Assembly (NCBI RefSeq): GCF_003584015.1
Contig: NZ_QXFM01000015.1
Span: forward strand, 1-64,000
Origin: Aurantiacibacter xanthus
GTDB taxonomy: Bacteria; Pseudomonadota; Alphaproteobacteria; Sphingomonadales; Sphingomonadaceae
Direction of reading: 5' to 3'
DNA length: 64,000 bases
Shown here piece after piece: positions 1 to 64,000 of this stretch (positions within the stretch are counted from its first letter, which is position 1; the number at the start of each line of letters is the position of its first letter). The notes under the pieces are model-generated. The model saw only the letters and a program-made list of their open reading frames with translations, made no database searches and was not told where the DNA came from. The position numbers and the translations under genes were made by a program.

Positions 1-114
1 ACGCATGATTTCCAGCACGATCGCATCGTCCACCTGGGCTTGTGCGGGCTGGGAAAGTGCGGCCAGCGGCAAGGTCAGGCCAGCGGCCAGGACGGCTAGG
101 CGATAGGCGTGCAT
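1..114 (-). CDS. Secreted protein of unknown function (N-terminal part only)
   Basis: The reading frame starts at the ATG at 114 on the minus strand and runs off the left edge, giving 38 codons. The protein begins MHAYRLAVLAAGLTLPLA and continues to a probable signal-peptidase I site AQA, so it is most likely exported to the periplasm. After the signal only about ten residues are visible, too few to name a family. It is transcribed divergently from the FtsB-like gene, so the roughly 200 bases between them should hold both promoters. Confidence 0.6.
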   Translation of the reverse strand, partial: MHAYRLAVLAAGLTLPLAALSQPAQAQVDDAIVLEIMR

Positions 115-320
115 GTTTTCAGACTCCCTCTCAATTGCCGCCATCCATGACGTGGAGCAGGCATCGGCGCAAGGGGCTTGCATGGTGCCGATGGTCGGGT
201 TTGCGCCATACGGCCCGCCGCATTTTACCCCCTTGTCGGCGATATCTACGCAAATATTCGCCGGGTTCGTGGTTTGCCGCTTGAATCGCCCGCATCCCTG
301 TGATTCAAGAGATCATGATC

Positions 321-662
321 ATGACTCCCCGCAAACACGATACCGGTCGAGTGAACCTCGGCGAGCGCTTGGCGAGTGCCTTTGCGCTGATCGTTTTGCT
401 GCTGATCGGCGCGCTTGCCCTGTTCGGTCCGGCGGGCGTCATTGCCTGGGGCGAAAATGCCGCAATGTTGCAGGCCCACAGCAAGCGGATCGCCGAATTG
501 CGCGAGACCAAGGCTGCGCTGGAGAATCGCGTGCGGCTGCTCGATCCCGACAATGTCGATCCCGATCTCGGTTCCGAGCTGGTTCGGCATAACCTCGGCG
601 TGATGCACCCCGATGAATATGTGATCGAGTTGGATATGCCGGACAAGTCCGCAACAGAATAA
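321..662 (+). CDS. ftsB: FtsB/DivIC-family septum formation initiator
   Basis: A small bitopic membrane protein of about 113 residues. It has a short basic N-terminus, one transmembrane helix (AFALIVLLLIGALALFGPAG), then a periplasmic coiled coil (around MLQAHSKRIAELRETKAAL). This layout is that of FtsB/DivIC, which links FtsL and FtsQ in the divisome. The family is called from architecture and from its position before pdhA, an arrangement I know from related alphaproteobacteria. I chose the ATG at 321 because AAGAG lies about ten bases upstream. A GTG at 300 and an ATG at 315 are in the same frame and remain possible. About 150 bases separate it from pdhA. Confidence 0.8.
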   Translation: MTPRKHDTGRVNLGERLASAFALIVLLLIGALALFGPAGVIAWGENAAMLQAHSKRIAELRETKAALENRVRLLDPDNVDPDLGSELVRHNLGVMHPDEYVIELDMPDKSATE

Positions 663-809
663 CCAATATGGTTGTGCGAAGTGGAATTTATTTCCGCTCT
701 GGTATTTCTCTCCGCGACCACATTGCACCCTCTGGAAATAGCAGCCATAGGCCAGTCTCAGATGTGTGCGCCAACTGCGCCACCCGCGTAACAGAGGAAA
801 CCCTGAGCC

Positions 810-1904
810 TTGGCCAAGACCCCCAGCGCCCGTTCCGCCTCGCCCAAGCGCACCCCCGCGCCAAAGGCGAGTGCTGCCGAAAGCAACTCTTCGCTCAATA
901 TCCTGCAAACCGAGTTCGAGAAGGACAAGCGGTTCAAGGCCGACGCCGATACCCTGCTGCACCTTTACGAGCAGATGCTGCTGATCCGCCGCTTCGAAGA
1001 GAAGGCCGGCCAGCTTTACGGCCTCGGCCTGATCGGCGGCTTCTGCCACCTTTATATCGGCCAGGAAGCGGTCGCCATCGGCCTCCAGAGCGCGGCTGAG
1101 CCGGGCAAGGATTCGGTCATCACCGGCTATCGCGACCATGGCCACATGCTGGCCTATGGCATCGATCCCAACATCATCATGGCCGAGTTGACCGGTCGCC
1201 AGGCCGGGATCAGCCACGGCAAGGGCGGCTCGATGCATATGTTCAGCACCGAGCACAAGTTCTTCGGCGGCCACGGCATCGTCGGCGCGCAGGTGTCGCT
1301 CGGCGGCGGCCTTGCCTTTGCCCATAAGTACAACGAGGACGGCGGTCTGTGCATCGCCTATTTCGGTGACGGCGCGGCCAACCAGGGCCAGGTCTACGAG
1401 ACGATGAACATGGCGGCCCTGTGGGATCTGCCGATCGTGTTCGTGGTCGAGAACAACCAGTATGCGATGGGCACCGCGGTCAAGCGCAGCTCGGCGGAAG
1501 TCGAGTTCTACAAGCGCGGCGCGGCTTTCCGCATCCCCGGCATGGATGTCGATGGCATGGACGTGCTCGAAGTGCGCCAGGCCGCCGAGGTCGCCTTCAA
1601 ATATGTGCGCGAGGGCAATGGCCCGGTGCTGATGGAGTGCAACACCTATCGCTATCGCGGACACTCGATGTCCGATCCGGCCAAGTACCGCACCCGCGAG
1701 GAAGTGCAGGACGTGCGCGAAAACCATGACCCGATTGAGCGCGCCAAGGCCGATTTGCTCAAGCTGGGCGTCGAAGAGGACAAGCTGAAAGACATGGACA
1801 AGGCCATTCGCGCGCGCGTCGCGGAGTCGGCGGACTTTGCCGAGAACTCGCCCCTGCCGGAGCCGGGTGAACTCTACACCGATGTGCTCGTGGAGGAGTA
1901 TTGA
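810..1904 (+). CDS. pdhA: Pyruvate dehydrogenase E1 component, alpha subunit
   Basis: The 364-residue alpha subunit of thiamine-diphosphate-dependent pyruvate dehydrogenase, which decarboxylates pyruvate and passes the acetyl group to the lipoyl carrier. The ThDP/Mg motif is present as GDGAANQG followed by ENNQYAMGT, and the phosphorylation-loop region YRYRGHSMSDP is conserved. The first 30 residues are a Ser/Pro/Lys-rich leader typical of the alphaproteobacterial protein. The start is a TTG at 810 preceded by GAGGAAA. It is followed after three bases by pdhB, so the two are clearly co-transcribed. The E2 and E3 genes are not in this window. Confidence 0.95.
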   Translation: MAKTPSARSASPKRTPAPKASAAESNSSLNILQTEFEKDKRFKADADTLLHLYEQMLLIRRFEEKAGQLYGLGLIGGFCHLYIGQEAVAIGLQSAAEPGKDSVITGYRDHGHMLAYGIDPNIIMAELTGRQAGISHGKGGSMHMFSTEHKFFGGHGIVGAQVSLGGGLAFAHKYNEDGGLCIAYFGDGAANQGQVYETMNMAALWDLPIVFVVENNQYAMGTAVKRSSAEVEFYKRGAAFRIPGMDVDGMDVLEVRQAAEVAFKYVREGNGPVLMECNTYRYRGHSMSDPAKYRTREEVQDVRENHDPIERAKADLLKLGVEEDKLKDMDKAIRARVAESADFAENSPLPEPGELYTDVLVEEY

Positions 1905-1907
1905 GCA

Positions 1908-3290
1908 ATGGCGATTGAACTGAAGATGCCCGCGCTCTCGCCCACGATGGAAGAAGGCACGCTGGCCAGGTGGCTGGTCAAGGAAGGCGACACTGTCAGC
2001 TCGGGCGACGTGCTCGCCGAGATCGAGACCGACAAGGCGACGATGGAATTCGAATCCATCGATGAAGGCGTGGTCGGCAAGATCCTCGTGCCCGAAGGCA
2101 CCGAAGAGGTGAAGGTCGGCACCGTGATCGCGATTCTCGCCGCCGAGGGCGAAGAGGTGTCGGATGCGGCGCCTGCTCCCGCAGCTGAAGAGAAGGCCGA
2201 GGCCAGCTCCGGCGAGAAGCCGGGCGCCGACGAGGAAGGCCCGATTGCGGTTTCCGCGCCCGAGGCCAAGCCGCGCAAGGCCGATCCTGCCATTCCCGCC
2301 GGCACCAACATGATCACGCTGAGCGTGCGCGAAGCGTTGCGCGATGCCATGGCCGAGGAAATGCGCCGTGACGAACGCGTGTTCGTGATGGGCGAGGAAG
2401 TCGCCGAGTATCAGGGTGCCTACAAGGTCACGCAAGGGCTGCTCGACGAGTTCGGCCCCAAGCGCGTGATCGATACCCCGATCACCGAATATGGCTTTGC
2501 CGGCATCGGTACGGGCGCGGCCATGGGCGGCCTGCGCCCGGTGGTCGAGTTCATGACCTTCAACTTCGCGATGCAGGCGATTGACCACCTGATCAACTCT
2601 GCCGCCAAGACCAACTATATGTCGGGCGGCCAGATGCGTTGCCCGGTGGTGTTCCGCGGCCCCAACGGCGCGGCCAGCCGCGTCGGCGCGCAGCATAGCC
2701 AGAACTATGCCCCGTGGTACGCCAGCGTGCCGGGTCTGGTGGTGATCGCGCCCTACGACGCATCGGACGCCAAGGGCCTGCTCAAGGCGGCGATCCGCTC
2801 GGAAGATCCGGTGATTTTCCTCGAAAACGAGCTGGTTTACGGCGAGAAGTTCGAGGTTGCCCAGCTTGACGACCACGTCCTGCCGATCGGCAAGGCGCGG
2901 ATCATGCGCGAGGGTTCGGACGTCACCATCGTCAGCTATTCGATCGCCGTGGGCATCGCGCTCAAGGCTGCCGAGGAACTGGCGGGCGAGGGCATCGAGG
3001 CCGAGGTCATCGACCTGCGCACGATCCGTCCGCTTGACAAGGAAGCGGTGCTTGAAAGTCTCGCCAAGACCAACCGCGTGGTGATCGCCGAAGAAGGCTG
3101 GCCGACCTGCTCGGTCGCCTCGGAAATCGTCGCGCTGTGCATGGAGGAGGGCTTCGACCACCTCGATGCGCCGGTCACCCGTGTGTGCAACGAGGACGTG
3201 CCGCTGCCCTATGCCGCCAACCTCGAAAAGCTCGCGCTGATCGACAAGGACAAGGTCATCGCGGCGGTGAAGAAGGTCTGTTACCGCTGA
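1908..3290 (+). CDS. pdhB: Pyruvate dehydrogenase E1 component, beta subunit with N-terminal lipoyl domain
   Basis: A 460-residue E1-beta chain. Residues 1-80 form a biotinyl/lipoyl domain with the lipoylation signature ETDKATMEF, where Lys43 is the expected acceptor. A charged Ala/Glu/Pro linker of about 50 residues follows, then the transketolase-like pyrimidine-binding and C-terminal domains ([32 protein letters not shown]). A lipoyl domain fused to E1-beta is known from Sinorhizobium, Zymomonas and Sphingomonadales, so it supports the taxonomic placement. It pairs with pdhA upstream. A strong hairpin ten bases downstream probably ends the operon. Confidence 0.95.
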
Positions 3291-3299
3291 TAGGCTTAT

Positions 3300-3330
3300 G
3301 CGACGCCTGTCCTTCCGGGGCAGGCGTCGC
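3300..3330 (+). terminator. Hairpin downstream of pdhAB
   Basis: A 13-bp stem (GCGACGCCTGTCC paired with its complement, one G-T pair) closes a five-base loop, beginning ten bases after the pdhB stop codon. No clear T-run follows, so it may work with Rho or as an RNA-stabilising end. Confidence 0.6.
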
Positions 3331-3453
3331 AGCTGGTGCGCGATCCCTGAAAGGTCACGGGTGCCCGGACGGCCGCGCTAACCGTCGACAGAGGCGGTCT
3401 TTTACGAAATTCTAAGGAAGATTTTGCATGCAGGCGGCTGGAGATAGCTCGCC

Positions 3454-4125
3454 ATGGCCAGACTGCATGACCATAGTTCCGACCACCTGTCGCCCGCGCG
3501 CGGGCGCCTTTCGCTATGGGACGATTGCAGCGGCGCAGTAGTGATCGAATTCGCCATCGTCGGCACGGCCTTCATCGCATTGCTGATGGCCACGCTGCAT
3601 CTGATGATGGTCTATCTCGCGCAGCAGATGCTGGAGACCGCCGCCGAGGGCGCGTCCCGCATGTTTCTGACCGGCTTTGCCCAAACCTCAACAATGGCGA
3701 ACGGCCACGTCGGCATGACCGACGCCGACTTCAAGGACGCCATCTGCAACGGGGCCAGCGGAACCGACGCGAACGGTGATGCCTTCACCATAAAGCCGCT
3801 TCTGCCCGCCATGCTGTCGTGCTCACGCCTGACGGTGAATGTGAGCCGCGCCCCTGCCTACACCGTCGGCGCCGCCAACCGCCCGACCTTCACTTACGAC
3901 AGCGACGGCAAAATCGTCTCGACCGGCACCGGCTATAGCTACACCGCCGCCGGTTCGGGCAAGAACCAGATCATCGCGGTGCAGTTGATCTACCTGTGGC
4001 CGACCGGCACCGGCGCGCTGGGCAGCAGCCTCATCAATGAGCCGAACAACAACCGCATGCTTACGGCCACCTCGGTCTTCACCACCGAGGACTATGCATG
4101 CGGTGCGGGGCAGGCGTCATGCTGA
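3454..4125 (+). CDS. TadE-family pilus assembly / pseudopilin-like protein
   Basis: A 223-residue protein with one N-terminal transmembrane helix inside the TadE-like signature. Residues 27-60 read SGAVVIEFAIVGTAFIAL followed by LETAAEGASR; the small-residue plus Glu motif matches type IVb pseudopilins. The remainder is a predicted periplasmic domain with no motif I recognise. It is the first of three adjacent genes of the same general class; its stop overlaps the next start (ATGCTGA at 4119-4125), implying translational coupling. TadE-like proteins normally accompany Flp/Tad secretion systems, but no Tad ATPase, secretin or prepilin gene is present here. Confidence 0.8.
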   Translation: MARLHDHSSDHLSPARGRLSLWDDCSGAVVIEFAIVGTAFIALLMATLHLMMVYLAQQMLETAAEGASRMFLTGFAQTSTMANGHVGMTDADFKDAICNGASGTDANGDAFTIKPLLPAMLSCSRLTVNVSRAPAYTVGAANRPTFTYDSDGKIVSTGTGYSYTAAGSGKNQIIAVQLIYLWPTGTGALGSSLINEPNNNRMLTATSVFTTEDYACGAGQASC

Positions 4126-4793
4126 GACGGCTGCTTTCCTGCACCAGCGGCACCGCGCTGATCGAATTCGCGTTTCTGTTGCCGGTGATGCTGGTGCTCT
4201 ACTTCGGCGGCATGACCGTTTCCGAGCTGATCGCGGTGAATCGCAAGGTGACGGTTGCGACCCGCTCGTTGACCGACCTCGTCAGCCGCAACATGTCACC
4301 TGCGATCGTCTACAACGATCCGGCTGCGGGCAACGCAAACAACTTCCTGAGCGCAAGTGCAGTGTCGCTTGCGCCCTACAAGCTCGACGTGGCCACGCAG
4401 CAGATCTCGCTGTTGCGTGTGTGCGACGCCAACCACGCCTATGTGGTGTGGACGCGGGCGCGCACGCAGAACAGCGACGGGTCCAGCGGGTCGGCGATCG
4501 CTTCAACCGATACCCCCGGCACCTTGCCCAGGGTGGAAAGGCAGCCGCGAGAAGCGATTGTCGAGGTTCCGGGCGACCTCGTGTCGCCGAACATGATCCC
4601 CGTCTCGCCCGACGGCACCAACGTTTGCAACAACCTCGACCCGGGCACCAGCACCACGACGCAGGTCGGGACGTCCGGGGCGTTTCTGTACCGCGGAACA
4701 GTTACCTACGCCTACGCCCCGCCGATAGATTTCATGTCGGTGGGCGAGATGACCCTGTCCGACACGATCTACATGTCCCCGCGCCTTTTCTAG
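4119..4793 (+). CDS. TadE-family protein
   Basis: A 224-residue protein whose N-terminus (SGTALIEFAFLLPVMLVLYF) is a TadE-type transmembrane segment with the conserved Glu. The rest is a predicted periplasmic domain. The start at 4119 is chosen because it gives the canonical short basic leader MLRRLLSC and overlaps the preceding stop codon. An in-frame ATG at 4098 would add seven residues. The next gene follows after ten bases, so all three pilus-like genes form one transcription unit. The sequence downstream of the membrane segment is not recognisable, and the pair with the previous gene looks like an old duplication. Confidence 0.8.
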   Translation: MLRRLLSCTSGTALIEFAFLLPVMLVLYFGGMTVSELIAVNRKVTVATRSLTDLVSRNMSPAIVYNDPAAGNANNFLSASAVSLAPYKLDVATQQISLLRVCDANHAYVVWTRARTQNSDGSSGSAIASTDTPGTLPRVERQPREAIVEVPGDLVSPNMIPVSPDGTNVCNNLDPGTSTTTQVGTSGAFLYRGTVTYAYAPPIDFMSVGEMTLSDTIYMSPRLF

Positions 4794-4803
4794 GAAACGG
4801 CAG

Positions 4804-6705
4804 ATGTTCGCACGGCTCACCACAACCACCACCACGACGATCGGCGGGCTCTTGCGCCGCCTCAAGTCCGATTGCCGCGGCAACGTGCTGATGATTTTCG
4901 GCTTTGCAGTGATTCCTCTCACCTTCGCGGCGGGGTTCGGGGTGGACTATGGGCGCGCCATGCGGCTGGAGACCCACCTCAACGCCGCTGCCGATGCCGC
5001 TGCGCTGGCCGCGGTTTCTCCGACGATGATGTTTGAATCGGATGCGGCTGCCAAGCAGGCTGCGGTCAACATGTTTGAAACGCAGGCCGAGCAGATGGGC
5101 GGCTATCGCATTCTGGATGTCGAGCCGAAAGTCGAGAAGGTGACCACCGGCAGTGGCAGCACGCTTGGTTTTCTGCGCAAGGTCACCATCAGCTATACGG
5201 CGGAGTCGATCAACTCCTTCGGCGGGATTCTGGGGGCGGACACGCTCACGATTTCGGGCTCGGCCGTTGCCAGCGCCGCACAGCCGCCCAACGTCGATTT
5301 CTATCTGGCGATGGACAATTCGCCCTCGATGCTGCTGCCCGCGACCAGCGACGGCATTGCCAAGGTTATCGCTGCGACCAAGAACTCGCACAATGCAAAC
5401 GGCTGCGCCTATGCCTGCCATGCGCAGATGCCGCACAAGGACAGTATCTGGATCAGGGATACCCAGGGCCGCGATGTGCTGCTCTCGACAAGTTACTACA
5501 CGGCAGGTTCGCCCAAGAATAGCTGGTGGTATCGCTGGGATGCCCGCGGCGAGCAACTCTTTGACAGCAACGGCAACCCGATGAACTCGACCGTGACTGT
5601 CACTGCCGATCCTGTCACGCAGATTGTGCGCAGATCGTATCGGTGCGGATGGTGGAGCACTTGCTATTACAACGAAACGACCACCACTACCGAAACCACC
5701 ACAACGGGTGTCCGCTACACACTGGTTGACAGCTCGAGCGGACCGGTGACCATCAACCGGGCTGTTACCACCATCACCGACAAGCATGTGGAGGTTTCGG
5801 AGACCCGCTACAACACAAGTTCGTCATACGACACCAAGGGCTCTCCAGTTACCCAGCCGTCCACTGTCTACGACTACGGGTACTGGGCCGACGGGTTCTG
5901 GCTGACGCATAACTACGGCAAGATCTTCGGCAGCCCTGAGCGCCTTCAACTGCGCAAGGATGCGATGGTGGCCGCGGCCACGCAGCTCATCCCCTTCGCG
6001 GCCAATCAGGCGGACGATTACCGCGTGACCTACCAGATGCAGCTGTTCTCGTTCGACTGGACCCGGCCGGGGCAAAGCACGCCGGTCCGCCAACTGACCG
6101 GGCTGACCGATGTCGGGATCTACAACCAGGGCTTCTCGGTGGAATCGGTCTTCCCGGCCGATGACTACTGGTACCAGAACGGTATGCCCACCAAAAATCT
6201 GGACGTCGGCGACCGGACCACCGAGATGCTGAACATGCTCAATTTCATGAACAGCCATATCCCCAATGCCGGAAATGGCGCGCCGGGTCAGACGCCGCAG
6301 AAGATCATGTTCCTCATCACAGATGGCATGCTCGATCAACCGGATGGCTCGCGCGTGATGGGGCCGATGCGCAGCGCTGCCAACAAGGAGCTGGCCAAGT
6401 GCAGCGCGCTCAAGGCGCGGGGCATCAAGATCGCGATCCTCTACACGCAGTACCTGCCGGAATCGCTGGTCGGCGACAGCTGGTCGCAAAGCAATGTCGC
6501 GCCCTGGCTGCCGGCTCCGCCTTCGCCCTACCCGGTGGGCAATGCGGGCAGCTCCGATCAGATCCTCGCCGCCTTGCAAAAGTGCGCTTCACCCGGAAAC
6601 AACGGGGCGCCGCTGGTGCAGACCGTCACTTCGGACGACAACATCGCCACCGCGCTGCGGACGCTGTTTTCGACCACGCTGCAAACGGCGCGCCTGATCA
6701 AGTAA
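4804..6705 (+). CDS. TadG-like pilus assembly protein with a von Willebrand A domain
   Basis: A 633-residue protein. Residues 28-48 form the membrane segment of a TadG/TadE-like N-terminus (NVLMIFGFAVIPLTFAAGFG), followed by the typical Ala-rich helix NAAADAAALAAV. A vWA domain follows: the metal-site DxSxS motif is D171-N-S-P-S175, and a second site is ITDG near residue 507. Between the first motif and the helix RLQLRKDAM (residue 380) lies an insertion of about 175 residues rich in Thr, Ser, Tyr and Trp. Seven consecutive Thr codons occur at residues 6-12, and two more Thr clusters occur in the insertion. It probably acts at the cell envelope in adhesion or pilus assembly. It is the last gene of the three-gene unit. 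Confidence 0.85.
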   Translation: MFARLTTTTTTTIGGLLRRLKSDCRGNVLMIFGFAVIPLTFAAGFGVDYGRAMRLETHLNAAADAAALAAVSPTMMFESDAAAKQAAVNMFETQAEQMGGYRILDVEPKVEKVTTGSGSTLGFLRKVTISYTAESINSFGGILGADTLTISGSAVASAAQPPNVDFYLAMDNSPSMLLPATSDGIAKVIAATKNSHNANGCAYACHAQMPHKDSIWIRDTQGRDVLLSTSYYTAGSPKNSWWYRWDARGEQLFDSNGNPMNSTVTVTADPVTQIVRRSYRCGWWSTCYYNETTTTTETTTTGVRYTLVDSSSGPVTINRAVTTITDKHVEVSETRYNTSSSYDTKGSPVTQPSTVYDYGYWADGFWLTHNYGKIFGSPERLQLRKDAMVAAATQLIPFAANQADDYRVTYQMQLFSFDWTRPGQSTPVRQLTGLTDVGIYNQGFSVESVFPADDYWYQNGMPTKNLDVGDRTTEMLNMLNFMNSHIPNAGNGAPGQTPQKIMFLITDGMLDQPDGSRVMGPMRSAANKELAKCSALKARGIKIAILYTQYLPESLVGDSWSQSNVAPWLPAPPSPYPVGNAGSSDQILAALQKCASPGNNGAPLVQTVTSDDNIATALRTLFSTTLQTARLIK

Positions 6706-6753
6706 GATCGCCGCCGCCGTTAACGGGCTTGCATTCCGCAGCGGCGGTTGGGA

Positions 6754-7416
6754 ATGACCGCCGCGATGTCTCACGATCTGATCGAAACTCTGCCTCTGCC
6801 GCAGCGGCTGGCGCTGTCCTATGCCCCGGCTGCGGCGCGCCCGGCTACGCTCGCGCTGCTGGCGCTTGATACCCGGCTGGCGGGGGTTGCCCTGGGTGGT
6901 GGCGAGCCCATGCTGACGCAGATCAAGCTCGCCTGGTGGCGCGACCGGTTGCGCGAACCGTGTGACAAATGGCCCAAGGGAGAGCCGCTGCTGGCGGCCC
7001 TGCGCGATAGTATGGGTGACTGCGCCGGTCTCGTCGCGCTGGTCGATGGCTGGGAGGCGTTGCTCGCCGAGGAACCGGGCGAGGAGGCCTGGCATGAGTT
7101 CGCCGCAGGGCGCGTGGCACTGTGGGACACGCTGGCGCGCAGGCTCGGTGCCGACGGGCAGGGCGTTGCTGCACCCGCACGGATCTGGGCGCTGGCCGAT
7201 CTGGCGCTGGCGATACCGCCGGGCGATGAGCGTGCTTCAATCGTCAGCGCTGCCATGAAGCACCCTGCCCGAACCCGGCGTCTGCCGCGGGCTTTGCGTC
7301 CGCTGGCGGTGCTCGATGCGCTGGCCCGCCGGGCGCTCGCTGGCGAGCGCGAGGGGCTGCTCGACGGGCCGGGTGCGATGCTGCTGGCAATGAGGGTTGG
7401 CATTTCAGGAGTCTGA
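6754..7416 (+). CDS. Squalene/phytoene synthase-fold protein
   Basis: About 220 residues with the all-helical squalene/phytoene synthase-like fold. The segment QIKLAWWRDRLRE corresponds to the conserved LxWWRdRL motif of the NDUFAF6-like branch, which includes many small alphaproteobacterial proteins of unclear role. The two Asp-rich diphosphate-binding motifs of true synthases are not evident, so enzymatic activity in carotenoid or hopanoid synthesis is doubtful. It is shorter than real synthases (about 280-350 residues). Starts at 6754 (ATG), 6766 (ATG) and 6748 (TTG) share the frame; I use 6754. It stands between the Tad-like module and an EF-hand protein gene on the same strand. Confidence 0.65.
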   Translation: MTAAMSHDLIETLPLPQRLALSYAPAAARPATLALLALDTRLAGVALGGGEPMLTQIKLAWWRDRLREPCDKWPKGEPLLAALRDSMGDCAGLVALVDGWEALLAEEPGEEAWHEFAAGRVALWDTLARRLGADGQGVAAPARIWALADLALAIPPGDERASIVSAAMKHPARTRRLPRALRPLAVLDALARRALAGEREGLLDGPGAMLLAMRVGISGV

Positions 7417-7459
7417 GGTACTCTCCGTAAGTCTCTGGGGCATATGGGGAGATACTGCG

Positions 7460-7927
7460 ATGAATCGCCTGATATTGGGTGCGGTCAGCGCGTTATTGAT
7501 GGTGGGGGTGGGGCTGTTCTGGATTCAGGGCCGCGCCGAGGTGGAGCGGGCCGCGCCGCCGCCCGATCCCGCGGCTCTGGCGCAGGAAAGCACCGATCCC
7601 GAGGCGCTGCCTCTGGCCGATGTGGCCGGTTTGCTGGGCCCCGAGCCGCCTGAGGCGAGCGAGCTGACCCGCGAACAGCGCCGCTTCTTCCGTTACGACC
7701 GCAACCGCGACATGAAGATCACCCGCAACGAGATGCTTTCGAGCCGCACCGATGCCTTCCGCAAGCTGGATATCGACGGCAACAACCTGCTCGATTTCGA
7801 GGAATGGGCGATCACCACCGCCGAGCGGTTCGACGAGATGGACGCCGATGGCAACCGCGAGCTGACCGCCACCGAATTCGCCACCAGCGCGCCGAGACCC
7901 GCACCGAAACCGCGCTGTTCGTGTTGA
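7460..7927 (+). CDS. Membrane-anchored or secreted EF-hand protein
   Basis: 155 residues. An N-terminal hydrophobic segment (LILGAVSALLMVGVGLFWI) anchors or exports the protein, followed by a Pro/Ala-rich linker. Three EF-hand-like calcium loops come next: DRNRDMKITRNE, DIDGNNLLDFEE and DADGNRELTATE, each with Asp/Asn at the coordinating positions and Glu at position 12. It ends with the basic tail PAPKPRCSC. GGGGAGA lies about eight bases before the ATG at 7460. It is likely a periplasmic or envelope calcium-binding protein; the target is unknown. A palindromic repeat lies between its stop and the convergent trmFO gene. Confidence 0.75.
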   Translation: MNRLILGAVSALLMVGVGLFWIQGRAEVERAAPPPDPAALAQESTDPEALPLADVAGLLGPEPPEASELTREQRRFFRYDRNRDMKITRNEMLSSRTDAFRKLDIDGNNLLDFEEWAITTAERFDEMDADGNRELTATEFATSAPRPAPKPRCSC

Positions 7928-7951
7928 TCACCATCTGCGTGATGACAAACC

Positions 7952-8058
7952 ACCCCCGCTCGCCCTGAGCTTGTCGAAGGGCTGTTGTTTCTTTGCGGGC
8001 AAGCGAGAGGCCTGAAGGAAGGCCGATCCTTCGACAAGCTCAGGATGAGCGGGGGTGG
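7952..8058. repeat. Long palindromic repeat, CCTGAGCTTGTCGAAGG family (copy 1)
   Basis: The left arm at 7952-7981 and right arm at 8028-8058 are near-perfect inverted copies (core CCTGAGCTTGTCGAAGG), with about 45 bases between them. It sits exactly between the convergent ends of the EF-hand gene and trmFO, so it could terminate transcription in both directions. Related copies are at 23850, 28896, 45576 and 51396. Confidence 0.85.
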
Positions 8059-8059
8059 G

Positions 8060-9427
8060 TTAGGCCGGAACCGTGCCCACCCCCGCCAGCCATTCGCCGA
8101 AATCGGCTTTGCCGCGCTCGGTATAGGCTTCCTTGCGCTGCTTCTTGTGGACCTCGTGCAGCGGCGGAAACAGGCCGAAGTTGATGTTCATCGGCTGATA
8201 GCTCGAGGCCTCGGCATCGCCCGTGATGTGCGAAAGCAGGGCGCCCAGTGCCGAGGTCGGCGGGGGCGCGGTCCAGTCGGTGCCCGCAAGTTCGGCCGCC
8301 GCCATCATTCCTGCGACCAGCCCCACGGCCGAGCTTTCGACATAGCCCTCGCAGCCCGTCACCTGCCCGGCAAAGCGGATATGCGGCGCGCTCTTCAGCC
8401 GCAGTTGGCGGTCAAGCAATTCGGGCGAGTTGATGAAGGTGTTGCGGTGCATCCCGCCCAGCCGCGCGAACTCGGCGTTTTCCAGCCCCGGAATGGTGCG
8501 GAACAGCTCGACCTGCGCGCCATATTTCATCTTGGTCTGAAACCCGACCATGTTCCACAGGGTGCCGAGCTTGTTGTCCTGCCGCAGCTGCACCACGGCA
8601 TAGGGCCAGCGGCCCTGCGGGTGCTCCTCATTGGTGTCGTAGGGATTATCGAGCCCCACGCCCTTCATCGGGCCGTAGCGCAGCGTCTCGACCCCGCGCT
8701 CGGCCATGACCTCGATCGGCATGCAGCCGTCGAAATAGGGGGTGTCGGCCTCCCACTCCTTGAACTCGCCCTTTTCGGCGTCGAGCAGACCCTGGTGAAA
8801 GGCGAGGTACTGCTCTTTGGTCATCGGGCAGTTGATATAGTCGCCGTCCTCGTTCGAGGCCTCGGTGCGCTTGTTCCAGCGGCTCTGGATCCAGCACTTC
8901 GACATATCAATCGAATCGCGGTGCACGATGGGGGCAATGGCGTCGAAGAAGGCGAGCCGGTCTTCGCCGGTGGCCTTGACGATGGAGCTGGCCAGCTCGG
9001 CAGCGGTGAGCGGGCCAGTGGCGACGATGGTGAGCCCGCTCTCCGGTAGGGCCTCGACCTTCTCGCGCACGATCTCCACGTTCGGATGCTCGCTCAGCAC
9101 GCGCTCGACCTCGGCGGAGAACACGTCGCGGTCGACCGCCATGGCGCTGCCCGCCGGAACGCGCGCTTTCTCGCCCGCCATCATCACCAGCGAGCCCAGC
9201 CGCCGCATCTCGTGGTGCAGCAGGCCGACCGCGTTCTTGGTGTCGTCGTCGGAGCGGAACGAGTTGGAGCAGACCAGCTCGGCCAGCCCCTCGGTTTCGT
9301 GGGCGGGGGTCTTGCCGCCGCCGCCGCGCATTTCCGAAAGGCGCACCTTCACGCCGCGCTGGGCGAGCTGAAACGCCGCTTCCGATCCGGCGAGGCCGCC
9401 GCCGATGATGTGTACCTGATGAGTCAT
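8060..9427 (-). CDS. trmFO: Methylenetetrahydrofolate-tRNA (uracil-54-C5)-methyltransferase, FAD-dependent
   Basis: A 455-residue flavoprotein that makes ribothymidine at position 54 of tRNA, using methylenetetrahydrofolate as carbon donor and FADH2 as reductant. The N-terminus [17 protein letters not shown] is the FAD dinucleotide-binding motif. The family segments [21 protein letters not shown] and [10 protein letters not shown] are present, and the length matches the family. I start at the ATG at 9427 ([10 protein letters not shown]). The frame stays open further upstream, but those residues are not part of the family. Its 3' end abuts a palindromic repeat. TrmFO is typical of alphaproteobacteria, in place of TrmA. 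Confidence 0.95.
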
Positions 9428-9488
9428 GGCTGGCCAGATAGGCGTTTCGGGTGCTGGCGCAAATAGCTGCGCGCGGCTAACTGAGCCC

Positions 9489-10160
9489 ATGCCCAAACGC
9501 GCGCTTGCCCAGAAACGCCCTTTCCTGCTGCTGTCGATTGCCGCAGCGCTGGCCTTTTACTACCTGCGCGTGAGCGAGCTGCCCGAGCTGTACCTCATTC
9601 CGCTGAAGGGCAGCGCGGTGGGCTTGCTGGCGGTCTACGCCTTCGTGCGCCATGCCAGCGCCGATGCGCGGCTCTATGTCTGGGCGCTCGGCGCGGCGGC
9701 GCTGGGGGACATGGCCATCGAGATCGACGTGACCGTGGGCGGGCTGCTGTTCTTCCTCCATCACGTTCTGGCGATGGGCCTGTTGCTCAAGCATCGGCGC
9801 CCGGCGATTGGCATTCACAGCTGGATTTGCGGGGTAACTCTGATCTGCGTGCCGCTGGCGGGCTATCTGCTGCCCTACGATCCTGACGCGAAGCTACAGA
9901 CCGCGCTCTACGCGCTGTCGCTCGGCGGCATGGCGGCGAGCGCCTGGGCGAGTGACTTCCCGCGTTTCCGGGTCGGGGCGGGGGCCATGCTGTTCGTGGT
10001 GAGCGACCTGATCCTGTTTGCCGAGATGGGCCCGCTGTCGGGCACGCAGTGGGCGGAACTGCTGGTCTGGCCGCTCTATTACCTCGGCATGTTCCTGATG
10101 TGCACCGGGGTGATCCAGACGCTGAGCAAGCGCGATCCGCAGTTGCGGGTGGTGAAGTAG
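9489..10160 (+). CDS. Lysoplasmalogenase (YhhN/TMEM86 family)
   Basis: A 223-residue integral membrane protein with about eight predicted helices. It matches the YhhN/TMEM86 family in the segments [28 protein letters not shown] and [13 protein letters not shown], which hold the conserved Asp and Ser-Asp residues. Characterised members hydrolyse the vinyl-ether bond of lysoplasmalogens; the bacterial substrate here is unknown. The ATG at 9489 is chosen because the upstream in-frame codons overlap the divergent trmFO start region and are not hydrophobic. It is divergent from trmFO and convergent with gyrA. Confidence 0.8.
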
Positions 10161-10178
10161 GGGCACTAGGCCGCGCAT

Positions 10179-10207
10179 CGTCACCCCGGATCAAGTCCGG
10201 GGTGACG
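10179..10207. repeat. Short palindromic repeat (CGTCACCCCGGA type)
   Basis: A perfect 12-bp inverted repeat with a five-base loop (TCAAG), 18 bases after the lysoplasmalogenase stop codon. The same CGTCACCCCG...TCAAG design recurs in the element at 32882. Such palindromes are common between genes in Sphingomonadales, and this one can act as a terminator for the plus-strand gene. Confidence 0.75.
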
Positions 10208-10215
10208 GGAGCTGG

Positions 10216-10283
10216 GTTACATTTTACAACCTAAGTTACTTTTTGCAACCTTCCGAGAGGCGTGCGGGGTTATCTTTCGTAAC
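10216..10283. repeat. Three spaced GTT-N9-AAC dyads
   Basis: The 15-base sites at 10216-10230 (GTTACATTTTACAAC), 10235-10249 (GTTACTTTTTGCAAC) and 10269-10283 (GTTATCTTTCGTAAC) share GTT/AAC ends and an AT-rich middle. The third forms the inner part of a hairpin at 10260-10292. They lie between two convergent gene ends, which is unusual for an operator, so the function is unknown. Confidence 0.5.
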
Positions 10284-10292
10284 CCCGCACGC
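10260..10292. terminator. Hairpin between lysoplasmalogenase gene and gyrA
   Basis: A 13-bp perfect stem (GCGTGCGGGGTTA and its complement) around a seven-base loop, 22 bases beyond the gyrA stop codon. It probably ends gyrA transcription and could also stop read-through from the opposite direction. Confidence 0.65.
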
Positions 10293-10314
10293 TTAAGAAG
10301 CTGACGGAAAAGGC

Positions 10315-13098
10315 CTATTCCTCGCCGTCGTCACTGTCTTCCTGCGGCCCGACCACGTCATCGCCATCGTTGCGGTCGATCATCTCTTCGACAATCGCCT
10401 CTTCGGCGAGATTCTCGGGCGCTTCTTCCTCGTCGATCTTCACCGCCGACACGACATGCTCGTTCTTGCCGACATCGAACAGGCGGACACCCGCGCTGTT
10501 GCGGCCGATGATGCGCATGGTGTCGAGGCCGATGCGGATCAGCTTGGCCTTGTCGGTCACCAGCATCAGCTGATCGGCACGGGTAGCGGTGAAGCTCGCC
10601 ACCACCGGGCCGTTGCGCTTGATGTTGTCGATATTCGTGATGCCCATGCCGCCACGGCCCGACTGACGATATTCGTAGCTGGAGCTGATCTTGCCATAGC
10701 CATTGGCGCAGACGGTGAGGATGAACTGCTCGTCCGCCGCCATCGCCTCGTGCTCGGGCGAGAGCGGGGCCGCGTCCTCATCCGCCTTCCACGGCGCCAC
10801 GCGCAGGTAAGCGTCGCGCTCGTCGGGCGTGGCCGAGCCAGCCGCAAGGATCGACAGCGAGACGACCTCGTCGCCTGCCTCCTTGAACTTCATGCCGCGC
10901 ACGCCGGTCGAGGTGCGGCTCACGAACTCGCGTACGTCCTCGCCCGAGAAGCGGATCGCCTTGCCGAACTTGGTCGCCAGCATCACGTCATCGCCCGGAT
11001 TGAGCAGTTGCACGCCGATCAGCCGGTCGTCGCTGCCCTCTTCGAACTTCATCGCGAACTTGCCGTTCGAGGGGATGTTGGTGAAGGCGTCCATCGCGTT
11101 GCGGCGGACATTGCCGCGCGCGGTCGCGAAGACCACGTTCAGCGCGCCCCAGCTGTTCTCGTCCTCGGGCAGGGGGAGCACCTGCGCGATGGTCTCGTCC
11201 TTGTCGAGCGGGAGCAGGTTGATGATCGGCCGCCCGCGCGTGTTCGCCGCGCCCTCGGGCAGCTTCCACACCTTGATCCGGTAAACCTTGCCGTGGGTGG
11301 AGAAGAACAGCACCGGATTGTGGGTCGAGGTCACGAACATGGTCGAGACCGCATCCTCGTCCTTCGTGCTCATTCCGGCGCGGCCCTTGCCGCCGCGGTT
11401 CTGCGCGCGGAAGGTGCTGAGCGGAGTGCGCTTGATATAGCCATCGAGCGTCACGGTCACGACCATATCGTCGCGTTCGATCAGGTCCTCGTCGTCGAGA
11501 CCGGCCCAGCCGGGGGCGATCTCGCTCATGCGCGGGGTGGCGAACTGGTCGCGCACTTCCTGCAGTTCGGCGCGCATCACACCGTAGAGCTTCACCCGGT
11601 CGGCGAGGATCGAGAGGTAATATTCGATCTTGTCGGCCAGCTCCTGCAATTCGCCGCCCAGCTCCTCGCGGCCCAGCGCGGTGAGGCGGTGCAGACGCAG
11701 GTCGAGGATCGCCTTCACCTGCCGCTCGCTAAGCTGGTAGGTGCCGCCGCTTTCATCGTCGCTCGGGTCGATCGCTTCGACGAGGCGGATATATTGCGCG
11801 ATGTCGCCAATCGGCCATTGCTTGTTGAGCAGCTTGCCGCGGGCTTCGGTCGGATTCTTCGAACTGCGGATCATCGCCACCACCTCATCGAGGTTGGAGA
11901 CGGCGACCACCAGGCCGAGCAACACGTGCGCCCGGTCACGCGCCTTGTTCAGCTCGAACTTGGTGCGCCGCGTGATCACTTCCTCGCGGAACTGGATGAA
12001 GGCCTCGATGAAATCGCGCAGCGTCAGCGTTTCGGGGCGCCCACCGCGGATCGCCAGCATGTTGGCCGGGAAGCTCGCCTGTGCGGGCGTGTGCCGCCAC
12101 AGCTGGTTGAGCACCACATCGGCGGTGGCATCGCGCTTGAGGTCGATGACCACGCGCACACCGCCACGGTTGGAGCTTTCGTCGCGGATATCGGAAATGC
12201 CCTCGATCCGCTTTTCCTTGGCGGCATCGGCGATTTTCTCGACCAGACCGGCCTTGCCGACCTGATAGGGAATCGAGGTCAGCACGATCGACTGGCGATC
12301 CCCGCGCGAGGTTTCGATCTCGTGGCGGCACCGCATCAGGATCGAGCCGCGCCCGGTGGTATAGGCCTGCCGCGCACCCGACTTGCCGAGGATCAGCGGG
12401 CTGGTCGGGAAGTCCGGCCCCGGAATGATCTCGTGCAGCTGATCCGAGGTGATGCCCGGATCGTCCATATAGGCAAAGCAACCGTCGATCACTTCGCCGA
12501 GGTTGTGCGGCGGAATGTTCGTGGCCATGCCGACCGCGATGCCGCCCGCGCCGTTGACGAGCAGGTTGGGGAACCGCGCCGGCAGCACCGAAGGCTCCTT
12601 GCGGCTGCCATCGTAGTTATCGACGAAGTCGACCGTGTCCTTGTCGAGATCCTCCAGCAGCGCATTGGCCACGCGCGCCAGCCGGCTCTCGGTGTAACGC
12701 ATCGCGGCGGGCGGATCGGGGTCCATCGAACCGAAGTTGCCCTGACCGTCGACCAGCGGAACGCGCAGCGACCAGGGCTGCACCATGCGGGCGAGCGCAT
12801 CGTAGATCGCGCTGTCGCCGTGGGGGTGGTATTTACCCATCACGTCGCCGACGATGTTGGCCGACTTGCGATAGGGCCGCCCGGCGACATAGCCGCCTTC
12901 CTGCGCCGCGTAGAGAATGCGGCGGTGGACGGGCTTCAGGCCGTCGCGCACATCGGGCAGCGCGCGGCTCACGATCACGCTCATCGCGTAATCGAGATAG
13001 CTCGTCTTCATTTCATCGACGATGTCGATGCGCTCGAACTCGGGCGGAGACATGGGGTTGGGGCTAGAGGTAATCTCGTCGCTCACTGCGATGGACAA
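10315..13098 (-). CDS. gyrA: DNA gyrase subunit A
   Basis: The 927-residue A subunit, which cuts and rejoins DNA in gyrase. The catalytic tyrosine is Tyr135 in [10 protein letters not shown]. The quinolone-determining region [14 protein letters not shown] keeps the sensitive-type Ser96 and Asp100 (E. coli Ser83 and Asp87). The C-terminal wrapping domain contains the GyrA box as QNRGGKG rather than the usual QRRGGKG, which identifies it as gyrase rather than ParC. The tail is very acidic. The first start in frame is a TTG at 13098; a GTG at 13086 and an ATG at 13053 (residue 16) are alternatives, and no strong ribosome binding site decides. It stands alone and divergent from the secreted protein gene at 13367. 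Confidence 0.96.
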
Positions 13099-13366
13099 TC
13101 CGTTGTTGTTCTGGTTGCCACCGGACTAGGCCATAGGGCCGCAAACTGCCAGTTACGGGCGGCCCCTGCGGGCGAAAGCATGCGCTTTTTCCACATTTGC
13201 GCACAGGTTTGTCGCCAATTTGCTGCAAACCGTGTTCAAACGCAGTTCACCCGTGCTCGTGCAGGAGCAATTTGCAATCTCGGGCATTCCTATGCAGTAC
13301 GCACAACCGGGAAAGACGACGGCCTCCCCACGGCCTGTATCTGCGCCACTTCAGGAGAGATTATCG

Positions 13367-14608
13367 ATGATTCACAAGTTCGCCTTCCGCCGCCTCACCT
13401 CGCGCGGCATCGTTTCGCGCGCCGCGATGGCGCTGGCCTTGGCCGGCGGGGCGCTGGTTGCCACTTCGGCGCAGGCGCAAGACTACTCGCGCGGTTTCCG
13501 TTCTGCCTATGCCCCGGTTGCCGAGATGACCTCCGGTGAAACGCCCGACTGGGCCGGTGCGCGCGACAAGTTCGACAGCGTCCTTGCCGCCATTTCGAAC
13601 GATGACGACCGCAACGCGGCGGGCAACCTCGCGCTGATGATCGGCAACAACCTCAACGATCCGGCCTGGCAGCGCCGCGGGCTGGAGCTGATGCTCCAGA
13701 GCGGCAAGGTCGAGCCGGAGCGGATCGGCCAGTTCCAGTTCTTCGTCGGCAATCTTGCCTACAACGCGAAGGACTTTGCTGCGGCGCGCACCGCGCTGAC
13801 GGCCGCGCTTGCGGCTGGCTACACCGAAAACGACCCGCAGGGCCTCATCATCGAGACCTATCTGCAGGAAGACGATGTCGCCGGAGCGGTCGCCTATATC
13901 GAGCAGTTGCAGCCGGAGTTCGCCGCGGCGGGCCGCACCATCCCCGTTACCTGGATCGAGCGTACGCTCGGCGCGGCCTACAGCAACGACATGTACGACG
14001 AATCGATCGCCCTTTCGAAGGCGCTCGTGCAGGCTGACCCGTCGAGCGGCGGCTGGCTCAAGTCGCTGCAGGTGGTTGGCGCCATCCGTCAGCTCGATCC
14101 GCAGGTCGAACTCGATCTGCTGCGCCTGATGCGCGAGACCAAGGCGCTGTCGAACCGCGCCGAGTACGTGCGTTACATCGAGGCGCTCGATCCGCGCATC
14201 ATGTCGAACGAGGTGCTGCCGGTGCTGAACGAAGCGGCTGCGGCGGGCCTGATCGACACCGGCGACAACTACTACGTCGAGGTCAAGTCAATTGCCGACT
14301 CGCGCGCATCGAGCGACCGCAGCAATCCCGATGCGACCTTCTCCGAAGGCCAGAGCGGCGATGCGCTCGATGCGATGGGCTCAGCCAACGTGCTGTGGTC
14401 GATCGGCGACTTCGCCCGCGCCGAAACGCTCTATCAGGCTGCTGCCGACAAGGGCGGCGACGTGAACGAGGCGATGACCCGCAAGGGCATGGCGCAGGTC
14501 AAGCAGGGCAAGTATGCCGAAGCTATCGAGACGCTCGGTCAGGTGACCGGGCCGCGCAAGCCGGTCGCCGAGATGTGGGCGCTCTACGCGCAGCAGCAGG
14601 CCGGCTAA
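13367..14608 (+). CDS. Secreted tetratricopeptide-like repeat protein
   Basis: 413 residues. The start at 13367 follows the strong ribosome binding site CAGGAGAGA by about eight bases and gives a clear signal peptide (AMALALAGGALVATSAQAQ). The mature part is all-helical, with repeated A-type helices such as NLAYNAKDFAAARTALTAAL and AETLYQAAADKGGDVNEA, consistent with TPR/Sel1-like repeats. I do not recognise a characterised family; similar proteins are found in Erythrobacter-type genomes. It is probably a periplasmic scaffold. A strong terminator follows 25 bases after the stop, so it is a single-gene unit. Confidence 0.7.
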   Translation: MIHKFAFRRLTSRGIVSRAAMALALAGGALVATSAQAQDYSRGFRSAYAPVAEMTSGETPDWAGARDKFDSVLAAISNDDDRNAAGNLALMIGNNLNDPAWQRRGLELMLQSGKVEPERIGQFQFFVGNLAYNAKDFAAARTALTAALAAGYTENDPQGLIIETYLQEDDVAGAVAYIEQLQPEFAAAGRTIPVTWIERTLGAAYSNDMYDESIALSKALVQADPSSGGWLKSLQVVGAIRQLDPQVELDLLRLMRETKALSNRAEYVRYIEALDPRIMSNEVLPVLNEAAAAGLIDTGDNYYVEVKSIADSRASSDRSNPDATFSEGQSGDALDAMGSANVLWSIGDFARAETLYQAAADKGGDVNEAMTRKGMAQVKQGKYAEAIETLGQVTGPRKPVAEMWALYAQQQAG

Positions 14609-14633
14609 GCCGCCTTCGGCAACCAGACAGCAG

Positions 14634-14665
14634 AACGGCGCGGGAACTCCGGTTCCCGCGCCGTT
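14634..14665. terminator. Rho-independent terminator after the secreted repeat protein
   Basis: A perfect 14-bp stem (AACGGCGCGGGAAC and its complement) with a four-base loop, followed by CCTGTTTGTG. It lies between convergent genes and may also terminate ychF. Confidence 0.8.
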
Positions 14666-14684
14666 CCTGTTTGTGCCGCTGGTA

Positions 14685-15785
14685 TCAGACGTTGAACTTG
14701 AACATCATCACGTCGCCATCCTGCACGACGTAGTCCTTGCCTTCCTGCCGGAGCTTGCCCGCCTCACGCGCGCCGCTTTCGCCGCCGAGCGTGATGTAGT
14801 CGTTGAAGGCGATGGTCTCGGCGCGAATGAAGCCGCGTTCGAAGTCGGTGTGGATCTCGCCAGCGGCCTGCGGCGCGCGGGCGCCGTCGTGGAACGTCCA
14901 GGCGCGCGCTTCCTTGGGGCCGACGGTGAAGAAGGTCTTGAGGCCGAGCAGCTCGTAACCGGCGCGGATCACGCGGGCGAGGCCCGATTCCTCCAGCCCC
15001 AGTTCGGCAAGGAACTCGGCGCGGTCTTCGGGCGCCATCGCCACGATTTCACTCTCGATGGCGGCGGAGACGACCACCGCCTGCGCGCCCTCGGCGGCAG
15101 CCTTCTCGAACACCTTGGCCGAGAGGTCGTTGCCGGTCGCGGCATCGCCTTCGCCCACGTTGCAGACATAGAGCACCGGCTTGGCGGTGAGCAGCTGGGC
15201 CTGTTCGAACAGGCGCTCCTCGTCGTCGCCATTGGGCTGGGTGAGGCGGGCGGGCTTGCCATCGCGCAGCAGCTCCAGCGCCTGCCCCAGCACCGAGGCG
15301 AGCGCCTTGGCTTCCTTGTCGCCCGCTGTGGCGCGGCGCTTGGCGTTGTCGACGCGCTTTTCGAGGCTTTCGAGGTCCGACAGCATCAGCTCGGTTTCGA
15401 CCACCTCGGCATCGGCCAGCGGATCGACCTTGTTGGCGACGTGCTGGATGTCGTCATCCTCGAAGCAGCGCAGCACGTGGACAATGGCGTCGACCTCGCG
15501 GATATTGCCGAGGAACTGGTTGCCCAGACCTTCGCCCGCGCTGGCGCCCTTCACGAGGCCGGCAATGTCGACGAACGAGAGCTGGGTGTGGATCACCTTG
15601 GCGCTCTTCGAGATCGCTGCGAGCTGGTCGAGCCGCGGATCGGGCACGGCGACCTGCCCCACGTTCGGCTCGATGGTGCAGAACGGGTAGTTCGCGGCCT
15701 GGGCGGCCTGCGTTTCGGTGAGAGCGTTGAACAGGGTCGACTTGCCGACATTGGGCAGGCCGACGATCCCGCATTTGAAGCCCAT
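14685..15785 (-). CDS. ychF: Redox-regulated GTPase/ATPase YchF (OLA1 family)
   Basis: A 366-residue P-loop protein. The N-terminus carries the Walker A motif GLPNVGKSTLFNAL at residues 8-21, followed by DIAGLVKGAS (G3). The C-terminal TGS-like domain has the FFTVGPKEARAWTF segment that marks YchF. The family prefers ATP and associates with ribosomes, with roles in stress and translation-start control. I start at the ATG at 15785 (MGFKCGIVG); the frame is open upstream but those residues are not conserved. It is convergent with the secreted repeat protein and divergent from the lipoprotein gene at 15936. Confidence 0.95.
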   Translation of the reverse strand: MGFKCGIVGLPNVGKSTLFNALTETQAAQAANYPFCTIEPNVGQVAVPDPRLDQLAAISKSAKVIHTQLSFVDIAGLVKGASAGEGLGNQFLGNIREVDAIVHVLRCFEDDDIQHVANKVDPLADAEVVETELMLSDLESLEKRVDNAKRRATAGDKEAKALASVLGQALELLRDGKPARLTQPNGDDEERLFEQAQLLTAKPVLYVCNVGEGDAATGNDLSAKVFEKAAAEGAQAVVVSAAIESEIVAMAPEDRAEFLAELGLEESGLARVIRAGYELLGLKTFFTVGPKEARAWTFHDGARAPQAAGEIHTDFERGFIRAETIAFNDYITLGGESGAREAGKLRQEGKDYVVQDGDVMMFKFNV

Positions 15786-15935
15786 GGGGCTGATCCTTCG
15801 TATTGGGGCGCCAATCGGCGCGGATGACAGGCCGTGGCCCTTAGCCGGGCATGGCCCGCTTGGCCAGCTTCGGGATCGGGCGGGGCGGCACATCTTTCAT
15901 CGATTGTTTCCGCTTTTCGGGTAGAAAGCGCAGCC

Positions 15936-17042
15936 ATGATGACCAAGCGACCTCTTGCCGCCCTCACGCTCGCCCTGTTGCTCACGGCCTGCGACAGCTC
16001 CGTTGCCGACCACCGGGGCGATGCCGAAGCCGCCTTTGCCAATCAGGACTATTTCGCCGCCCGTGATGCGGCGCAGCAGGCCCTGCGCGACGATCCCAAG
16101 GATGCCGCCGCGCTGGAACTGCTGGCGCGCACGCAGCTGGCCATGGGGCAGGGCCGCGATGCGCTGCTCACGCTCGACCGCTTGGCGAACCTCAAGGCAG
16201 TCCCGGCGGACGCGGCCCTGCTGCGCGCCGAGGCGCAGTTGCAGGCGGGCGAAACACGCGAAGCGGTGGCTCTGATTGCCAACGACCAGAGCGCCGAAGC
16301 ATGGCGTCTGCGTGCGCTGGCGGCGAGCCAGGAGGGCAATGAGGCCGAAATGCTGGCAGCCTTCGCCAAAGGCCGCGAGGCCGAAGGCGACAAGTTCAAA
16401 CTGATCGTGGCCGAGGCCTCGTGGTATCTTTCGCAAGGCGATGCCGAAGCCGCGCGTCCGCTGGTTGCCCAGGCGCAGAAAGCGGCACCGGGGCGGATCG
16501 AGACCCTGTTCATCACCGCCCAGCTGGCGCAGCTGGACGAGGACAGCGAACTCGCCTCGCGCGCCTATCTCGGCATTCTCGACATAACTCCGCTCGACCG
16601 GCCGGCGCTGCTCGGCGCGATCGGCGCGATGGCTAACCTTGGCCGCATCGACCTGCTGCGTCCGCTGGTGGAGCGCGGCACCAAGGCTTACCCGAACGAC
16701 GTCGAGTTCATCTTCCTCGATGCGCGGGTGAAGGCCGAGGATGGCAACTGGGAAGCCGTGCGCGACGAGTTGCAACAGCACGAAAGCCTGATTGCCGGGC
16801 ACTACGATGCGCGCGGCCTTTATGGCGAGGCGCTGCGCAGGCTTGGGCAGAGCGAACTGGCGCGCGCGCAGCTGGCGCCGGTCTTCCGGCAGACGCCCGA
16901 TAATGCCGAGGTGCGGCGCAGCTATGCCGAAGTCCTGCTCGATACCGGCGACAAGGACGAGGCGCGCCGCGTGATCGAGCCGCTCGCGAATGGCCCCGAA
17001 GGTACGGCGGAGGACCGCGCGCTGCTCGCCAAGGCGCGCTGA
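15936..17042 (+). CDS. TPR lipoprotein
   Basis: 368 residues. The N-terminus LTLALLLTACDSS carries a lipobox ending in Cys, so the protein is likely lipid-anchored to an envelope membrane. At least eight helix-turn-helix TPR-like units follow (for example AAFANQDYFAARDAAQQAL and EALRRLGQSELARAQLAPVF). The architecture resembles the PrsT/PEP-CTERM-system TPR lipoproteins and other envelope scaffolds. That match is only structural, but a PEP-CTERM-type protein is encoded next door on the other strand. Its start, at 15936, is an ATG in an ATGATG pair. Confidence 0.75.
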   Translation: MMTKRPLAALTLALLLTACDSSVADHRGDAEAAFANQDYFAARDAAQQALRDDPKDAAALELLARTQLAMGQGRDALLTLDRLANLKAVPADAALLRAEAQLQAGETREAVALIANDQSAEAWRLRALAASQEGNEAEMLAAFAKGREAEGDKFKLIVAEASWYLSQGDAEAARPLVAQAQKAAPGRIETLFITAQLAQLDEDSELASRAYLGILDITPLDRPALLGAIGAMANLGRIDLLRPLVERGTKAYPNDVEFIFLDARVKAEDGNWEAVRDELQQHESLIAGHYDARGLYGEALRRLGQSELARAQLAPVFRQTPDNAEVRRSYAEVLLDTGDKDEARRVIEPLANGPEGTAEDRALLAKAR

Positions 17043-17207
17043 GCCGAGCCCAGGCGCGCGCCATAAGCGCCATCGGCTGAAGCCAACACCGCATCAAAAC
17101 AACATCGACCCGCACTCCTGCACCCTTGCCGTCATCGACGGGGCGGATGCGGGAGGCGGGCCGATGCCTACCGGAGATCTTAAAGGGCGATCAGGCCCTG
17201 CGCTTGC

Positions 17208-17594
17208 TTACGAAGCCTTGCGACGGCGACGGGCAAAGCCGATGCCGATGGCCGCAGCGCCGAACAGGCCGAGCGCGCCCGGAGCCGGAACCGGGGTGCC
17301 GCCCGACGAACCACCCGACGAGCCGCCGCTGGTGCTGGTGGTCGAACCGCCCGAGGTCGACGAACCGCTGCTGGTGCTGGTGGTCGAGCCGCCCGAAGTC
17401 GACGAACTGCTGCCGCTCGACGAGCTGCTGCTGCTGCTCGAGCTGGTGCTGCTGCTCGACGAGCCGGTGTGGCCGCAGCCCTTGTAGTGCTTGTGGCCCC
17501 AGCCGCCCCAGCCCCAGGTGGCGTGCGCCGGAGCAGAAACGACAAGCGCGCTCAGAGCGAGTGCGACGGCGGAAGCAGTAGTCTTGATCTTCAT
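17208..17594 (-). CDS. Serine-rich PEP-CTERM-type surface protein
   Basis: 128 residues in three parts. Residues 1-24 are a signal peptide ending at APAHA. The next 15 or so are rich in Gly, Trp, His and Lys (WGWGGWGHKHYKGCGH), a possible metal-binding stretch. About 65 residues are then nearly all Ser, Thr and Gly. The C-terminus PVPAPGALGLFGAAAIGIGF followed by ARRRRK is a PEP-CTERM-like sorting signal: short PxP motif, hydrophobic helix, Arg cluster. Such proteins are processed by exosortase and linked to exopolysaccharide; no exosortase gene is in this window. The ATG at 17594 is preceded by AAAGGGGGGAA. The Ser codons come from internal DNA repeats. Confidence 0.8.
   Translation of the reverse strand: MKIKTTASAVALALSALVVSAPAHATWGWGGWGHKHYKGCGHTGSSSSSTSSSSSSSSSSGSSSSTSGGSTTSTSSGSSTSGGSTTSTSGGSSGGSSGGTPVPAPGALGLFGAAAIGIGFARRRRKAS
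17329..17409. repeat. Tandem repeat in the serine-rich coding region
   Basis: Two 39-base units at 17329-17367 and 17371-17409 differ at only a few positions and have a 42-base period. Flanking CTG/CTC-rich microrepeats extend to about 17465. The tract encodes the Ser/Thr/Gly linker and is a likely site of length variation. Confidence 0.7.
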
Positions 17595-17736
17595 TTTAAT
17601 TCCCCCCTTTGGGTTAAAACCATCTGCCCAAGTGTAACGCAATCGCCGTGCCAATCGCAGATTTCTGCGGATTTCACTGGTTAACGGGTTTTGACGGATA
17701 GCGGAGATGTAAAAGTTTCCGACGAAAGTCGGCACC

Positions 17737-18306
17737 TTAGCCCTGCTGGCGCAGCGCCACGTCGTTCATGAAGCGCGCATCGTCACCCGCTGCCAGCCAG
17801 TCGGCCTCGGCGGCGACGGCTCCGAGCATGTCGGCAAGATCGTCCTGCTCGGCCTTGGCATAGTTGCCGAGCACATAGCCGTGGACGCGGTCCTTGTGTC
17901 CCGGATGCCCGATCCCGAGCCGCACCCGGCGGAACTCCGCCCCGCAATGCTGATCGATCGAGCGCAGCCCATTGTGCCCGGCATGGCCGCCGCCCTGCTT
18001 CACCTTGACCTTGAACGGGGCCAGATCCAGCTCGTCATGCCAGACGGTGAGCTGCTCGGGCGCGAGCTTGTAGAAGCGCATGGCTTCGCCGACCGAGCGG
18101 CCGCTTTCGTTCATGAAGGTGGCGGGCTTGAGCAGCAGGATCTTCTCGTTGCCGATCCGGCCTTCCTGCAACCAGCCGGAAAACTTCTTCTGCACCGGGC
18201 CGAAGCCGTGCATGTCGGCCATGACGTCCACCGCCATGAAGCCGACGTTATGCCGGTTCATCGCATATTGCGGACCGGGATTTCCAAGGCCAACCCAAAG
18301 CTGCAT
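17737..18306 (-). CDS. pth: Peptidyl-tRNA hydrolase
   Basis: A 189-residue enzyme that releases tRNA from peptidyl-tRNA dropped by ribosomes. Family motifs are complete: GLGNPGPQYAMNRHNVGF with catalytic His19, KPATFMNESG, HDELDL with the assisting Asp, and GGGHAGHNGLRSI. The length matches the family. It lies downstream of rplY on the same strand, a gene order conserved across many bacteria. A strong hairpin stands between the two, so part of its expression may depend on read-through or its own promoter. Confidence 0.97.
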   Translation of the reverse strand: MQLWVGLGNPGPQYAMNRHNVGFMAVDVMADMHGFGPVQKKFSGWLQEGRIGNEKILLLKPATFMNESGRSVGEAMRFYKLAPEQLTVWHDELDLAPFKVKVKQGGGHAGHNGLRSIDQHCGAEFRRVRLGIGHPGHKDRVHGYVLGNYAKAEQDDLADMLGAVAAEADWLAAGDDARFMNDVALRQQG

Positions 18307-18342
18307 CGCGCTGCGCCCTTAGTCGAAATGTGTCGCAAAGCA

Positions 18343-18374
18343 AAACGCCGGACCTCTCGCGAGGCCCGGCGTTT
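18343..18374 (-). terminator. Terminator between rplY and pth
   Basis: A 14-bp stem with one mismatch (arms 18343-18356 and 18361-18374) and a TCGC loop. On the minus strand it is followed by TTTTGCTTTGCG, a reasonable U-tract for a Rho-independent terminator of rplY. Confidence 0.75.
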
Positions 18375-18403
18375 GCTGATTATCCCGAAAACGGGGCGAA
18401 GGA

Positions 18404-19036
18404 TTACTCCTCGCCAGCCTCTTCGGTCTCGCCTTCTTCGGCGGCGGCTTCGTTGGTCGCGCGCTTCAGGGCCGAGGGAGCAACCACGGTGGCGATGGTG
18501 AAGTCGCGATCGGTGATCGCGCTTTCAGCGCCGGCGGGCAGCTTCACGTGGCTGATGTGGATCGAATCGCCAACCTCGAGGCCGGTCACGTCGATCTCGA
18601 CCTCGGCCGGGATCTTGTCGGCATCGCACAGCAGCTGCAGCTCGTGGCGCACCATGTTGAGCACGGCGCCCTTCTTCAGGCCGGGGCTGGCTTCCTCGTT
18701 GATGAAGACCACCGGAACCGCGACTTCGATCTTGGCGTCCTTGGCAAGACGCAGGAAGTCGGCGTGGAGCGGACGGTCGGAGACCGGGTGCAGTGCCACG
18801 TCCTTGGGCAGCGTGCGGATGGTCTTGCCGCCAACCTCGAGCATCACGATCGAGTTCATGAAGTGGCCGGTGCCAAGCTGGCGCGCGAGCAACTTCTCTT
18901 CGACGTGGATCGGGGTGGGTTCTTCGTTGCCGCCATAAATGACAGCAGGTACACGGCCTTCGCGACGCAGCGCACGGGAGGCTCCCTTGCCAGCCCGTTC
19001 GCGCAGCTCGGCCGGCAGGTTCAGAGCGTCGCTCAT
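18404..19036 (-). CDS. rplY: Ribosomal protein bL25 (Ctc form)
   Basis: 210 residues: an N-terminal 5S-rRNA-binding L25 domain ([17 protein letters not shown], then [17 protein letters not shown]) plus the longer TL5/Ctc C-terminal domain ([18 protein letters not shown]), ending in a Glu-rich tail. The two-domain form is usual in alphaproteobacteria. It binds 5S rRNA in the large subunit and is linked to stress in some species. It is followed by pth. Confidence 0.95.
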
Positions 19037-19138
19037 GAGGAATGCCTTTCGGTTGCGTTGAGTTATCTTCCCGCCACGCCTCCAGGGATGACCATGGCCG
19101 GAAGTGCGCGCCTATAGCCGGATCGGGCGCAAATGCAA

Positions 19139-20008
19139 CTACTGTATGCGGCGGACACGCATGCCCTGCGCCTCCAGCAGCGCGGGCAGGCCCTGCTCGC
19201 CCAGCATATGCGCCGCGCCCACCGCCACGAACGGCTTGCGCCCCGCTTCGATCATCGGGGCGATCTGCCCGGCCCAGGCCTGGTTGCGCCGGTCGAGCAG
19301 GGCGGCACGCAGGCCCGGTTCGCTGAGCATTCCGGTCATGGCGAGGTGGGACAGCCGGTCGAGATCGCCGCTGAGCCAGGCCGCGCGCATGGCCTTTTCA
19401 TCCTCAGCGCTGTCATCGTCGACCACGGCGTGCAGCAGCGCCTTCTGATCCGCCGGCGAGAGCGCGTCGAAGATGCCGAACTGCGCGGCATAGCTTTCCA
19501 GCCCCACCACCGGTTTGTTGCCCGCCATCAGCGCGCGGTCGACACCGTTTTCGCCCATATCCTCAGCCGAAACGCTGGCGATCCGGAGCGCGGCGGCCCA
19601 GTCCTCGATATCGGGCGGAAGGATGGCGGCGGTGTCGCCGATCTTCGCATCGAGTCGCTGGTTGAAGGCGCGGTCCTGCCGGGCGCGGAACGGGCCGAGG
19701 CGGGGGGTATAGGCGAGCTTGCCGAAGGCCTCTGCCGCTTGTCCGGCATCTCCGAGGTCGGCGATTTCGACCACCAGCACATCGGCCTCGTCGAAGGCGT
19801 TATCGAGCGCGGCGCTGTGCCAGCGGGCGCCATCGGGGAGGGCGTGGATGGTGCCGAACAGCCAGGCTTTCTGGCCTTCGCTTGCGGTCACTTCCCATAG
19901 CGCGGGGGCAGGGTCACCCGGCGCGATCTGTGCCGGTTCGGATTGCAGAACGTCGCACGCCGCCAGCCCGAAGGCCAGCAGCAGCACGGCGAGCAGGGCG
20001 CGGATCAA
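19139..20008 (-). CDS. TraB/GumN-family lipoprotein (paralogue A)
   Basis: 289 residues. The start is a TTG at 20008 that overlaps the stop of the upstream paralogue (TTGA), giving a lipoprotein signal LLAVLLLAFGLAACDV. The TraB/GumN domain is marked by the N-terminal WLFGTIHALPDG motif and the C-terminal VAVGAAHMLGEQGLPALLEA motif, both with the conserved His. The family has the Tiki-type metallopeptidase fold; the bacterial function is largely unknown. It is one of three paralogues within 4 kb and is translationally coupled to paralogue B. Confidence 0.8.
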   Translation of the reverse strand: MIRALLAVLLLAFGLAACDVLQSEPAQIAPGDPAPALWEVTASEGQKAWLFGTIHALPDGARWHSAALDNAFDEADVLVVEIADLGDAGQAAEAFGKLAYTPRLGPFRARQDRAFNQRLDAKIGDTAAILPPDIEDWAAALRIASVSAEDMGENGVDRALMAGNKPVVGLESYAAQFGIFDALSPADQKALLHAVVDDDSAEDEKAMRAAWLSGDLDRLSHLAMTGMLSEPGLRAALLDRRNQAWAGQIAPMIEAGRKPFVAVGAAHMLGEQGLPALLEAQGMRVRRIQ

Positions 20009-20907
20009 TGGACCCGCTCGACCTTGTATCCGCGCTTGGCCAGCTGTTCCTGCACGCTGCCGTCGCCCGCCAGATGACCCGCGCCCACGGCAATGAACAC
20101 GGTGCCCGGTTCGGCCAGACGGTGCTCGATCCAGCCCGCCCAGTTGCGGTTGCGGTCGATCAGCAGGCGTTGATAAAGCGCCGGGTCTTCGAGCCCCTCG
20201 TTCATCTTGGCGGCAAGGCCCACAGCATCGCCGACCACCCACCGGTCGATCAGTTCGCGCAGGTTTCTGGCCGCATCGGGCACGGCCTCGACCGTCGCAT
20301 CGAGAAAGGTCAGCTGATCGGCAACCGGCATGTCATCGAACAGCGCGACCTGCTCCTCCAGTGTTTCGAGCGCATCCTTGCGCTTGTTCGCGCCCGCGCG
20401 GGTGAGCACCATGTCGACGCCCGCTGCCGGGTCGATCCCCGACTGCACCAGCGGCAGCACCGAGAGGTTCATCGCCGCATACCACGGCTCGACCGGATCG
20501 AGCGCGCCCGGCGGCAGGCCGAGGTCGATCATCGCCTGCTCGTATTGCTTGCGGTCTTCGGGCGTCATCAGGTCGCGCAGGTTCTGCCCGTCCGTCAGCA
20601 TGGCCGAGCCGGTCAGCGCCTGGGTGAGGGCGAGCTGGTCGTCCATGGCGATCTCGGTGACGAGTTCGTCGGAGGCCTCGAAGGCGGCTGCCACGCGCCC
20701 GTCGTACCACTGGACATCGCTGGGCAGGGCATGGACTGTGCCGAACAGGTATATCGTGGTGTCTTCGTCAGCGAGCTTCCACAAGGCGGGGCCTGCCGGA
20801 ACCGGCGCGGCGGCATATTGGGGATCGGCGTCGGCAGCCGCGCAGCCGCCCGTGAACATGAGCGCGATGGTGCCAGCGGCGCGGGCGAGAGACTTGAGAA
20901 GCTGCAT
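20005..20907 (-). CDS. TraB/GumN-family lipoprotein (paralogue B)
   Basis: 300 residues. The ATG at 20907 gives the leader MQLLKSLARAAG and a lipobox ending LMFTGGCAAAD. Core motifs are IYLFGTVHALPSD near the N-terminus and FIAVGAGHLAGDGSVQEQLA near the C-terminus, plus NRNWAGWIEHRL, which is shared with the other two copies. The gene ends in a 4-base overlap with paralogue A. About 120 bases upstream begins a low-GC gene that separates it from paralogue C. Likely outer-membrane-anchored and facing the periplasm; substrate unknown. Confidence 0.82.
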   Translation of the reverse strand: MQLLKSLARAAGTIALMFTGGCAAADADPQYAAAPVPAGPALWKLADEDTTIYLFGTVHALPSDVQWYDGRVAAAFEASDELVTEIAMDDQLALTQALTGSAMLTDGQNLRDLMTPEDRKQYEQAMIDLGLPPGALDPVEPWYAAMNLSVLPLVQSGIDPAAGVDMVLTRAGANKRKDALETLEEQVALFDDMPVADQLTFLDATVEAVPDAARNLRELIDRWVVGDAVGLAAKMNEGLEDPALYQRLLIDRNRNWAGWIEHRLAEPGTVFIAVGAGHLAGDGSVQEQLAKRGYKVERVH

Positions 20908-21025
20908 GGGGCGATTTTTCCAGACTGACCCGCGCGAGATAGGGCTTTGGGGGCTGGGTTTCCAGTGGGATGGCGGGTGCATTTCGGTCGCGGTCAGCGA
21001 TCCCTATAAAAGATCAACGAAGCAA

Positions 21026-21685
21026 CTAATTATTTGACGGAGCCGGTGATGGTATCAGCGCAGGTTGATCCGCGATCGGAGTTATCCAATGCCAATCCGG
21101 GTTATAGCGTCCGTAAAATAGCAGATTTAGGTTGAAGAACTGGCAATTATCGAAATCGCAACCCGGAAAGTAGATTGCATTCTTGGAAATCACAGCCGGG
21201 TCCGTTTGAATGCAATCCACGTCATTATATAAATTGTTTCTGAATAATGGAGGTGTTCCGTCTCTTCCATTTAGGCAAACAACGATATTTCCTGGACCAA
21301 TTATCTCGCAGTTTATGAACTTACGATTTTCGAGATGTTGCCGCCCTGCTGGAACCAAATCTTTCAGAAAAATTCTTTTATTCTCGAACGTTGTAGCCAT
21401 TGGATCAAACGGCGAGCTGTCTGAACTCAACCTTGAGAGCATGCGCGCTTGCGCATTGTTTACCCTCCAGCCCCCAATGAGCGCCAAGCTTAGACTGGTG
21501 AGGGCGAAGACGCCTAGCGCGACGGACAGCCAGCCAAAAGCCCCGAACTGTGCTATCCATTCTATGCTAGTTGATAGATAGGCCATTAGTATCGCGAAGC
21601 CGCCGACTGGCAGAAATGGCCAAATTGTAAGCCCATTCGCGATGCGACTGGTCCAAGTGTCTATAAAAGTTGAGATCCTTCCCAT
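21026..21685 (-). CDS. Low-GC two-helix membrane protein of unknown function
   Basis: 219 residues in a stretch visibly richer in A and T than its neighbours, with codons (ATA, AAT, TTA) rare elsewhere in the window. Two transmembrane helices lie near residues 17-44 and 47-73 (for example WLSVALGVFALTSLSLALIG). The soluble part of about 145 residues has short repeating patches, RKFINCEIIGPGNIVV and CDFDNCQFFNLNLLFYG. These are reminiscent of a right-handed beta-helix or pentapeptide-like fold, and the Cys-x-Phe spacing is suggestive. I recognise no family. It looks horizontally acquired and sits inside a TraB/GumN gene cluster. Confidence 0.6.
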   Translation of the reverse strand: MGRISTFIDTWTSRIANGLTIWPFLPVGGFAILMAYLSTSIEWIAQFGAFGWLSVALGVFALTSLSLALIGGWRVNNAQARMLSRLSSDSSPFDPMATTFENKRIFLKDLVPAGRQHLENRKFINCEIIGPGNIVVCLNGRDGTPPLFRNNLYNDVDCIQTDPAVISKNAIYFPGCDFDNCQFFNLNLLFYGRYNPDWHWITPIADQPALIPSPAPSNN

Positions 21686-21849
21686 GCCCTCGTCATATCA
21701 CGCCCCTTAAAGATTGAGGAGTCAGTCACACGGACCTGCCAGTACTTGTCCGAAGATGGGAAGCTTTAGGATATATGACATTAAGCTATGCGGAAGCGAT
21801 GGGATAGAAGCCCGTCCCAATAATGCCTTTAGTTTGATGTGCTTGCGGC

Positions 21850-22827
21850 CTAATTAATCCGCTCCGCCACCAACCCTCGCGCCTCAAGCATAGCCAGCAC
21901 CGAGCGCGGACCCTCGAAATGCCCCGCTCCCACCGCCACCAGCACCGTTCCCGGCCGCTCCAGCCGCGTTTCGATCCACCCGGCCCAGGCGTGGTTGCGG
22001 CGGGTCAGCAGCACATCGTCGAACGCCGCCGCCAGCTTGCCATCGCCCAGCCCGAGGTCGAACTCCTCGCCGACGAGCCCGCGCGCCCAGTCGTGCTCCA
22101 TCTGCCAGGTCTGCGGCTCGAACAGAGAAGCGCCGGCACCGCGATAGCTCTTGGGCGACTTGCCGCTCCAGCGGGCAAGGTCGGCCTCCAGTTCGCGGAT
22201 CAGCCCGCGTTCGTCGATCCGCATCAGGTTGAGCAGCACCGCGCCGTGGTCCTCGATCGAGCCGATCGGCTTGCCGGCCTCTGTGAACTCGGCCTCCAGC
22301 ACGCTTTCCACGCCCAGTTCGGGCCGCGACAGGCTCGGCTCGCCAGCGACGCTAAAGCCGAAGCCCATCGCCATCAGGGGCAGCGGCAAGGTATCGACCT
22401 CGTCGAACCACGCCCCCGAGTTTTCGATCAGGGCGCGCCATTTCTCGCGCGCTGCGGGTGAGAGCTGCCGCGAGGTGGGCATGCGCGAGGCGGCGATGGC
22501 GCCGTATTTCCGCCTGTAGGCGGCGAGGCTCGCCATGGTATCTTCGGAGCTGCTTTCGAGCACCAGTTCGTCCGCCTCGGTGACGATTGTGTCAAACAGC
22601 GGGCTGCGCCAGCGGAAGCCGGGCGGCAGGGCGTGAATAGTGCCGAACAGGTAAATCGTGCTGTCCTTGCCGGTCAGCCGCCAGATCGCCGGGGCGGGCT
22701 CGTAGTCCTGTTCCAGCGCGGCGGGGCCCTCGGCGCGCAGGGGAGTGGCCGCCAGCGTCCCGCAGAGCAGCAGCAGGGCGGTCAGTCGAGCGGTCAGTCG
22801 GGCGAGCAGGGAAAGCGCATGCAGCAT
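21850..22827 (-). CDS. TraB/GumN-family secreted protein (paralogue C)
   Basis: 325 residues. The ATG at 22827 gives a long signal sequence (LTALLLLCGTLAATPLRAEG). The TraB/GumN motifs are IYLFGTIHALPPGFRW and VLVAVGAGHFEGPRSVLAML, with the shared NHAWAGWIETRLERPGT segment. Unlike copies A and B it lacks a lipobox, so it is probably soluble in the periplasm. It is separated from B by the low-GC gene and about 165 bases with nothing recognisable. It is divergent from glyQ, with fewer than 100 bases between the starts. Confidence 0.82.
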   Translation of the reverse strand: MLHALSLLARLTARLTALLLLCGTLAATPLRAEGPAALEQDYEPAPAIWRLTGKDSTIYLFGTIHALPPGFRWRSPLFDTIVTEADELVLESSSEDTMASLAAYRRKYGAIAASRMPTSRQLSPAAREKWRALIENSGAWFDEVDTLPLPLMAMGFGFSVAGEPSLSRPELGVESVLEAEFTEAGKPIGSIEDHGAVLLNLMRIDERGLIRELEADLARWSGKSPKSYRGAGASLFEPQTWQMEHDWARGLVGEEFDLGLGDGKLAAAFDDVLLTRRNHAWAGWIETRLERPGTVLVAVGAGHFEGPRSVLAMLEARGLVAERIN

Positions 22828-22924
22828 AGCGGTGCGAGGGAACTGCAACAGTCCCGGCCTGTCAAGCACGCGCGCGAGGCTGGCCCATTGACGCCCCCGC
22901 GCGCTTGAGCCATGCGCCGCTGCC

Positions 22925-23836
22925 ATGATGGCCGAGACCGCGCGCAACCCGCAAACCAGCTTTCAGGACATGATCCTGACGCTGCACGACTTCTGGAGCC
23001 GTAATGGCTGCCTGATCCTCCAGCCTTATGACATGCGCATGGGCGCGGGCACGTTCAATCCTGCCACCACCCTGCGCGCGCTCGGGCCGGAGCCGTGGAA
23101 CGCCGCCTATGTCCAGCCCTGCCGCCGCCCGACCGACGGCCGCTATGGCGAGAACCCGAACCGGCTTCAGCATTACTACCAGTATCAGGTGATCCTGAAA
23201 CCAAGCCCGGCTAACATTCAGGACCTCTACTTGGAAAGCCTGAAGCTGATCGGGATCGATCCGCTGACCCACGATATCCGCTTCGTGGAAGACGACTGGG
23301 AATCGCCGACGCTGGGTGCCTGGGGCCTGGGCTGGGAAGTCTGGTGCGACGGGATGGAAGTCACCCAGTTCACCTATTTTCAGCAGATGGGCGGGTTCGA
23401 CTGCAAACCTGTCGCGGGTGAGCTGACCTACGGGCTTGAGCGGCTGGCGATGTATATTCAGGGCGTCGACAACGTCTACGATCTGAACTTCGACGGGCGC
23501 GGCGTGTCTTATGGCGATGTGTTCCTTGAGAACGAGCGTCAGATGTCGAAGTGGAATTTCGAGGTCGCCAATACCGAGGCGCTGTTCGACCTGTTCAACA
23601 AGGCCGAGGCCGAGTGCCAGCTGAGCCTCGAAAACAACGTCCCCATCGCCGCCTACGAGCAGGCGATCGAGGCCAGCCACGTGTTCAACCTGTTGCAGGC
23701 GCGCGGCGTGATCTCGGTGCAGGAGCGGGCCAGCTACATGGGCCGCGTGCGCGATCTCGCGCGCGGGTCTTGCGAAAAATATGCCGAGAAACTGATGCCC
23801 GAATGGCAGGCAAAATATCCGGAGTGGTCGCTGTGA
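22925..23836 (+). CDS. glyQ: Glycyl-tRNA synthetase alpha subunit
   Basis: 303 residues of the catalytic class II chain of the alpha2beta2 glycyl-tRNA synthetase. Diagnostic segments are [55 protein letters not shown] and [13 protein letters not shown]. It activates glycine; the beta subunit encoded by glyS completes tRNA charging. Two ATGs (22925, 22928) are adjacent; either may be used. The pair is on the plus strand with a palindromic repeat in the 118 bases between them, so the operon is interrupted by that element. Confidence 0.97.
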
Positions 23837-23849
23837 GCTGTCCGGCCCC

Positions 23850-23946
23850 CACACCCGTTCGCCCTGAGCTTGTCGAAGGGCTGTATTACTCTTTTGTCGA
23901 ACCTGTGAAGAGAAGTGCAGTGCTTCGACAAGCTCAGCACGATCGG
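23850..23946. repeat. Palindromic repeat, CCTGAGCTTGTCGAAGG family (copy 2)
   Basis: Inverted arms near 23859-23881 and 23921-23940 share the core GAGCTTGTCGAAG. The element lies between glyQ and glyS and ends only a few bases before the glyS start. It may form a stem that shields the glyS translation start or reduces read-through. Confidence 0.8.
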
Positions 23947-23954
23947 AGTATGTG

Positions 23955-26162
23955 ATGAGCGATTTCCTGCTCGAACTGCGCTGCGAGGAAATTCCCGCCC
24001 GGATGCAGGCTGGCGCGCGCGCTGAACTGGCCAAACTGTTCGCCCGCGAGATGGACGCCGCCGGTGTTTCTGTGGGCGAGGTCGAGGTTGTCTCGACCCC
24101 GCGCCGTCTGGCGCTGATCGCCAAGGGCCTGCCGCAGGCAACCGAGGCGGTGCGCGAGGAGGCCAAGGGCCCGCCGGTCGGCGCGCCCGATGCCGCCGTC
24201 GACGGTTTCTGTAACAAGAACGGCGTCACCCGCGACCAGCTCGAACAGCGCGAGGTCAAGGGCCGCGCGACATGGTTCGCCGTGATCGAGAAGCCGGGGC
24301 GCGCCACCAGCGATGTTCTGGCCGCAGCGATTCCGGCGATTATCCGCGACTTCTCGTGGCCCAAGTCGATGCGCTGGGGTGCGGCCTCGCTCTCGACCGA
24401 GTCGCTGCGCTGGGTGCGTCCGCTGTCGGGCATCGTGGCGCTGCTGGGCGGTGAACTGGTGCCCTGCGAAGTGGGCGGGATCGCCTCGGGCCGCGTGACG
24501 CGCGGGCACCGGTTCCATTCCTCGGGCGACATCGAAATCGCGAACGCAGGCGACTATGCCGCCAAGCTGCGTGCGGCCCATGTGATCGTCGACCATGAGG
24601 AACGGCAGAACATTATCCGCGAGGGTGCCGCTAAGGCTGCTGCCGCTGCGGGGCTGACGCTGGTCGCTGACGAGGGGCTGGTGGTGGAGAACGCTGGCCT
24701 GACCGAATGGCCGGTGCCGCTGCTGGGCCGCTTCGACGAGGCGTTCCTCGACGTACCGCCCGAGGTGATCCAGCTGACGGCGCGGGTGAACCAGAAGTAT
24801 TTTGTCTGCGAGGATGCGCAGGGCAAGCTCGCCAATGCCTTCGTCTGCACCGCCAATATCGTGGCCTCCGACGGCGGCGCCGCGATTGTCGACGGCAACC
24901 GCAAGGTGCTGGCGGCGCGGCTGAGTGATGCGCGGTTCTTCTGGGAACTCGATCAGAAGACCAAGCTGCGCGAACAGGCGAAAAAGCTGGAACGGATCAC
25001 CTTCCACGAGAAGCTCGGCACTGTTGCCGATAAGGTCGACCGGGTGGCGAAGCTGGCCGCATGGCTCGTGTCCGATGCTCGCGCGCCCAACGGCGATCAC
25101 AACCTTGCCCGTCAGGCAGCCGAACTGTGCAAGTCCGACCTCGTCACCGAAATGGTCGGCGAGTTCCCCGAGCTTCAGGGCCTTATGGGCGGCTATTATG
25201 CCGAGAAGGAAGGGCTGGACCCGCAGGTTGTCGCTGCGATCCGCGATCACTACAAGCCTGTCGGACAGGATGACGAAGTGCCGACTGCGCCGCTTACGGT
25301 GGCCGTGAGCCTTGCAGACAAGCTCGATAACCTGTTCAGCTTCTTTAACATCGATATCCTGCCGACCGGTTCGAAAGACCCCTTCGCGTTGCGCCGTGCG
25401 GCGCTGGGCTATCTGCGGCTGGTGCAGGCCAACGGGCTTGAGCTGTCGCTGGAGCAGGCGGCGCAAGCATGGGGCGGCCTTGGCCGGGCCAAGCTCGGTA
25501 CCCGCGTTTCGGAGTTCCTGTCCGACCGCCTTGCCGTGCAGCTGCGCGACGAGGGTGTGCGCCACGATTACATCGCTGCGTCGCGCGAGTGGAAGGGCCA
25601 GCCTGACAGCCGCACCGACCGGATCGAAGCGCGCGCACGTGCGCTGACATCGTTCCTCGAAACCGAAGACGGCACCAACCTGCTCGCCGGCTACAAGCGC
25701 GCGGCCAACATCCTCAAGAAAGAGGACTGGGACATAACTCCCCTCCCCACAGGGGAGGGGCCGGGGGTGGGGGATGCCACGTCCGATCCGTCGCATACCC
25801 ACCCCAACCCCTCCCTTGAGGGAGGGGCTTTTGCGGCCACCGGCGACGAAGACCCGCTCGACAATGTCGACGATCCGCAGATGCGCGACATATATGCCGA
25901 ACAAGTCCACGAACCCGCCGAAGCCGCGCTGATCGCAGCGCTCGCCGAGGCCGAGCCGCGCGCCGCCATGGCCGTCACCAACGAGGACTTCGCCGCCGCC
26001 ATGGCCGCGCTTGCCTCGTTGCGCGCGCCAATCGACGCATTCTTTGACAATGTCACCGTAAATGACCCGGATCAGAACAAGCGCAAGGCCCGCCTTGACC
26101 TGCTTGCGCAATTCCGTGTTGCAGTGCACAAAGTTGCAGATTTCTCGAAGATCGAGGGCTGA
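23955..26162 (+). CDS. glyS: Glycyl-tRNA synthetase beta subunit with an in-frame repeat-derived insertion
   Basis: 735 residues of the tRNA-binding beta chain. The start MSDFLLELRCEEIPARMQ is the family N-terminus; a GTG three bases upstream is possible. The HD-like core (LFSFFNIDILPTGSKDPFALRR) and the anticodon-binding C-terminus are present and undisrupted. Residues 594-626 (TPLPTGEGPGVGDATS then HTHPNPSLEGGAF) have no counterpart in the family as I know it. They are encoded by a GC-rich palindromic repeat of 99 bases, exactly 33 codons, at 25734-25832. The insertion lies in a linker before the C-terminal domain, so the enzyme is probably active. It partners glyQ. Confidence 0.95.
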   Translation: MSDFLLELRCEEIPARMQAGARAELAKLFAREMDAAGVSVGEVEVVSTPRRLALIAKGLPQATEAVREEAKGPPVGAPDAAVDGFCNKNGVTRDQLEQREVKGRATWFAVIEKPGRATSDVLAAAIPAIIRDFSWPKSMRWGAASLSTESLRWVRPLSGIVALLGGELVPCEVGGIASGRVTRGHRFHSSGDIEIANAGDYAAKLRAAHVIVDHEERQNIIREGAAKAAAAAGLTLVADEGLVVENAGLTEWPVPLLGRFDEAFLDVPPEVIQLTARVNQKYFVCEDAQGKLANAFVCTANIVASDGGAAIVDGNRKVLAARLSDARFFWELDQKTKLREQAKKLERITFHEKLGTVADKVDRVAKLAAWLVSDARAPNGDHNLARQAAELCKSDLVTEMVGEFPELQGLMGGYYAEKEGLDPQVVAAIRDHYKPVGQDDEVPTAPLTVAVSLADKLDNLFSFFNIDILPTGSKDPFALRRAALGYLRLVQANGLELSLEQAAQAWGGLGRAKLGTRVSEFLSDRLAVQLRDEGVRHDYIAASREWKGQPDSRTDRIEARARALTSFLETEDGTNLLAGYKRAANILKKEDWDITPLPTGEGPGVGDATSDPSHTHPNPSLEGGAFAATGDEDPLDNVDDPQMRDIYAEQVHEPAEAALIAALAEAEPRAAMAVTNEDFAAAMAALASLRAPIDAFFDNVTVNDPDQNKRKARLDLLAQFRVAVHKVADFSKIEG
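25734..25832. repeat. Palindromic repeat inserted in frame in glyS
   Basis: It begins with CCCCTCCCC-ACA-GGGGAGGGG and ends with CCCCTCCC-TTGA-GGGAGGGG, the two hairpins flanking a GGGGGTGGG/CCCACCCC pair. The element at 47337-47432 has the same layout, there between genes. Its length is a multiple of three and it holds no stop codon in the glyS frame. Confidence 0.85.
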
Positions 26163-26217
26163 TCACACGGCCCCTCGGCCAAATCAAAACCATAACAGAA
26201 GCAGGATAGGGCACCAC

Positions 26218-28884
<2,667 letters not shown>

Positions 28885-28895
28885 CAGTTTTACCT

Positions 28896-28939
28896 CCGCT
28901 CACCCTGAGCTTGCCCTTCGACAGGCTCAGGGTGAGCGG
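28896..28939. repeat. Compact palindromic repeat after ppdK (copy 3)
   Basis: A perfect 15-bp inverted repeat (CCGCTCACCCTGAGC and its complement) with a 14-base loop containing CCCTTCGACA. It is a compact member of the CCTGAGCTTGTCGAAGG family between the convergent ppdK and methyltransferase genes, where it can act as a bidirectional terminator. Confidence 0.85.
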
Positions 28940-28950
28940 ACGGTGTCCTG

Positions 28951-29697
28951 TTATTTGCGGAATCCGCTGAGCGTCAGGATCTCGAACTCTTCGGTCCGGC
29001 GCTCGGCTCCGTCCATGAACTTGGCGGCGGCCAGCGCGGCCTGAGCGCGGCTGAGCCTCGGCACCGGCGAGGCCAGCGCGCGGCTGAGACCCTGAGCGCG
29101 CAAGTCGCGCAGAAGGTGGGCGAAGCTGCGGTAGCTGACCGAAAGCGGGCGCGAATCGACCACCGGGCTGGCATAGCCGCAGCGCGTCATCAGCTGACCG
29201 CCCGCGCGCACGTCGACCATCGGGTGCATGTGCGCCGCAGGCCGCTCGCCATCGGCGGCGAGCATGGCGTCGCGCAGCGCCGGAAGGCTGCCCGCGCCGG
29301 GGAAGCTCGCCACCATCAGCCCGCCGGGGCTGAGCGCACCGCGCAGATGGATCAGCGCGCCGGGCAGGTCGTTCACCGTGTCGAGCGTGCCGAAGCTGGC
29401 GATGAGGTCGAACCCGCCGACGGGGAAGGGGGTCTCCTCGTCAAAACCCTCCTCGGGGTGCAGCGAGACCACCTCGCAGCCGTGCGGCAATTGCGGCACG
29501 AGAAGGCCCGACCATTCGCCGATCAGCAGCGCGCGCGCGGGCACGTGACGCAGGAAGGCGAGGCGTTCGACCACGTCGTCGACCATGTCGTCGAGCAGGA
29601 AGCGTGCCTCATCGCCACGGGCTTGCATGGCGCGCATGCGGCGGCGGATGGCGAGGCGGCGGGCAGGGGCGAAAATCGTCGGAACGGGGGGAGTCAT
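28951..29697 (-). CDS. SAM-dependent methyltransferase-like protein (NDUFAF5/BioC type)
   Basis: 248 residues with a Rossmann-like methyltransferase core: ALLIGEWSGLLVPQLP as a degenerate motif I, FDLIASFGTLDTVNDLPGAL as motif IV, and LRGALSPGGLMVASFPGAG as motif V/VI. The glycine-rich loop is altered (GEWSG instead of GxGxG), as in the alphaproteobacterial and mitochondrial NDUFAF5-like group. A role in respiratory complex I arginine modification is therefore possible but unproven. It is divergent from comF, with 41 bases between starts, a pairing seen widely in alphaproteobacteria. Confidence 0.75.
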   Translation of the reverse strand: MTPPVPTIFAPARRLAIRRRMRAMQARGDEARFLLDDMVDDVVERLAFLRHVPARALLIGEWSGLLVPQLPHGCEVVSLHPEEGFDEETPFPVGGFDLIASFGTLDTVNDLPGALIHLRGALSPGGLMVASFPGAGSLPALRDAMLAADGERPAAHMHPMVDVRAGGQLMTRCGYASPVVDSRPLSVSYRSFAHLLRDLRAQGLSRALASPVPRLSRAQAALAAAKFMDGAERRTEEFEILTLSGFRK

Positions 29698-29738
29698 GGC
29701 GCTTGCCTACAGCCAGCCGGGCGCGCAGCATAGGTGCG

Positions 29739-30377
29739 ATGACAGTCGCGCAGGCTCTTGCTCCGCTGGTCGACCTGATCTGGCCGCCGCGCTGCCCGCT
29801 GTGCGGCGAGGGCATCGGCACGCAGACCGGTCTGTGCACCGGGTGCTGGTCGAAGCTCACCTTTCCCGAGGCCGAGGGCGGGGTGGTCGCCGCCGTTGCC
29901 TACAACGATCCGGCGCGCGACTTGGTGCTCGCCTTCAAGCGCGGGGGGAGGATTTCGCTCGCGCCGGTGCTGGCGCGGATGATGGCGGCGCGGCTCGGCC
30001 CGCTGGAGGGCGTGTGGCTGACCGTGCCCGTCCCGCTCCACCGCTGGCGGCTGTGGCAGCGCGGCTACAACCAGTCGGCGCTGCTCGCGCGCGAGCTGGC
30101 GGGGCTGACCGGCGCGCGGCTGGTGGTCGATGCGCTGGTGCGACGCAAGCATACGCCGAGTCTCGGCAGGCTGGGTAGCGCGGCGCGGGCACATGTGCTC
30201 GAAGGGGCCATCGCGGCAAACCCCTCGCGGTCGGCGCAACTGGCGGGGGCGAATGTCTTGCTGGTCGACGACGTACTGACCAGTAGCGCGACGACGCGGG
30301 CTTGTATTGCGGCGCTGGATGCGGCGGGCGCAGCGCGGGTGAGGGTGGTCTGCTTCGCGCGGGTGGGGCTCGATTAA
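29739..30377 (+). CDS. comF: ComF-family phosphoribosyltransferase-like protein
   Basis: 212 residues. The N-terminal zinc ribbon WPPRCPLCGEGIG ... GLCTGCW has four Cys. It is followed by a type I phosphoribosyltransferase-like domain with VPVPLHRWRLWQRGYNQS and the PRPP-loop motif NVLLVDDVLTSSATTRA. ComF is linked to DNA uptake in competent bacteria and to other roles elsewhere; no other competence genes are here. The ATG at 29739 starts just before the conserved region. The frame remains open upstream over the divergent methyltransferase gene and is ignored. A terminator follows. Confidence 0.88.
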   Translation: MTVAQALAPLVDLIWPPRCPLCGEGIGTQTGLCTGCWSKLTFPEAEGGVVAAVAYNDPARDLVLAFKRGGRISLAPVLARMMAARLGPLEGVWLTVPVPLHRWRLWQRGYNQSALLARELAGLTGARLVVDALVRRKHTPSLGRLGSAARAHVLEGAIAANPSRSAQLAGANVLLVDDVLTSSATTRACIAALDAAGAARVRVVCFARVGLD

Positions 30378-30385
30378 CCAACAAA

Positions 30386-30414
30386 AACGCCCGGAGGCAT
30401 GGCCCCCGGGCGTT
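30386..30414 (+). terminator. Terminator after comF
   Basis: A 9-bp stem (AACGCCCGG and its complement) with an 11-base loop begins nine bases after the comF stop codon. An A-run precedes the stem and no clear T-run follows, so it is a moderate candidate. Confidence 0.55.
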
Positions 30415-30652
30415 AGCGTGACGAATTTTCTAGAAGCTCGCGCTGCTCCCCCCTCAAGGCGCGCGCCGCTTCTAACCCTCATGAACTGGCGGTTACCGCC
30501 GAATTCCCCCCATTTCCCTGGCCTCGGCCTGAAATGAAGACGGCCCGTCCAAGCCGCACGTGCATGATTCCACTTGCGGGCCTCGCGCGAAACACTCATC
30601 GCACCGCAGCAAGGATTTTGCCGTATGGCTGTGATTATCCTGCAACAAACAA

Positions 30653-31072
30653 TTGCATGGCGCGGCGCCATCCGCGCCCGATCTGGAAAGGAATAGGCTC
30701 ATTTCTACCAAGGATGCGGACCGCGAGCAGGGCAACGCTTTTCTGCCCCGTTTTGACGCTCAGGGCCTGGCCGGGGCAATCGTGCAGGACGAAACCACCG
30801 GCGAAGTGCTGATGTTCGCCTTCATGGACCAGGAGGCGCTCGACGCCACCCGGGCGACCGGGTTTGCGCATTTCCATTCGCGCAGCCGCGGCAAGCTCTG
30901 GAAGAAGGGTGAGACTTCGGGCCATTTGCTTGAGGTCAAGGCGATGCTGGTCGATTGCGATCAGGATGCCTTTGTGCTGAAGGTGCGCCCGCACGGCCCG
31001 GCCTGCCACACGGGAGAGCGTAGCTGCTTTTACCGGCGGCTCGGCCCCGATGGCCTGACCCGACTCGACTGA
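30653..31072 (+). CDS. hisI: Phosphoribosyl-AMP cyclohydrolase
   Basis: The third step of histidine synthesis: opening the adenine ring of phosphoribosyl-AMP. Signature segments are [31 protein letters not shown] and [11 protein letters not shown], with the zinc-binding [10 protein letters not shown]. The start is uncertain. A TTG at 30653 has no clear ribosome binding site. GGAAAGGAA lies about ten bases before an ATT at 30701, from which the protein would begin (M)[10 protein letters not shown], as homologues do. The real start may thus be the rare ATT. About 240 bases upstream are non-coding. The acyl-CoA dehydrogenase gene follows after 20 bases. Confidence 0.92.
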
Positions 31073-31092
31073 CCATTGCCCGGAGACATTGA

Positions 31093-32871
31093 GTGACCCC
31101 TTACTATCCGCCTGTTCGCGATACCCTGTTCGTCATTGAGGACGTGCTCGAATTCGAGAAGTATCGCGGCATTGAGGCGTTCTCGCTGGTCGATGCGGAA
31201 ACGCTGGAAGCGGTGGTGAGCGAAGCGGGCAAGTTCTGCGCCGAGGTTATCGCGCCGCTTAACCAGAATGCCGATGCGCAGGGCTGCACCCGCCACGAGG
31301 ACGGCTCGGTCACCACTCCCGATGGCTTCAAGGAAGCCTATACCTCGCTGGTCGAGGCGGGGTGGGGCACGCTGGCCCAGCCCGAGGAGTTTGGCGGGCA
31401 GGGCATGCCGCATGTGCTCAATTCGGTTTTCGAAGAGTACATGAACGGCGCCTGCGCCGGGTTCACGATGTTCTCAGGCATCATGCAGGGCGCTGTGGCA
31501 ACGGTGAACAGCGCGGGCAGCGACGAGCTGAAAGCCGCCTATCTGCCGAAGATGGTGGCGGGTGAATGGCTGGCGACCATGGCGCTGACCGAGGCCCATG
31601 CCGGGACCGACCTCGGCCTGATGCGCACGCGCGCCGAAAGGCAGGCCGATGGCAGCTATGCGATCACCGGCGAGAAAGTGTTTATCTCGGGCGGTGAGCA
31701 TGATCTCACCGACAATATCGTCCACCTCGTGCTCGCCCGTGTGCCCGATGCACCGGCGGGAACGCGCGGGATCTCGCTGTTCCTCGTGCCCAAGGTGCTG
31801 GATGACGGCTCGCGCAACGCGGTGAGCTGCGGCTCGATCGAGCACAAGATGGGCCTTCATGGCTCGGCCACCTGCGTGATGAACTTCGATGGTGCCAAAG
31901 GCTGGCTGCTCGGCGAGGAGAACATGGGGCTGGCCGCCATGTTCATCATGATGAACGCCGCGCGGCTGGGCGTGGGCACGCAGGGGCTCGGCCATGCGGA
32001 GAATTCTTACCAGAAGGCCGCCGCCTATGCGCTTGATCGCAAGCAGGGCCGAGGGCTGGGCGAGCGTGACAAGGCGGCCGCAGCCGATCCGCTGATTGTT
32101 CACCCTGACGTGCGCCGGATGCTGATGGACGCGCGCGCCTTTGCCGAGGGGTTCCGCGCACTGGTGCTGTGGACCGCGCTCCATCTTGACCTCTCGCACC
32201 ATGCCGAGACGGCGGAAGAGCGCCAGCAGGCGGATGCCGTGGTCTCATTCATGACCCCGGTGCTCAAGGGCTTCGGCACCGATCGCGGGTTCGAGGTCGC
32301 GGTCAATATGCAGCAGGTTTACGGCGGGCACGGCTATGTCACCGAGTGGGGCATGGAGCAGATCGTGCGCGATGCCCGCATCGCCATGATCTACGAAGGC
32401 GCAAACGGCGTGCAGGCGCTCGACCTTGCCGGGCGCAAGACGGCCAAGGACGGCGGCGCGGTGGCCATGGCTTTCCTCGCCCAGATCGCCGCCGACTGCG
32501 ATGCGGCGGGCGATAAGCTGGCTTTCATCGCCGATCCACTCGGCAAGGCGGTCCACCATGGCGAGGCGGCGGCGAAGATGCTGGTTGAGCAGGGTGCGAC
32601 CAATCCGCAGGATATGGCGGGCGCGTCCTATGCCTGGATGCAGCTGGTGGGCGTGCTGGCCGTCGGCTGGATGTGGCTGAAGCAGGCCAAGGTTGCGCAA
32701 GGCAAGCTCGATGCGGGCGAGGGTGATGAAGGCTTCCTCAAGGCCAAGCTGGCGACGGCGGAGTTCTATGCCGAGCAGCAGCTGCCGCTCTGCACCGCGC
32801 TGCGTCACCGGGTGAAGGCAGGCGCTGGCGCGATGCTGGCGATGGAGCCGGAACAGTTTTTGCGGAGCTGA
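31093..32871 (+). CDS. Acyl-CoA dehydrogenase, DmdC/FadE-like with C-terminal extension
   Basis: 592 residues of the flavin-dependent acyl-CoA dehydrogenase superfamily. Regions visible: N-terminal helical domain, ATMALTEAHAGTDLGLMRTR (FAD/substrate loop), QQVYGGHGYVTEWGMEQIVRD written in part as GGHGYVTEWG, and the catalytic Glu in IYEGANGVQALDL. About 130 extra C-terminal residues (VLWTALHLDLS onward) are typical of the 600-residue subgroup that includes 3-methylmercaptopropionyl-CoA dehydrogenase (DmdC). The exact substrate cannot be told from sequence. The start is a GTG at 31093. It follows hisI closely and has a palindromic repeat after its stop. Confidence 0.88.
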   Translation: MTPYYPPVRDTLFVIEDVLEFEKYRGIEAFSLVDAETLEAVVSEAGKFCAEVIAPLNQNADAQGCTRHEDGSVTTPDGFKEAYTSLVEAGWGTLAQPEEFGGQGMPHVLNSVFEEYMNGACAGFTMFSGIMQGAVATVNSAGSDELKAAYLPKMVAGEWLATMALTEAHAGTDLGLMRTRAERQADGSYAITGEKVFISGGEHDLTDNIVHLVLARVPDAPAGTRGISLFLVPKVLDDGSRNAVSCGSIEHKMGLHGSATCVMNFDGAKGWLLGEENMGLAAMFIMMNAARLGVGTQGLGHAENSYQKAAAYALDRKQGRGLGERDKAAAADPLIVHPDVRRMLMDARAFAEGFRALVLWTALHLDLSHHAETAEERQQADAVVSFMTPVLKGFGTDRGFEVAVNMQQVYGGHGYVTEWGMEQIVRDARIAMIYEGANGVQALDLAGRKTAKDGGAVAMAFLAQIAADCDAAGDKLAFIADPLGKAVHHGEAAAKMLVEQGATNPQDMAGASYAWMQLVGVLAVGWMWLKQAKVAQGKLDAGEGDEGFLKAKLATAEFYAEQQLPLCTALRHRVKAGAGAMLAMEPEQFLRS

Positions 32872-32881
32872 CCTCTTTGTC

Positions 32882-32962
32882 CGTCACCCCGTGCTTGACA
32901 CGGGGTCGGGCTTCCTTCGCGCTCAAGTAAAGCCCAGGCCCGCATCAAGTGCGGGCCGACGG
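32882..32962. repeat. Compound palindromic repeat (CGTCACCCCG type)
   Basis: Two hairpins, ACCCCGTG/CACGGGGT at 32886-32906 and GGCCCGCA/TGCGGGCC near 32938-32957, are enclosed by outer CCGTC/GACGG ends. It is related to the simple palindrome at 10179 and lies between the convergent acyl-CoA dehydrogenase and hydrolase genes. Confidence 0.75.
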
Positions 32963-32968
32963 GTCTCT

Positions 32969-33664
32969 TTATCCGAGCACCTCATCGAACAGCGCGTGCA
33001 TCGCCGCCCAGCTCTGGCGGTCAGCGCTGGCGTCATAGGCGGTGGCGGGGTTGTCGGTCGGCGCGGGGTTGGTGAAACCGTGCTTGACCCCCGAGTAGGA
33101 GTGGAAGTGCCAGTTGGCTCCGGCCTCGTCCATTTCCTCCCAGAACGCCATCACCTGACTGCGCGGAACCATCGGATCGGCATCGCCATGGCAGACCAGA
33201 ATGCGCGCGCGTACGTCGCCGCGTTCCGCCGGGTGATCGGTGCCGAGCAGCCCGTGAAAGCTCACCGCCGCAAACAGCGGAGCCCCCTCGCGGGCCAGCT
33301 CCAGCGCGGCCTGGCCGCCCATGCAGAACCCGATTGCGCCGACGGGCAGGCCCGCCGCCTCGGGCAGCTGCACCAGCGCGCGCAGGTTGGCGCGCAGGCG
33401 CTGGCGGTAAAGCTCCACCGTGCTGCGCACCTCCATTGCCAGATCGCGCGCTGCGGCAAAGTCGTCCGGCATCTGGCCGTAGAAATCCGCCACCAGCGCG
33501 ACATAACCCGCCTCGGCCAGCGCATGGGCCTTGGCTTCGACCGAGGGGGTGATGTTCATGATCGTCGGCAGCACCAGCACCGCCGCGCGCGCCGGACCAT
33601 GCGGGCGGGCGACATGGCCGGTCAGCGCGGTTTTGCCATCGGTATAGGATACAGGTGCGAGCAT
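32969..33664 (-). CDS. Dienelactone hydrolase-family protein
   Basis: 231 residues with the alpha/beta-hydrolase fold of dienelactone hydrolase. The nucleophile is Cys in IGFCMGGQAAL rather than Ser; the acid is in CHGDADPMVP, and the His is in SGVKHGFTNP. The family cleaves cyclic ester bonds of aromatic degradation intermediates, but most members have unassigned substrates. The ATG at 33664 (MLAPVSYTDG) is preferred over an upstream in-frame start because residues before it overlap cysK. It begins 12 bases after the cysK stop on the same strand, so the two are probably co-transcribed. Confidence 0.85.
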   Translation of the reverse strand: MLAPVSYTDGKTALTGHVARPHGPARAAVLVLPTIMNITPSVEAKAHALAEAGYVALVADFYGQMPDDFAAARDLAMEVRSTVELYRQRLRANLRALVQLPEAAGLPVGAIGFCMGGQAALELAREGAPLFAAVSFHGLLGTDHPAERGDVRARILVCHGDADPMVPRSQVMAFWEEMDEAGANWHFHSYSGVKHGFTNPAPTDNPATAYDASADRQSWAAMHALFDEVLG

Positions 33665-33675
33665 CGGCAGCGCTC

Positions 33676-34596
<921 letters not shown>

Positions 34597-34632
34597 GCGC
34601 TTTTCCTCTCAGCTAGTGCTTTGCGCGAGTCC

Positions 34633-35937
34633 CTATCTGTCTAGCAGATCGCGCGGCGGATCGAAGGTCTTCGTGTTGCGCAGCACCGGGAACAGCCTGG
34701 TCCAGGCCGCGACAGTGGCAATCGCCCCCGCGCCGCCGACCACCACCGCGGCGACCGGGCAGATCAGGAAAGCGAGGCTGCCTGAGAAGAAATCGCCGAA
34801 CTCGTTCGAGGCCGAAATGGTCATCTGCGATACCGCCGACACGCGGCCGCGCTTTTCGTCCGGCGTATGCAGCTGGATCAGCGACTGGCGGATATAGACG
34901 CTGAACATATCCGCCGCGCCCACGATCACCAGCATGGCAAGGCTCAGCGGCATCCACCGTGAAAAGCCGAAGACAATGGTCGCCCCGCCGAAAGCGGCCA
35001 CGGCCAGCAGCATTTTTACGCCGACGTTGTTCCTCAGGGGGCGGAACGAGAACCACAGCGCCACGATCGCCGCGCCAATGGCAGGCGCCATGGCGAGCTG
35101 GGACAGCCCGCGCGAGCCCACTTGCAGAATGTCGCGCGCGAACACCGGAAACAGCGCAGTCGCCCCGGCAAGAAACACCGCGAACAGGTCGAGCGTGATC
35201 GAGCCGAGCACCATCTTGTTTTGTACGACATAGGCCATCCCCTCGCGAATCTGGTGAAGCGGACGCCCGGTGGAGCGGGCCGGCTGCGGCACCTTGCCGA
35301 TCAGCGACAGCAGCACGATGGTGAGCGCAAACAGCCCTGCCGATGCGGCATAGGGAATCCATGCGCCCGACACATAGAGATAGCCGCCCAGCGCCGGGCC
35401 GATGATCATGCCGCTCTGCCAGCTGATCGAGGAGAGCGCGATGGCGTTGGGCAGGATTTGCTTCGGCACCAGATTGGGCGCGAGCGAGGACAGCGCCGGG
35501 CCGGAAAAGGCCCGCGCCACGCCCAGCAGCACGGCCACGGTGAAGATGATCCACAGCTCGATATGTCCGTGGTAGGTCGCAAAGGCGAGCGCGCCGGCGC
35601 ACAGCAATTGCAGGCTAACGGTGATCCGCCCAAGGCTGCGGCGGTCGAAGCGGTCCGCGGCAAGACCCGAAAACGGCGTGAGCACGAACAGCGGCACGAA
35701 TTGCAGCAGCCCGATCATGGCCAGCTGGCCCGAGGCGTCGCCCACGCTCATCCCGCCAGCGCGGGCGATGTTGTAGGTCTGCCAGCCGATGATCAGCATC
35801 ATCGAATATTGCGACAGGGTCATGCACAGGCGCGCAGCCCAGAACATGCGAAAGTTGTGGATGCGAAACGGGTGGCTGGGGATGGCGGTCGTGGTGCTCA
35901 CAGGCTGGGCAATGGCAGGGCGTGAAGGCCTTGCCAA
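34633..35937 (-). CDS. MFS transporter, EntS/DHA3-like
   Basis: 434 residues with about twelve transmembrane helices. The loop after helix 2 is SGLAADRFDRRSLGRITV, the usual MFS motif A region. The sequence around ARAFSGPALSSLAPNLVP resembles the EntS/MFS_3 branch of exporters. The likely role is export of a small molecule or drug; the substrate is unknown. The start at 35937 is a TTG with no obvious ribosome binding site, and a GTG at 35901 is another option. It is the first gene of the run with cysK. Confidence 0.82.
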   Translation of the reverse strand: MARPSRPAIAQPVSTTTAIPSHPFRIHNFRMFWAARLCMTLSQYSMMLIIGWQTYNIARAGGMSVGDASGQLAMIGLLQFVPLFVLTPFSGLAADRFDRRSLGRITVSLQLLCAGALAFATYHGHIELWIIFTVAVLLGVARAFSGPALSSLAPNLVPKQILPNAIALSSISWQSGMIIGPALGGYLYVSGAWIPYAASAGLFALTIVLLSLIGKVPQPARSTGRPLHQIREGMAYVVQNKMVLGSITLDLFAVFLAGATALFPVFARDILQVGSRGLSQLAMAPAIGAAIVALWFSFRPLRNNVGVKMLLAVAAFGGATIVFGFSRWMPLSLAMLVIVGAADMFSVYIRQSLIQLHTPDEKRGRVSAVSQMTISASNEFGDFFSGSLAFLICPVAAVVVGGAGAIATVAAWTRLFPVLRNTKTFDPPRDLLDR

Positions 35938-35993
35938 GACAATCGCATTTTTTGGGCTGACAGCTTATCTTTGCGCCCGTGCAGGGCCGGGCT

Positions 35994-36335
35994 TCAGACG
36001 CGGCGGCGCAGCGCGGGGTTCGGCTGCATTTCCTTGATCAGCCTGGAAAAATCGTCGGCCCGGATCAGTCGCTCGAACTGAAATCCGGCGCGATCGTCCA
36101 CGACCCAGATGCAATAGGCCTCGATCCGCCCGATCACCGGCAGGCGCACGATCAGGCGGTCGCCGCGCACAATGTTGCCGGTGCCGCCGTCGATCATGAA
36201 GCCATGCGACGAGATATTGGCGATATGGAGCTTGAGATCGCCCTCGCGAAAGGACTCGGCAATCAGCGAATGGTTCACTGGATGCCGTGTCGAACGACGC
36301 ATATCGGTGGCACTTAGCTGTGCGCCAGATGCCAT
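35994..36335 (-). CDS. PilZ-domain protein
   Basis: 113 residues: RRSTRHPVNHSLIAE near the N-terminus resembles the RxxxR half of the cyclic-di-GMP site, and ANISSHGFMIDGG matches the (D/N)xSxxG half, with Asn in place of Asp. Cyclic-di-GMP binding is therefore likely. It is preceded by GGAGG about ten bases from the ATG at 36335 and by two small hairpins in the leader. Single-domain PilZ proteins act as effectors in motility, polysaccharide or cell-cycle control. Confidence 0.85.
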   Translation of the reverse strand: MASGAQLSATDMRRSTRHPVNHSLIAESFREGDLKLHIANISSHGFMIDGGTGNIVRGDRLIVRLPVIGRIEAYCIWVVDDRAGFQFERLIRADDFSRLIKEMQPNPALRRRV

Positions 36336-36353
36336 GGTGCGATTTCCTCCGTT

Positions 36354-36386
36354 ATTCGTGGCTACGAATCATTGTCGCAGACAATG
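36354..36386 (-). terminator. Two tandem hairpins between tyrS and the PilZ gene
   Basis: Two perfect 6-bp hairpins stand side by side: ATTCGT-GGCT-ACGAAT at 36354-36369 and CATTGT-CGCAG-ACAATG at 36370-36386. They start 13 bases after the tyrS stop codon and end 18 bases before the PilZ start. They may limit read-through or act as a leader structure; there is no T-run. Confidence 0.45.
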
Positions 36387-36398
36387 CTGGAGAGAATC

Positions 36399-37637
36399 TT
36401 AACCCCCGCTACAGCGTAGTATCGCATGTCGCTTCTTGCCGAGGCTGAGGCGGGCTTCGGCTCCGGGCTCGACCACGATCAGCTGGCCGGGATCGGATAC
36501 AGGCTCATCGTTCAGCCTCACCGCGTTCTCGGCAATCTTGCGCTTGGCTTCGCCGCCCGAAGCGGTGAACCCGAGCGCCGTCAGCACCGCACCGACGCGC
36601 ATGCCTTCGGCGGGCAGGTCGAGGCTGGGCAGATCAGAGCCCATGCCGCCGCCAGCGAAGGTCTGCTCGGCGGTGGCGCGAGCGGCTTTTGCGGCCTCGT
36701 CACCGCGCACCAGCGAGGTCACCTCGTCGGCGAGAACCACCTTGGCGTGGTTGATCTCGCTGCCTTCGAGCGCCTCAAGCCGCGCGATCTCGTCGAGCGG
36801 CAGGTCGGTGAACAGGCGCAGGAACTTGCCCACGTCGCGATCATCGACATTGCGCCAGTATTGCCAGAAATCGTAGCTGGGCAGCTGTTCCTCGTTGAGC
36901 CACACCGCCCCGGCGGCGGTCTTGCCCATCTTGGCCCCGTCCGCCGTGGTCAGCAGCGGGGTGGTGAGCCCGAACAGCTCCGAGCCGTCCATCCGGCGGC
37001 CCAGTTCCATCCCGTTGACGATATTGCCCCACTGGTCGGAGCCACCCATCTGCAGGCGCACGTCCATCGCTTTGGAGAGATGGCGGAAATCGTAACCTTG
37101 CAGGATCATGTAGTTGAATTCGAGGAAGGTCATCGGCTGCTCGCGGTCGAGCCGCAGCTTGACCGAATCGAAGGTCAGCATGCGGTTGATCGTGAAGTGC
37201 GTGCCGACTTCCTGCAGCAGCTCGATATAGCCGAGCTGGCCGAGCCAATCGTGATTGTTGACCATCACCGCGTCGGTCGGCCCGTCACCGAAAGTGAGCA
37301 GCTTGTCGAACACGGTGAAGATGCCACGGATATTCGCCTCGATGGTCTCGTCCGACAGCATCTTGCGGCTTTCGTCGCGCCCGGTGGGGTCGCCGATGCG
37401 GGTGGTGCCGCCGCCCATCAGCACGATCGGCTTGTGGCCGGTCTGCTGCAAGCGGCGCAGCATCATGATCTGGACGAGGCTGCCGATGTGCAGCGAGGGG
37501 GCCGTGGCGTCGAATCCAATATAGCCCGGAACGACTTGCCGCGCGGCAAGAACATCCAGTCCCGCAGCATTCGTCATCTGGTGGACATAGCCACGTTCGT
37601 CTAGCACGCGCAGCAAATCGGATTTGTAGGTCGTCAT
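36399..37637 (-). CDS. tyrS: Tyrosyl-tRNA synthetase
   Basis: 412 residues of the class I enzyme. HIGH motif: LHIGS at residues 49-53. KMSKS-like motif: AKMGKT, as in the TyrRS family. The specificity loop segment is [15 protein letters not shown]. The C-terminus has an S4 RNA-binding domain ([16 protein letters not shown]). The length is normal. It charges tRNA-Tyr. It is divergent from the DOMON-like gene, with 47 bases between starts. Confidence 0.97.
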
Positions 37638-37684
37638 CGTTCCCTCGGTTTGGCGGTGGCGGCGCTTAGCACGAGGACCCCTGC

Positions 37685-38230
37685 TTGCAAACGTACCAAC
37701 TTGTTCCCCACCCGTCCCATCCCCCCGTGGCAGTCGCCCGCGTCGAAGCGCGGATGATCTCTGCCAGCAACAACTGGCTCAGAGTGCGCTGGCGTGTCGA
37801 TGGGGTTTCGAAGCTGATTGTTCCACCCTTCGCCGGCAAGGGCCGTGCCGATAACCTCTGGCAGTCCACCTGTTTCGAGCTGTTCATGCAACCCGAAGGC
37901 GCCAGCGGCTATTCGGAGTTCAACCTTTCGCCGTCCGAGCGCTGGGCGGCCTACGACTTTACCGGCGTGCGCGAGGGCATGACCGAGCGCCCGTTCGAAC
38001 GCGAGCCGACCTGCACCATGCGCACCGGCATGGCGATGGCGATCTTCGATGCCGAACTGCCGCGCGCGCAGATGCCCGATCCGCCGTGCTCGCTGGGCTT
38101 TGCTGCGGTGCTGGAAGAGCAGGGCGGAGTGAAGAGCTACTGGGCGCTCGCCCATGGCAATCCCGACCAGCCCGACTTTCACGATCCTGCTTGCTTCACG
38201 GCGGAGTTTGCGCGAACCCGCGCGGCATGA
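37685..38230 (+). CDS. DOMON-like domain protein
   Basis: 181 residues of mostly beta structure. The segment [19 protein letters not shown] followed by [15 protein letters not shown] is the hallmark of the small bacterial DOMON-like family related to heme- or sugar-binding DOMON domains. There is no signal peptide, so it is probably cytoplasmic. The start is a TTG at 37685. Its stop overlaps the start of the next gene (ATGA), strongly suggesting a functional pair with the DUF1343 protein. The ligand is unknown. Confidence 0.75.
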
Positions 38231-39426
38231 CCTTCGGTATCGACCGCCTCATCGCCGACCCCGCCTTGCGCGCGCCGCTGGAAGGCAAGCGCGTGTCGCT
38301 TGTCGCCCACCCGGCGAGCGTTACGGCTGACCTCACGCACAGCCTCGATGCGCTGATCGCGGCGGGGGTGAACGTGACCAGCGCCTTCGGCCCGCAACAC
38401 GGGCTGAAGGGCGACAAGCAGGACAACATGGTGGAAACCGAGGACGAGATCGATCCCGTCCTCGGCATCCCGATTTTCAGCCTCTACGGCGAGGTGCGAC
38501 GGCCCACGGCGGCGATGATGGACACGGCCGACGTGTTCCTGTTCGACCTGCAAGACCTCGGCTGCCGTATTTACACCTTTGTCACTACGCTGCTCTATCT
38601 GCTCGAAGAGGCGGCGCAGGCGGGCAAGAGTGTGTGGGTGCTCGACCGGCCCAACCCGGCGGGCCGTCCGGTCGAGGGCACTTTGCTGGTGCCGGGGCAG
38701 GAGAGCTTCGTTGGCGCGGCGCCGATGCCGATGCGGCACGGGCTGACCATGGGCGAGATGGGGCACTGGTTCGTGCGCCATTTCGGGCTCGATGTGGACT
38801 ACCGCGTGATCGCGATGGAGGGCTGGGAGCCGGACAGTGCGCCGGGCTACGGCTGGCCGACCGACCGTATCTGGATCAACCCGAGCCCCAATGCCGCGAG
38901 CCTCAACATGGCGCGTGCCTATGCCGGGACGGTGATGATCGAAGGCGCGACGCTTTCGGAAGGGCGGGGCACCACGCGTCCGCTCGAAGTGCTGTTCGGC
39001 GCGCCCGATGTCGATGCCAAGGCCGTGCTGGCCGAAATGAGCGCGTTCGCGCCCGAGTGGCTGGCTGGCTGCGCTCTGCGTGAGTGCTGGTTCACCCCGA
39101 CCTTCCACAAGCACGTGGGCGAGCTGTGCCACGGCCTGATGATCCACGCCGAGGGCCGGTTCTACGACCACCAGGCCTTCCGTCCGTGGCGCTTGCAGGC
39201 GCTGGCCTTCAAGGGGATCCGGCGGCTCTATCCCGATTACGAAATCTGGCGCGATTTCCCCTACGAATACGAGCTGGAGCGGCTGGCCATCGACGTGATC
39301 AACGGCGGCCCGGCCTTGCGCGAATGGGTCGACGATGCGGCGTCCGAAGCGGGCGACCTCGAACGGCTCGCCGCGATTGACGAAGCGCAATGGCGCGAGG
39401 ACTTGCGGGATATACTGCTCTACTGA
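38227..39426 (+). CDS. DUF1343 (NamZ-like) protein
   Basis: 399 residues of the DUF1343/YbbC family. A characterised Bacillus member, NamZ, is an exo-acting N-acetylmuramidase involved in cell-wall recycling. Conserved segments present: SAFGPQHGLKGDKQDN, LFDLQDLGCRIYTF, VLDRPNPAGR and EGRGTTRPLE. There is no signal peptide, unlike some homologues, which suggests cytoplasmic muropeptide salvage. It overlaps the DOMON-like gene by four bases and is followed by the GST gene after 28 bases. Confidence 0.85.
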   Translation: MTFGIDRLIADPALRAPLEGKRVSLVAHPASVTADLTHSLDALIAAGVNVTSAFGPQHGLKGDKQDNMVETEDEIDPVLGIPIFSLYGEVRRPTAAMMDTADVFLFDLQDLGCRIYTFVTTLLYLLEEAAQAGKSVWVLDRPNPAGRPVEGTLLVPGQESFVGAAPMPMRHGLTMGEMGHWFVRHFGLDVDYRVIAMEGWEPDSAPGYGWPTDRIWINPSPNAASLNMARAYAGTVMIEGATLSEGRGTTRPLEVLFGAPDVDAKAVLAEMSAFAPEWLAGCALRECWFTPTFHKHVGELCHGLMIHAEGRFYDHQAFRPWRLQALAFKGIRRLYPDYEIWRDFPYEYELERLAIDVINGGPALREWVDDAASEAGDLERLAAIDEAQWREDLRDILLY

Positions 39427-39454
39427 CAAGAACAGTGCATGAGGGAGAGAGATC

Positions 39455-40180
39455 ATGCTGACCTATTACAGCTTCGGGCCGGGTGCCAATTCGCTGAAGC
39501 CGATGCTGGCGCTCTATGAGAAAGGGCTGGAGTTTGAGCACAGGCTGCTCAACCCCGCCAAGTTCGAGCACCACGAGGCATGGTACAAGGAGATCAACCC
39601 GCGTGGGCAGGTGCCTGCGCTCGATGATGATGGCAAGATCGTCACCGAAAGCACGGTGATCTGCGAATATCTCGAAGACGCGCACCCGACCGCGCTGAAA
39701 CTGCGCCCCGACGACCATTTTGGCCGCGCGCAGATGCGGATCTGGACCAAGTGGGTCGACGAGTATTTCTGCTGGTGCGTCTCGACCATCGGCTGGTCGC
39801 GGCACGTCAGCAAGATGGTGGAGAAGCTGTCGGATGCCGAGTTCGAGGAGGTTGTCGCACGCATCCCGGTGCCCGAGCAGCAGGTGAAGTGGCGCCGCGC
39901 GCGCGAGGGTTTCCCGCAGGAGATGCTCGACGAGGAAATGCGCAAGATCGGTGTGTCGGTGCGCAAGCTCGACGATCACCTCGCCGATCACGAGTGGCTG
40001 GCAGGTGGGATGTACTCGCTGGCCGACATCTGCAACTTCTCGATCGCGAACGGGATGCAGTTCGGGTTCGCCGAGCTGGTGAACACGGATGACACCCCGC
40101 ACCTCGTGCGCTGGATCGAGCAGATCAACGCGCGGCCCGCGGTGAAGGCGGTGTTCGCGGAGGTACCAAGGGAGTTCTAA
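39455..40180 (+). CDS. Glutathione S-transferase, LigF-like (beta-etherase class)
   Basis: 241 residues with a thioredoxin-like N-terminal domain and a helical C-terminal domain. From memory, it shares long segments with LigF of Sphingobium, the GST that cleaves beta-aryl ethers of lignin: YSFGPGANSLKP, INPRGQVPALDDD, ESTVICEYLED, WVDEYFCWCVSTIGW, GFPQEMLDEE and YSLADICNF. Known LigF proteins act on guaiacylglycerol-beta-ether intermediates, giving a glutathione adduct. No other lignin genes are nearby, so the substrate may differ. A GGGAGAG ribosome binding site precedes the ATG. Confidence 0.85.
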   Translation: MLTYYSFGPGANSLKPMLALYEKGLEFEHRLLNPAKFEHHEAWYKEINPRGQVPALDDDGKIVTESTVICEYLEDAHPTALKLRPDDHFGRAQMRIWTKWVDEYFCWCVSTIGWSRHVSKMVEKLSDAEFEEVVARIPVPEQQVKWRRAREGFPQEMLDEEMRKIGVSVRKLDDHLADHEWLAGGMYSLADICNFSIANGMQFGFAELVNTDDTPHLVRWIEQINARPAVKAVFAEVPREF

Positions 40181-40288
40181 AGGGATTATGATGTTGGCGG
40201 CGTTTGGCTGAGGCAGTGGCCAGCAGAAACCAAATTATCATCCAAGAGGCCGCTGAAGCCATCACTGGCTTGGCTTTCATAGTGATGG

Positions 40289-41062
40289 TTAGTAGCGTGG
40301 GCAATTCGGAAGGTAAAGAAGAAACCTCTCACCTGCTTGATGGATTGTCAATGCGTCGCAAATTAACTGCGGGTGAAAAAATATTGGAACAGCTCCCTCG
40401 CTGTAAGAATGCATCATCAATGCACTGTACGAGCCAATAGAATCTTGATGTCTTGACAATTGAAGGTGCTGATCGAAATCGTAATTCTTTAATGCGGCTA
40501 ACATTTCGGCATCAACCTTACGGTACTCTTTCGCATCAATGTCTGAAAATGTGCGGGGAACGAGGTAGGGTGGTATTCGGTGAGCCAAAGCGTGACGATA
40601 TTGAGAAAGGTAATCATACCACTCTGCCAAGTTTGAGACATATTCGTTCAAATCATCGGGCAAAGAACTACGAAATTGCGAGTGATTTGGGCTTAGGCCG
40701 ATTTGTCTTCCTGAAAGCAAATTCCCCTTTTTTCCTCGAACATCACTTTCATGAACCCATATTTGAGATAAATTTTCGAGAGCTCCAAAAACATTTATCA
40801 TAATGCTTTGAATTATGCAGTTTGCAGTATTTAGGGATTGTATAGACGGATTTTCTTCGTGAAGTGGAAGGATATCGAAGACAGTTCGAATGCCATATTC
40901 CACGGTTTTTATACGCCTAGAAAATCCATGAACTGCAAGTTCGCGGCCTCTTTCCGTCCGATAATTCCGTGAGGCGTAGGCTATGAGCAAAGATTGCAGC
41001 TTTTCAATGCAGTCCTCAAGAGAGTCTTCCATCTCCTGAATCTGTTGCACGTCGTAGGCCAT
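40289..41062 (-). CDS. Low-GC HEPN-like protein coupled to parE
   Basis: 257 residues, largely helical, in clearly AT-rich DNA. No signal or membrane segment. Residues 156-161 (RHALAH) give an R-x4-H motif inside a helix preceded by LAEWYDYLSQY, which is the pattern of HEPN domains (often RNases in toxin and defence systems). The rest has no recognisable motif. The ATG at 41062 overlaps the parE stop (TGATG), so it should be translated by coupling. The contrast in composition with parE suggests it was acquired and landed behind parE. Function is not established; HEPN assignment is a motif-level guess. Confidence 0.6.
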   Translation of the reverse strand: MAYDVQQIQEMEDSLEDCIEKLQSLLIAYASRNYRTERGRELAVHGFSRRIKTVEYGIRTVFDILPLHEENPSIQSLNTANCIIQSIMINVFGALENLSQIWVHESDVRGKKGNLLSGRQIGLSPNHSQFRSSLPDDLNEYVSNLAEWYDYLSQYRHALAHRIPPYLVPRTFSDIDAKEYRKVDAEMLAALKNYDFDQHLQLSRHQDSIGSYSALMMHSYSEGAVPIFFHPQLICDALTIHQAGERFLLYLPNCPRY

Positions 41063-43068
41063 CACGCATCAATCATCTCACGATCAATCTCGCCCGCACG
41101 GTTCTGAATAAAGTTGAACCGGTGCTCGGGGTTGCGGCCCATCAGTTGGTCGACCAGCTCCTTCACCGCGAAGCGCTGCTCGTTTTGCTCGGGCAGGGTG
41201 ATCCGCACGAGGCTGCGCGTCTCCGGGGCCATCGTCGTTTCGCGCAATTGGCCGGGGTTCATCTCGCCCAGACCCTTGAAGCGGCTCACCTCGACCTTCT
41301 TGCCCTTGAACGGCCCGTTCTCGATTTCCTGCCGGTGCTCGTCGTCGCGGGCATAGATGCTCTGCTTGTTCGCGGTCAGGCGATAGAGCGGCGGCTGGGC
41401 GAGGTAGAGGTGGCCGCGCCGGACCAGCTCGGGCATTTCCTGAAAGAAGAACGTCATCAGCAGCGTCGCGATATGCGCGCCGTCGACATCGGCGTCGGTC
41501 ATGATGATGATCCGGTCGTAGCGCAGCTGCTCGGGATCGCAGTCCTTGCGGGTACCGCAGCCGAGCGCGAGCGCGAGATCGGCGATTTCGGAGTTGGCGC
41601 GGATCTTGTCGGCGCTGGCGCTGGCGACGTTCAGGATCTTGCCGCGGATCGGCAGGATCGCCTGCGTCTTGCGGTTGCGCGCCTGCTTGGCGCTGCCGCC
41701 CGCGCTGTCGCCCTCGACGATGAACAGCTCGGTCTCGCCTTCGCCGTCGCCCGAACAATCGGTGAGCTTGCCCGGCAGACGCAGCTTCTTCGCGTTGGTG
41801 GCGGTCTTGCGCTTGATCTCGCGTTCCTGCTTCCTCCGCAGGCGCTCGTCCATCCGCTCCATCACCGCGCCCAATAGCGCACGCCCCCGGTCCATGTTGT
41901 CGGACAGGAACATGTCGAAGTGATCGCGCACCGCGTTCTCGACCAGCCTTGCGGCTTCGGGCGAGGTCAGGCGGTCCTTGGTCTGGCTCTGGAACTGCGG
42001 GTCGCGGATGAACACCGAGAGCATGATTTCCGAACCGGTCATCACGTCGTCGGCGGTGATGTCCTTGGCTTTCTTCTGGCTGGTCAGTTCACCGAAAGCC
42101 CGCAGGCCCTTGGTGAGCGCCGCGCGCAGGCCCTGCTCGTGGGTGCCGCCATCGGGGGTGGGCACGGTGTTGCAATACCAACTGGTCGAGCCATCCGACC
42201 ACAAGGGCCAGGCTATCGCCCATTCGACCCGGCCTTGCGATACACCTTCGTCATTGGCGGGAAAGTCCTGATTGCCGGCGAAGAAGTCGGCGGTCACGCA
42301 TTCGCGGGTGCCGACCTGCTCCTTCAGGTGATCGGCAAGGCCGCCGGGGAACTGGAACACGGCCTCGGTCGGCACCTCGTCGCTCGCCAGCGCCGCGGCG
42401 CACTTCCAGCGGATTTCCACGCCCGCAAACAGATAGGCTTTTGAGCGTGCCAGCTTGAACAGACGCTTGGCCGAGAACTTGCGTTCGCCGAAAATCTCCG
42501 GGTCGGGAATGAAGGTGACCGAGGTGCCGCGCCGGTTGGGCGTATCGCCGATCTTGGCGATATTCCCCTTCGGCACGCCCTTGGAAAACTCCTGCGCGTG
42601 GACCTCGCGGTTGCGCGCTACTTCCACCCGTGTCAGCACCGAAAGCGCATTGACCACCGACACGCCGACCCCGTGCAGACCGCCCGAGGTGGCATAGGCC
42701 TTGCCCGAAAACTTGCCGCCCGAGTGCAGCGTGGTGAGGATCACCTCCAGCGTCGACTTGCCGGGAAACTTGGGATGCTCGTCGATCGGCATACCGCGCC
42801 CGTTGTCGGTGATGGTGAGCTTGCCAGCCGTGCCGGGCGGGCCTTCCTCCAGCACCATCTCGATGCGGTTGGCGTGGCCGGCCACAGCCTCGTCCATCGA
42901 GTTGTCGAGCACCTCGGCGGCGAGGTGATGCAAGGCGCGGTCGTCGGTGCCGCCGATATACATGCCGGGACGGCGGCGCACCGGCTCCAGCCCCTCCAGC
43001 ACCTCGATGGAGGAGGAATCGTAGTCACCGCTGGTGGCCGGGGCACTGTCGAACAGGTTATCGCTCAT
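41062..43068 (-). CDS. parE: DNA topoisomerase IV subunit B
   Basis: 668 residues of the ATPase subunit that, with ParC, decatenates daughter chromosomes. GHKL ATPase motifs: VLDNSMDEA, DNGRGMPID and GGLHGVGVSVVNAL. TOPRIM region: EGDSAGGSAKQARNRKTQAI and MTDADVDGAHI, with the Asp pair for Mg. The ParE-type length and the absence of the GyrB insertion favour ParE. It starts at 43068 and is followed in coupled fashion by the low-GC HEPN-like gene. The penicillin-binding-protein-activator gene lies 75 bases upstream. Confidence 0.95.
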   Translation of the reverse strand: MSDNLFDSAPATSGDYDSSSIEVLEGLEPVRRRPGMYIGGTDDRALHHLAAEVLDNSMDEAVAGHANRIEMVLEEGPPGTAGKLTITDNGRGMPIDEHPKFPGKSTLEVILTTLHSGGKFSGKAYATSGGLHGVGVSVVNALSVLTRVEVARNREVHAQEFSKGVPKGNIAKIGDTPNRRGTSVTFIPDPEIFGERKFSAKRLFKLARSKAYLFAGVEIRWKCAAALASDEVPTEAVFQFPGGLADHLKEQVGTRECVTADFFAGNQDFPANDEGVSQGRVEWAIAWPLWSDGSTSWYCNTVPTPDGGTHEQGLRAALTKGLRAFGELTSQKKAKDITADDVMTGSEIMLSVFIRDPQFQSQTKDRLTSPEAARLVENAVRDHFDMFLSDNMDRGRALLGAVMERMDERLRRKQEREIKRKTATNAKKLRLPGKLTDCSGDGEGETELFIVEGDSAGGSAKQARNRKTQAILPIRGKILNVASASADKIRANSEIADLALALGCGTRKDCDPEQLRYDRIIIMTDADVDGAHIATLLMTFFFQEMPELVRRGHLYLAQPPLYRLTANKQSIYARDDEHRQEIENGPFKGKKVEVSRFKGLGEMNPGQLRETTMAPETRSLVRITLPEQNEQRFAVKELVDQLMGRNPEHRFNFIQNRAGEIDREMIDA

Positions 43069-43143
43069 AAGAGCGACTATAGGGCGTAGCGATTCCCGGC
43101 CACAAGCGGGTCAGAACATTTTTCCGACCCGCAAATGCTGTTA

Positions 43144-44304
43144 TCAAAAGCGCGTCGGGGCCGGATCGGCCACCGAGAAGGTGCCGTTGCCGACCTGGCG
43201 CACTTCCATCGCCCGCTCGCCCACGCCGGTGCCGAGGAAGCGGAATGCCCCGTCGAGCCCGATGAAGCCGCCATCGTCGGTCAGGCGTTCGGTGGGGAAA
43301 CGGGTGCCGGGGCGCCAGTCGCGCGCGATCCGCAGCGACAGCAGCACCGCGTCGTAGCCGAGCGTCGAGATGCGATAGGGCTGCGCGCCGAAGCGGCTCT
43401 CGTAGCTCTGGGCGAACTGGCGATAGCGTTCGTCGGGCACGGCGGCGAACCATGCGCCGCGCATCTGCGCGTTCTGCGTCAGCGAGATATCACCCGCCCA
43501 CAGCTCGGTGCCGATCAGCGAGGGCAGGGCTGCGCCCGCATCCTTCAGCTCGGCTGCGGCCATGATCGCGAGGCGCGCGCCGTCGCCGATCAGCACGGTG
43601 TCGTAGCCGCCGCGCTCGCGCAGACGGCCTGCCGCGCTGATGATCGAGCGGTTGCCCCGGTCGAAGCGCTCGAACGTCACCAGCCGGGCATTGCGCGTTT
43701 CGAGCGAGAGGCGCAGCGCAGCCAGCACCCGGTCGCCATATTCCCCCGAGGGCACCAGCGCGGCGAAGTTGCGCGCACCCTGATCGATGGCGAAGTTGGC
43801 GGTACGCGCGACCGACTGCTCGGGCGCGTGGCCCATCACGAACACGTCGGAACGGGCGACGGAGATGTCGTTGGAGAAGGTGATCAGCGGCACCTGAGCG
43901 GGCCGTGCCTGCGCCAGCACCGCGCCGACATTGTCGCGCAGCAGCGGGCCGAGGATCAGCTTGTTGCCGTCGGCCAATGCGCGGCGAGCGGCGCTTTCGG
44001 CCCCGCCGGCGGTGTCGTAGGTGGTGATCCGCAGGCTATCGGCGCCGGTGTCGAGCAGGGCCATGGTGGTGGCATTGGCAATCGACTGGCCGACTTCGCC
44101 GTTGGTGCCCGACAACGGCACCAGCAGCGCGACGCGGTGGCGGGCCTCGTCGGTGGGCAGGGACTCTGCATCGGGCAGGCCGGCATTCGGGTTTTCGACC
44201 GGCGGTGCACGATCGACCGTTCCGCCGCCGGGGATGACCTGACAGGCCGCCAGCGTGAGCGTAGCCATGGCCACTGCAAGACTGCGCTTCAAATACCCAA
44301 ACAT
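43144..44304 (-). CDS. Penicillin-binding protein activator-like lipoprotein (LpoA-like)
   Basis: 386 residues. The leader SLAVAMATLTLAACQVIPG contains a lipobox with Cys, so it is an outer-membrane lipoprotein. The mature part has the periplasmic-binding (type I) fold of the LpoA C-terminal domain, as in ARHRVALLVPLSGTNGEVGQ and the YDTAGGAESAARRA segment. LpoA activates the class A penicillin-binding protein PBP1a in E. coli. The N-terminal TPR part of E. coli LpoA is missing, as is usual in alphaproteobacteria. It is divergent from rsmI with 27 bases between starts, a common arrangement. Confidence 0.88.
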   Translation of the reverse strand: MFGYLKRSLAVAMATLTLAACQVIPGGGTVDRAPPVENPNAGLPDAESLPTDEARHRVALLVPLSGTNGEVGQSIANATTMALLDTGADSLRITTYDTAGGAESAARRALADGNKLILGPLLRDNVGAVLAQARPAQVPLITFSNDISVARSDVFVMGHAPEQSVARTANFAIDQGARNFAALVPSGEYGDRVLAALRLSLETRNARLVTFERFDRGNRSIISAAGRLRERGGYDTVLIGDGARLAIMAAAELKDAGAALPSLIGTELWAGDISLTQNAQMRGAWFAAVPDERYRQFAQSYESRFGAQPYRISTLGYDAVLLSLRIARDWRPGTRFPTERLTDDGGFIGLDGAFRFLGTGVGERAMEVRQVGNGTFSVADPAPTRF

Positions 44305-44331
44305 TGCTTGTCGTCTCCGCCAATTCTGGTC

Positions 44332-45210
44332 ATGACCGCGCCTGTGATCGACTATCCGACAGACGCGGCAAGCTCCGAACCCGATGCTCTAGCTGCGGGG
44401 CTGTATATTGTCGCCACCCCGATTGGCAATCTTGGCGACATCACTCTGCGCGCGATCCGGGTGCTGACGGCCTGCGATCTGGTCGCCTGCGAGGATACGC
44501 GGGTGACCGGCAAACTGCTGAACCACCTCGGTATTGCGAAAAAGATGTGGCGCTATGATGATCATAGCGAAGCGGGCACACGCGCCGGGCTGGTCGAGCG
44601 GATGCGGGTGGGGCCGGTGGCGCTGGTGTCGGATGCGGGGATGCCGCTGGTGTCCGATCCGGGCTATCGTCTGGTCGAGGATGCCCGCGCGGCGGGTGTG
44701 GCGGTCACGGTGGTGCCGGGGGCTAGTGCGCCGCTCACCGCGCTGGCGCTGTCGGGTATGCCGAACGACCGGTTTTTGTTCGCCGGTTTCCTTCCCGCGA
44801 AAGACAAGGCGCGCGGCGAGGTTCTGGCCGAGCTGGCCCCGGTGCAGACCACGCTGATCTTTTTCGAGACCGCGCCGCGCTTGGGGAAAAGTCTTGCCGC
44901 GATCGCCGAGCTGCTGCCGGGCCGCGAGGTGGCCGTCGCGCGCGAGCTGACCAAGTTCTACGAGGAATGCCAGCGCGGGAGCGCCGCCGATGTGCTCGCC
45001 CATTTCGAGGCGCATCCGCCCAAGGGAGAGATTGTGCTGCTGGTCGGCCCGCCAGTCGAGGTCGAGCCAAGCGCCGACGATGCCGAGGCGATGTTGCGCG
45101 ACCTTTTGAAGACTGAAAAGCCCTCGCGCGCGGCGGGCGAGGTGGCCAAGGCGACCGGGCTTGACCGCAAGGCGCTCTATGCCCGCGCCATGGAGCTGAA
45201 AGGCGAATGA
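44332..45210 (+). CDS. rsmI: 16S rRNA 2'-O-methyltransferase RsmI
   Basis: 292 residues of the tetrapyrrole-methylase-fold enzyme that methylates the ribose of C1402 in 16S rRNA. Diagnostic sequences: YIVATPIGNLGDITLRA, CEDTRVTGKLL, SDAGMPLVSDPGYRLV and FFETAPRLG. I use the ATG at 44332; upstream in-frame sequence overlaps the divergent lpoA-like gene. Its TGA overlaps the yraN start (ATGA), so the two are coupled. Confidence 0.96.
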   Translation: MTAPVIDYPTDAASSEPDALAAGLYIVATPIGNLGDITLRAIRVLTACDLVACEDTRVTGKLLNHLGIAKKMWRYDDHSEAGTRAGLVERMRVGPVALVSDAGMPLVSDPGYRLVEDARAAGVAVTVVPGASAPLTALALSGMPNDRFLFAGFLPAKDKARGEVLAELAPVQTTLIFFETAPRLGKSLAAIAELLPGREVAVARELTKFYEECQRGSAADVLAHFEAHPPKGEIVLLVGPPVEVEPSADDAEAMLRDLLKTEKPSRAAGEVAKATGLDRKALYARAMELKGE

Positions 45211-45557
45211 AGCGCCAGCTGGCCGAGGCGCGCGGTCGGCAGGCCGAGGATGCGGCGGCGCTGTTTCTGGAGGCTCAGGGTTTCGAGATCGTCGCCCGCC
45301 GGGTGAAGGTAAAGGTCGGCGAGATCGACCTTGTCGCCCGCACGCCGGGGCTGGTGGTGTTCGCCGAAGTAAAGTTCCGCCGCACCGAGGCCGACCTCGA
45401 CCTTGCCATCGACGAGCGCCGCCTTGCGCGGGTGGCGGCGGCGGTGGAGGCGGTCGCGCATGACTATGCCGCTGGCGGAGAAGATATCAGGATCGACGTG
45501 ATCCTCCTTGCGCCGGGCGCTGAGCCTCGCCACATCGTCAACGCCTGGATGCCTTGA
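45207..45557 (+). CDS. yraN: UPF0102/YraN-family nuclease-like protein
   Basis: 116 residues of the UPF0102 family with an endonuclease-like fold. The core is YARGRQAED-like GRQAEDAAALFLEA, then VGEIDLVAR with the acidic Glu/Asp pair, and FAEVKFRR, the E-x-K half of the catalytic motif. It is the second gene of the rsmI unit, the standard arrangement in proteobacteria. The precise role is unknown; the fold suggests DNA or RNA cleavage. Confidence 0.92.
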   Translation: MKRQLAEARGRQAEDAAALFLEAQGFEIVARRVKVKVGEIDLVARTPGLVVFAEVKFRRTEADLDLAIDERRLARVAAAVEAVAHDYAAGGEDIRIDVILLAPGAEPRHIVNAWMP

Positions 45558-45575
45558 GCTGGGCTCCAGCACCCA

Positions 45576-45680
45576 CACCCGCTCATCCTGAGCTTGTCGA
45601 AGGATAGGCACAACCCTAAGCCAGCCATGGGGCCAGTGTCGCGGCCATGCTTCGACAGGCTCAGCATGAGCGGGCGTTGG
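45576..45680. repeat. Palindromic repeat, CCTGAGCTTGTCGAAGG family (copy 4)
   Basis: Inverted arms near 45577-45605 and 45648-45673 share CTGAGCTTGTCGAAG and CTTCGACAGGCTCAG. It lies between yraN and gshB and may separate the two transcription units. Confidence 0.8.
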
Positions 45681-45701
45681 AAATGAAGCCGGAGTAAAAT
45701 C

Positions 45702-46667
45702 ATGCCCTTGCGTGTAGCCGTCCAGATGGACCCGCTGGAAACGATCAACATCGCCGGGGATTCGAGCTTCGCCCTGATGCTTGCGGCGCAGGCGCGCGGG
45801 CACGAGGTGTTCCACTACGATGTCGCCACGCTCGGCTATGACGAGGGGCGGATCATCGCCTGGGGCCACCCGGTGACGCTGCGGCCCGAGGTGGGCAACC
45901 ACTTCACCAAGGGCGAGAAGCGCCGCCTCGATCTGGCCGAGGATATCGACGTGATCCTGATGCGGCAGGACCCGCCGTTTCACCTCGGCTATATCAGCGC
46001 CGCGCTACTGCTCGACCGGCTGAAGGGCCAGACGCTCGTCTCGAACGACCCGCGCGAGGTGATCAACGCGCCGGAAAAAATGTTCGTTCTCGACTATGCG
46101 CGGTTCATGCCGCCGACGCTGGTCACGCGGCAGCTCGACGACGTGCGCGCCTTTATCGACAAGCACGGCGCGGTGGTGGTGAAGCCGCTCCACGGCAACG
46201 GCGGCAAGGCGATCTTCAAGCTCGACGCCGAGGGCACCAACCTCTCGGCGCTGTTCGAGGTGTTCAACCAGACCTGGCCCGAGCCGCATATGGTCCAGCC
46301 GTTCCTCCCCAGCGTGGCGCAGGGCGACAAGCGCATCGTGCTGGTCGATGGCGAATATGCAGGGGCCATCAACCGCAAGCCGGGTGTGGGCGAGTTCCGC
46401 AGCAACCTGGCCCAAGGCGGCTCCGCCGAGGCGACCGGGCTGACCGCGCGCGAGGAGGAAATCTGCGCTGCGATGGGTCCGGAGCTGAAACGGCGCGGGC
46501 TCGTGTTCGTGGGCATCGACGTGATCGGCGGCGAGTACCTCACCGAGATCAACGTCACCAGCCCGACCGGGATCGTCGCCATCGACAGGTTCAACGGCAC
46601 CGACACGGCTGGCCGCATCTGGGATGCGCTCGAACGCCGCCATGCCGAAATGCTGGCCGCAGCCTGA
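45702..46667 (+). CDS. gshB: Glutathione synthetase
   Basis: 321 residues of the ATP-grasp enzyme that joins gamma-glutamylcysteine to glycine. Segments: MDPLETINIAGDSSF near the N-terminus, LMRQDPPFHLGYI, VVVKPLHGNGGKAIF (ATP-binding Lys and glycine loop) and EINVTSPTGIVAIDR (Mg site). The length is standard. It supplies glutathione, the cofactor that the LigF-like GST at 39.5 kb needs. It starts just after a palindromic repeat. Confidence 0.96.
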   Translation: MPLRVAVQMDPLETINIAGDSSFALMLAAQARGHEVFHYDVATLGYDEGRIIAWGHPVTLRPEVGNHFTKGEKRRLDLAEDIDVILMRQDPPFHLGYISAALLLDRLKGQTLVSNDPREVINAPEKMFVLDYARFMPPTLVTRQLDDVRAFIDKHGAVVVKPLHGNGGKAIFKLDAEGTNLSALFEVFNQTWPEPHMVQPFLPSVAQGDKRIVLVDGEYAGAINRKPGVGEFRSNLAQGGSAEATGLTAREEEICAAMGPELKRRGLVFVGIDVIGGEYLTEINVTSPTGIVAIDRFNGTDTAGRIWDALERRHAEMLAAA

Positions 46668-46699
46668 GAACTTCCGCGCCTCTCGCGCATTCCTAAGCC

Positions 46700-47305
46700 A
46701 TGGCAGAACTCATTATCCGGGCAATCGAGCAGGGCGGCTATCTCGGCATCTTCCTGCTGATGGCACTCGAGAATGTCATCCCGCCGGTCCCCTCCGAGGT
46801 GATCATGGGCGTGGGCGGGGTGCTGGTGAACCGCGGGAGCATGGCGTTCTGGCCGCTGTTGCTGATTGGCACGGTAGGTTCGCTGGTGGGCAACTGGTTC
46901 TGGTACTGGATCGGTGACACCTGGGCGCGCCACCGGCTTGAGCCTTTCGTCGAACGCTGGGGGCGCTGGCTGACGATGGAGTGGGAGGACGTCGAGAAGG
47001 CGCAGTCGTACTTCAAGAAGCATGGCCACTGGGTGGTGTTCTTCCTGCGCTTCTCGCCCTTCCTGCGCACGATCATCTCGCTGCCAGCGGGGCTGGCGCA
47101 TATGCCGAAGTGGAAGTTTGCGGTGTTCACCTTCGCCGGATCGCTGGTGTGGAACGCGCTGCTGATCAAGGGCGGCGAGTGGCTCGGGCACTGGCTGGCC
47201 GATTCGCAGGAATGGCTCGGCTATATCCTGCTGGGCTGCATCGTGGTGATGCTGGTGGGGTATGGTTATCGTGTGATCACATGGAAGCCGCGCGCTGAGC
47301 GTTAG
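46700..47305 (+). CDS. DedA-family membrane protein
   Basis: 201 residues with at least four hydrophobic segments. The DedA signature is E-NVIPPVPSEVIM near residue 24, followed by GTVGSLVGNWFWYWIG and the amphipathic RFSPFLRTIISLPAGLAHMP with Arg in the re-entrant region. Known members flip undecaprenyl phosphate or phosphatidylethanolamine, or affect membrane homeostasis; the substrate here is unknown. It follows gshB by 32 bases. Confidence 0.88.
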   Translation: MAELIIRAIEQGGYLGIFLLMALENVIPPVPSEVIMGVGGVLVNRGSMAFWPLLLIGTVGSLVGNWFWYWIGDTWARHRLEPFVERWGRWLTMEWEDVEKAQSYFKKHGHWVVFFLRFSPFLRTIISLPAGLAHMPKWKFAVFTFAGSLVWNALLIKGGEWLGHWLADSQEWLGYILLGCIVVMLVGYGYRVITWKPRAER

Positions 47306-47336
47306 AGTCTCAGGGCATTAACCCAGTTCCGCCTTG

Positions 47337-47432
47337 CTCCCCTCCCCTTGGGGAGGGGCTGGGGGGTGGGGGTTCGACGCTTGCTTGCGCGGAACCCCCA
47401 TCCCAACCCTTCCCCAAGGGGAAGGGCTTTGC
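47337..47432. repeat. Paired GC-rich hairpin repeat (CCCCTCCCC family)
   Basis: It opens with CTCCCCTCCCC-TTG-GGGAGGGG and closes with CCTTCCCC-AA-GGGGAAGG; GGGGGGTGGGGGTTC and GAACCCCCATCCC pair between them. This layout matches the glyS insertion at 25734. It lies between the convergent dedA-like and xerC genes. Confidence 0.85.
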
Positions 47433-47456
47433 AATTCGATGCTATCTCTTCCTGCC

Positions 47457-48353
47457 CTAATCCCGCTCCCTCGGATGGGCGGCGCGGTAGGTCTCCAGCA
47501 TCTGCGCCGCATCGACCCGCGTATAGATCTGCGTCGAACCGAGGCTGGCGTGGCCGAGCAGTTCCTGCAGACTGCGCAGGTCCGCCCCGGCGCTGAGCAG
47601 GTGGGTGGCGAATGAGTGGCGCAGCGCATGGGGTGTGGCGCTGGAAGGCAGACCCAGAGCCTTGCGCGCCCGCGCCATGGCCTTCTGCACCATGCCCTGC
47701 GCCAGCGGACCACCCTTCGCCCCGCGAAACAGCGGCTCCTTGGCTGTCAGCGGGTAGGGGCAGGCCCTGGCATAGGCCGCCACCGCCTCGCGCACGACGG
47801 GCAGCAAGGGGACCAGCCGCTGCTTCGCGCCCTTGCCGGTGATCGTCACCGTTTCGCCGAGCGGGAGCATGTCGCCGGTCAGCGACAGTGCCTCGGCGAT
47901 GCGCATTCCCGCGCCGTACATCAGCAGCAGCACGGCAGCGTCGCGCAGGCCGATCCATTCGTCCCTGGCATCGGCGGCGACCAGATCGGCGATATTCGAA
48001 ATGTCATCGGGCGTAACGGGTCGGGGCAAGCCCTTCTTCAGCCTCGGACCACGCATCCGGGGTGCATCACCCGGCTCGCCGCCCGATTGTTCGCGCGCAT
48101 AGGCGATCAGCGCCTTCAGCGCCGACAGCTCGCGCGCCGCCGAGGCATTGCCGATTCCCTCGGCCCGGCGCACGGCGAGATGGGCGCGCAGCTCACGCGC
48201 CTCCAGCGCAGCGACCTCGGCCCAGCCGGTGACATCATGTTCGCGCAGCAACCGCTCCGCCGCCGCGACATAGGCGCGCACCGTATGCGGCGAGCGACGG
48301 CGGGCAAGCGCGAGGTGGTCACGCCATTGTTCGAGCAGGTCGTGCCGCGTCAT
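47457..48353 (-). CDS. xerC: Tyrosine recombinase XerC
   Basis: 298 residues of the chromosome-dimer resolving recombinase. The SAM-like N-terminal domain starts MTRHDLLEQWRDHLAL. The catalytic set is complete: Arg in YGAGMRIAEAL, Lys in TGKGAKQR, His-x-x-Arg in HALRHSFATHLL, and the His and Tyr in GHASLGSTQIYTRV. It acts with XerD at dif. The ATG at 48353 overlaps the hemW stop by four bases. It is the last gene of the five-gene operon rph-ycxB-rdgB-hemW-xerC. Confidence 0.94.
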   Translation of the reverse strand: MTRHDLLEQWRDHLALARRRSPHTVRAYVAAAERLLREHDVTGWAEVAALEARELRAHLAVRRAEGIGNASAARELSALKALIAYAREQSGGEPGDAPRMRGPRLKKGLPRPVTPDDISNIADLVAADARDEWIGLRDAAVLLLMYGAGMRIAEALSLTGDMLPLGETVTITGKGAKQRLVPLLPVVREAVAAYARACPYPLTAKEPLFRGAKGGPLAQGMVQKAMARARKALGLPSSATPHALRHSFATHLLSAGADLRSLQELLGHASLGSTQIYTRVDAAQMLETYRAAHPRERD

Positions 48354-49501
48354 GCCGCGACCAGCGCGGCCGCGACGATCTCGCCCAGCACCGCGTCGAG
48401 CACGCCCATGCCTTCCGGCGTAATGGCGATCCGGCTGCCGCTCTGGCGCAGAAGGCCGAGCTTGCGGCAGCGCTCCACCGCATCGGGATCGACCAGCGCC
48501 TCGGGCGCGAAGCCGAACCGCGCGGCAAGGGCGGCCAGGTCCACGCCCTCGGCCAGCCTCAGCCCCATCAAGAGCGCCTCGCTTGCCTGTTCGTTTGCCC
48601 CCAGCGCGCGCTCTTCCTGTGTGCCGTGACCGTTGCGCTCGATGGCGGCGAGCCAGTTCTCGGGCTTCTTGTGCCGCGTGGTGGCGAGGCCGCCGCGCCG
48701 CCCATGCGCGCCGGGGCCGATCCCGGCATAGTCGTGATAGCGCCAGTAGGTGAGGTTGTGGCGGCTTTCCTCGCCGGGGCGCGCGTGGTTGCTGATCTCG
48801 TAGGCGGGCAGACCCGCGCCGCGCATGGCCTCTTGCGTGAAGGCGAAGAGGTCGGCGGCGGCATCGTCGTCGAGCGGGGTGAACTCGCCGCGCCGGACCA
48901 TGCTTTCGAACCGCGTCCCCGGCTCGATCGTGAGCTGGTAGAGCGACATATGCGTGGTGCCGAAGGCGAGGGCGCGGGTCAGTTCGTCGCGCCACTGGCC
49001 AAGCGTTTGCTCGGGGCGGGCGTAGATGAGGTCGAACGACACCCGCGCGAATACCCGCTGCGCGATGGTGAGTGCGTCAAGGCTTTCGGCCACATTGTGC
49101 AGCCGCCCAAGGAAGCGCAGCGTCGCATCGTCAAGCGCCTGCAGCCCGAGCGACGCACGGTTCACGCCCGCAGCGGCGATCCCGGCGAACCTGTCCGCCT
49201 CGACCGAGGAGGGGTTGGCCTCCAGCGTGATCTCTATTCCCTCGGCAAAGCCCCAGAGGCGCTGGGCCTCATCCAGCAGCGCGGCCACCAGCGCGGGCGG
49301 CATCAGCGAGGGAGTGCCGCCGCCGAAGAAGATCGAGCTGAGCGTTTCGCCACCGGCAAGTTCGGCCTCGTGGCGCATGTCGGCGAGCAAAGCCTTGCGC
49401 CACAGGTCCACGTCCACACTCGCGCGCACATGCGAGTTGAAGTCGCAATAGGGGCACTTGGCGAGGCAGAAGGGCCAGTGAATGTAGAGCGCGCGCGCCA
49501 T
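48350..49501 (-). CDS. hemW: Radical SAM heme chaperone HemW
   Basis: 383 residues. The [4Fe-4S]/SAM motif is CLAKCPYCDF at the N-terminus (C-x3-C-x2-C), followed by FFGGGTPSLMPP and the EANPSSVE segment. HemW-like proteins were long annotated as oxygen-independent coproporphyrinogen oxidase but are now seen as heme chaperones. The ATG at 49501 gives the canonical N-terminus RALYIHWPFCLAKCP. It overlaps xerC by four bases and follows rdgB by ten. Confidence 0.92.
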   Translation of the reverse strand: MARALYIHWPFCLAKCPYCDFNSHVRASVDVDLWRKALLADMRHEAELAGGETLSSIFFGGGTPSLMPPALVAALLDEAQRLWGFAEGIEITLEANPSSVEADRFAGIAAAGVNRASLGLQALDDATLRFLGRLHNVAESLDALTIAQRVFARVSFDLIYARPEQTLGQWRDELTRALAFGTTHMSLYQLTIEPGTRFESMVRRGEFTPLDDDAAADLFAFTQEAMRGAGLPAYEISNHARPGEESRHNLTYWRYHDYAGIGPGAHGRRGGLATTRHKKPENWLAAIERNGHGTQEERALGANEQASEALLMGLRLAEGVDLAALAARFGFAPEALVDPDAVERCRKLGLLRQSGSRIAITPEGMGVLDAVLGEIVAAALVAA

Positions 49502-49511
49502 GCGCAGCCTT

Positions 49512-50141
49512 TTAGCTGCCGAACTGGTCCGCGACCAGCTTGGCGAAGGCATCGGCGCGGTGACTGACCTTGTGCTTCTCCCCCGGCGCGATCTCGGCGA
49601 AGGTCAGCTCGCTGCCCGTGGGCACGAACACCGGATCGTAGCCAAAGCCCATTTCACCGCGCGGAGGCCATGTGAGCGTGCCATCGACGCGGCCTTCATA
49701 AACGGTGTTTTCGCCATCGGGCCAGGCGATGGCGAGCACGCAGGAGAACCAGGCATCGCGCGCGGCATCGGGGCCGAGTGCTTGCAAGCAGCCCTCGACC
49801 TTGCCCATCGCCATGTACCAGTCGCGCCCCGGCTCGCCCTCGAACCACTGCCGCTGCGCCCAGTCGGCGGTATAGACCCCCGGCTTGCCATCGAGCGCCG
49901 CCACCGAGAGGCCGCTGTCGTCGGCCAGCGCAGGCAGGCCCGAGGCCTTGGCGGCGGCCTCGGCCTTGATCAGCGCGTTTTCGACGAAGGTGGTGCCCGT
50001 CTCGGCAGGCTCGGGCAGGCCCAATGCGCCCGCCGAGATGCAGTCCAGCCCATAGGGCGCGAGCAGGGCCGAAATCTCTTTCAGCTTGCCTGCGTTGTGG
50101 GTGGCGATGACAAGCTTTCCACCGCCAAGTTTCCGGGTCAT
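49512..50141 (-). CDS. rdgB: Non-canonical purine NTP pyrophosphatase RdgB
   Basis: 209 residues of the HAM1/RdgB family, which hydrolyses ITP and XTP so that damaged purines are not built into nucleic acids. Segments: [15 protein letters not shown] (substrate loop), [15 protein letters not shown] (metal site), FGYDPVFVP and SHRADAF. The start at 50141 gives a 4-base overlap with the upstream ycxB-like gene; an ATG at 50156 is also in frame. Part of the rph operon, an order common in alphaproteobacteria. Confidence 0.95.
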
Positions 50142-50659
50142 TTTCTGAGCTTCCATGGTTTGCTGAGGCCCGAGGAGATGAGCCGGGCGCGGATATAGTC
50201 GATCAGTTCGGGCGGCAGGTCGCGCTTGGGCAGGAGGTGCGCCATGGCCCGGTTGGGGAACAGGCAGAAGATGGCGTCGGTCTCGTCCCAGCGCGCCACT
50301 TCGGCCCATTTGAGTCGCCAGTTGCCACTCGCCTGGACGAACCGCACCGCCTCTTTGTCGCAGACGATTTCGACCCGCTCGCGGAGCGCCGCGCTCTCGC
50401 GATAGATCCTGCGCACCTGCCATGGGATCGTGACGAAGTGCGACACCGCCCAGATCGCCACAACCATCAATATCGCGCCCAGGCCAGCGCCGAGCACCAC
50501 TTCCGCAGAGATGTTGCCCGCCAGCCAGAATCCGGCGATGACCAGCAGCACTACTCCGGCGAACGCCCCCAACCGAGGGAGCATGCGGCGAATGTAGAGC
50601 CGCTGGAAGGCGAGATAGTCGCCCTCCGCGAGCTGCAATTCGCCGCGCAGTTCTGTCAC
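50138..50659 (-). CDS. YcxB-like membrane protein
   Basis: 173 residues: two hydrophobic segments ([19 protein letters not shown] and [18 protein letters not shown]), then a C-terminal cytosolic domain of YcxB type ([20 protein letters not shown]). No catalytic motif is visible. It overlaps rph by four bases upstream and rdgB by four bases downstream, so it is certainly part of the operon. Its function is unknown, and the assignment rests on the small C-terminal motif and layout. Confidence 0.7.
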
Positions 50660-51372
50660 CGGCCCGTCGCCTTGTCCTGCGCCTTGAAGATTTCGCCGCA
50701 GCCCATCTGCGCGAGGCGCAGCAGGCGCAGCAGCGCCTCTTCGTCATAGGTCGCGCCTTCGGCGGTGGCCTGCACCTCGGCGATACGGCCGCCCTCGATC
50801 AGCACGAAGTTCGCATCGGCATCGGCGCTAGAATCCTCATCATAGTCGAGGTCGAGCACCGGGGTGCCCTGATAGATCCCGCAGGATACGGCGGCGATCT
50901 TGCCAGTGATCGGATCGTCCTTGATATCGCCCGCCGCCATCAGCTTGTCGACCGCCATGCGCATCGCCACCCAGGCGCCCGAGATCGAGGCCGTGCGGGT
51001 GCCGCCATCGGCCTGAATCACGTCGCAATCGAGCGTGATCTGGCGCTCGCCGAGCTTCTTCATGTCGACCACGGCGCGCAAGGAGCGGCCGATCAGGCGC
51101 TGGATTTCCTGCGTCCGGCCCGACTGCTTGCCCTTGGCGGCCTCGCGGCTGCCACGGGTGTGGGTGGCGCGCGGGAGCATCGAATATTCGCCGGTTACCC
51201 AGCCTTCGCCCTTGCCGCGCAGCCACGGCGGCAGCGACTTCTCGACGCTGGCGGTGCAGATCACCTTGGTATCGCCGAAGCCCACCAGCACCGAGCCTTC
51301 GGCATGGCGGGTGAAGCCGGTTTCGATGGTGATGGCGCGCATTTCGTCAGGCGCACGGCCGGAAGGTCGCAT
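50656..51372 (-). CDS. rph: Ribonuclease PH
   Basis: 238 residues of the phosphorolytic 3'-exoribonuclease that trims tRNA 3' ends. Motifs: [11 protein letters not shown] at the N-terminus, [35 protein letters not shown] and [18 protein letters not shown]. The length is normal, so it is likely functional. The ATG at 51372 is the family start; residues upstream belong to a neighbouring repeat. It is the first gene of the rph-ycxB-rdgB-hemW-xerC operon and divergent from hrcA. Confidence 0.96.
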
Positions 51373-51395
51373 GGTATTCTCCAAATTCGCGAACC

Positions 51396-51504
51396 CCACA
51401 CCCGCTCACCCTGAGCCTGTCGAAGGGTCGTTATTGTTTGCTGGCGCCCCGCTTGGAGAAAAAGCAGTCCCTCGACAAGCCTGTCCTGAGTTTATCGAAG
51501 GGGT
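51396..51504. repeat. Palindromic repeat between rph and hrcA (copy 5)
   Basis: The left arm near 51402-51426 and right arm near 51470-51501 carry CCTGAGCCTGTCGAAGG-type sequences, the right arm with an internal duplication. It fills most of the promoter region between the divergent rph and hrcA, leaving about 50 bases before hrcA. No CIRCE sequence is visible here. Confidence 0.75.
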
Positions 51505-51553
51505 TGGGACCACGGAAAATTGAACTTGGCCGAGATTTCGCTACCTCAGGCAT

Positions 51554-52597
51554 ATGGTTTCTCCGCCGATCACCGAACTGACCACCCGTGCGCGCGACAT
51601 TTTCCGGCTCGTGGTCGAGGGCTATCTCGATAACGGGCAGCCGGTCGGCTCGAAGGCGCTCGCCACCAGCGGCATGGTCGACCTGTCGCCCGCCTCGATC
51701 CGCTCCGTGCTGAGCGAGCTGGAGCAGCTCGGCCTGCTCGCTGCCCCGCATACCAGCGCCGGACGCATGCCCACCGAGCAGGGCCTGCGCCTGTTCGTCG
51801 ACGGCATCATGCAGATGGCCGAACCCTCGCCCGAGGAGCGCGCGGTGATCGAGCAGCAGATGCGCGAGCCCGGCCCGATCGAGCAGGCGCTGGAGGCGAC
51901 CAGCGCGCTGCTGTCCAATCTCTCCGGCGCGGCGGGCATGGTGATGGTGCCGCAGCGCGAGAGCCGGATCGCGCAGATCAGCCTTGTCCCACTCGATGAA
52001 AGGCGCGCGCTGGTGGTGCTGGTCGGCACTGACGGGCATGTCGAAAACCGCGTGCTCGACCTGCCGCAGGGCGTGTCGGCGGGCGACCTTCAGCAGGCCA
52101 CCAACTATGTCACTGCGCGGCTGGCGGGGCGCACTCTGGCCGAGGCCTCGCGCGATATGCGCGCCGAGATCGCCTCGGGCCGCACCGCGCTTGACGAGGC
52201 CGGGCGGCGGCTGGTCGAGGCGGGGCTGGCGGTGTGGAGCGAAGACGCGGCGGCCCGGCCGGTGCTGATCGTGCGCGGGCAGGCCAAGCTGCTCGACGAG
52301 AGCGCGCTGACCGATATCGAACGCGTGCGCTCGCTGATCGACGACCTCGAAAACAAGCAACAGGTGGCGCAGCTGCTCGACAGCGCGCGCGAGGCCGAAT
52401 CGGCACGTATCTTCATCGGGGCGGAGAACCGGCTCTTTTCTCTGTCGGGTTCTTCTGTCATTGCCGCGCCCTACCGCAACGGTGAGGGCAAGGTGGTCGG
52501 CGTGCTCGGCGTGATCGGCCCGACGCGGTTGAATTACGCGAGAGTGGTTCCCATGGTGGACTTTACGGCCCGCTCGCTGGGTCGAAGACTTGGATAA
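51554..52597 (+). CDS. hrcA: Heat-inducible transcription repressor HrcA
   Basis: 347 residues. The N-terminal winged helix (ARDIFRLVVEGYLDNGQPVG and SPASIRSVLSELEQLG, then HTSAGRMPTEQGLRLFVD) binds CIRCE operators of groE/dnaK genes; the rest is the GAF-like regulatory domain. It is followed directly by grpE. I see no CIRCE (TTAGCACTC-N9-GAGTGCTAA) upstream of hrcA, grpE or dnaK in this window, so its targets, such as groESL, would be elsewhere. Confidence 0.95.
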   Translation: MVSPPITELTTRARDIFRLVVEGYLDNGQPVGSKALATSGMVDLSPASIRSVLSELEQLGLLAAPHTSAGRMPTEQGLRLFVDGIMQMAEPSPEERAVIEQQMREPGPIEQALEATSALLSNLSGAAGMVMVPQRESRIAQISLVPLDERRALVVLVGTDGHVENRVLDLPQGVSAGDLQQATNYVTARLAGRTLAEASRDMRAEIASGRTALDEAGRRLVEAGLAVWSEDAAARPVLIVRGQAKLLDESALTDIERVRSLIDDLENKQQVAQLLDSAREAESARIFIGAENRLFSLSGSSVIAAPYRNGEGKVVGVLGVIGPTRLNYARVVPMVDFTARSLGRRLG

Positions 52598-52615
52598 TTG
52601 GACGATATAACGGTG

Positions 52616-53191
52616 ATGGAAAACACAAACGAACCTCGTGACGAAGCCGCCGAAAAGGAACTGGCAGGGGTTCCCGAAGAGCTGCTCGACAACGGCGAGG
52701 ACAGCTCTGGCGAAGACACCGCCGCGCAGACAATCGCCCAGCTTGAGGCAGAACTCGAGGCGGCCAAGCAGGACGTGCTTTATGCTCGCGCCGATACGCA
52801 GAATGTGCGCCGCCGTCTGGAAAAGGACGTGCAGGATGCGCGCAACTATGCCGCCACCGGCTTTGCGCGTGACATCCTTTCGGTAGCCGATAATCTCGTG
52901 CGCGCGATTCAGGCAGTGCCTGGCGAACTGCGCGAGGACAACAAGTTCAAGGGGCTGGTCGCCGGGATCGAAGCCACCCAGCGCGAGCTGGACAAGGTGT
53001 TCGGTCAGCACGGCATCACGCGCGTGGCCGCGATGGGCATGCCGCTCGACCCGAACCAGCATCAGGCGATGATGGAAATTCCCAGCGACGCCGAACCGGG
53101 CACGATCGTGCAGGAAATGCAGGCCGGATACATGATCAAGGACCGCCTGCTGCGTCCGGCCATGGTCGGCGTGGCAAAGAAGCCGGACTGA
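52616..53191 (+). CDS. grpE: Nucleotide exchange factor GrpE
   Basis: 191 residues. An acidic disordered N-terminus (MENTNEPRDEAAEKELAG) is followed by a long coiled coil (AQLEAELEAAKQDVLYARAD) and the C-terminal beta domain ending MIKDRLLRPAMVGVAKKP. It releases ADP from DnaK. The TTG at 52598 that directly follows the hrcA stop is also in frame; I prefer the ATG at 52616. It is co-transcribed with hrcA. The rest of the chaperone system, dnaK and dnaJ, is about 2 kb further on. Confidence 0.94.
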   Translation: MENTNEPRDEAAEKELAGVPEELLDNGEDSSGEDTAAQTIAQLEAELEAAKQDVLYARADTQNVRRRLEKDVQDARNYAATGFARDILSVADNLVRAIQAVPGELREDNKFKGLVAGIEATQRELDKVFGQHGITRVAAMGMPLDPNQHQAMMEIPSDAEPGTIVQEMQAGYMIKDRLLRPAMVGVAKKPD

Positions 53192-53327
53192 CGCTGCGAG
53201 GCGATCCTGTGCCGATCGATCCCTGCAAGCGGGGAATCGTGCCGGGATCGGGATGTGACGAGTGGGCGGGCGGAACGATCTGCCTGCCGCTCCGTAGGTA
53301 GGGCATAGCTACCCATCGGAGGATCTC

Positions 53328-53591
53328 ATGAAGAGCAGGATCGCATCATTCTCGGCTGCCATCGTCGCATCGCTGTCGCTGGCTGCCTGTGCAGATAATT
53401 ACGCCATCGAGGGCGGCCTCGCTGGCGCTGCCGCCGGTGCCGGGATCGGCGCCGTAACGGGCGGCGATGTCGCCACGGGCGCGACCATTGGCGCCGCCGC
53501 AGGCGCTGCGGGTGGTTCGCTCATTCGCAAGGACGGCAAGTGCTACCGCGTGGATTCGAACGGCCGCGAACGCCGCGTCGATTGTTACTGA
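53328..53591 (+). CDS. Small glycine-zipper lipoprotein
   Basis: 87 residues: a lipoprotein signal (SLSLAACADN with Cys in the lipobox), a Gly/Ala-rich stretch (GGLAGAAAGAGIGAVTGGD) with repeated GxxxG motifs of the glycine-zipper 2TM type, and a short C-terminal part with two Cys. Such small envelope proteins are common in proteobacteria, with roles in envelope stability or toxicity. GGAGG lies six bases before the ATG. A terminator follows. Confidence 0.78.
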   Translation: MKSRIASFSAAIVASLSLAACADNYAIEGGLAGAAAGAGIGAVTGGDVATGATIGAAAGAAGGSLIRKDGKCYRVDSNGRERRVDCY

Positions 53592-53602
53592 TCCCATTGC
53601 AG

Positions 53603-53629
53603 GGCCGGCGCTCGCATGGAGCGCCGGCC
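53603..53629. terminator. Terminator after the glycine-zipper lipoprotein
   Basis: A perfect 11-bp GC-rich stem (GGCCGGCGCTC and complement) with a five-base loop, 11 bases after the stop codon, followed by TTCTGCGTTTG. It also lies behind the convergent secreted protein gene at 53668 and can serve both. Confidence 0.75.
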
Positions 53630-53667
53630 TTCTGCGTTTGCAGCATCATTGATGCTGGCAGATGGCG

Positions 53668-54138
53668 TCACTCGCCCGCCATCGGGTCGATTTCGGTGAT
53701 GCCGAGCGTCGCTTCGAGGTTGGTGCCGCGCTCGTAGCTGCCAACCCAGATATCGTACTGGCCCGACTGCGGTGAAGGGAACGAGACGAGCGGATCGCCA
53801 TCGCCCCAGCTGTCGTCGTCGCAGTACCACAGGCCGTCCGGGCCGTTCACCACCAGCGTGGTATCGCCTTCCGAATAGACGCCGAACAGCAGCGGAAATT
53901 CGCCCGCTTCGTACTGTACGCGCATATCCGGGGCCTCGGCGATAAAGCCTCCGCACTCGCCGCCGAGGCTCGCCGCGTCGATCTCACCGCCCGATACGAC
54001 GGGCACGGCATAGGGGTCGTTCTCAAAGCCCGCTGTCAGCTTGATATCGCCATAGGTCGGCTCGAGTTCGTAATTCTGTGCCTGCGCGGCGACCGGGGCA
54101 AGGCAGCTGGCGAGAATAAGGCTGGCGGCAAGACGCAT
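53668..54138 (-). CDS. Secreted beta-sandwich protein of unknown function
   Basis: 156 residues. The ATG at 54138 gives a signal peptide (LAASLILASCLAPVAAQAQ). The mature part is acidic and beta-rich. DTTLVVNGPDGLWYCDDDS and SGQYDIWVGSYERG resemble the pre-peptidase C-terminal (PPC) domain pattern, and three Cys are present. I do not recognise a named family. It is separated by 84 bases from the metallopeptidase-like gene upstream on the same strand. Confidence 0.65.
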   Translation of the reverse strand: MRLAASLILASCLAPVAAQAQNYELEPTYGDIKLTAGFENDPYAVPVVSGGEIDAASLGGECGGFIAEAPDMRVQYEAGEFPLLFGVYSEGDTTLVVNGPDGLWYCDDDSWGDGDPLVSFPSPQSGQYDIWVGSYERGTNLEATLGITEIDPMAGE

Positions 54139-54222
54139 CGTGAAGTCCCTCAGGGCAGCCAGCAGAATCGCGGCTGCGACATCGCTCTGTGCCACGCGAT
54201 TTGTGAACGAGAAATGCGATAG

Positions 54223-54726
54223 TCAGGCCGTTAACGCTGAATCGAACGGCAGCACCGAAAGATATTGCGCGAGCGGCGGTGCTCCTGCGACAATTCCGCC
54301 CTGCCGCAGCATATAGGCGTGCTGCACGATCATCGCCTGCTGCTCGATGCCATAGCGATCAAGCGTCCAGCCGGGCTTGAGTGCATAGTCGTAGCGGCAC
54401 CAGGGATGGCGGTGGAGGACAAGATAGAATTCGCCCCTGGTCTGGGTCTGCCAGACGTGCGTCATCTCATGGACGAACAGCGCCCGGCGGGCGAGCGAGG
54501 CGCTGGCGAAATCATCGCAATAGGCGCTGCCGAGCGGGTGAAAGTGGATGTGCCCGCGCGGGGCCATCGTCACCTTGCGCGGCTGGAGCGGGAAAAACTT
54601 GCGCCGCCGGATCGTCACCCGCGCCAAATCGACAGCATCGCCGAACACGGAGGATGCGAGCGTCACTTCTCCCGGTGTCAGCGCCCGCTCGCCGCCGACG
54701 GGGCAGGGGGCGGGCGCTGTCGGCAT
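54223..54726 (-). CDS. Vgr-related metallopeptidase-like protein
   Basis: 167 residues without a signal peptide. The zinc-protease-like motif FVHEMTHVWQ (H-E-x-x-H) lies at about residue 84; downstream acidic ligands could be in YGIEQQAMI, where Glu is well placed. Similar alphaproteobacterial proteins have been called vgr-related, though nothing here resembles VgrG. It starts at 54726 and follows the copper chaperone gene by seven bases, so the two are likely co-transcribed. A protease function is an inference from the motif alone. Confidence 0.6.
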   Translation of the reverse strand: MPTAPAPCPVGGERALTPGEVTLASSVFGDAVDLARVTIRRRKFFPLQPRKVTMAPRGHIHFHPLGSAYCDDFASASLARRALFVHEMTHVWQTQTRGEFYLVLHRHPWCRYDYALKPGWTLDRYGIEQQAMIVQHAYMLRQGGIVAGAPPLAQYLSVLPFDSALTA

Positions 54727-54733
54727 CGGGCTG

Positions 54734-55249
54734 TTACATGCCTTCCATCGCGGAATGATCCATATCGGCGGTGCCCGGCGCCATCAGCTTGGCGGGGAAG
54801 CTCACCTTGTCGCCGTTGACGAAGGTCAACGTGACCTCGGTTTCGCCGCCGGGGGCAAGGTCATCGTCGAGATCGAAGGCCATCACGTGCTTGCCGGCCT
54901 GCTCGAACACCACCTCGCCGCCGGGCTGGACCGGAACCTGCACCAGTTCCTGCATATCCATCTTGCCGCCATACTCGGTGGTCTCGTGCAGCTGAGCGCT
55001 GCCCGCACCCGCCACGGTGACCGCGCGGATCGTCACCGGCTCCTCGCTGACATTGCGGATAGTAAAATAGACTGCGGCCGGGTTGCCCTTTACCGCCGGC
55101 AGCGAGAGGCGGCCGTCGGTCACGGAAATGCCCGCAGGGGCATCGGGGGAGCTGGTCGCGGCGGCATTCTCGTCGCTGCCGGAGCAGGCTGCCGTCCCCA
55201 GCGCGAGGGCGAGAGCTGCGAATGTGGCGGCGAGGGTCTTCTTGGTCAT
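54734..55249 (-). CDS. Periplasmic copper chaperone PCuAC
   Basis: 171 residues. The leader ALALALGTAACSGSD has a lipobox-like Cys. The copper site follows the H-M-x10-M-x21-H-x-M pattern: His in LHETTEYGGKMDMQEL, then HVMAFDL. PCuAC delivers copper to the Cu-A centre of cytochrome oxidase. The ATG at 55249 is preferred; the frame is open to 55276. A Met/His-rich tail (DMDHSAMEGM) may bind further copper. It precedes the vgr-related gene on the same strand. Confidence 0.85.
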   Translation of the reverse strand: MTKKTLAATFAALALALGTAACSGSDENAAATSSPDAPAGISVTDGRLSLPAVKGNPAAVYFTIRNVSEEPVTIRAVTVAGAGSAQLHETTEYGGKMDMQELVQVPVQPGGEVVFEQAGKHVMAFDLDDDLAPGGETEVTLTFVNGDKVSFPAKLMAPGTADMDHSAMEGM

Positions 55250-55295
55250 GGCTTTCCTCTTGTGAGACAAGCCCACTTTCTAGTCACGGGCCTCC

Positions 55296-55323
55296 CTTGT
55301 GCCAAGCGAAAGCACGACTATAT
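55296..55323 (+). promoter_or_regulatory. Probable sigma32 (RpoH) heat-shock promoter of dnaK
   Basis: CTTG at 55296-55299, a 17-base spacer, then ACTATAT at 55317-55323, very close to the alphaproteobacterial RpoH consensus CTTG-N17-CYTATNT (one mismatch). It lies 103 bases before the dnaK start on the correct strand. Confidence 0.65.
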
Positions 55324-55426
55324 CGCGCTTCGCAACAGACCTTTTAACGAGCTGCCGAAGCGGACTTGCCGTCTTGCGGGAGACCGGACAGTGCAGCGTC
55401 AGACCTGAAGGAAGAGAACGGGAAAT

Positions 55427-57355
<1,929 letters not shown>

Positions 57356-57371
57356 GCCCCCGATTGAAATT

Positions 57372-57424
57372 CCGGGCCGCACCGCTGCCGCAGTGACCGC
57401 TGCGCATGGCGCGGCGCGGCCCGG
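57372..57424 (+). terminator. Hairpin between dnaK and dnaJ
   Basis: Arms CCGGGCCGC (57372-57380) and GCGGCCCGG (57416-57424) can pair, with further pairing inside the GC-rich loop, followed by ACTTTTACGG. It may act as a partial terminator that makes dnaJ expression lower than dnaK. Confidence 0.5.
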
Positions 57425-57443
57425 ACTTTTACGGAGATGCTGA

Positions 57444-58577
57444 ATGTCCTCTACCGAAGTTGATTTTTACGAGCTGCTGGGGGTCGAACGGACCGCCGAC
57501 GGGGCGACGATCAAGTCCGCCTATCGCAAGCTCGCGATGAAATACCACCCCGATCGCAACCCCGGCTGCGCCGAGAGCGAAGCGCGGTTCAAGGCGATCA
57601 GCGTCGCCTACGATTGCCTGAAAGACCCGCAGAAGCGTGCGGCTTACGACCAGTACGGTCACGAGGCCTTTACCCAGGGCATGGCGGGCGGTCGCGGCGG
57701 GGGTGCAGGCCACGCCGATTTCGGCGACCTTGGCGATATTTTCGAGACCATTTTTGGCAGCGCTTTTGGTGGCGGTGGCGCGGGGCGCGCACGCCCCCGA
57801 CGCGGCGCCGACCTGCGTTACGACATGGAAATCTCGCTCGACGACGCGTTCCATGGCAAGAATTCCGAGATCGAGGTCGAAGTCGCGGCCTCCTGCGAAA
57901 CCTGTGACGGAACCGGCGCCAAGCCGGGCACCTCGGCAAAGCGCTGCGGCACCTGCGGCGGACACGGCAAGGTGCGGGCGCAACAGGGCCTGTTCGTGAT
58001 CGAGCGCCCGTGCCCCGCCTGTCATGGCCGCGGCGAGGTGCTTGAAAGCCCTTGCGGCGACTGTCGCGGCGAAGGCCGGGTCGACAAGCTGAGCAAGCTG
58101 ACGGTGGAGATTCCGCCGGGGGTGGATAACGGCACGCGCATCCGCCTGTCGGGCAAGGGCGAGGCCGGACCGCATGGTGCGCCTGCGGGCGATCTCTATA
58201 TCTTCATCCACGTCGCGCCGCACCCGGTGTTCCAGCGCGAGGGAACGACACTCGCCACGCGGGTGCCGATCAGCTTCACCACAGCGGCGCTGGGCTCGAC
58301 GATCGAGATTCCGGGCCTCGATGGCAAGGCGCACGAGATCGACATTCCGGCGGGCATCCAGTCGGGTCATCAGCTGCGCAAGCGCGGTGCGGGCATGCCT
58401 GTGCTGCAAGGGCGCGGGCGCGGTGATCTGGTGGTCGAGGTGGTGGTCGAGACACCCACCAGGCTCACCGCGCGGCAGAAGGAACTGCTGGCCGAATTCC
58501 GCGAAACCGAGACCGGCGAGGAATGCCCCGAAAGTCGCGGTTTCTTCGACCGGTTGAAGGACGTCTTCTCGGCCTAG
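57444..58577 (+). CDS. dnaJ: Co-chaperone DnaJ (Hsp40)
   Basis: 377 residues. The J domain has the HPD motif in YHPDRNPGC; a Gly-rich linker (GGRGGGAGHADFGDLG) follows. The zinc-binding region has four repeats: CETCDGTG, CGTCGGHG, CPACHGRG and CGDCRGEG. It delivers substrates to DnaK and stimulates its ATPase. Its last bases overlap the convergent cytochrome gene: both stop codons share the CTAG at 58574-58577. Confidence 0.98.
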   Translation: MSSTEVDFYELLGVERTADGATIKSAYRKLAMKYHPDRNPGCAESEARFKAISVAYDCLKDPQKRAAYDQYGHEAFTQGMAGGRGGGAGHADFGDLGDIFETIFGSAFGGGGAGRARPRRGADLRYDMEISLDDAFHGKNSEIEVEVAASCETCDGTGAKPGTSAKRCGTCGGHGKVRAQQGLFVIERPCPACHGRGEVLESPCGDCRGEGRVDKLSKLTVEIPPGVDNGTRIRLSGKGEAGPHGAPAGDLYIFIHVAPHPVFQREGTTLATRVPISFTTAALGSTIEIPGLDGKAHEIDIPAGIQSGHQLRKRGAGMPVLQGRGRGDLVVEVVVETPTRLTARQKELLAEFRETETGEECPESRGFFDRLKDVFSA

Positions 58578-59122
58578 CTGATCGAGGCGCCTGCTACCGT
58601 AGTGCGGCGGCGCCTCGGCCAGAACAGCACGAACAGCGCAAGGTCGCGCCGTGCGATCAGCATCCATAGAAGGTGCACAATCACCAGCGGTAGCAGCGCG
58701 TTGCCGGCTGTTTCGTGCACCTCTTCCACCAGGTTCTCATCGCGCCTGCCCTGCTCGTGGCGCTGATGCTCGCCTTCCGCGCTGGCGCGGATCGACTGGC
58801 CGACCAGAGTGCCGCCACGGTCCATCGCAATGCCCGTGCCCGCCGCTGTTGCCACGCACAGCAGCAGCGCGAGCGTGAGCGCGCGGCCCACCAGCGGGTG
58901 GGTTAACGGAGTAGGACCGGGATTGCGTCCGGCCTGCCGCAGGCGCAGACGCTGCCAGCCGAAACCGGCTTTGCCGACAAGGCCAAGCCCCAGCCGCAGC
59001 GCGACCAGCACTGCCACGCCGTAGCCGATCCAGGCGTGCGGCAGGCCGGTGCTTTCGGCGGTGAAATAGGCCGCGGCGACAGCAGCGCCGAGCAGCAGAT
59101 GATAGATGCGAAATGATGACAC
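58574..59122 (-). CDS. Cytochrome b561-type membrane protein
   Basis: 182 residues with four membrane segments. Candidate heme ligands are His in RIYHLLLGAAV, His in the EVHETAGNALLP helix, and His in LVIVHLLWML, as in bacterial cytochrome b561/b6-like proteins that carry electrons from periplasmic partners. The start is the GTG at 59122, which is preceded by AGGAGG nine bases away; an upstream start at 59194 has no such site. It lies 78 bases downstream of the patatin-like gene on the same strand. Confidence 0.8.
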   Translation of the reverse strand: MSSFRIYHLLLGAAVAAAYFTAESTGLPHAWIGYGVAVLVALRLGLGLVGKAGFGWQRLRLRQAGRNPGPTPLTHPLVGRALTLALLLCVATAAGTGIAMDRGGTLVGQSIRASAEGEHQRHEQGRRDENLVEEVHETAGNALLPLVIVHLLWMLIARRDLALFVLFWPRRRRTTVAGASIS

Positions 59123-59200
59123 GGTACAAAGCCTCCTGATGAAGCTCCTCCCACGTCCGTCTGCTGCGCTTTCAGGCTGACAAACGGCTGACAACTTCGC

Positions 59201-61531
59201 TCAATCGCTGCCGAGTTTTTCCTCGATCTCGGCGCGCAGGCCGTCCACCAGTCTGGCATCGCACAGCGCGCGTTCTGCCTCCTCGTCGCAGATGGCGAGG
59301 AACAGCTCGCGCTTGAACCGCGCGACCGCGCTGGTCGCCAGCCTTTCGGGCAGGGTCGAGCAGACGAGGTCGATCATCCGCTCGGCCCCGTGCAGTCGGC
59401 CCCACAGATAGTCGTTTTCGCGGTAGGCGCGGCTGAAGAAGCCGCCGAAGTTGTAGAACTCTGTCCCGCGCAGCGTGGCGCTGGTGCCGCCGGGGCGGAT
59501 CGAGCGGGCGTCTTCGGGGCTGATGCGGTCGACCTTGACCGTGTCGAACTCGGTCAGCCCTTCGTTGCGCAGCAAGGGCAGGGTGGCGACGTCGTAGAAC
59601 GGGAAGCCGAGATAGGCCATCAGTACCCGGCGGCGCAGATTTTGCGGCATCGCCTCCAGCGCATCGGCGAGGATCTGCTCGGCGGCGAGATCGCTTTTTG
59701 CAAGGTCGCGCGCACTGGCGAGCCAGTCGAGCGCTTCGCCCGGCTTGTCCATGGCGCTTTCGGCGATAGCGGCGAAATCCGGCCCCAGCGTCTCCGCGCT
59801 TTCGTGCTCGAAATAGAGTGCCAGCGCCCGGTAGATCGCGTCGCGCGCCTCTTCGAGGCCCTCATCGTCGAACTCGGGATCGGCCTCCCAGTCGCGCGAG
59901 AGCCGCCGCGCGATCAGGCGCAGGCGGCGGATGCGGAAGGCCAGATCGTGCGTGCGCAGGAAGGCGATGGCCTCTTCCGACGCGCCGCCGCCCTTGTCCG
60001 AGGCCAGAGAGGCAAGGCCGCGCCGGTCCAGTTCCATCCGGATCCGGGCCGAAATTTCCTCGACATCGGCGCCGCCCGCCTCGCCCAGTCCGGCACAGAG
60101 CAGGCGCGCAAGCTGCTCGACCACCAGCGCCATCTTCGCCTGGGCATAGGACTGGAAGGCATAGCCGGCCTGCTCCGCCGCCGCCTGCTGCGCCTTGGCG
60201 CGCCAGCTCGCGAGGCGTTTGGGCGTGGGGCGGTCGAGAAACAGCGTGTAGCCGAACAGCTTGTCCACCACCGCCTCGATCTCGGGCCGCAGCGTGTGCA
60301 CCATCTGCCGCAATCGCGCCGCCTCGCGCGATTGGCGTTCGAGCTGTTCGAGGTTGTCGCGGATCGGTTGTTCGCGCGGGATCGTCGAGAGCGAGCCGAA
60401 AATCGCCGAAAAGAACCCGACCGGGCGCGTGATGTCGCGTTGCAGCGCGCTCACGCGGTCGGGGCGGGGATCGATATAGGCGACGCGGCGGTCGACCTCG
60501 CGCTGGGCGGGGCGCGCGGGCAGGGCATTGATGGCGCTGCGGAACGGCGCATTGACCAGCACCGAGCCGTCGATCAGCGAGACCTGCTCGCAGGTGCCCT
60601 GATCGACGTGGCTGGGCATGATCCGGCGCAGAAACGCCGCGCGCCCCGGCCAGCCGCGCGCGGGGGCGGTGTCCTCGACCAGACCGTCGATCTCGGCCAC
60701 GCGCAGCGGCGGGAAGGCACCAGGAAAGCTCGCCGTGGCGCGGGCGGCAAAGGTCAGTTCGCAGCGCTCGGCGAGGTTCTCACCGGGCAGAGCCGGGGTG
60801 CGCTTGCGAAAGCCGATCGGCATCCGGTGCTCGCTCTCCTCGACCACCGGCGGGCTGTTCATCCGCAGCAGCTCGCGGTGGCCGCGAAAATCGGTCGCGG
60901 TGACAACAAGGTCAAGCGGATGGCCCGGTGGCAGCAGCGGCTTGCTGGCGGGGGCGGCGGCCATTGCCTCCAGCGCATTGTGGATCAGGCGCGAGAAATG
61001 CGGGCCGGAGAAGGGCGGCTCGAACCAGCGCCCGCGGACCAGATGCGAGACCTTGCGGCGGACCTCGGCCCGCGTTTCGGGAGCAACGCTCTCGCTCACC
61101 CCGCTCTCGGGCTGACGCAGCATGTAGAGCACGGCGGGCATGAACCAGAATTTGGCCGCCTTCGACCACGGCCGCGCCTCGGGGTCGATCAGTTCCTCGA
61201 CATCGGCGTTTTCGAGCCACAGCTCGGTCAGCGGTTCGAGGCTCTGGCCCGAATGGATGGCCTGGGCGAGGAACACCGCGTTGATTCCGCCCGCGCTGGC
61301 TCCGGTGAGGATGTCGGGCAGCACCCTGAGGCGCAGGCCGCGCTCGCTCTCGATGTAGCCGAACCAGCGCTGCCACACGGCCTCCACCGGGCCGGACGGC
61401 TCCTCGTGGCCGTGGTAGGCGCGGCTGGCGCGGGCGAGCTTCCACAGCTCTTTCGTGACGCCGTGCATGTAAACCGCGAGGCTCACCCCGCCATAGCACA
61501 CCAGCGCGATCCTGAGTTCCTTCTGGCGCAT
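59201..61531 (-). CDS. Large patatin-like lipolytic protein (DUF3376)
   Basis: 776 residues. The N-terminal patatin domain has RIALVCYGGVSLAVYMHGV (oxyanion-hole glycine loop) and the nucleophile Ser79 in LTGASAGGIN. The catalytic Asp is in SLIDGSVLVNAPF (D-G-S, a variant of D-G-A/G). The remaining 350 residues are helical and match the DUF3376-type extension of alphaproteobacterial patatin-like proteins. Phospholipase activity is expected, with unknown substrate. I start at the ATG at 61531; the same frame is open far upstream only because it runs antisense to radA. Confidence 0.88.
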   Translation of the reverse strand: MRQKELRIALVCYGGVSLAVYMHGVTKELWKLARASRAYHGHEEPSGPVEAVWQRWFGYIESERGLRLRVLPDILTGASAGGINAVFLAQAIHSGQSLEPLTELWLENADVEELIDPEARPWSKAAKFWFMPAVLYMLRQPESGVSESVAPETRAEVRRKVSHLVRGRWFEPPFSGPHFSRLIHNALEAMAAAPASKPLLPPGHPLDLVVTATDFRGHRELLRMNSPPVVEESEHRMPIGFRKRTPALPGENLAERCELTFAARATASFPGAFPPLRVAEIDGLVEDTAPARGWPGRAAFLRRIMPSHVDQGTCEQVSLIDGSVLVNAPFRSAINALPARPAQREVDRRVAYIDPRPDRVSALQRDITRPVGFFSAIFGSLSTIPREQPIRDNLEQLERQSREAARLRQMVHTLRPEIEAVVDKLFGYTLFLDRPTPKRLASWRAKAQQAAAEQAGYAFQSYAQAKMALVVEQLARLLCAGLGEAGGADVEEISARIRMELDRRGLASLASDKGGGASEEAIAFLRTHDLAFRIRRLRLIARRLSRDWEADPEFDDEGLEEARDAIYRALALYFEHESAETLGPDFAAIAESAMDKPGEALDWLASARDLAKSDLAAEQILADALEAMPQNLRRRVLMAYLGFPFYDVATLPLLRNEGLTEFDTVKVDRISPEDARSIRPGGTSATLRGTEFYNFGGFFSRAYRENDYLWGRLHGAERMIDLVCSTLPERLATSAVARFKRELFLAICDEEAERALCDARLVDGLRAEIEEKLGSD

Positions 61532-61626
61532 TGGCACTGTGATGACAGGGACTGCGGAACTGGGCAACAGTGCGCTTGCGTTCTTGAAATGTTCTATATA
61601 TCGAAGAGGAGGAAGGGAGCCTTGCG

Positions 61627-62025
61627 ATGCTGAAGGGCAGTTGTTGTTGTGGGACGGTGCAATTCGAGGTGGAGGCGGCCCCAACGATGCTGGGTACGTG
61701 CCATTGTTCGCGGTGCCGCAAGGTCGGGGCGAGCACCTTCGCGTTCGTCGCGCGCGAACATTTCCACTTGCTTGAGGGGGAAGGCAGCATTGCGACCTAC
61801 GCTCCCGAAGAGGGCTATCTCTATGCGCGCGATTTCTGTTCGAAATGCGGTTCCGCGTTGGGTGAAATGACGGGCACCTCCCAGTCCTTCCCTGTTCCGG
61901 CAAACTGCTTCGATGACCCTCTCGACCTGACGGTCGCCTTCCACGAATTTGTGGACGAAAAGCCAGCGTGGCTCCCAATCTGCGACGATGCGAAGCAATT
62001 CGCCCGCCACCCGGAACAACCCTGA
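61627..62025 (+). CDS. GFA-family (formaldehyde-activating enzyme/CENP-V-like) protein
   Basis: 132 residues with the Cys-rich zinc fold of glutathione-dependent formaldehyde-activating-enzyme proteins: CCCGTVQFEV, TCHCSRCRKVGAS and FCSKCGSAL. The family binds two zinc ions; most members lack demonstrated activity with S-hydroxymethylglutathione. The ribosome binding site GAGGAGGAAGGG precedes the ATG. Transcribed divergently from the patatin-like gene, ending 10 bases before radA. Confidence 0.9.
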   Translation: MLKGSCCCGTVQFEVEAAPTMLGTCHCSRCRKVGASTFAFVAREHFHLLEGEGSIATYAPEEGYLYARDFCSKCGSALGEMTGTSQSFPVPANCFDDPLDLTVAFHEFVDEKPAWLPICDDAKQFARHPEQP

Positions 62026-62035
62026 GAGACCGACC

Positions 62036-63403
62036 TTGGCCAAGCCGAAGAAACGCTATGTCTGTTCCGAGTGCGGCGGGGTGTCGACGCGCTGGCAGGG
62101 GCAGTGTCCCGACTGTTCCGAGTGGAACACGCTGGTGGAAGAGGTTGGCGAGACGAAGTTCGCCGCCCGGCACGATTTGTCGGGCGGCGGGCGTACCATC
62201 CAGTTCGAGGCGCTCGACGCGCCGACCGCGCCGCTGGTGCGCCAGACCACCGGCCTTGCCGAGTTCGACCGGGCGCTGGGCGGCGGGATCGTGCCCGGCA
62301 GTGCGATCCTGATGGGGGGGGAGCCGGGCATCGGCAAGTCCACCCTGCTGCTGCAAGCCGCGGCGCGGATCGCCAAGGCGGGCGGCGAGGTCGTCTATAT
62401 CAGCGGCGAGGAGGCGACCGGGCAGATCCGTATGCGCGCGGCGCGGCTCGGGGTGTCGGACAGCCCCTTGCGGCTCGCTTCGGCGACGTCGGTGCGCGAT
62501 ATTCTCACCACCCTGGGGCACGGCACGCCGCCGCAACTGCTGATCGTCGATTCGATCCAGACCATGCATTCCGACCAGATCGAGGGTGCGCCGGGCACGG
62601 TCAGCCAGGTCCGGGCCTCGGCGTTCGAGCTGATCCGCTATGCCAAGGAGCAGGGCTGCTGCCTCGTGCTGGTGGGGCATGTGACAAAGGACGGCTCCAT
62701 CGCCGGGCCGCGCGTGCTCGAACACATGGTCGATACCGTGATGAGCTTCGAGGGCGAGCGTAGCCACCAGTACCGCATCCTCAGGTGCCTGAAGAACCGC
62801 TTTGGCGCGGTCGACGAGATCGGCGTTTTCGCGATGGAGAGCGAGGGGCTGGCCGAGGTCGCCAACCCCTCGACCCTGTTCCTCTCGGGCCGGGAGGAGG
62901 CGATTGCGGGCAGCGCGGTGTTCCCCGCCATCGAGGGGACGCGCCCGGTGCTGGTCGAGATACAGGCACTGATCGTGCGGCTGCAATCGGGCGCGACGCC
63001 CCGGCGTGCGGTGGTGGGCTGGGATTCGGGCCGCCTTGCGATGTTGCTGGCGGTGCTCGAATCGCGCTGCGGGCTGAGCTTCTCCACCGCCGAGGTCTAT
63101 CTCAACGTGGCGGGCGGCTATCGGCTGACCGACCCGGCGGCAGACCTCGCAGTGGCCGCTGCGCTGGTCTCGGCGCTGGCCGACAAGCCGCTCGCCGCGG
63201 ACAGCCTGTGGCTTGGCGAGCTGTCGCTTTCGGGTGACGTGCGGCCTGTCGCTCACGGCGCCTTGCGATTGAAAGAAGCGGAAAAACTGGGTTTCCGCCG
63301 CGCCACCGGGCCGGAGATGAGCGGGCGCGGCAAGAGCGCGCTGGCCTATGGTGCGATCGCCAGTGTCAACGCGCTCGTTGACCGGGTGCTGGGCGCGGCC
63401 TAG
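62036..63403 (+). CDS. radA: DNA repair protein RadA
   Basis: 455 residues. The N-terminal zinc finger is YVCSECGGVSTRWQGQCPDC (C-x2-C..C-x2-C). The RecA-like core has Walker A GEPGIGKSTLLL, Walker B LLIVDSIQTMHS, and the RadA-specific KNRFG motif. The C-terminal Lon-like domain includes LNVAGGYRLTDPAADLA. It promotes branch migration in recombination. The start is a TTG at 62036 with GAGAGA upstream; the in-frame codons before it are not RadA-like. cvpA follows after ten bases. Confidence 0.96.
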   Translation: MAKPKKRYVCSECGGVSTRWQGQCPDCSEWNTLVEEVGETKFAARHDLSGGGRTIQFEALDAPTAPLVRQTTGLAEFDRALGGGIVPGSAILMGGEPGIGKSTLLLQAAARIAKAGGEVVYISGEEATGQIRMRAARLGVSDSPLRLASATSVRDILTTLGHGTPPQLLIVDSIQTMHSDQIEGAPGTVSQVRASAFELIRYAKEQGCCLVLVGHVTKDGSIAGPRVLEHMVDTVMSFEGERSHQYRILRCLKNRFGAVDEIGVFAMESEGLAEVANPSTLFLSGREEAIAGSAVFPAIEGTRPVLVEIQALIVRLQSGATPRRAVVGWDSGRLAMLLAVLESRCGLSFSTAEVYLNVAGGYRLTDPAADLAVAAALVSALADKPLAADSLWLGELSLSGDVRPVAHGALRLKEAEKLGFRRATGPEMSGRGKSALAYGAIASVNALVDRVLGAA

Positions 63404-63413
63404 ATTCCAGCCA

Positions 63414-63938
63414 ATGGTCGGGTTCGACATAATTGTTCTGGTGATCGTGGGCCTGTGCGCGGTCGGCGGCTTTCTGCGCGGCTTCGTGCAGGAGGTGGTG
63501 TCGCTTGGCGCGTGGGCGGTGGCGATCCTTGCGATCCACTTTCTCCACCCCGATCTGACCGCGGCGATCTATGCCTTCATCGGCTCGCCGAATACCGCCG
63601 CGATCCTCGCCTTTGGCCTGCTGCTGCTCGTGCCGCTAGCGGTCGTCCGCTTCAGCGCGCAGTGGCTGGGCCGCAAGTCGCGCGCTTCGGTGCTCGGCCC
63701 GCTCGACCGGGTGCTGGGCTTCGGGTTCGGGGCCTTGAAAGGCGTGGTTGTCACCGTGGTTGCCTTCTCGTTGCTGGTGCTCGGCTATGATATGGTGTGG
63801 GGCGAGAACGACCGACCTGAGTGGATCGTCGAGGCGCGCAGCTACCAGTTCGTCGATGCCTCATCGAAGGCGCTGGTGGAAATCATCGCCGAGCGCCGCG
63901 CGCTTCTTACGGGCAGCGAAGAGGAGCCCGAGGCGTGA
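63414..63938 (+). CDS. CvpA-family membrane protein
   Basis: 174 residues. Four hydrophobic segments, beginning FDIIVLVIVGLCAVGGFLRG, then the VQEVVSLGAWAVAILAIHF segment and VLGFGFGALKGVVVTVVAFS. It matches the CvpA family, required for colicin V production in E. coli and for envelope stress tolerance elsewhere. It is in a radA-cvpA-NifU-like run, and its stop overlaps the next start (GTGA). Confidence 0.85.
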   Translation: MVGFDIIVLVIVGLCAVGGFLRGFVQEVVSLGAWAVAILAIHFLHPDLTAAIYAFIGSPNTAAILAFGLLLLVPLAVVRFSAQWLGRKSRASVLGPLDRVLGFGFGALKGVVVTVVAFSLLVLGYDMVWGENDRPEWIVEARSYQFVDASSKALVEIIAERRALLTGSEEEPEA

Positions 63939-64000
63939 GCGCGGCCAAGCTCTACACCCCCGACCTGCTCGCCGCCACGCTGGAGCTGGCGCATTATCCG
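63935..64000 (+). CDS. NifU-like iron-sulfur cluster assembly protein (start only)
   Basis: The first 22 codons, from a GTG at 63935 overlapping the cvpA stop. The peptide KLYTPDLLAATLELAHYP fits the beginning of the NifU/IscU-like scaffold protein seen in this position in other sphingomonads. Too short for a firm identification, and cut by the window edge. Confidence 0.55.
   Translation, partial: MSAAKLYTPDLLAATLELAHYP

Follow-up and report, generated by a model that had tools for sequence, protein, structure and literature searches.

The window analysed in this work (a 64,000-nt stretch of Aurantiacibacter xanthus DNA) is part of contig C146 in a genome of 4.38 Mb and 146 contigs (G000, the source genome). 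The genus belongs to the Erythrobacteraceae, Sphingomonadales. The glyS gene (23955..26162, + strand) encodes a 735-aa glycyl-tRNA synthetase beta subunit (TIGR00211, 723 bits; PF02092) and is the sole glyS found in the source genome (one match). An AlphaFold2 model of GlyS (41 rows) has a mean pLDDT of 87.8 and aligns to E. coli GlyRS (7eiv_D) over 538 residues with Z 34.6 and rmsd 4.5. Residues 598-633 show pLDDT below 50 and no secondary structure in this model; they sit between a helix at 571-589 and the C-terminal helices, and the PF05746 DALR domain begins at residue 646. The short glyQ-glyS spacer contains a TCGA-type palindrome, GAGCTTGTCGAAGG..CTTCGACAAGCTCAG, at 23855-23946, and more copies of this type are found in the window at 7947-8061, 28879-28956, 45571-45680, and 51395-51431.

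Inside glyS lies a CTCCCC-type double-hairpin (REPIN-like) repeat at approximately 25738..25832 (+ strand), in frame at residues ~595-626, as judged from the sequence, genome matches, aligned copies and fold. The left hairpin (25740..25760) has a 9-bp stem with a 3-nt loop, CCCCTCCCC(ACA)GGGGAGGGG, and the right hairpin (25808..25827) has a 9-bp stem with a 2-nt loop, CCCCTCCCT(TG)AGGGAGGGG. Both stems are perfect, and the inverted layout is as in other copies; in the glyS gene of G020, the left hairpin recurs with loop GCT and the right one with loop CA. The 95-nt repeat reads in the glyS frame as TPLPTGEGPGVGDATSDPSHTHPNPSLEGGAF. The first-pass annotation had described an in-frame palindrome at 25734-25832, and the frame is indeed open throughout. 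Its comparison to an intergenic element at 47337 was also borne out (47337..47431, 72% identity over 95 nt, E 1e-9). The count of 33 extra residues (~594-626) is correct for the segment, but the net gain is only 29 codons (87 nt) as measured by the WD to GDEDP distance in G014, whose C-terminal part is the most similar among the relatives, because part of a variable linker was replaced. Folded as RNA, the repeat reaches -66.8 kcal/mol (z = -5.8, 200 dinucleotide shuffles), and equally strong folding was seen in 0 of 400 99-nt windows drawn at random from the 64 kb. Together, the fold energy and the comparisons with shuffles and random windows argue against a chance origin of the palindrome. 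The 64-kb window gave no Rfam match at gathering scores. In the predicted structure, the repeat segment forms a disordered linker. An assembly error at this glyS site seems unlikely, as the open frame and the independent inserts in relatives speak against it.

The glyS repeat has at least 33 matches in the source genome (E<=0.001, both strands, itself included; 40 of 60 candidates scored), some of which cover one hairpin only. DNA identity to the other places in this genome is 73-97%, and the best full-length match is 78%. In the genus set (forty genomes, source genome included) 25 genomes are matched, with up to 87% identity. The six best DNA matches beyond the window's glyS copy are all in other species: G020 glyS site 1 (87%) and G036 glyS site 1 (83%), a loop described below, followed by G016 C52, G020 uvrA, G020 ileS and G028 ileS. 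Aligned copies start with CTCCCC and end with GGGCTTT, or nearly so. Pfam was applied to 38 of the 47 ORFs that span a repeat (29 loci in the source genome) and three carried domains. In the source genome, the domain-bearing ispE ORF has the repeat inside the gene, as empty sites in relatives show; in a glycosyltransferase frame and a lactamase-fold frame the repeat precedes the domain. The repeat also precedes the domains of a RimM frame and a LysR frame in other genomes. Another member of this repeat family, at L029 (1501-1537), sits just ahead of, or in, the apparent signal peptide of a secreted protein. A longer hairpin loop as a mark of in-gene copies was also considered: it is present in six CCCCTCCCC-stem copies that lie within genes (glyS, ispE, uvrA, two ileS and ubiG-like) versus 1 of the 21 other copies with a readable loop (Fisher 2e-5). 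This idea was dropped and is not relied on, because similarity to the window's copy is how most in-gene copies were found, and because the ispE insert of G028 is an exception.

Alignment of GlyS from relatives confirmed the expected gap in the C-terminal linker (site 3): relatives without the repeat exist at the window's place, and no homolog with the same segment but no repeat was present among the GlyS rows read. A repeat at this place is found in 4 of 37 readable genus genomes. G007, G013 and G028 carry a different repeat there (VTPAQAGVQ.. or VTPAQAGAQ..), which by our own reading of the sequence would be CGTC-type; its palindrome score exceeds all shuffles in G007 and does not in G013. 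The site-3 segment GEIARTGEEDPLALVDDPD.. of many relatives was rejected as a repeat, and 13 of 67 site-3 segments beat all shuffles. The linker at the window's place also differs in length between the relatives read. Such variation is what one would expect if the glyS segment were ordinary lineage-specific sequence that is merely palindrome-like; the 73-97% identity to other places in the source genome, the matches in other genomes and the two perfect hairpins make this exceedingly improbable.

A second GlyS loop, site 1, follows 'WL..EEGIV' (window residues ~375-383) and is a coil between helices in the model. Site-1 inserts are present in 13 of 37 readable genus genomes. The anchors are 33-46 residues apart in 12 insert genomes versus 6-7 elsewhere (16 in G031); G028 is outside these 12, its glyS being split. 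The G028 split (L065/L066, halves ~127 kb apart) is probably an assembly fault and was not taken as real, because the first half ends in a fold-back onto its reverse complement, followed by an N. Among GlyS sequences from the best 80 of 569 named genomes, site-1 inserts extend to Sphingomonas, Sphingobium, Novosphingobium and Sphingopyxis. For the tree, eight rows from six genomes were removed as truncated or split, together with three genomes that were duplicates; of the 110 GlyS rows left, 43 have a repeat-type insert at site 1 by our labels, while outgroup Alphaproteobacteria have none (0 of 9 rows). By blastn, 46 site-1 inserts (including two duplicates and G031) fell into groups of 18, 18, 5, 2, 1, 1 and 1 at E<0.01, and into groups of 16, 16, 5, 2 and 2 plus five singles at 1e-4. 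The labels are CTCC (18), CGTC (15), RGGG (5), TCGA (4) and other (1), with the singles and one pair labeled by eye and L115 counted as CTCC despite having no 7-bp hairpin. On the basis of these groupings, site-1 inserts derive from at least four unrelated families. The inverted-repeat score is higher than all 60 shuffles in 26 of 46 inserts versus 8 of 452 control windows; the other 20 inserts do not exceed all shuffles by this score, which needs loops of at least 3 nt and is therefore blunt for 2-nt loops. The G002 insert DNA has 22 hits in its own genome and, used as query, found no match in 4 of 10 genomes, among them G014 (whose own insert is labeled CGTC-type). In six further genomes (five Sphingobium/Sphingomonas and one MAG) the insert DNA has 24-60 hits in its own genome on both strands. 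Repeat-like segments also occur in the loop after GlyS residues 286-292 (nine rows) and at position 191 (one row, L147). Two loops of Sphingomonadales GlyS, and probably three, carry in-frame repeat-type segments.

The first-pass annotation had also called for a search for in-frame repeats in other genes, and this search led to ileS, uvrA, ispE and probably ubiG. IleS, UvrA and IspE were chosen for further reading because repeat matches led to them. IleS has inserts at HPM..PGDFV in 3 of the 27 sequences read from 30 loci (G020, G028, G017) and at a second place in 3 of 12 read (G017, G028, G008). UvrA inserts were found in 7 of 30, the window's genome included; the palindrome in that uvrA belongs to another family with 36 hits in its own genome (both strands). 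IspE inserts are present in 3 of 28 read (G000, G022 and G028; the G022 insert has no right half) and the other 25 are empty. Seven of the 16 UvrA, IleS and IspE inserts exceed all 60 shuffles and nine do not. In G028, a repeat copy lies inside a methyltransferase domain, presumably that of UbiG. In the source genome, core genes thus contain three repeat inserts or more (glyS, ispE and uvrA).

Turnover of inserts was followed on a GlyS core tree (quick method, single gene, site columns removed, G028 left out), in which recombination could inflate the counts of changes. Insert presence requires 27 changes versus a mean of 34.1 and a least value of 28 in 200 shuffles. Family labels require 41 changes (shuffled mean 40.5), and families within insert-bearing rows require 22 (shuffled mean 20.6). 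It was concluded that presence is partly inherited and family hardly so, since presence lies below all shuffles and family is close to the shuffled value. Sister species differ in insert family, and at site 1 G023 carries a CGTC insert versus CTCC in G013, with flank DNA identities of 93% and 85%. Genomes with more CTCC copies outside the four genes also tend to have more CTCC-type inserts within them (rho 0.77, n = 33). Inserts were counted by eye with unfetched loci scored as zero, and for four genomes the copy hits are lower bounds. This correlation fits a spill-over from a multiplying repeat, filtered by tolerance.

The same observations bear on whether the inserts are selected, that is, whether altered linkers in synthetases and repair enzymes usefully change activity or regulation. 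Core enzymes are hit again and again, as this would predict; yet family labels change about as often as in shuffles, insert number tracks the repeat load and many close relatives have no insert, and we consider selection for the inserts quite improbable. The earlier suggestion that repeats make useful new loops is likewise not favored, as the inserts turn over quickly and depend on the repeat load, both of which suggest tolerance. Alternatively, the loops could be true insertion hot spots, with a mobilizing activity or replication-linked template switching preferring these DNA sites, in which case insert position would reveal target preference as well as tolerance. At site 1, the start points of inserts from unrelated families downstream of EEGIV do differ by only a few codons, and that one place is occupied in more than a third of the rows (43/110). 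Against this, the empty-site DNA of GlyS site 1, UvrA, IleS and IspE (four or five rows each) has no common motif by eye, and the GlyS insert places are loops in the AlphaFold2 model. A Y1/RAYT transposase was searched for with PF01797, a model that hits 5 of 14 controls (E. coli among them); it had no match in the source genome and was absent in 37 of 40 genus genomes (three matched). Hot spots are thus unlikely in our view, less so than selection.

We conclude that a CTCCCC-type palindromic doublet, one of several repeat families, was inserted in the GlyS linker and is tolerated there (probability roughly 0.85), and neutral or selfish repeats tolerated in linkers are the best explanation for the inserts. 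In this reading, several unrelated repeat families multiply in Sphingomonadales genomes, and the doublet inserted in the linker from the GlyS body to the C-terminal anticodon-binding (DALR) domain. The GC-rich copies of the source genome are nearly stop-free in all six frames: outside glyS, 77 of the 84 frames of its copies are open versus 62% for shuffled copies, and for copies in other genomes 66 of 96 (shuffled 55%), with extents set by BLAST coordinates. A copy that fits the frame could therefore be translated as a Pro/Gly-rich disordered segment. Freedom from stop codons is not general across insert families; unused frames of site-1 inserts are open in 25/75 (CGTC), 43/90 (CTCC), 17/25 (RGGG) and 9/20 (TCGA). 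Selection would purge any copy that disrupts the reading frame or falls in a structured part. The surviving copies would thus accumulate in the small number of core-enzyme loops able to take up additional residues, and captured ones may later be deleted or replaced. We tentatively extend this to 'revolving-door' loops in GlyS, IleS, UvrA and IspE, where the capture, loss and exchange of unrelated palindromes may roughly keep pace with speciation, perhaps with some target preference or linker selection; this broader reading is somewhat less likely than not.

According to PMC2229807 and PMC2996958, Rickettsia, Wolbachia and others have palindromes that code for protein. Rickettsia palindromic elements (RPE) are 105-146 bp long and are described in the former as in-frame insertions in conserved protein genes, with 19 reading frames affected and the insert-bearing gmk product active. 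The likeness drawn to them at the outset is apt: both are dispersed palindromes that lie in frame within conserved protein genes, here in a linker. The present case differs in its Sphingomonadales host, its GC-rich sequence and several families at one loop, and the two are likened by how they work. The statement that no report existed for this family was wrong. PMC3733652 (2013) names tRNA synthetases of 'E. lithoralis' and S. alaskensis among the genes with intragenic REPs, so that the in-frame repeat phenomenon in this family is not new. That text describes intragenic GTAG/CGTC REPs in ORFs of many species (including uvrA in other species), more than half of them dimers or groups that encode 20-30 residues, and CGTC REPs without transposase association. 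In the same text, recB has about the same insertion site and elsewhere the sites differ, whereas the same loops are reused here. Other inserts at the same loops look CGTC-type, but the window's element lacks a GTAG or CGTC terminus. It resembles REPIN/RAYT systems in having two inverted REP hairpins, ~95 nt and many dispersed copies, and differs in that the PF01797 transposase was not found in the source genome. No report of same-loop reuse by unrelated families in Sphingomonadales was found in the literature listings (subscription papers and supplements aside). What appears to be new is that the element lacks GTAG/CGTC ends and that unrelated repeats have reused the same loops.

So far, in-frame palindromes have mostly been reported as scattered examples. 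Throughout this order, unrelated repeats have struck repeatedly at the same loops in several core enzymes. Which loops accept ~30 extra residues, how fast inserts turn over and whether insertion is targeted thereby become measurable, and revolving-door loops, if true, would amount to a natural experiment in linker insertion that is still going on. For Sphingomonadales, gene annotation and indel markers should be used in the knowledge that they contain repeat-derived segments. A further GlyS region at residues ~497-517 (site 2, window 25443-25505) is 8-103 residues long and very different between congeners (loci L047-L060). Its sequences are dissimilar and do not look repeat-like, and it was set aside from the repeat claim. 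The LAYG-to-HPM editing-domain region of IleS (L206-L235) is 55-101 residues long and highly variable between congeners, like this GlyS region.
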